Of a stretch of DNA of 23,992 bases, positions 1-23,992 are shown one piece after another. Location of the stretch: positions 1 to 23,992 of the IMG/VR virus record IMGVR_UViG_3300025128_000332; one strand, given 5' to 3'. Position 1 is the stretch's first letter. The number at the start of each line of letters is the position of its first letter. This DNA is from a virus. The translations under genes and the position numbers were made by a program. The notes below the pieces were generated by a model. The model had not been told where the DNA came from and did no database searches. It saw only the letters and a program-made list of their open reading frames with translations.

Positions 1-16
1 GCTTGTTTTAAAGGGC

Positions 17-46
17 TACACGGGGGTGTAAAGAAACCCCCGTGTA
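17..46 (-). terminator. Strong GC-rich hairpin after the wall hydrolase gene
   Basis: An 11-bp perfect stem (17-27 with 36-46, arms containing GGGGG and CCCCC) closes an 8-nt loop. It lies just past the stop codon of the minus-strand hydrolase gene, as a transcription terminator or mRNA 3'-end stabiliser would. The tract after the stem on the minus strand is only CCCTTTAAAA-like, so it is a poor classical U-tract. The plus-strand side is no better. Termination is therefore inferred from position and stem strength. Nothing else is seen in 1-69. Confidence 0.45.
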
Positions 47-69
47 TGTTTGTACCCCCCTAATATGTA

Positions 70-510
70 TTATTCGGGCATTTCCCATCTATAAAAGATA
101 TGAGCATTAATCCTCACAGTTTGTGTGAAAGCATCTTTCCAATATGGCTGGACGTAATGAGCATGGTAATGAGTAGAACCATCTGTTACATCAATGCTCA
201 CATGATTGTTGATAATTGCATAAGACAATTCTTCAGCCCAGCGATATGCCTGCTGGTCGGATATATGTTCGGGTTTACCATCACAGTAAAAGCTGAACGC
301 ACATTTATTACGAACAATTTTTCGGCTATCCCAAGAATATCGAAGTCCATCAGTAACTACCTCACAGACAGTATCTGGAAACCGATAGTCCGAAACCCGA
401 TTCATAATAACTTGCCCGACGGCTAATTGCCCGACAGTAGACTCCGACCTTGCTTCAAAGTATATGGCATGAGCCATACACACTAAAGCAGTTGCAGTTT
501 CCAACATCAT
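70..510 (-). CDS. SleB-like cell wall hydrolase (Hydrolase_2 family)
   Basis: This 146-aa protein resembles the catalytic domain of SleB/CwlJ-type hydrolases, which cleave peptidoglycan glycan strands as lytic transglycosylases. The N-terminal A-I-Y-F-E-A-R-S-E motif (about residues 15-23) carries the likely catalytic glutamate at residue 19. It is followed by G-Q-x-A-V-G-Q-V-I-M-N-R-V, a family hallmark. The C-terminal half holds an aromatic/histidine-rich segment (T-H-Y-H-A-H-Y). There is no signal peptide or membrane segment, so release to the wall would need a holin or virion delivery. The start overlaps the stop of the gene at 507-716 by an ATGA junction. A second muralytic enzyme (GH24, 13023-13472) is present, so this one may act in a separate step. 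The family call is strong; the role in lysis is inferred. Confidence 0.85.
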   Translation of the reverse strand: MMLETATALVCMAHAIYFEARSESTVGQLAVGQVIMNRVSDYRFPDTVCEVVTDGLRYSWDSRKIVRNKCAFSFYCDGKPEHISDQQAYRWAEELSYAIINNHVSIDVTDGSTHYHAHYVQPYWKDAFTQTVRINAHIFYRWEMPE

Positions 511-716
511 TTGACCATCTTATTTTTTATATAGACGATACGTCTAGCTTGACTAATTGTAATGTCAAAATGGTCAGCCAAGTCCTGCAACCCGAACTTT
601 TTATCGACATTCATTTTCTTATGAACCCCCGATTCTTCAGTATGTTTAAACTTGCCTTTGTTATCTTCCCAATACTTTTGCACAGCAAAGATAAAAGATT
701 CATGAAATTTAGTCAT
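507..716 (-). CDS. Small protein with a possible helix-turn-helix
   Basis: This 69-aa basic protein has no family I recognise. The C-terminal third (about residues 45-66, L-A-D-H-F-D-I-T-I-S-Q-A-R-R-I-V-Y) has the spacing of a helix-turn-helix: a short helix, a turn at F-D-I-T, then a recognition-like helix with S-Q-A-R-R. A DNA-binding role is a guess from that pattern. It is coupled on both sides, since its start shares the A of TAATG with the metalloprotease stop and its own stop overlaps the hydrolase start (ATGA). It therefore belongs to the last operon segment with those two genes. Confidence 0.6.
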   Translation of the reverse strand: MTKFHESFIFAVQKYWEDNKGKFKHTEESGVHKKMNVDKKFGLQDLADHFDITISQARRIVYIKNKMVK

Positions 717-1159
717 TAAGCAGTACTCCTTTTATCTTCAAAGGGTTTGCTTTGTTCTTTTATTGTATTGCAATAATCCAAACAATCATTCCAAACACCG
801 ATCCATTGGCTATCAGTAACACCATAAGACATAAGAGCCTTTTTCATAACCCTAGTTGCTGTATCTGTCCACACAAGAGCATTGACCATAGCATACTTCC
901 ATGCACCGATTTCTCTTTCCAATGTGTCGTTTTCAACACTTTGATTGACACCGAGTAAATGTCCGAGTTCATGGAGTGCTGATACATAATAGCCCGTATT
1001 CTTTGTTGGACGAATACAAATTGTTCTATTGTTTTGATTAGCATAATATCGTGGCACCTCCTCACTTAGTGATTGATAACGAACCCTAACATCATGCTTT
1101 GCACATAACTCTTGTACATGCAAAGCCATATCAATACGTTTTACTAGTTCTTTTTTCAT
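716..1159 (-). CDS. HExxH zinc metalloprotease-like protein
   Basis: This 147-aa protein carries a clear zinc-metallopeptidase motif, H-E-L-G-H, at residues 63-67 within A-L-H-E-L-G-H-L-L-G. Downstream acidic residues (E81-x-E83 in L-E-R-E-I-G-A-W) could give the third zinc ligand, in the manner of ImmA/IrrE-type peptidases. It has no helix-turn-helix or signal peptide, so it looks like a stand-alone cytoplasmic protease domain. ImmA-type enzymes cleave repressors and regulators, but the target here is unknown. The start at 1159 is preceded by a GCGAGG-like ribosome site. The roughly 420-nt region upstream contains nested inverted repeats (1193-1326) that would lie in its leader, plus a candidate small RNA. 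The motif is certain; the function is inferred. Confidence 0.7.
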   Translation of the reverse strand: MKKELVKRIDMALHVQELCAKHDVRVRYQSLSEEVPRYYANQNNRTICIRPTKNTGYYVSALHELGHLLGVNQSVENDTLEREIGAWKYAMVNALVWTDTATRVMKKALMSYGVTDSQWIGVWNDCLDYCNTIKEQSKPFEDKRSTA

Positions 1160-1192
1160 AATTAACCTCGCTTTCTCTTAATTAATATTAGT

Positions 1193-1326
1193 GTGAGTGA
1201 CCTGTAAATTATATAGAATATGACTTCGGGCAAAACTACTTTAATCATATATAAGATTGTGTAATTGGGTCAGACCCCACAGAGGGCAATCATAATATAC
1301 GACATTTACAGTTAGGATACACTCAC
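1193..1326 (-). promoter_or_regulatory. Nested inverted repeats in the leader of the metalloprotease gene
   Basis: Four sets of complementary arms are nested in order: 1193-1199 with 1320-1326 (7 bp, GTGAGTG/CACTCAC), 1202-1209 with 1304-1311 (8 bp, CTGTAAAT/ATTTACAG), 1210-1214 with 1295-1299 (5 bp), and 1219-1223 with 1290-1294 (5 bp). A small apical hairpin with a GGGTC-A-GACCC core sits at 1267-1277. Transcribed on the minus strand this would fold into a long, interrupted stem just ahead of the metalloprotease start. It could be a regulatory leader or a second small RNA. No known riboswitch consensus was recognised. The outer arms alone could occur by chance; the nesting is what makes the element believable. 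Confidence 0.4.
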
Positions 1327-1372
1327 TTACCCAGAAAGGTATTTTTTTGCCTCCCTCATTCATTAAAACTCT

Positions 1373-1558
1373 AAAAATGTAAGACTAAACACGGGCAATA
1401 AGGCGACGCTTCCCTCCAACATATACCCCCTAAAGATCATCAGATGTCGTGTCTCTGCTAGTACATACGATCATAGCCGACTAGAACAACTCCCGTCCAT
1501 TAGCTTAGTGTCGGACACTACCAAATCACTCGTATATGTCATCTGTTTAGTCTTACCC
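1373..1558 (-). ncRNA. Candidate structured small RNA, about 186 nt
   Basis: No convincing open reading frame lies here, yet the segment has the parts of an RNA gene. A sigma70-like promoter (1565-1591) predicts a start near 1558, giving a transcript that begins GGG. The next bases form the 5' arm (1544-1556) of a 13-bp perfect helix with 1379-1391. Just after the 3' arm comes ATTTTTA (1378-1372), a short terminator-like U-tract. Inside are an 8-bp helix (1532-1539 with 1419-1426), a hairpin with a 15-nt odd palindrome (1506-1520, TAGTGTC-G-GACACTA) and a CTAGT/ACTAG helix (1458-1462 with 1480-1484). Length and a closing terminal stem are reminiscent of 6S RNA, but I see no specific 6S sequence, and it does not match tRNA, tmRNA or a group I intron. 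The identity is unknown. Confidence 0.55.
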
Positions 1559-1564
1559 TTTAAT

Positions 1565-1591
1565 ATTATAGGAACAATACTACCTAGTCAA
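1565..1591 (-). promoter_or_regulatory. Sigma70-like promoter of the candidate small RNA
   Basis: On the minus strand a TTGACT -35 box (1586-1591) is followed, after a 15-nt spacer, by a perfect TATAAT -10 box (1565-1570). The spacer is short of the 17-nt optimum but within the usable range. The promoter straddles the methyltransferase stop codon (1580-1582). Its predicted start, near 1558, falls exactly at the foot of the 13-bp closing stem of the RNA, which makes a chance match less likely. Confidence 0.55.
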
Positions 1592-2680
1592 TACATTTTT
1601 ATTTTTTTTTATTTTCATGTCTGTAAACAAAGGAGCATCACCTAAAATTCTATTTGTACCTATGTTTAAATAATCTTCATTTAACTCAATTAATGTTGCG
1701 TTACGACCTAATCTGTCTGCAACTAATCCTGTCGTACCCGAACCACCGAATGGGTCAAGAACATGACCATCTTCTGGACACCCTGCTAATACACAAGGTT
1801 CAATCAACTCAGTAGGATAAACAGCAAAATGAGCTTCTTTAAATGGTTTTGGTGATACTGTCCAAACCGATCTTTTGTTCTTAGTTTCGTAAGAGCTTTC
1901 TAATCCACTATGGGGTACTAATCCCGTACCCTCATTGTGATACTTGCCATTTGTCCTGTCTCTTGTACCCCAATCACCTATTACCTCTTCTTTTATGGCA
2001 TCATTGTCATAGTAATAGTTTTTGTTTTTTGATAGCAGGAATATATACTCATGTGACTTTGTACATCTATCTTTAACGCTTTCAGGCATAGGGTTTGGTT
2101 TGTGCCATATAATATCTTGGCGTAAATACCAACCATCTTCCTGAAGTCCAAACGCTACACGCCAAGGAATACCAACCAAATCTTTTTGTTTTAAACCTTT
2201 AACAACTGGTGGTCTGGTTACGCCATACTCTTTATCACCTCTTACAGTCTGGTTTGTTGTTGAAGTACGACCACCACTGGAGTAACTGTCACCTAGATTC
2301 AACCACACAGTACCATCATCTCGAAGCACCCTGCGAATCTCCCTGAAAATCCGAACAAGAGTTCGGACATATTCTGCTGGAGATTCTTCCAGACCAACTT
2401 GTAAATCTTCTCTTACTGCACCACATCTCTTACAAGTTTTTTTGTAAATAGAGTCTGCTATACCACCATATTTTACAGATTTTTTATGTCCTGTTTGAGT
2501 GCTTTTTGATTGATGACTCTCTCTAAAATGAGAACAATTTGGATCTCCACCAACCCATGTACCAGTTTGATAATCTCTTAATCCCCAGTATGGTGGTGAA
2601 GTAACCACAGTATTAAAATGTTTTTCAGGTAAAGTTTTTAATACTTCCCTGCAATCTCCTGTTAAATATTCTACTGTCAC
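1580..2680 (-). CDS. DNA methyltransferase, N4-cytosine/N6-adenine type
   Basis: This 366-aa S-adenosylmethionine-dependent DNA amino-methyltransferase has catalytic motif IV, T-S-P-P-Y-W (residues 27-32), at the N terminus. The AdoMet-binding motif I, D-P-F-G-G-S-G-T-T (309-317), is near the C terminus. This permuted order is that of the beta class. An S-P-P-Y core is common in N4-cytosine enzymes and is also found in N6-adenine ones, so the target base is not fixed by sequence. A zinc-ligand-like cluster (C-x-H near residue 49 and C-K-R-C near residue 85) lies between them. The start is GTG at 2680, coupled to the upstream stop by a GTGA overlap. No restriction endonuclease lies alongside, so it is an orphan methyltransferase, probably protecting phage DNA or marking it for regulation. 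Confidence 0.88.
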   Translation of the reverse strand: MTVEYLTGDCREVLKTLPEKHFNTVVTSPPYWGLRDYQTGTWVGGDPNCSHFRESHQSKSTQTGHKKSVKYGGIADSIYKKTCKRCGAVREDLQVGLEESPAEYVRTLVRIFREIRRVLRDDGTVWLNLGDSYSSGGRTSTTNQTVRGDKEYGVTRPPVVKGLKQKDLVGIPWRVAFGLQEDGWYLRQDIIWHKPNPMPESVKDRCTKSHEYIFLLSKNKNYYYDNDAIKEEVIGDWGTRDRTNGKYHNEGTGLVPHSGLESSYETKNKRSVWTVSPKPFKEAHFAVYPTELIEPCVLAGCPEDGHVLDPFGGSGTTGLVADRLGRNATLIELNEDYLNIGTNRILGDAPLFTDMKIKKNKNVLTR

Positions 2681-2871
2681 GAATGTAATCTCCCCTTTTC
2701 TCTCAATCTTTTTTTTATTATGATTTCTTTTTTATCCAGTTCTTTTAACTGCCTATCGCATGAACCACAGCTAACATCTGTTCTGTCTTTGTAGACCCGA
2801 CCTCTGGTTTGTTTACCACACCAATCGCAATCTATGTGCTTTTCGTAGTACCTCCAGTAAGCATCTGTCAT
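2677..2871 (-). CDS. Small zinc-ribbon-like protein
   Basis: This 64-aa protein has two C-x-x-C pairs (C-D-W-C near residue 15 and C-G-S-C near residue 35), which would bind one zinc ion in a ribbon or knuckle. A charged, lysine-rich helix (about residues 40-60) follows. Its role is unknown; nucleic-acid or protein binding is usual for such minimal ribbons. It is coupled at both ends, by ATGA with the primase-helicase upstream and GTGA with the methyltransferase downstream, so it is made together with them. Confidence 0.65.
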   Translation of the reverse strand: MTDAYWRYYEKHIDCDWCGKQTRGRVYKDRTDVSCGSCDRQLKELDKKEIIIKKRLREKGRLHS

Positions 2872-5030
2872 ACATTATCCCTCGCTGTTGTTGCTTCATA
2901 CTCACCTCTACTCATTACACCTGACATAGTTCCAAGCCATTTACGACCACCTGACGTAGTAAAACTGTACTTGTTAATCCTGCCTTCAATAATTAATTCA
3001 CGAACAATGCCATCAACCACACGTTGAGATAAGTTATGTAACGCTTGAGGGGAGTCGGCATCACTCATTCTATTCAAGACACCATCAGCAGTGCCTTGTT
3101 GACATAATGCTCTACCTTCTCTTTCACACCTAGCTATCCATTCATACAAAGATGTTTTTCTTACATCTCTGTTTGTTCCCATGTTCAACTGTTCTATCTC
3201 ATCAGTGCGATCTACCAGCAGTCCAGTGTAAGTATCCCGAACAAATCTTCGGATTGTACGATTTGCAGGACCATTTGACTTAACAACTGCACCATCAAAA
3301 CATCTGTTTCTTTGATACTCTATGTTTAATTCCTTACACTGGCGTTTCGCTGTTTTCTCGTCTAACTGCCATAATGCAAAGGCACACCGAACCCCGTCAA
3401 CCAAAGCTGACGTACCACGAATAAGGTTACGAGCTTGTTCTGGTGTGGATATGACAGCATCATCTTTTACCTTTGTCATGTGGTGACACATCATCACTGA
3501 CGCACCAGTTTCTGACCCGATTTGTGACAACAATCCAGTAAGTGCTGCTCCTGCAGCAGGGTCTGCATTGACATCTGCGTGGACAAAAGAAGCCAGTGGA
3601 TCAAATATAATTAGTTTCAGGTTGTTAATCTGTAATATTTGTTCGTATATACGCTCAAACTCCTGTGAAGTTGTGTACTCTCCATGTATGTTCTGCATGA
3701 TTGGAAACACACCACCAAAGTTTGGTAACGATACAACTCTCAACTCATGCTCATAGTAAAATCTTTTACCATCAGGATCAAGACGTTCAATACGTCTGTG
3801 CATCTCACCTTCATCATCTTCTGCTGTGAAGATAACCACATTACCAAACTCTTGTACCTTACCTCCAAAGGCATTTTGTCCGTCTAGTCCAGACGCTACC
3901 TTCATACCCAAGTCTAATGTAAGCATACCTTTTCCTGCATCTCCAGAGGCACTTAATATGATTGGCACATTAAGAGGAAACGTAGCATCAACTAGGAACT
4001 TTTGTTCAGGTGCTGTGCCAGTAAACCTTGATACCAGTAGGCTTTCGTCCAGTAGATTTATGTTTTGCTTGGTATTTTTACTGGTTGTATTAAGAAAAGT
4101 ATTAATATCAAAGTTCTCAGATATTGCATCTGCCGCATCCCACCCCTCTGGTTTACCTCTGGGTGGTGTCAACATAGTTACAGACCTTGCACCAGCATTA
4201 AGTGATAGTTCTTGCACCAGCTCAGCAACTCTTCTACCAGCAGTGTCATTATCCTGCCATAATATAACTTCTTTGCCTTGCAAGGGAGAGAAGTCATACT
4301 GTGACGCTGACTTCTTTGTAAGCATGCCAGCACCTCCCATTGTACAAGTAGCTGTGTGTCCTATGTTGTTCAAAGCATCTGCACACTTCTCACCTTCTAC
4401 CCATATAACTTTATCTGAAGCCAAAATGTTCGGGATATTATACAATGGTCTGACATCAGGCATACGAGGATATGGGTGGTCGCCAGTGAATTGCCTGAAC
4501 TCTTTCTTTGCTTTACCATGTGAGTCTAATACAGGATTGCCAGCACCATCACGAACAAGATACTTCCTGACTAAACAGATTGTGTTACCATCTGAATTTA
4601 AGTATTTATACTCAGAATCATAAGGTGTCTGGTGATTTATCTGTGGTTTTACTGGATTCGCTGGAGGATCTTCCCGAACAAAACTTCGGGTTTCATCTAT
4701 GTAGTCTGCGAACATATCTTTGATTTCAGGCAGTCGCAACCCTTGACCTTCCATCAATATCTTAACGATACCTCCGATACCGACACCACCATTAAAATCC
4801 TGACCTTTCATAAAGTATGGACTGCGTGGATTAATGTCTATTTTCAATGACTTACCCGATTCGCCATGTAATGACCCGATAGAGAACTCATCTCCACGAG
4901 TTGTACCCTGTGGAAATGTCCTCTTCAAAACATCTATTTGCACTTGTCTTGGAACTTTCTCGCTTATTAATTGTACCAGTTCCTTTGCTGACATATTACT
5001 TTTATTACTGTTAAATGGTAATACTCTCAT
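2868..5030 (-). CDS. Primase-helicase: TOPRIM plus RepA-like hexameric ATPase
   Basis: This 720-aa replication protein has two recognisable parts. A TOPRIM primase-like domain (about 207-290) has the V-E-G-E-K motif near 211-215, the acidic D-N-D at 260-262, and a glycine-rich M-G-G-A-G-M between them. A RecA-fold ATPase of the RepA/AAA_25 kind (about 340-560) has Walker A S-G-D-A-G-K-G-M (K367), Walker B L-I-I-F-D-P (473-478) and M-C-H-H-M (514-518). The N-terminal 110 residues resemble the leading part of phage primases but lack a visible zinc finger. It should unwind DNA and prime synthesis at the fork. The C-terminal 150 residues may be a winged-helix DNA-binding part. The start at 5030 overlaps the upstream nuclease stop by 20 nt; M13 (4994) is an alternative start. 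Confidence 0.88.
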   Translation of the reverse strand: MRVLPFNSNKSNMSAKELVQLISEKVPRQVQIDVLKRTFPQGTTRGDEFSIGSLHGESGKSLKIDINPRSPYFMKGQDFNGGVGIGGIVKILMEGQGLRLPEIKDMFADYIDETRSFVREDPPANPVKPQINHQTPYDSEYKYLNSDGNTICLVRKYLVRDGAGNPVLDSHGKAKKEFRQFTGDHPYPRMPDVRPLYNIPNILASDKVIWVEGEKCADALNNIGHTATCTMGGAGMLTKKSASQYDFSPLQGKEVILWQDNDTAGRRVAELVQELSLNAGARSVTMLTPPRGKPEGWDAADAISENFDINTFLNTTSKNTKQNINLLDESLLVSRFTGTAPEQKFLVDATFPLNVPIILSASGDAGKGMLTLDLGMKVASGLDGQNAFGGKVQEFGNVVIFTAEDDEGEMHRRIERLDPDGKRFYYEHELRVVSLPNFGGVFPIMQNIHGEYTTSQEFERIYEQILQINNLKLIIFDPLASFVHADVNADPAAGAALTGLLSQIGSETGASVMMCHHMTKVKDDAVISTPEQARNLIRGTSALVDGVRCAFALWQLDEKTAKRQCKELNIEYQRNRCFDGAVVKSNGPANRTIRRFVRDTYTGLLVDRTDEIEQLNMGTNRDVRKTSLYEWIARCEREGRALCQQGTADGVLNRMSDADSPQALHNLSQRVVDGIVRELIIEGRINKYSFTTSGGRKWLGTMSGVMSRGEYEATTARDNV

Positions 5031-5790
5031 TCCCTAACTCCCAACATTTTTTTCTAAACTCGCATCTTTTACACGCAAAGTAATCTGAATTAACAGCTAT
5101 GCGTGGTAGTATTTCATTATGTTCTACAGCTTTTAAAATGTCTACAGCCTTATCGCTAACTTGCTGTGCTAACATTTTATTGAACGGAACCAACTCAAAA
5201 TATATATCGCATGTATTTTTATTAACTACTGTAAATAAAGCAGGATTACTTAAATCCATATATGCTTGATACAGAGCTATCTGAGCTGCATAAATAGGGT
5301 TTACCTCACTGACCCCTTTCCGAACAAATTCATTAAAACTTTTGTCATTTGCTGATTTACATTCCCACAGTGCAGGATACTCCATATCAACAGACCCACC
5401 ACAAATTACACCATCTATGTGACCTTTAATCTTATCATCAGCTATAGAGAACCCATATTGCTTACCATTTTTATCAGAACTTTTTAAATCAAATCCTGCA
5501 TTGTATAACCAACCATGAGCCATATCTTCAATCACATGACCAAATTCAAAGATACGCAATACCTTTGAACTAAATTGATTTTTAGCATCAGGTTCTACAC
5601 CCATGTAACGATATTGTATTTTTCTCGAACACGGATCACCTAAAGATGAAGCACCCAAATATTTTCTCTTTTCTTTTTTATTGTTTTGTTCTTGGATACT
5701 GTCATCAATGACACTTAATATCTTATCACAAACATCATTTGTTTTGGTATTTGAGCCAGATGTCTGCCAAATAAGTTTCGTTAAACTCAT
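5011..5790 (-). CDS. Cas4/RecB-like PD-(D/E)XK nuclease with four-cysteine cluster
   Basis: This 259-aa nuclease has the core of the PD-(D/E)XK superfamily: G-H-I-D-G (catalytic D126), then W-E-C-K-S (E143, K145), and the downstream A-A-Q-I-A-L-Y-Q motif (168-175). A conserved histidine may be H85 in F-G-H. One cysteine near the N terminus (C54, in G-D-P-C-S-R) and three near the C terminus (C240, C243, C249) match the layout that holds a 4Fe-4S cluster in Cas4 and AddB nucleases. It is likely a single-strand end-processing exonuclease feeding recombination or replication. No CRISPR array or other cas gene is present, so a spacer-acquisition role is not implied. An AGGGGAT ribosome site precedes ATG 5790. 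Confidence 0.8.
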   Translation of the reverse strand: MSLTKLIWQTSGSNTKTNDVCDKILSVIDDSIQEQNNKKEKRKYLGASSLGDPCSRKIQYRYMGVEPDAKNQFSSKVLRIFEFGHVIEDMAHGWLYNAGFDLKSSDKNGKQYGFSIADDKIKGHIDGVICGGSVDMEYPALWECKSANDKSFNEFVRKGVSEVNPIYAAQIALYQAYMDLSNPALFTVVNKNTCDIYFELVPFNKMLAQQVSDKAVDILKAVEHNEILPRIAVNSDYFACKRCEFRKKCWELGNESITI

Positions 5791-5956
5791 GTTCTAAATC
5801 CCCTATCTCTTCTTTACAAAGCATTATTAAAACTAAAATCTTTTCTTCGTCTAGTTCGGACAATCTTGTGTTCCAACCAAACTTTCCAAATAACCAACCT
5901 ATTGACTTTAATGAATTGTCGGATCGTTTTGATTGAACATTGCTTGATACTTCCAC
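5735..5956 (-). CDS. Small hypothetical protein, GTG start
   Basis: This 73-aa protein is of unknown function. The start is GTG at 5956, supported by a strong ribosome site (GGGAGGAA) just upstream. It overlaps the preceding gene by 49 nt and the nuclease gene by 56 nt, which is unusually much. The C-terminal half is acidic and probably helical (L-D-E-E-K-I-L-V-L-I-M-L-C-K-E-E-I). A 62-aa frame at 5814-6002 competes for the same bases but is less protein-like and has no comparable ribosome site, so I prefer this one. Confidence 0.5.
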   Translation of the reverse strand: MEVSSNVQSKRSDNSLKSIGWLFGKFGWNTRLSELDEEKILVLIMLCKEEIGDLEHEFNETYLADIWLKYQNK

Positions 5957-6216
5957 CGATCTTCCTCCCTTCCTTTAAAAAATGAAAAAGTAAATAATTC
6001 ATCTCCTCTGTAAAATGCTACAGCCAATCCTGAATTTATATCTTCTTTCATTCTATCTAATATTTCATCAACAGAATCGGACACACTTGAACAAAAGTAA
6101 TCATCAAAATCATCTGGATCTAAATTGTTAGGAAAAATAACAGTTGTATAAAAATTAACATTCTTATCTCCCTGCTCTGTTTTTACTAACATTCTTACTT
6201 CTACTAATGGTGTCAT
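5908..6216 (-). CDS. Hypothetical acidic protein
   Basis: No family is recognised. I place the start at ATG 6216 because it forms a four-base ATGA overlap with the stop of the DUF3310 gene, giving 102 aa that begin M-T-P-L-V-E-V-R. An upstream in-frame ATG at 6255 would add 13 residues but has only a weak ribosome site. The middle is strongly acidic (D-P-D-D-F-D-D-Y-F, then S-D-S-V-D-E-I-L-D-R) and the C terminus aromatic-rich. It sits between the DUF3310 gene and the nuclease in the replication operon. Confidence 0.6.
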   Translation of the reverse strand: MTPLVEVRMLVKTEQGDKNVNFYTTVIFPNNLDPDDFDDYFCSSVSDSVDEILDRMKEDINSGLAVAFYRGDELFTFSFFKGREEDRWKYQAMFNQNDPTIH

Positions 6217-6431
6217 ATCTGCCCATATTCCTCTATTAATTTTTTTAGGTACCATTTTGCTTTACTTAAATCCTCTACTCCGTTTTTATGTCTATATCTC
6301 CAAATGTATTTTATTATATTACCTTGAAGGTAATATTGATAGCCTTCGCCCGTTGCTGAACGAATAGCATCAATACATTCAATCTCATCTTTAGTATAAT
6401 GTGGTGGGTGGTTTACGTTATCTTTTTTCAT
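6213..6431 (-). CDS. DUF3310 family protein
   Basis: This 72-aa protein has the typical DUF3310 pattern: N-H-P-P-H-Y near the N terminus, then I-E-C-I-D-A-I, the aromatic segment Y-Y-L-Q-G-N-I-I-K-Y-I-W-R-Y and the helix D-L-x-K-A-K-W-Y-L-K-K-L. Such proteins are widespread in phages beside nucleotide and DNA metabolism genes and are sometimes labelled nucleotide-kinase-like; their activity is not established. I choose ATG 6431 because an AGGGAGA ribosome site lies a few bases upstream. The in-frame ATG at 6446 has none. It overlaps the end of the helicase gene by 14 nt. Confidence 0.85.
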   Translation of the reverse strand: MKKDNVNHPPHYTKDEIECIDAIRSATGEGYQYYLQGNIIKYIWRYRHKNGVEDLSKAKWYLKKLIEEYGQI

Positions 6432-8097
6432 GTTTCTCCCTAACATTACTAACCATATCGTCCACTCTACCCTTATTCCACAAATAATTCAAATAACATG
6501 CTGCTTTATACTTTGTCCAAGAGAAATCAAAACCTGATACTACAACACCACTACGTCCTAACATCTCTCTTTGCTTGTCACTCATTCTTTCATTCAACCA
6601 TCTACGACCTTTCTCAGCACTGTTACCATCTTCAATCTCTCTAAGAAAGTCATCAGCAGACGCAATAGCTTGTTTTCTTGTGCCAATACTAATCATTCTA
6701 ATCTTGCCACCAGAACGCTTTATAAGACCACATGACAAATCACCTACATCTATGACCATTGCAAAACCATTGAACCCTGTCGCTGCGACACATTTACCCG
6801 TACCAAATATATCCAACCAACGAAAAGGAGATCTATCAATGAGGTCAATCTCTGTCATGGTAAATTCTTCTAATTGTGAATTATCATTCTTTCCAAATTC
6901 AAAACCACACATAGGACATTCTCTAACACCTAAAGGCACTACTGAATTACACTCTGGACAAACCTTCTCAGGTGCATCACCTTGTAACTCTGACTGCGAA
7001 CCCTCTAAGTTTACTTCTTCTTCAAGTGAGCCATGCGTTAAAACAGATGTACCAAAGTCAAGAACAACACAATCTGTCTTGACAATATCTGGATACTCAT
7101 TCTGGTCTATGGTTCGCAAACCACGACCAATCATCTGAACCATTGTTGATTTATAAGAACAAGGACGGGTTAGAACAATACAGGATACAGGAGGTGAGTC
7201 AAACCCCTCTGTTAATACAGATACGTTGACTACGACCTGTGTATCCCCACTCGACAAATCCTCCAAAATCTCTCTTCTCTCAGTTTTGTCTGTGTTCCCT
7301 GTAACTATCTTTGCATTGATACCTTCTTCTACAAATTCCTGACATAAATCTTCTGCATGTGCGACTGTAGAACAAAACACTACAGTCTTTCTATCATTGG
7401 CTTTATCTAACCATTCGCTTACAACTCTTTGATTGATAGCTCGCTTGTTCATAATACGAGCTACTTGATCCATATCGAAATCAACCACTGTTTTCCGAAC
7501 ATTCTCAAGTTCAGAACGTACACCCACGTCAATGACGTAGGTTTTTGGGGAGACAAGAAAACCCTCACGAATAAGGGTTGATATTTCAATCTGATGTGAG
7601 CAATTGGTAAAGACTTCACGCAAACCTTTCTTATCCCCACGATTAGGCGTAGCAGTGAACCCAACAATTTCAACCTTGTCATTAATTTGTTTAGCATGAT
7701 TAATTATCCGAGTGTAAGTGTCGGCTACCACATGGTGGCTTTCATCAACAACCAACATGTCCATAGCTTTCATGTTATCTAAATTGTTCGGTCTGGATAA
7801 TGTCTGCACCATAGAAAATACAGTATCTCCATTCCAATCTTTTTCTTCAGCGTTAACAATGCTGGTCAATATATTGGGGTTTATGCGTTTAAACTTATCC
7901 ATATTTTGATTAACCAGCTCATCTCTGTGCTGCAGAACCAGAACATTTCTTCGGGTTTGACAGCGTTTGCCTATCAAAGCAGAAAGCATTATTGTTTTGC
8001 CTGCACCCGTTGGTGCAACAACAACAGTATTGCCATGCTTATCCAAAGCATCTATAGCCGAATTAACAGCAATCTCTTGATATGGTCTTAAAAGCAT
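6418..8097 (-). CDS. SF2 DEAD/DEAH-box helicase with C-terminal zinc ribbon
   Basis: This 559-aa helicase has all main superfamily 2 motifs: L-R-P-Y-Q near the start, Walker A A-P-T-G-A-G-K-T (28-35), motif II D-E-S-H-H (118-122), motif III T-A-T-P (148-151), and a second RecA domain with Q-M-I-G-R-G-L-R (motif VI, arginine finger) in the 320s. A C-P-E-C...C-P-M-C zinc ribbon follows at about 380-400. It resembles phage UvsW/RecG-like or type III restriction-like helicases, which remodel forks and recombination intermediates. A near-perfect AAAGGAGG ribosome site precedes ATG 8097. It is the first gene of its segment, downstream of the pentamer array at 8126-8859, so the array may lie in its mRNA leader if transcription starts far upstream. 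Confidence 0.88.
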   Translation of the reverse strand: MLLRPYQEIAVNSAIDALDKHGNTVVVAPTGAGKTIMLSALIGKRCQTRRNVLVLQHRDELVNQNMDKFKRINPNILTSIVNAEEKDWNGDTVFSMVQTLSRPNNLDNMKAMDMLVVDESHHVVADTYTRIINHAKQINDKVEIVGFTATPNRGDKKGLREVFTNCSHQIEISTLIREGFLVSPKTYVIDVGVRSELENVRKTVVDFDMDQVARIMNKRAINQRVVSEWLDKANDRKTVVFCSTVAHAEDLCQEFVEEGINAKIVTGNTDKTERREILEDLSSGDTQVVVNVSVLTEGFDSPPVSCIVLTRPCSYKSTMVQMIGRGLRTIDQNEYPDIVKTDCVVLDFGTSVLTHGSLEEEVNLEGSQSELQGDAPEKVCPECNSVVPLGVRECPMCGFEFGKNDNSQLEEFTMTEIDLIDRSPFRWLDIFGTGKCVAATGFNGFAMVIDVGDLSCGLIKRSGGKIRMISIGTRKQAIASADDFLREIEDGNSAEKGRRWLNERMSDKQREMLGRSGVVVSGFDFSWTKYKAACYLNYLWNKGRVDDMVSNVREKHEKR

Positions 8098-8125
8098 AAT
8101 GCCTCCTTTCTTTTAATTAAATTAC

Positions 8126-8859
8126 TCAACAGCCACAACGCAACTCAACTGAACCTAACTCAGCCAACCTCAACTGCCTAAACATAACTAACAGCACCTC
8201 TCCCCAAGATAACAGAACTCAACTGCCTTAACCGAACCTACCTCACCCAAGCATAGATGACCCAAACACAACTGCCGTAACACAACATAACGCACCTCGC
8301 CTGAAACCAACGCACCTAAAATCGCCTGAACATAACTCAACAGCCTGAACTTATCGCACCCCTACATAGAATATCGCACCTCACCCCAACTGCCTAAACC
8401 GACCATAACGGATCCAGCCGCACCCCTAAATATCTCAGCCAACCTCAACTCACCTACAACTGCCACAACGCAACGCAACTGACCTGAATGTAACTCACCT
8501 CACCCAACAATAACTGCCATACCGAAACGCAAAGTAACTCAACGCAACTCTCCTCACCTCAACAATAACTGCCTAAACGTAATGAAACGCAACGCAACGC
8601 AACTGACCTGAACGCACCTCGACTGCCTAAACGGATCGCACCACAACGCACCCCTCCCAACCACAGACTAACAAAACTCAACTGCCTCAACTGATCCTAA
8701 CTGACCCAAGAAAACCCAACCCCAACTGAACTGCCGTAACTTAACATATACCAACGCAACATAATCCTAACTGACCTGTCCCCTCCTCAACACGACACAA
8801 CAGCCAATCCTCAACGCAACGCATCTTAACGGACCTCTCCAAACCCCAAGAGGACTGCC
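8126..8859 (-). repeat. Degenerate pentamer array with tetramer separators
   Basis: This non-coding stretch of more than 700 nt is C/A-rich and G-poor on the plus strand. Read in a fixed phase it is a chain of pentamers N-N-A-(A/C)-C; on the minus strand G-(T/G)-T-N-N. By hand count 104 of 134 pentamers have A at position 3 and C at position 5. The phase is reset by a tetramer, TGCC (AGCC twice between blocks), giving 13 blocks with 8, 9, 9, 13, 9, 13, 10, 10, 10, 11, 9, 13 and 10 pentamers. Starts of the AACTGCC-like heptamers are 8128, 8172, 8221, 8270, 8339, 8388, 8458, 8512, 8567, 8621, 8680, 8729, 8799 and 8853. Their spacing is 5n+4, with a one-base excess in only three blocks. The first pentamer after a separator is often TAAAC. 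Stop codons fall in all frames. The function is unknown; origin, primase-site or protein-wrapping array are options. Confidence 0.85.
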
Positions 8860-8860
8860 T

Positions 8861-8887
8861 AAAAAAGTGAGGCTTATATAACCTCAC
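8861..8887 (-). terminator. Intrinsic terminator overlapping the stop of the 178-aa gene
   Basis: On the minus strand GTGAGG (8882-8887) pairs with CCTCAC (8867-8872) around a nine-base A/T-rich loop, followed at once by six T (8861-8866). This is a textbook Rho-independent terminator. It includes the stop codon of the gene at 8874-9410 and ends directly at the edge of the pentamer array, so most transcription from the upstream operon should stop before the array. There is no T-tract on the plus-strand side. Confidence 0.75.
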
Positions 8888-9410
8888 TCTCCACACTATG
8901 TTCTTCCAAAGAATTTGCTACTTCTTCAAGGTTCTCTATATCTACTTCTTTTACAGCACAGATACCTTTATATCTTTTAGTCCAAGATCTTAATTCTCTA
9001 CAGGCTTGACGACATAACTCAGCAACAATTTCAGGATTATCCAAGTCAAACTTTTGATAACCACCACCCTGTGCTCTACCATCTATAGGAGAGATATAAG
9101 TAGGAAACTTTAACACCTTTGGCTCACTAATACCAATACTATCTGTTACATCAACAGTATCAGGTGTTACATCTTTATATTTAATGGTTATTCTACAACC
9201 TGAGAAAAACTGACGAATTTGCTGTATTCTATATTTAATTGCAGCTTTTTCATCATCCCACTCTAATACTTTATACATTGGGTGGTCAGGCTGTGTAGAC
9301 AACCATTCGTGAAACTCGGCAGGAACAATAGTGTTCCTGCCTGTCTTATTTAAATAATCATCAACAATTGCTTGACGATCTCTTTTGCCAAATCTTTTAG
9401 GTTTAGCCAT
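8874..9410 (-). CDS. Conserved-looking phage protein of unknown function
   Basis: This 178-aa protein is basic at the N terminus (K-P-K-R-F-G-K-R-D-R) and acidic at the C terminus (E-N-L-E-E-V-A-N-S-L-E-E-H). I recognise no domain. It is the last gene of the operon segment that runs from 10192 and ends in an intrinsic terminator that uses its stop codon. Its start is coupled to the 260-aa gene by TAATG, so the two are probably made in similar amounts and may act together. The neighbouring genes suggest a role in DNA replication or recombination. Confidence 0.65.
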   Translation of the reverse strand: MAKPKRFGKRDRQAIVDDYLNKTGRNTIVPAEFHEWLSTQPDHPMYKVLEWDDEKAAIKYRIQQIRQFFSGCRITIKYKDVTPDTVDVTDSIGISEPKVLKFPTYISPIDGRAQGGGYQKFDLDNPEIVAELCRQACRELRSWTKRYKGICAVKEVDIENLEEVANSLEEHSVESEVI

Positions 9411-10192
9411 TAAGCAACTTCCTTAATAATAGCCGCTCTTTTAAGCCTCTCTTGCGTAATTGCTTCATAGAGTTCGTGGCTCATATTATCATGTGCCTCA
9501 ATCTCAGGATTTTCTAAAGCAAGTTTTTGACAAGTAGCACCCTCTTCTTTGACTAGACGATCAAAAATCTTTTGATCATCTTTTGTTTGGACGATCCTAT
9601 ATCCTCCCATTGGACCACCCTTTTCAATTCGCCAATCACCCAAGCCACATAACGTACCTGCATTAACGAGCAATGCCGTAATGTCAAGCTGACTAAATGT
9701 AGGGTTAATATAACGAACTGTAACTTCAGTACACCAATTAGGTAATTTAGCACGGGTGCGAATATCAGGTGTTCTGTTTATATCAGAAGAACGAACAACA
9801 GACATATTCATATAGGGTTTACCCCATACATTAATATGTTCACCCACAACGTATATACCACGATTGATACTAGCTTTTGTTACACCAGCAGTTTCAAGAG
9901 CCGCAGTTGCCATGCCTCTCTTAATACCTGTGGACGGGAAACTAAGATAAGAACCATTAGTACCATTGATATAACAACTATCTACAAACTCCTCTTCAGG
10001 ATTATGTTTGATCTCTTTTTTCTCAGCGGCAGTCTTCTTCGCTGCACCCATAAGCAAAGTCTTTTGTGCTTTCAAAGACATTGAATTATAAATTAAAGGT
10101 GCAGTACCTATAATTTTAAAAGACACTTCTGTCTGTTGTAATGGATCAATACTTAATCCCATTTCTTTAACTGTAGTTTTTTTAGCAACCAT
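9410..10192 (-). CDS. Conserved-looking phage protein of unknown function
   Basis: This 260-aa protein is not recognised with confidence. Its features are a short lysine-rich N terminus, a central S-T-G-I-K-R-G-M-A-T-A-A segment (near residue 85) and a glycine-rich motif L-G-D-W-R-I-E-K-G-G-P-M-G (near 190) that looks conserved and could bind nucleotide or nucleic acid. An excellent ribosome site, AAAGGAGGT, precedes ATG 10192, so it is well expressed as the first gene of a two-gene segment. A possible weak terminator or hairpin lies upstream (10228-10267). Confidence 0.7.
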   Translation of the reverse strand: MVAKKTTVKEMGLSIDPLQQTEVSFKIIGTAPLIYNSMSLKAQKTLLMGAAKKTAAEKKEIKHNPEEEFVDSCYINGTNGSYLSFPSTGIKRGMATAALETAGVTKASINRGIYVVGEHINVWGKPYMNMSVVRSSDINRTPDIRTRAKLPNWCTEVTVRYINPTFSQLDITALLVNAGTLCGLGDWRIEKGGPMGGYRIVQTKDDQKIFDRLVKEEGATCQKLALENPEIEAHDNMSHELYEAITQERLKRAAIIKEVA

Positions 10193-10227
10193 GAGTTACC
10201 TCCTTTCGTTAAATTAAAATTAAAACT

Positions 10228-10267
10228 GAGGGGTATAACCATACACAAGCATGTCTTTCCACCCCTC
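10228..10267 (-). terminator. Possible weak terminator in the 103-nt gap
   Basis: GAGGGGT (10228-10234) and ACCCCTC (10261-10267) form a 7-bp perfect stem around a 26-nt loop. On the minus strand the stem is followed by AGTTTTAATTTTAATTTAA, which is U-rich but interrupted. It would lie after the gene at 10296-10523 and before the ribosome site of the next gene. The large loop makes it a weak terminator; a leader hairpin is equally possible. Confidence 0.35.
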
Positions 10268-10295
10268 TGGTGGTCTTTAAAACGCTCCGTTCTCC

Positions 10296-10523
10296 TCAAA
10301 ACTTTGCGTTTTTCACCAAAGATTTTAAAAACTGCACTTTTGATACGGAAAATCCTACACTATCTTCAAACGCAGTTTTCTTATTTAAGAACTCTTCATT
10401 CTCTTCATCACTAAAAGTAATGTTTACAGAATGAGGTGTTCTTTGTTTTTTTCTCAACGATTGTCTTCTTGCATATTCTTTTGCAGACAAATCAGGACTA
10501 AGCTCAATATTATTATCTTCCAT
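10296..10523 (-). CDS. Small protein with a ribbon-helix-helix-like segment
   Basis: This 75-aa protein starts M-E-D-N-N at ATG 10523, chosen because it shares a TAATG junction with the stop of the ssDNA-binding protein gene. A TTG 12 nt upstream is less likely. The N-terminal half is highly basic (A-R-R-Q-S-L-R-K-K-Q-R). A beta-like S-V-N-I-T-F-S is then followed by two helices, the order seen in ribbon-helix-helix proteins. DNA binding is plausible but not shown. The neighbours suggest a role in recombination or its regulation. Confidence 0.6.
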   Translation of the reverse strand: MEDNNIELSPDLSAKEYARRQSLRKKQRTPHSVNITFSDEENEEFLNKKTAFEDSVGFSVSKVQFLKSLVKNAKF

Positions 10524-11119
10524 TATTTCGCCCAATCTGGCACATTGCCGTTCTGATTTTGTTGAGGTTGTGGAGTACTAGCTGGTGCAAAATTAGTTGC
10601 ACTAATATATCCTGCATTATTAGGAGTTAATGGTGCAATCAATCTATTACGATCTGCATATCCATTTGTTCCTTTTTCAATACCAATTTTAACACATAGC
10701 TCCATATTGTTTAAATCCTCAATGCTATTGAGTTGTCTAGCTTGTTGTGCATTTGGTGTTGTATCATCAGGATTGATGTTACGAGCACTCTCTATAATAG
10801 AACGCATAGTTCTTAAACCAATCTCTTTGGCGACAGGAACATTACGTTCACTCATTTTATCACCATCGACAAAAATTCTATGCCAAACTTTACGTCCATT
10901 ATAATCACCACCCTTGATGGTAAATACGACAGGCATCCACTTAGCCCTACCACCACCTTGTGATGCTTTGAAAAAGTTACCTCTACCAAATTCAGGGATT
11001 TCTAAACTCCCACCCTCTAGTTGCAAAGTAACTCTTGCAATAGTATTTTCTGGAATAAGTTCAAACTCTCCAGATGAACCACTACTAGGTTCTATATCAT
11101 TAAAATTTATAGACATCAT
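10523..11119 (-). CDS. DUF669-like single-stranded DNA-binding protein
   Basis: This 198-aa protein resembles the DUF669 group of phage proteins that work as single-strand DNA-binding partners of Sak4-type recombinases. The N-terminal two thirds form an OB-fold-like beta region with G-D-Y-N-G-R-K-V-W-H-R-I-F. The tail from about residue 170 is a flexible P/Q/N-rich linker that ends in P-D-W-A-K, reminiscent of SSB partner-binding tails but without the classical D-D-D-I-P-F end. It overlaps the Sak4-like ATPase gene by ATGA, a pairing that supports the call. The start is at the first of two adjacent ATG codons. Confidence 0.72.
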   Translation of the reverse strand: MMSINFNDIEPSSGSSGEFELIPENTIARVTLQLEGGSLEIPEFGRGNFFKASQGGGRAKWMPVVFTIKGGDYNGRKVWHRIFVDGDKMSERNVPVAKEIGLRTMRSIIESARNINPDDTTPNAQQARQLNSIEDLNNMELCVKIGIEKGTNGYADRNRLIAPLTPNNAGYISATNFAPASTPQPQQNQNGNVPDWAK

Positions 11120-11967
11120 TTACCTCCTTCTTCTTTTAAGCTAAAGTCTAATTTTCTTTCTCCTATTGGTAGATTGCCTGACATTTTGCTAAGCAACTTA
11201 CCTAGATTAGGCTCTTCAATTAATTCAAGTTTGCCTGATCTATCTTTTGCAGGATACCCCCACTCATTAAGAGTGTGACAAATAAATGCACGATAAGGTC
11301 CTGTGTCTTCAGTGCCTGGCATGATAGCCATAGTGATAACTTCATCTACAATACCTGGCAATTCTCGTCCTGTTTTAGAACCTTCTATCTGAAGGTCATA
11401 ATTGGTGCGACCATAGTCATCTACTTTGCTATCAAGAATACCTACGAATATTACATTCTTATCTCTGATATGTTGTAGATGTGTTAGCCAAGACATCATC
11501 TCTCGACCTTGCATACCATAGACAGCACGAGTATCTAAACGACCACTTGATGTCTTACAATCGGGTTGACCTTGACACCATTGAAAACAAAGACGACCAG
11601 CAACAGTAATACTATCTATAAAGATGTTATCAAACTTTGATAGCATCTCTGTAGGATTGCCATACTCTTGGCAAACTCTTTCGTAATGACTAGCTGAATA
11701 TATTTGATCTTCGTTTAATGCAGGATTTGCACCTCCAAGATAACATGCAAAATCACGACATTCTTCCCATGTTCTGGGTCGAATAACGTCTATGGGCCAC
11801 CCTTGTATAGCGGCATCTCCTGCCTCTAAATCCATAAACAAAGTGGTTTCTGATGGCAGTGTGCGAACAAGAGTAGTCTTGCCTACACCACTAGACCCAC
11901 CAATAACTATTTTATGTCCTCGTTTTTCTTTGAGCCGAGTTTCAGCATCTATAATTTTAAATACCAT
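11116..11967 (-). CDS. Sak4-like RecA-fold ATPase (AAA_24)
   Basis: This 283-aa P-loop ATPase has Walker A G-G-S-S-G-V-G-K-T (23-31) close to the N terminus. The strand T-L-F-M-D-L-E-A-G-D follows near 45, and the Walker B-like N-I-F-I-D-S-I-T near 115. This is the layout of the short RecA/Rad51-like Sak4 recombinases of phages, which promote strand annealing and exchange with their own SSB. The length is usual for the group. It sits directly between the 139-aa gene (TAATG) and the DUF669 gene (ATGA), so recombinase and SSB are co-translated. A Cas4-like nuclease at 5011-5790 could supply single-strand ends. Confidence 0.82.
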   Translation of the reverse strand: MVFKIIDAETRLKEKRGHKIVIGGSSGVGKTTLVRTLPSETTLFMDLEAGDAAIQGWPIDVIRPRTWEECRDFACYLGGANPALNEDQIYSASHYERVCQEYGNPTEMLSKFDNIFIDSITVAGRLCFQWCQGQPDCKTSSGRLDTRAVYGMQGREMMSWLTHLQHIRDKNVIFVGILDSKVDDYGRTNYDLQIEGSKTGRELPGIVDEVITMAIMPGTEDTGPYRAFICHTLNEWGYPAKDRSGKLELIEEPNLGKLLSKMSGNLPIGERKLDFSLKEEGGK

Positions 11968-12386
11968 TACTCAATCTCCTCAAAAGTTACTTTGATACCT
12001 TGAAGACTAACTGTTCTAAATTCCTTTAACTTTTCCTGCACCTCTGGTACAGCATTAGCAAATTTAGCCTCTGGAACAGTGATGCTAACTTTAGCATAGT
12101 GAGCTGCATCTTGTGGTGGCAAAGTTTCTAAGAAATCTCTTAAACCATCTTTCTCCCAATCCACCTTCTTACGCATCTCAATTTTTATTTTGTAATTATT
12201 TTCGATTAAAGTTGCAGTGCCAAAATCTTTACCTTCTTGTTTTAGCATCTCTTTAGCAGTATCAGAATATCTGCTCTCAAGTGATTTGTTAAAATCCTCC
12301 AACTCTTTCTTGGCTTGTTCGTACTTACGAACTAAAGTTTCTTTATGCGTTGCCAAGCTCTCTGCGATAGTAGCTATTGCTGTCAT
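11967..12386 (-). CDS. Coiled-coil hypothetical protein of the recombination operon
   Basis: This 139-aa protein has an N-terminal coiled-coil-like helix (about 10-50, rich in K and E: Y-E-Q-A-K-K-E-L-E-D-F). A compact C-terminal part holds V-S-I-T-V-P-E and ends K-V-T-F-E-E-I-E. The layout is loosely like the phage Gp157-type proteins but I would not assign it. A strong AAGGAGGA ribosome site lies upstream of ATG 12386, and the stop is coupled to the Sak4-like gene. It is the first gene of this operon segment, so it may be a recombinase loader or regulator. Confidence 0.65.
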   Translation of the reverse strand: MTAIATIAESLATHKETLVRKYEQAKKELEDFNKSLESRYSDTAKEMLKQEGKDFGTATLIENNYKIKIEMRKKVDWEKDGLRDFLETLPPQDAAHYAKVSITVPEAKFANAVPEVQEKLKEFRTVSLQGIKVTFEEIE

Positions 12387-12466
12387 AAATCCTCCTTCCT
12401 GTTAAATGATTAAAAACCTTACCCATTAAAGGTATGGGATTTATACGGAAATAGCAAGTACTTTTT

Positions 12467-12838
12467 TTATTTTTTTTTAGAAATTTTTATATTTATATTG
12501 TATATTGCTTTCATCAGCTTTTTTTTAATAATGAAATCAGTGGTTTGAACACCTTTAGCATCTTCAACAATTTCTTCTTCTGATCCGTCTTCGTTTACTA
12601 ATTTGTAAACAAAGTCTGCAATATAACGACAAATTTTTTGATCGTTAACTACAATATCATATTTAATTTGACGTTGTAAATCTTTTATTACTCCTGCCAT
12701 TTGCATAGATGCAAGTTGACCATAACGCTCTGCCTCCCATTTGGAATCAAATTTAAATCCCATAAAGTCAGTTTTTTTAGCATTATACTTATTGTACTTC
12801 CCATACTGTCTAGGATAGTGTATACTTTTTTTAATCAT
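12467..12838 (-). CDS. DUF1064 family protein, likely PD-(D/E)XK endonuclease
   Basis: This 123-aa protein has the DUF1064 hallmarks: K-Y-N-A-K-K-T near the N terminus, then F-D-S-K-W-E-A-E-R-Y, a middle R-Y-I-A-D-F-V-Y (catalytic-like D) and V-E-D-A-K-G (D/E-x-K-like) followed by I-K-K-K-L-M. The family is common in phages and is thought to be a nuclease of the PD-(D/E)XK fold, perhaps acting on recombination junctions. The C terminus is poly-lysine-like (I-S-K-K-K). No good ribosome site precedes ATG 12838, and only 21 nt separate it from the divergent plus-strand gene. Confidence 0.75.
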   Translation of the reverse strand: MIKKSIHYPRQYGKYNKYNAKKTDFMGFKFDSKWEAERYGQLASMQMAGVIKDLQRQIKYDIVVNDQKICRYIADFVYKLVNEDGSEEEIVEDAKGVQTTDFIIKKKLMKAIYNINIKISKKK

Positions 12839-12859
12839 ATCTTAGAAAGGATACATTAA

Positions 12860-13036
12860 ATGGCATCAAATGAAAAGTGGAAAAGTGTCAGTGTAAACGT
12901 AGATACTTATGCAAAAATAAAAAAGATAGCACAAGATGAAGACAGAAAGATAGGTCAACAAATATCTAACCTTGTCAAGAAAGAATATGAGAAAAGATAT
13001 AGTAACTTAGGTATTGGTTCTGCTAAGCAGGTTTAA
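12860..13036 (+). CDS. Small ribbon-helix-helix regulator, lone plus-strand gene
   Basis: A 58-aa frame starts at ATG 12860, eight bases after a good ribosome site (AGAAAGGA, 12844-12851). The sequence V-S-V-N-V-D-T-Y-A-K-I-K-K-I-A (about 10-24) followed by Q-Q-I-S-N-L-V-K-K-E-Y-E-K has the beta-strand, helix, helix pattern of Arc/CopG-type ribbon-helix-helix repressors. A TATACT -10-like box at 12821-12826 could serve it, with no good -35 seen. Its 3' end overlaps the convergent lysozyme gene by 14 nt, and its 5' end faces the DUF1064 gene 21 nt away. As the only plus-strand gene it is well placed to regulate the switch between the late and replication modules. That role is inference. Confidence 0.7.
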   Translation: MASNEKWKSVSVNVDTYAKIKKIAQDEDRKIGQQISNLVKKEYEKRYSNLGIGSAKQV

Positions 13037-13472
13037 CTTCTTCCATACGTTTACATAAACGCTCTGCTCGATTTGGCACCTGTTTATGCCACCTCGAGTC
13101 ACGCATCTGATTTGCACTTTCCTGCCAATTGCCGTCCATGACAGCTTGTATATGTTTACGAAACTTGCTGTATCTTGGTCTGCCAAGATTAAACATCATA
13201 TTTGCTACAATCTGTTTTACTTCTTCTGGTAAGTTATCCCAATCATCATAGACTTTCTTACAATCTTGGATAACAGTTTGTATATCTTGTTCAAAAAGTT
13301 CTGTAACTCTGTTTTCAGATACTTCTGCACCTAACTCCAGATCAAACTCTGGCTCGTCCTCTCTGCACAAATGTCCGATTCCACATGTCTTTAGGGAAAG
13401 GTGATCGAGATATGTTTCATACTTGACCCCCTCATCAATGATGAGTTGATCTTTTAATTTTGATATGTCCAT
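13023..13472 (-). CDS. T4-type lysozyme (endolysin, glycoside hydrolase family 24)
   Basis: This 149-aa muramidase cleaves the N-acetylmuramic acid to N-acetylglucosamine bond in peptidoglycan. The catalytic triad spacing of T4 lysozyme (E11, D20, T26) is kept exactly as E14, D23 and T29, in D-E-G...Y-L-D-H-L-S-L-K-T-C-G-I-G-H. Later family features include N-M-M-F-N-L-G and S-R-W-H-K-Q-V-P-N-R-A. There is no signal peptide or anchor, so it would need a holin, and no holin is visible nearby. The start is coupled by TAATG to the large virion protein gene, so it is a late gene. The end is overlapped by the convergent gene at 12860-13036. Confidence 0.93.
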   Translation of the reverse strand: MDISKLKDQLIIDEGVKYETYLDHLSLKTCGIGHLCREDEPEFDLELGAEVSENRVTELFEQDIQTVIQDCKKVYDDWDNLPEEVKQIVANMMFNLGRPRYSKFRKHIQAVMDGNWQESANQMRDSRWHKQVPNRAERLCKRMEEVKPA

Positions 13473-16400
13473 TATATGCTCCCGAATGTTGCTCTTGTTG
13501 TTGGATTAGGAACAAGTGTAGGGTTGATATTACCAGAACTTGATGCTGGTTGAGTTACATTTACTTGTCCTAAACCAAAAGCTGGATTAGGCTGTGATAT
13601 ATTTTTTTGTAGATTTGACAGTTGATTTCCTAACTGTTGCACTTCTGGTGTATTTTTAATTACAGCTTTTATTTGACTCTTTGCTTCATCTACACCTGAT
13701 TGTGTTTGTTGAACGGCTGTTTGTCTTAATCCTCTTAAAACAGTATTCCAAGCATTAGCTAAGAATTTTGGTCTTTCATCAACAGGCAATCCTCTTGATT
13801 GTCTCCAAGCTCTGTTAAGATCATCATGTGCTCTTTTACTTGACATGATTTGACCAATAACAAATATTCTTGCAATCTTTGGTATGTTAGAAAGAAAGTT
13901 AGTAACAATATTACCAGCAACTAAATCACCAGATGCTGTATCTTTTGACATTAACTTTAGAACTCTACCAAACTCAATCATACTTTTAGCTTCTTCATCA
14001 CCAAAAATTAATTTTAGTTTACCTGGTGTTTTAGCTATACCTGACAAATCAGCTTTTAAAATTCTATCACCCCACTGACCCATATCTTTAGCTGATATAG
14101 TTACACCTATATCATCTGTCATATCTTCTAAAAATTTTGTACGTATTGCAGATAAGGCTTCGTTATTACCTTTATAGTAATTCATTATCTGCCCTATTTC
14201 ATCTAAAGTTGTGCCTTGAGCAGTTATTAAATTAGCTGTTTCTTCAGGTGTTGCTTGATCTCTTAAAATTTTTCTAAATGTTTTACCACTAAAATCATCA
14301 GAATAAGTTTTAGATACATCTAAAGCTCTACGGACAGCAGATACAATATCTCCTGATTCTTCTAATCCATTTGCTAAAGCTGTTGCTAATAACTGTTCAT
14401 CTATTTTTGAAACTTTTAAATCTTGAAACTTTGAAGCGTATTGTTTTAATTGTTTATATCCAGCAGTGCCGAACAATTCTTCGCCAGTTGATCCTAACTT
14501 ATTAACCTGATCTATAAATTCATTTGGTTTAAATTTATTTGCTATGGTAGAACCAAAACCTGTTTTAGTTAAAGCATTACGTGTCCACTCTTCACCTATT
14601 CTTTTCTTTAAATTATTATAAGTTTTATCATTGTTTATAGCTTTTTTTAAAGACTGAAGTTTTGTAGGTTTATTATTTTCTATTAAATTAAGAACAAATC
14701 CTTTTATATTTGGAATAGATCCGTCAACTCTAGCGTTGTCTATTAAATCTTTATAACCTGTTGCTCTTTGAACTTCTTGAAAATCTTTCATACCTTGAGC
14801 ATAAAAAGATCGTGCTTCATCTAATGAATTAGATGCAGATTTAAGTGCTTTTTTATCAAATCCTTTAGGTAATTTTGTTGATTGAACAAGACTATCTAAA
14901 TTTTTTGTTGTTAATAAATCATCTAAATTATTTAACAAATATTTATAACCAGTAGTAAGTGTTTGAGAGTTTCTTATAATTTTAGAGTTTGCTACTATGT
15001 TACGTATAACATCATCTGCTGCACCTTCTGCGACATTTACATTTCCGTGTAGTAAGTCATTAACTGTTTTTCTCAAAGTGTATAATTCTTTAAAAGATGT
15101 TTTGCCACCTAAATTTTGCAATTGTTCTTGTAATTGCAATGCAACTCTTCTTTCAATAGCTGCTTCTCCTACATTTAAAGCTCCTGTAGGATAATTTAAC
15201 ATTAATCCATCACCTACTTCTTTCAATGATTGTGTTGGAACAAAATTTGTTGTGCCAGTTATGTCATCTAAAATAGCATTAACTTGACCAAATTTAACTT
15301 CAGACGCTTCTTCAAAAACTTTAAAAGCCTGATTTATATTTTTTAAAGCGTCTTGATTTATTTTAGAATTTTTATTTAATCCGTTTGAAATAGTATCTGC
15401 TGAGTCTTTTACACTTTTTAATATTGACTTTAATGCTTCTCTTTCTGCTCTTATTATTTCAGCGTTAGGTCCTGTAGGTGATTGAATAACATCTCTTAAT
15501 AATTCACCTGCACTTTTATCACCACTAGATGCACGTAATGCCTGTAGTTTAGCTATCCAATCACCATGATTTTTTACCATAGCTTTATGATTGTTAGTCA
15601 TTCTTGCAGAGAAACCAGTAACACTTTCTGCTAATGATTCTGTTCTGGCTAATAGAGGACTTAAACCTAATGTCTTTTTAGTTAATTGAAAACCACGCTC
15701 TGTAGCTAGACCAGCATCATCAAACAACTGACCTCCTTGTTGAGGTATGGTTGATTTTGGTGCAAGTTTACTAAATAATAAAAATGGTGTTCCAAAAGCT
15801 AATTCACCACCTGCCGCCCAAAGAGCTTCACGACCTGCATCTTTTGCTACTTCTCCTGCTGTCTGATCGTTAACACCTACTATGGCTTCTCCAGCTTCTT
15901 CAGCTACAGAAGCAGTAGCGGCACCTGCTCCTGCTCCAAGAGCACCACCAATAAGTGTACCTACAGGTCCAAATGCAGTTCCTGCTGCAGCACCTTTTAG
16001 TCCTCCAGCAACAGCACCAGCAACTTCAGGAACAATACCAGCTAAATCAGCAAAGTCATACCTACTAAGACCACTCTCATCAATGATAACATTTTTGTCT
16101 GTCTCTAAACCAAATTGTTTTGCACCACTTGGTGTTAAAGCAAACTGTCCACGATTATCTTGTGTAAAATCATTGTCAGATAAACCAAACTTTTTTAAAA
16201 CTTTAACTTTTTCAGAATCTTTTTCAGCAACAGATAAAGAAGCACGGAGCTTGGCATTTTTTATTCCAGTGGTTCTGTCGAACATTTGTTCGTCTTTTTC
16301 TTTTGCTTCTGTTTGTTTTTTATCTGTTTTTATACCTGTTCCTCTTTTATAATATTCAGGAACATCTAATCCACTTGGTTTATCTCTTAATGCTTTGTAA

Positions 16401-16492
16401 GCATCAGCAACTGTTTCAAATTCAGGAGTGCCTTTTTTATCTTTATTCGCTACTATCCAATCTGCATATTTCTCTAATTCAGCTTGACTCAT
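13472..16492 (-). CDS. Large virion protein, probably internal or ejection protein
   Basis: This 1006-aa protein is largely helical, rich in K, N, L and Q. A long Gly/Ala segment lies at about 150-205 (V-A-G-A-V-A-G-G-L-K-G-A-A-A-G-T-A, and L-G-A-G-A-G-A-A-T-A-S), which looks able to insert into or cross a membrane. Helical proteins with such a segment, placed after the tail genes, are often ejected with the DNA in short-tailed phages. The C terminus is Q/N/P-rich and disordered. The start is next to the 565-aa gene and the end is coupled to the lysozyme. A lytic domain is not seen. The function is inferred from size, composition and position. Confidence 0.65.
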   Translation of the reverse strand: MSQAELEKYADWIVANKDKKGTPEFETVADAYKALRDKPSGLDVPEYYKRGTGIKTDKKQTEAKEKDEQMFDRTTGIKNAKLRASLSVAEKDSEKVKVLKKFGLSDNDFTQDNRGQFALTPSGAKQFGLETDKNVIIDESGLSRYDFADLAGIVPEVAGAVAGGLKGAAAGTAFGPVGTLIGGALGAGAGAATASVAEEAGEAIVGVNDQTAGEVAKDAGREALWAAGGELAFGTPFLLFSKLAPKSTIPQQGGQLFDDAGLATERGFQLTKKTLGLSPLLARTESLAESVTGFSARMTNNHKAMVKNHGDWIAKLQALRASSGDKSAGELLRDVIQSPTGPNAEIIRAEREALKSILKSVKDSADTISNGLNKNSKINQDALKNINQAFKVFEEASEVKFGQVNAILDDITGTTNFVPTQSLKEVGDGLMLNYPTGALNVGEAAIERRVALQLQEQLQNLGGKTSFKELYTLRKTVNDLLHGNVNVAEGAADDVIRNIVANSKIIRNSQTLTTGYKYLLNNLDDLLTTKNLDSLVQSTKLPKGFDKKALKSASNSLDEARSFYAQGMKDFQEVQRATGYKDLIDNARVDGSIPNIKGFVLNLIENNKPTKLQSLKKAINNDKTYNNLKKRIGEEWTRNALTKTGFGSTIANKFKPNEFIDQVNKLGSTGEELFGTAGYKQLKQYASKFQDLKVSKIDEQLLATALANGLEESGDIVSAVRRALDVSKTYSDDFSGKTFRKILRDQATPEETANLITAQGTTLDEIGQIMNYYKGNNEALSAIRTKFLEDMTDDIGVTISAKDMGQWGDRILKADLSGIAKTPGKLKLIFGDEEAKSMIEFGRVLKLMSKDTASGDLVAGNIVTNFLSNIPKIARIFVIGQIMSSKRAHDDLNRAWRQSRGLPVDERPKFLANAWNTVLRGLRQTAVQQTQSGVDEAKSQIKAVIKNTPEVQQLGNQLSNLQKNISQPNPAFGLGQVNVTQPASSSGNINPTLVPNPTTRATFGSI

Positions 16493-16495
16493 ACC

Positions 16496-18193
16496 TTATT
16501 GTTCCAATACTTGATTAGCTGCGTTTACTTTTTCTGCCACAGGTCCTAAATTGTAACCATATTGACCTAACTCTATGTATGCTCTGTCTAAAGAATCTCT
16601 TGATGCTTTGACAGTCAACTCAAAAACTTTTTGTAATTTTTCAGCTAAAAACTCTGGATCACCACTATCAATTTCTTTAAGACTTATTGTACCAACAAAG
16701 TCTTCTACTAAAGCTCTATCACGATCTGATATTGTTTTACCTGCTTCACCTAATATCAAAGCTGCATTTCCTGCTTGAATTGTTTTTAATATGTATTGTG
16801 CTCTTTTAGTAGGATTATCCATGCCTTTAGCCATACCAAAAGATTTAGCCCAACTAATTCCTAAACTTTGTAGTTTTGCTGGTATAGTAGTTCCTCCATC
16901 TTGTGCTATTGCATTTACCTCTTTTAACTCATCTTCTAATTTAGTATATGATCGTTCTCTAGTATTTAATTCTTTTGCTATTGATGCTATTGGTGTTAAT
17001 AACGCACCAGAAACTTTGTCTGAACCTTTATAATTTTTATCAGGAAGTTGAACTTGAATATTTAATTCTGGCAATAATTCAATTTTAGTTGCTTTACTCA
17101 TATACTTATCTCCATATTCTTCTGGAGTCATTTGAGCAATTCTTATTTCATCATCTAATTGTTGTTTTTGTAAAGCTAAATCATAAATAAATTTTTGATT
17201 CATTTTTTGCATGTCGTAACTTTGACCAACACCCATTTTATTTAATTCAAAAATTTTATTAGCAATGTCTTGGCTTTTAGCTTGATTAGTGCCTATGTCT
17301 TTTTGCCTTTGCCCTAAAGCATATTTACCTGCAGCTAATTGACCAGCTCTAGCTTCTGCTTTTGCTTTCTCAAGAGCAGGCAATGCCTTCTCTCCAGCCT
17401 TACCAACCTCACTTAATATATTACCTACATTAAAACCTTTACCTGCTTTGTTCTGCATAAGAGCTAAACCAAGAGAAGTTAAAGCCATAGACTTATCAAC
17501 TTTACCAGAAGCATCTATACCTGTAGCTTTTTCAAACTCTTTTTTATAATCTTCAATGCTACCTACCTCAACATCTTCCCCTAAAGCAGCTATATATGAA
17601 TCCATACCAGATTTCATCAATTGCTCTTCTGGTGTTAATCCACCTGTGCCTGTGCCTGTATCTGCTTTACCATCAGCTTTAGTTGTATCAGGTGATATTA
17701 ACCCCTCATCTTCTTCTTTTCTTAATTCAAAATCTGAAGAGTCTGTTGCACCTTTAGTTTTGCCTTTTTGATTAGTTAACTTGTTAATTTCTTTTTGAAT
17801 ATTAGAGTCTATCAATCCCTGATCTTCTTCTACTCTTAATTCATCAAAAGGAGTTGGTGTATATTTTTGTAACGGACCAAAAGGACGCATTAATTTTAAT
17901 TCTTCTTGTTTTTTTTGTTCTTCTAATGCAGATGCACTTGGACTTGCTAAATATTTAGCAGTATCAACAACAACATCACCTGGCGTTGGAATTTTGTTTG
18001 CTTGATCAATTGCAAAATTACCAGTGTTATAAATATCTCTTATAATATCTATGGCTTCACCACTACCACTTGCAATTGCATTTCCTATACCTTGTAAAAG
18101 AGATCCACCTTTTGTTTTAGCACCACTAAATAAATTAGCACCAGCTTCACTTAATCCTCTGCCAGGTCCACTATATCTTCCTATTTGTACCAT
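16496..18193 (-). CDS. Virion-associated protein with a repeated acidic motif
   Basis: This 565-aa protein is not assigned to a family. The N-terminal 70 residues are Gly/Ala-rich. A short acidic motif, E-L-R-x-E-E-D-x-G-L-I, occurs twice, at about 118-128 and 156-166, in a low-complexity region. From about 240 on the protein is strongly helical and K/A/Q-rich (A-L-E-K-A-K-A-E-A-R-A-G-Q-L-A). It lies between two other virion-like genes with gaps of only three bases, so it is probably another internal or neck component made late. The repeated motif may bind a partner in the particle; that is a guess. Confidence 0.6.
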   Translation of the reverse strand: MVQIGRYSGPGRGLSEAGANLFSGAKTKGGSLLQGIGNAIASGSGEAIDIIRDIYNTGNFAIDQANKIPTPGDVVVDTAKYLASPSASALEEQKKQEELKLMRPFGPLQKYTPTPFDELRVEEDQGLIDSNIQKEINKLTNQKGKTKGATDSSDFELRKEEDEGLISPDTTKADGKADTGTGTGGLTPEEQLMKSGMDSYIAALGEDVEVGSIEDYKKEFEKATGIDASGKVDKSMALTSLGLALMQNKAGKGFNVGNILSEVGKAGEKALPALEKAKAEARAGQLAAGKYALGQRQKDIGTNQAKSQDIANKIFELNKMGVGQSYDMQKMNQKFIYDLALQKQQLDDEIRIAQMTPEEYGDKYMSKATKIELLPELNIQVQLPDKNYKGSDKVSGALLTPIASIAKELNTRERSYTKLEDELKEVNAIAQDGGTTIPAKLQSLGISWAKSFGMAKGMDNPTKRAQYILKTIQAGNAALILGEAGKTISDRDRALVEDFVGTISLKEIDSGDPEFLAEKLQKVFELTVKASRDSLDRAYIELGQYGYNLGPVAEKVNAANQVLEQ

Positions 18194-18196
18194 AAT

Positions 18197-19255
18197 TTAC
18201 TTCCCGTATGGAGCAACACCCTGTAAGGCTGTATAAGCACCTATACCTGCTAGGAATGGGTTTGTTGCTGGTGTTACTGTAGATTGAAATGTACTTGCTA
18301 TGTCAGAGCTTGGCATACCTGATAAAAAGCTAGAACCTAATTGAAGTCTTGTATAAGGCTCCATAATGTTCTGCATTTGATTTTGTCTATAAGAATCAAG
18401 CATCTGTTGTTGATAGTTACGACCCATCTGACCAAGACTCGTAAGAGAACCTATATCAGCACGACCAAGCTCAGATGTTAATCTTCCCAAATCTCCAGTA
18501 GTGCCAGCAAAACGATTATAGACATCACCCAGACCTCCGAATTTACCACCAATATCTCCAAACCTCGTACCTACCTCTCCTAATTGACTACCCAATCTAC
18601 CAGATAATTCTGTACCACCAAGAAAATTTTTCATAGCATTTTGAAAACCAGATGAACGTAAACCACCTAATGTTCGTGCCTTTTGATCTGCTGTGTTTCT
18701 AGCTAATTCTGCTTCAAGAACAGCACTACGACCACTACCACGACCTGCACCTATGCCTTGTCCTTTGCCTTGGAGTCCACTCAATAATTGTTGTCTCTTT
18801 TGACCATAATCTCTGTCAATATCTTTCTCAGCTTGTTGTATAACTTGTTCTTGATATGGATCAAAAAACTTTTGAACACCTGCTGATGGATCAGCTAAAG
18901 CACCTATACCTCTAGATATAGCTGTTCCTGCTGCACCTAATGGTGTCATAGCTGTTCCTAATGCTTGTTGTCCAGCTCCTAAAGAACCTAGTCCTTGACC
19001 TACTTGATCAGATGCACTTTGTACAAATGGTGCAAAAGAACCGAACATTTGTGGAGCATATGCAAAAGCCATTTTTTGTAATGGATCTAAGCCAGCTAAT
19101 TTAAAGTCAGGTAAATCTATAGGCTTATCAAGTAAGCCTGGCGTTGTTTGAGTTTCTCCATCAAACGTACCAAACAAACTTTGCAACATACGTTTTTGCA
19201 AACCCTCAAGATAAGGTGGTAGACGTTTTACACTCTCAACTGTTTGAACTGACAT
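18197..19255 (-). CDS. Gly/Leu/Gln-rich virion protein
   Basis: This 352-aa protein is of a type often seen among marine phage structural genes, but it has no domain I can name. The N terminus (P-P-Y-L-E-G-L-Q-K) is followed by Gly-rich segments. The central F-D-P-Y-Q-E-Q-V-I-Q-Q-A-E-K-D-I-D-R-D-Y (about 130-150) looks like a helix that may be conserved. Regular G-x-x-G-x-x spacing (L-G-E-V-G-T-R-F-G-D-I-G-G-K-F-G-G-L) occurs at about 215-245. It shares a start/stop junction with the 262-aa gene upstream and is three bases from the 565-aa gene, so it is part of one virion operon. Confidence 0.6.
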   Translation of the reverse strand: MSVQTVESVKRLPPYLEGLQKRMLQSLFGTFDGETQTTPGLLDKPIDLPDFKLAGLDPLQKMAFAYAPQMFGSFAPFVQSASDQVGQGLGSLGAGQQALGTAMTPLGAAGTAISRGIGALADPSAGVQKFFDPYQEQVIQQAEKDIDRDYGQKRQQLLSGLQGKGQGIGAGRGSGRSAVLEAELARNTADQKARTLGGLRSSGFQNAMKNFLGGTELSGRLGSQLGEVGTRFGDIGGKFGGLGDVYNRFAGTTGDLGRLTSELGRADIGSLTSLGQMGRNYQQQMLDSYRQNQMQNIMEPYTRLQLGSSFLSGMPSSDIASTFQSTVTPATNPFLAGIGAYTALQGVAPYGK

Positions 19256-20043
19256 TACGCCTTCCTCTCTAAATCACCCATCATATCATAGGCTCTTTGT
19301 ATACCAAGTCTCTGATTCCCATTACCTAAACCTTTTACTGCATCTTTTGTTAATACAAACTCACCAGCAGTCAACATAGCTGGTACATCATCTTTTGTTC
19401 CAGAACCCTCAGATGGGTCTATACCACCATCACGTCTAGGAAATTGCATCTCACCACCTTGAGCTTTATAAGATAAAGGTAATCCACCTACTTGTCCACC
19501 AGGACCTCCACCACCAAAAGGTCTTTGCTCAAATCCATAAGGAGATTTCTCCTCTTCATCTCCTGATGCTAACAATTGTGCTAATAATCCTGCAGCCAAA
19601 CCTTCTCCTACATTTGTATTTAAAAATTTACCTAATATCGAGTCTTCTAAACCTAAAGATTGAGCAAATTCACCAGCATATGTTTTTGGTTCAAATTTTG
19701 GTGCTGATTCTATATTTGTTGTCGATGCGTCAGTTGTTTGTGTTTGAGTAGGTTCTGCTCCTTTATTTAATCTACCCTCTTGTCCACCATATAAAATACT
19801 AAGTCTGGGATCTGTTCCTTTATTTAATCTACCCTCTTGTCCACCATATAATGCACTAAGACCTGATGGTAATCCTAACTTATCAAGAAGAGCACCTTTT
19901 AACATATCTTTTGGATTCTTACCACTTAAAGCACCTGACAGTAAACTCATCACGGCAGGACTGCCTAATCCCTTACCCATACCTGGTGCTATCGCATTTA
20001 CAGCTATGGGAGCTAGTTTTTTTAATATGTTACCTAAATTCAT
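19255..20043 (-). CDS. Virion-associated protein with a duplicated 19-residue segment
   Basis: This 262-aa protein has a Gly/Leu-rich N terminus and then two tandem copies of a 19-residue unit with the core L-Y-G-G-Q-E-G-R-L-N-K-G at about residues 64-101. After a T/Q-rich linker comes a hydrophobic patch (G-L-A-A-G-L-L-A-Q-L-L, near 152). The C terminus has A-M-L-T-A-G-E-F-V-L-T-K-D-A-V, a motif found near the ends of phage tail and neck-region proteins. The exact job is unknown. It is the first of four adjacent virion-type genes ahead of the lysozyme gene. Confidence 0.6.
   Translation of the reverse strand: MNLGNILKKLAPIAVNAIAPGMGKGLGSPAVMSLLSGALSGKNPKDMLKGALLDKLGLPSGLSALYGGQEGRLNKGTDPRLSILYGGQEGRLNKGAEPTQTQTTDASTTNIESAPKFEPKTYAGEFAQSLGLEDSILGKFLNTNVGEGLAAGLLAQLLASGDEEEKSPYGFEQRPFGGGGPGGQVGGLPLSYKAQGGEMQFPRRDGGIDPSEGSGTKDDVPAMLTAGEFVLTKDAVKGLGNGNQRLGIQRAYDMMGDLERKA
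19760..19851 (-). repeat. 57-nt tandem duplication inside the 262-aa virion gene
   Basis: Two copies of a 35-nt identical core (19760-19794 and 19817-19851) lie 57 nt apart, in frame. They code for the repeated 19-residue unit described for the gene at 19255-20043. The near identity at DNA level points to a recent duplication or ongoing homogenisation. It could change copy number between strains. Confidence 0.8.
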
Positions 20044-20052
20044 ACTTTTATC

Positions 20053-20376
20053 CTAACTTATTTCTAAATAACTTACAACTAAATGTAAACGATTAGCTGT
20101 TGCTGCTGTTGCTTTTAATATTTCAGAGTCTTGTAAAACCAATGGTTGAGTCAATAACTCAACTGTTGTATTTGCACCAACAGCTTTTACTTTAAATAAA
20201 CTAAACACTGCACTATCTGTATCTGTAATAGTTAATGTAATTGTATCTGCATTTCCACTGTCTTCTGATGCTAAAATAGATTTTATTATATTTGTAGAGC
20301 CAACAGGTGTTGTTAACACAGTTGTTGCACCTGTTGTTGTTAAATCTACTTTTGCATTTTTGTATGTATTAGCCAT
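20053..20376 (-). CDS. Small beta-rich virion protein
   Basis: This 107-aa protein starts M-A-N-T-Y-K-N-A-K at ATG 20376, fixed by a TAATG overlap with the 52-aa gene. An in-frame TTG at 20391 is unlikely. The sequence is Thr/Val-rich and probably all beta (T-T-G-A-T-T-V-L-T-T-P, then T-I-T-L-T-I-T-D-T-D), with S-T-N-I-I-K-S-I-L near 25. Proteins of this look serve as decoration or tail-associated subunits in marine phages. The precise function is not known. Confidence 0.6.
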   Translation of the reverse strand: MANTYKNAKVDLTTTGATTVLTTPVGSTNIIKSILASEDSGNADTITLTITDTDSAVFSLFKVKAVGANTTVELLTQPLVLQDSEILKATAATANRLHLVVSYLEIS

Positions 20377-20534
20377 TATCCTGTAAACCAACCAAATGCT
20401 TGTGCATCTTCCTCAATAGTGCTTGTTGTTTGTTGAGAAATAAATAATTCTAACGCTCTTATCAAATCTTCTACATATTGTCTATCAATTTGTTCGGGTG
20501 GTTCAGGTAATCTTGGAGGTATAACAACTGACAT
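20376..20534 (-). CDS. 52-aa hypothetical protein coupled at both ends
   Basis: A short frame begins M-S-V-V-I-P-P-R-L-P-E-P-P-E-Q-I-D-R and ends D-A-Q-A-F-G-W-F-T-G. Its start shares the A of TAATG with the stop of the 706-aa gene, and its own stop forms a second TAATG with the next gene. The double junction fills the gap exactly, so the frame is very probably real. The Pro-rich N terminus followed by an amphipathic helix (V-E-D-L-I-R-A-L-E-L-F-I) suggests a small structural or adaptor peptide. No family is recognised. Confidence 0.7.
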   Translation of the reverse strand: MSVVIPPRLPEPPEQIDRQYVEDLIRALELFISQQTTSTIEEDAQAFGWFTG

Positions 20535-22654
20535 TATCTTCTCCCATCTGGTCTAATATTAACTCTAGGAGTACCTAATTTCCATTTCATACCTGTTGCA
20601 CTTGAATCAACACGCAAAGCAAATGAACGACCTCTAGCTCTTAAATCTATTTGATTGGTAAATAACTCAACGGGTGATGTAGCTGTTCTTGTTGCTGTGC
20701 CACTAGATGTATTACCATAATCTTCACCAGGCTCATTCCTTGCTTTGATTGTAAAGTTAGCCGCAGGTGTACTTTGATTAACAGAACCCTCAAATGTCAA
20801 ATCAGGTATAACTTTTTGTATAAGCGTAAACTTATCACCATCACCTATATCCATTGGTGCTGACTCAATAAATGATGTCATAGCAGAGCCATCATCATCA
20901 TAACCTGTTTCGTGATTAAATAAATTAGGACTTCCAGCAGCTATTGGAAATGTTCGGATACCTCTATCTAGCCAAGCAGTTCTTGCTAACGTACCAAAAT
21001 ACCATATCTTTTGACCATAGTTATATACAACATACTTATCTATATCACCCGTGCCACCATTGTTTAACGAGTTTGATTCAGAAGGATAAAACCATATGAC
21101 TTCTGTGTATTCAGAATTAACTCCTGCAATAACTTTGTCTGCTTGTTGACTATTAAAATCAAGAAATACTTTATCTTTGACAGTACAAGGTAAAGTCTGC
21201 GTACCACCAGCATATACATAAAAATTATCTTTACCCATCCAAAATACAAAATCTTGTGTAGCAACAGCTGCTTGCGGTCCCATGATTGTTATATTAGATG
21301 CTATTTGTTCTATACCATAATACAATGGTGCACCTAAATATCTAAGTGTATGTAAAGAAATATCAGTAAAAACAAGTATTTCACGTTTTGTTTTAACAGC
21401 TTGTACAAACTCAGAGCCAGATCCTATACTTAAAAAACCTGCACTCGTTGTTGCTGATACAGTGTAAACAAGTGGATTGTCAAAAGATGAAAATCTTACT
21501 AACAATGGGTCTTGTGTCGTTGTTGCATAAGTATTAGCACCAAAGGCAAATACGTGACCTTGATCACTTACAAGAACTTGTTTTGCTATGGTAGGCACAT
21601 TTTCTGCACCAGATATAGTGCTAAGTTCTACTGCTCTTGTTGACAAACCATTTGTTTTATCCCAACGAAAAACTTGACCATCTCTAGGATTTATTAATAA
21701 ATCCTCACCAAAGTTGTCATGTGACCATGTTCGTATTTCACGAGTTGTACCACTTACAGCAGCTATACCCCAACCAGTAAAATCATCGTCAGATGACGCA
21801 TTGCCTACAGCAAGCCGAACAATTGTATTGTCATCGTGAGCCACAGCAGTTGTACCACTATGTCCTCTTGCAACAGTGAGTGTATTATCGTCAGTTGTTG
21901 CTGTTACAAGCATTAATTCTTCATCAACTAGTATAACATCGTTATCTGTTGTAATACCTGTCTCATCATCTACATCAACGGCTGTCTCACTGTTGTCTAA
22001 TGCTTCGTTTAACTGTGTTGTCAAAGCACCTGCTGTTGTACCACCAAACAGTCCAGCACCCCAACCAGTACCACCAACCTGTGAGTCAAGACCCACAGTT
22101 AGTTGATACTCTGCATCTGTTGCACTGCCACCATTACCACTGTCAGATGCGTTAGCCGTTACACTGACTGTAATAACATAAGTATTTGCATTAGTTACAG
22201 ATACAATTTGATGTTCTGCATTAAGTATAGAAGCTGTAACCAAGCCACCTAAACTCACAGCATTGCTAAAAGTAACAAAATCATTCTCTGCTGCACCGTG
22301 ATTAGCTTCTGTAACAGTTATGTTTGCAGAGCCGTTTGTAGCAGAAAATGTTGTAGAATTTGTGGTTGATGCACGAATAGGTGTAATGTCATTAAATGTA
22401 CCACCTTCTTCTATATAATATTTAAGATGTGTACCAACACCAAGAAAGTTTGATCCATCAAGTGCTAACCAGTTATGTAAACGTCTTGCTGTGCCTTCGT
22501 ATTCATTACTAGTTAGTTTTTCCCAACCACCAAACTTCTCTGGATAACCAAAGCGAAAACGTATTTTATCACAGTCAACCCAACCACCTTCGTTACTATA
22601 CTTTGTAATCTCTCTGTTGATACCTGGTTTAAACTGTAGTTTGGTTAATGGCAT
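20534..22654 (-). CDS. Tail or head-stabilisation-type structural protein
   Basis: This 706-aa protein has an N terminus (L-Q-F-K-P-G-I-N-R-E and E-G-G-W-V-D-C-D-K-I-R-F-R) that I associate with a common structural protein of marine podovirus- and siphovirus-like phages, often named stabilisation or tail protein. The middle (about 100-280) is Thr/Asn/Ala-rich and looks like an inserted immunoglobulin-like or other beta domain. The rest is beta-rich with many aromatic residues, as in a beta-propeller or tail-tube-associated fold. It is coupled by TAATG both to the gene before it (22654) and to the 52-aa gene after it. Confidence 0.68.
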   Translation of the reverse strand: MPLTKLQFKPGINREITKYSNEGGWVDCDKIRFRFGYPEKFGGWEKLTSNEYEGTARRLHNWLALDGSNFLGVGTHLKYYIEEGGTFNDITPIRASTTNSTTFSATNGSANITVTEANHGAAENDFVTFSNAVSLGGLVTASILNAEHQIVSVTNANTYVITVSVTANASDSGNGGSATDAEYQLTVGLDSQVGGTGWGAGLFGGTTAGALTTQLNEALDNSETAVDVDDETGITTDNDVILVDEELMLVTATTDDNTLTVARGHSGTTAVAHDDNTIVRLAVGNASSDDDFTGWGIAAVSGTTREIRTWSHDNFGEDLLINPRDGQVFRWDKTNGLSTRAVELSTISGAENVPTIAKQVLVSDQGHVFAFGANTYATTTQDPLLVRFSSFDNPLVYTVSATTSAGFLSIGSGSEFVQAVKTKREILVFTDISLHTLRYLGAPLYYGIEQIASNITIMGPQAAVATQDFVFWMGKDNFYVYAGGTQTLPCTVKDKVFLDFNSQQADKVIAGVNSEYTEVIWFYPSESNSLNNGGTGDIDKYVVYNYGQKIWYFGTLARTAWLDRGIRTFPIAAGSPNLFNHETGYDDDGSAMTSFIESAPMDIGDGDKFTLIQKVIPDLTFEGSVNQSTPAANFTIKARNEPGEDYGNTSSGTATRTATSPVELFTNQIDLRARGRSFALRVDSSATGMKWKLGTPRVNIRPDGRR

Positions 22655-23394
22655 TATCCCTCTGCTCCATATAAATCAGAAAAAGATATAGCACCAGAAG
22701 AAGGAACACCAGAGTTTACAGTTATGGTTTTGTCTTCTTGACTAGAACTACTTGTGCTAATATTAAAACCAAAAACTATTTTTTCACTTGAATTAGCCAT
22801 AGTTATTGTTACTGTTTGATCTGCTGATACACCTATGGTTGCTTTTAAAGCATACGAATTACTTACAGATGTAGCTGATATATTTCCAGAGTCTGCACCA
22901 GATACTGTAATAGTGCCGAAATTATCTAAATCATAACCCCACACATAATAAGTTCCTGCTCTTGCAAATGTTATGTTATGTACAAAACTTTTAGTTTGAC
23001 CTGAAGCACTTGTTCCAAACATAGTCATTATTGTATCAAAAGTAGTGTTTTTAGCTGCTCCGTTCATAATATAACTAGCACCACTGCTTTGTATGCTTGA
23101 ACTAGCTGCTTGATTATTAAATAAATAACCATATTGAAACGGAAAAGGACCGCCAAAGTATCCAGTTGCGACACTTGATGTATTTAAATTGCCTACATTA
23201 TATCTTTGACTATATCCACTATTTCCATAACCTGAGTCAGAAACACTTGATATGGCATTTGTTAACTCTTTAGTGGTAGGAAATTCACTACTTGTATTTA
23301 CTCTATACAAGTCACTCATAGATATAGCACCAGATGTACCAATCTCTGAGCGTATTTCGCTCATACTTATTGCACCACTACTCTGAAGAGCCAC
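22654..23394 (-). CDS. Tail fibre-like protein with GAIS-type repeats
   Basis: This 246-aa protein has a short motif, G-A-I-S-(M/F)-S-(D/E), three times: two near the N terminus (about residues 8-28, separated by R-S-E-I-G-T-S) and one at the C terminus ending D-L-Y-G-A-E-G. The same S-G-x-I-S-x-S-D motif is familiar from phage tail fibre and appendage proteins. The body is Ser/Gly/Thr-rich and beta-like, with a Y-Y-V-W-G-Y-D segment near 150. It follows the S74-type fibre gene with a 17-nt overlap, so the two are probably partners or domains of one appendage. Confidence 0.6.
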   Translation of the reverse strand: MALQSSGAISMSEIRSEIGTSGAISMSDLYRVNTSSEFPTTKELTNAISSVSDSGYGNSGYSQRYNVGNLNTSSVATGYFGGPFPFQYGYLFNNQAASSSIQSSGASYIMNGAAKNTTFDTIMTMFGTSASGQTKSFVHNITFARAGTYYVWGYDLDNFGTITVSGADSGNISATSVSNSYALKATIGVSADQTVTITMANSSEKIVFGFNISTSSSSQEDKTITVNSGVPSSGAISFSDLYGAEG

Positions 23395-23992
23395 AATTAC
23401 ACTCCTGCTTATGGTCGTCTAATTCTTTCTTTAAATCTTTTATTGCTTCAATAAGAACGCCAACTATATTTCCATATGCAACAGACTTATATTCACCATC
23501 TGTTACAACTTCTGGTAAAACTTTTTCTACTTCTTGAGCAATTACACCAATACCTTTTTCAGCTTGTTTTGTATAAGATACCCCACGCATATTCATAACT
23601 TTATATAAAGCGTCATCTATCGTTTCTATATCTGACTTTAATCTCTCATCTGAAAAAGCTGTAATATCACCACTAGCAGTTATCGTACCAGTGTTGGCTA
23701 TGTTTCTAAAACCAGTAATATCTTTGTTACTGTCAACGATTACTGCTTTTGATGCAGCTACAGTTCCTGCTGTTATACCATCAACTAAATTTAATTCAGC
23801 CGCAGTTGAAGTAACTCCATCTAAAATGTTTAATTCAGCTGCTGTGGATGTAACTCCATCTAAAATATTTAACTCAGCCGCTGTGGATGTAACTCCGTCT
23901 AAAATATTTAACTCTGCCGTTGTGACTGTCGCACCATCAAGTATTTCAAGTTCTGCTTCTGTAATAGTAGCACTTCCTATAGTAAAACTTGT
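23378..23992 (-). CDS. Tail fibre C-terminal part with S74 endosialidase-type chaperone, cut by the window edge
   Basis: The frame stays open to the right edge, so only the last 204 residues are seen. The N-terminal visible part has five E-L-x-I-L-D-G-like repeats of 13 residues. A linker follows (A-S-K-A-V-I-V-D-S-N-K-D-I), then the start of a peptidase S74 domain, S-D-E-R-L-K-S-D-I, with G-V-I-A-Q-E-V-E-K-V-L-P-E-V-V further on. The S74 domain is an intramolecular chaperone that helps trimeric fibres fold and then cleaves itself off, usually at the Ser of S-D-E-R-x-K. The last helix ends in a cysteine-rich tail (C-N-C-G). An internal ATG at 23596 could be mistaken for the start, but the reading frame clearly continues upstream. 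Confidence 0.88.
   Translation of the reverse strand, partial: TSFTIGSATITEAELEILDGATVTTAELNILDGVTSTAAELNILDGVTSTAAELNILDGVTSTAAELNLVDGITAGTVAASKAVIVDSNKDITGFRNIANTGTITASGDITAFSDERLKSDIETIDDALYKVMNMRGVSYTKQAEKGIGVIAQEVEKVLPEVVTDGEYKSVAYGNIVGVLIEAIKDLKKELDDHKQECNCGSSE
23777..23953 (-). repeat. Tandem 39-nt repeats in the fibre gene
   Basis: Five in-frame copies of a 39-nt unit code for 13-residue repeats with the core A-E-L-N-I-L-D-G-V-T-S-T-A. The middle copies are nearly identical; the outer ones have diverged (E-L-E-I-L-D-G at one end, E-L-N-L-V-D-G at the other). This is the usual shaft repeat of trimeric fibres with an S74 chaperone. Copy number may vary by recombination, changing shaft length. 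Confidence 0.8.

Follow-up and report, generated by a model that had tools for sequence, protein, structure and literature searches.

Within a marine viral DNA stretch of 23,992 nucleotides (IMG/VR record IMGVR_UViG_3300025128_000332; hereafter the window), we identified a minus-strand vrRNA array (8121..8859) that, judged from its sequence, is likely a phage VIPR guide array directed, as far as its guides can be read, at genes of bacterial restriction and defence, which it would silence. Direct support comes from the homology and fold of the adjacent Vipr protein, the linkage between array and vipr gene, the structure of the guides, and the control-tested matches between three guides and defence genes.

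The initial annotation of this region stated that nothing known matches its layout, which no longer holds, as a preprint of 2026 describes VIPR (PMC13142463). According to its main text, Vipr is an ancestral RAMP that uses vrRNAs with GGY/NN repeats (PMC13142463; bioRxiv 2026.04.26.720920), in which each guide comprises 9–16 repeats of a conserved triplet and a hypervariable NN pair, and the NN pairs read DNA with a one-base skip, mostly at codon wobble positions (PMC13142463). In type II VIPR the repeats are followed by a structured 3' tail that does not vary, and staggered overlapping arrays are given only in the supplement, so that the array form found in the window may already be listed there (PMC13142463). 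The main text presents VIPR mainly as a weapon between phages; the natural targets named there are satellites, prophages and other VIPR loci, and defence genes are not mentioned as targets (PMC13142463).

Layout and Conservation of the Array

Autocorrelation of positions 8126–8859 peaked at lag 5 (z 8.7 relative to dinucleotide-shuffled sequence), with further peaks at lags 10, 15 and 20 and a second series at 44, 49, 54 and 59 (5n+4), establishing that the period-5 array is real. The minus strand, which is also the coding strand of the adjoining genes, was parsed with a hidden Markov model (Viterbi). This yielded 136 G-K-T-NN pentamers in 13 full blocks of 8–13 units plus a two-unit remnant (8121–8134, minus strand), 14 GGC[A/T] tetramers (TGCC/AGCC in plus-strand letters), and insertions of a single base at exactly three places. 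The 13 blocks, the 5n+4 spacing and the three insertions reported from the letters alone are thereby confirmed, and the count of about 134 pentamers at 8126–8859 is refined to 136 at 8121–8859.

On the minus strand, G occupies position 1 in 121 of the 136 pentamers and T occupies position 3 in 120, while positions 4 and 5 are free. Position 2, in the middle of the triplet, is less constrained (T 78, G 42, A 9, C 7). The earlier proposal that something reads a triplet every five bases agrees with the VIPR RNAs, but the pattern lies on the strand complementary to the one described, and the triplet is not uniformly fixed. Likewise, the contrast between a fixed triplet and a variable pair stands within one array and fails between orthologous blocks of related phages. 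There the NN pairs and the triplet are conserved to much the same degree (fractions substituted: 0.088 and 0.049 for NN; 0.079, 0.119 and 0.037 for the triplet), the second NN base (codon position 2) more so than the first. We therefore conclude from this conservation that the dinucleotides are under selection and are not mere spacers; the suggestion that they may carry information is also in line with VIPR.

Folding of the array RNA was no better than that of shuffles. A TRAP-like or structured RNA was rejected, as there was neither structure beyond shuffles nor an Rfam match. The parse of the array contains no structured tail between cassettes of the kind found in type II, which counts against type II and not against VIPR as a whole. 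The repeat-spacer layout of class 1 CRISPR-Cas is also absent from the parse.

The Vipr Protein and Neighboring Genes

The gene at 9410..10192 (minus strand) encodes a 260-aa RAMP/Cas7-like protein (phrog_4652), which we assign as Vipr by profile and fold. Its family profile matches PDB entry 36pp_D, 'SUSP1 Vipr protein', with an E-value of 1.6e-30 (0.0018 for the single sequence), and Csm5 with an E-value of 0.0075. An AlphaFold2 model (pLDDT 86) matched Csm and type VII Cas7-like subunits in Foldseek, indicating a Cas7 fold. This fold, the match to 36pp and the linkage of array and Vipr described below together identify the window locus as a VIPR system.

Between array and vipr lies the gene of a conserved 178-aa partner (8874..9410, minus strand), a candidate Vipr-accessory protein (vap) that is present in 83 of 114 vipr loci in two gene orders and for which no fold match was obtained. 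A strong hairpin followed by a T run, resembling a terminator (approximately 8860..8890, minus strand; z -3.6), separates this gene from the array. Comparison of ten window proteins with Pfam and ten with PHROGs gave a stand-alone Cas4-domain exonuclease as the sole Cas-related match. At 10296–10535 (minus strand), the C-terminal half of a 79-aa frame resembles a ribbon-helix-helix DNA-binding protein by eye, with weak PHROG hits only. Elsewhere in the window (23789–23924), 3.5 copies of a 39-bp repeat encode AELNILDGVT units of a tail-fibre-like protein.

Linkage of Array and Vipr in Related Phages

We searched IMG/VR for homologues of the helicase that adjoins the array and of the 260-aa protein. 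Arrays of the same design adjoin the 260-aa gene in nearly all relatives, down to approximately 48% identity, whereas distant helicase relatives (<70% identity) lack arrays. The tie to the helicase that had been proposed earlier is thus secondary: it is the vipr gene that is the conserved partner. A blind scan of viral contigs for six GTTNN units recovered loci with long period-5 arrays, about a dozen of which have a remote homologue of the 260-aa protein nearby, as found with the family HMM; with these loci included, viral loci number about 100, and in most of them a homologue adjoins an array of this kind. Array and vipr therefore form a linked pair across very diverse phages. A distant DNA search found no relatives of positions 7000–10000 among known phages, and the Vipr homologues in known phages are remote only.

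Related phages draw on a common stock of cassettes: the subset differs between phages, the order is roughly kept, and whole cassettes have been gained or lost. The gene order is vipr-array-vap in 48 loci and vipr-vap-array in 32. In a clade at approximately 50% identity (L090–L093 and others) the array consensus is GKY and the junction tetramer is GGCG, not GGCA.

Several features of individual relatives were noted in passing. The arrays of two remote vipr relatives (L172:850–2480, minus strand, and L177:11250–13150) read AACNN/CACNN in the sense of vipr, and GTTNN/GTGNN on the other strand. In L172 the blocks alternate with copies of a minihelix-like element, GCGAGC...GGTTCGATTCC...GCTCGCC, which resembles the acceptor and T arm of a tRNA and received no call from ARAGORN or Rfam. 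L012 and L014 have an extra open frame between array and helicase with a YADPPW motif, by eye an MT-A70-like adenine methyltransferase.

Decoding of the Guides and Target Matches

The NN pairs of the window cassettes fit positions 1 and 2 of sense codons (+0.23 bits per pair; -0.13 with the bases swapped, -0.19 as reverse complement), and the decoded strings look like protein motifs. The names of these motifs were in part assigned ahead of testing. Alphaproteobacteria were chosen for the target search because the druA match described below occurs there.

Three guides gave exact or nearly exact matches in defence genes. C03 (8687..8735, minus strand as for all guides; 9 units) decodes to HGCFWH[SR]HD, a motif of the Vsr endonuclease. 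In the 190 alphaproteobacterial genomes, HGCFWH.HD had nine exact matches and its backward control none. All nine carry the Vsr motif, eight by reading frame and the one in L292 by the matched DNA, which encodes HGCFWHGHD; four were confirmed as Vsr by Pfam, and the window's own C03 guide is matched in L295 at 9/9 units. C12 (8179..8227; 9 units) reads DLIGEAYIY, a motif of HsdM of type I restriction-modification, and gave two exact matches in the same genomes, both HsdM, with a backward control of zero; the window form agrees with every hsdM match at 8/9 units, and C12 variants of other phages agree at all units. C04 (8628..8686; 11 units; DLSVCGAVAPY) had been predicted as DruA-like (Druantia), in the form [DE][FL][SR]V[CW]GAVAPY, before any genome scan. 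This pattern has a single match in 84,980 genomes, at 11/11 units and in frame, in druA of Parvularcula oceani (Pfam PF14236; PADLOC E 4e-165). As an exact match to it is expected about once by chance in that many genomes, what gives the match weight is that it extends to the eleventh unit, is in frame and was predicted beforehand.

For two further guides the sequence matches point to probable targets, a restriction helicase and GmrSD or DndB. C07 (8465..8518; 10 units; [IM]CDETHHAAV) found its best match, with one mismatch, in a gene for an SF2 restriction helicase (HNH-ResIII); the counterpart cassette of a distant phage group, absent from the search query, matches the same gene at 10/10 units. 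Matches of C07 at three mismatches are mostly chance, and only the one-mismatch match is informative. C02 (8736..8805; 13 units with one base inserted; VV[DE]G[HQ][HQ][SR]...), a probable GmrSD/DUF262 or DndB (DGQHR) motif, had 35 inexact matches, GmrSD and DndB genes among them, against four for the backward controls; its nine-unit pattern at one mismatch gave two matches, which is at chance level.

Two guides possibly read helicase motif II, as their decoded strings suggest. C05 (8574..8627; 10 units; [DE]AHHAAASTY), possibly directed at a restriction helicase, stood at chance level at two mismatches (four matches against three in the control), one match lying in a ResIII helicase. C06 (8519..8573; 10 units, one inserted base) is a possible DExD/H motif II, and its orthologue in L016 reads V[IM]DEAHHAS.

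The remaining six of the 13 guides are without an assigned target: C01 (8806..8859; 10 units; LG[FL][DE]P[NK]AA[DE][FL]), C08 (8395..8464; 13 units, one inserted base), C09 (8346..8394; 9 units; G[DE]A[IM][IM]GA[NK][HQ]), which is the cassette most widely common to relatives, C10 (8277..8345; 13 units), C11 (8228..8276; 9 units) and C13 (8135..8178; 8 units). Among these C08, C09 and C10 were searched; C09 gave four matches against three in the control, and C08 and C10 gave none. The exact C04 and C09 patterns had no match in viral contigs, and in 2.4 Mb of related loci no skip rule was enriched for targets within related phages.

No match runs on past a tetramer, and the tetramers therefore delimit guides. 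The sequence matches agree with target recognition by NN pairs with one nucleotide skipped.

Among cassettes of other loci, one present in L011 and L023 reads GGPPC[HQ]A[FL], which we take to be motif IV of C5-methyltransferases. Distant-clade cassettes (L099, L110, L113, L118, L122, L142) decode to a methyltransferase-like [NK]PP[CW] motif, V[FL]GPV.[NK]PP[CW][NK]T. The unrelated 194-kb viral contig L279 holds many in-frame copies of a sequence similar to decoded C12, which lie within the gene of a repeat protein read in a different frame; this likeness is a chance match in repetitive DNA.

Alternative Explanations

If VIPR acts here in the manner published, the guides would be weapons against competing phages, prophages or satellites, and the matched defence genes would be ones that those elements carry. 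We hold this to be possible, if on the whole unlikely. It is a serious rival because some HsdM matches, three in number, fall in viral contigs; the main text places natural targets in satellites and prophages (PMC13142463), and SF2 helicases are also phage genes, one of them present in the window. Against it, the Vsr and HsdM matches in the 190 genomes and the druA match are all in bacterial assemblies, and the structural and replication genes of related phages yielded no match.

It is improbable that the array is VIPR but that its defence-gene matches are a coincidence of strongly conserved motifs, the real targets lying elsewhere. Exact or nearly exact matches are limited to three guides, six guides lack a match, and some tests are at chance level; yet for each guide the exact matches are in frame and confined to one gene family, the backward controls stand at zero, and DruA was named ahead of the scan. 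Motif counts over all cassettes also far exceed those for shuffled unit order, although the variants of one cassette are not independent.

The position of the array, an intergenic site with strong GC skew that adjoins the helicase and replication module, would suit a replication origin, a partition site or protein-binding iterons upstream of the helicase. We consider this very improbable: across relatives the array tracks the vipr gene and not the helicase, the linkage to vipr holds in distant phages, and the NN pairs are conserved and codon-like. A helicase-linked origin or iteron in particular was rejected on account of the helicase relatives below 70% identity, which lack arrays. Least probable of all is a functionless, decaying simple pentamer repeat, which the short local repeats detected by Tandem Repeats Finder might suggest but which is refuted by the conservation of NN between orthologues across phages, the recurrence of the design beside vipr homologues in unrelated phages, and guides that match gene families with controls at zero.

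Proposed Function

We return to a VIPR array directed at defence genes, for which we infer transcription, processing, DNA binding and silencing. The minus strand would be transcribed into RNAs held by Cas7-like Vipr subunits, one to each G-K-T triplet, with GGC[A/T] tetramers marking the ends of 13 separate guides of 8–13 units. Each NN pair would read two target bases and skip the third; because the skipped base is the codon wobble position, a conserved protein motif could be read whatever the codon usage. The targets would be vsr, druA and hsdM, with restriction helicases and GmrSD/DndB as probable additions. Judging from the homologous type II VIPR, the Vipr complex would bind these genes and repress their transcription, and the outcome would be silenced defence genes in the host or in competing elements equipped with them. 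One point against this role is that repression cannot remove restriction enzymes made before phage entry.

More broadly, we think it reasonably likely that the VIPR arrays of marine phages form an RNA-guided anti-defence repertoire, with one immune gene family motif per guide and with cassettes gained, lost and exchanged. The families that we would, with similar confidence, place in this repertoire are Vsr, DruA, HsdM, restriction helicases, GmrSD/DndB and C5-methyltransferases.

If the decoding is true, phages aim VIPR at bacterial immunity too, and this would be a programmable, RNA-guided viral suppression of restriction and Druantia genes. A single guide could cover a whole gene family, because guides read amino-acid motifs independent of codon choice. 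Since a short script decodes the arrays, many environmental arrays could be read as an inventory of the defence genes of importance to phages, perhaps with defence families still unrecognised among them.

Comparison With Known Systems

The backbones of class 1 CRISPR-Cas (Cas7, Csm3, Csm5) share with the window system the Cas7/RAMP fold and the logic of a filament on a guide RNA with target bases skipped regularly. Unlike them, the window has no repeat-spacer array or CRISPR effector operon, its guide period is 5 where that of CRISPR is 6, and only the NN pairs are read. The Tas proteins of TIGR-Tas carry a Nop5 domain. The window protein, in contrast, is a RAMP, and its guide code differs from that of TIGR-Tas. 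The two resemble each other as phage-borne, DNA-targeting systems with tandem guide RNA arrays (PMC12045711).

The closest agreement is with VIPR itself: a RAMP-like Vipr, pentamers of a G-rich triplet and a variable NN pair, a wobble-aligned target code with a one-base skip, and a small phage-borne locus with the array beside vipr and a conserved neighbor gene. The differences lie in the consensus, G-K-T in the window and GGY as published, and in the array, which comprises 13 gapless, GGC[A/T]-punctuated guides with no structured tail seen. This long GKT/NN array is a variant form of the known VIPR system. The targets decoded in the window are restriction and defence genes, whereas those of the published main text are satellites, prophages and other VIPR loci; the new element is apparently this anti-defence use, which that main text does not report (PMC13142463).
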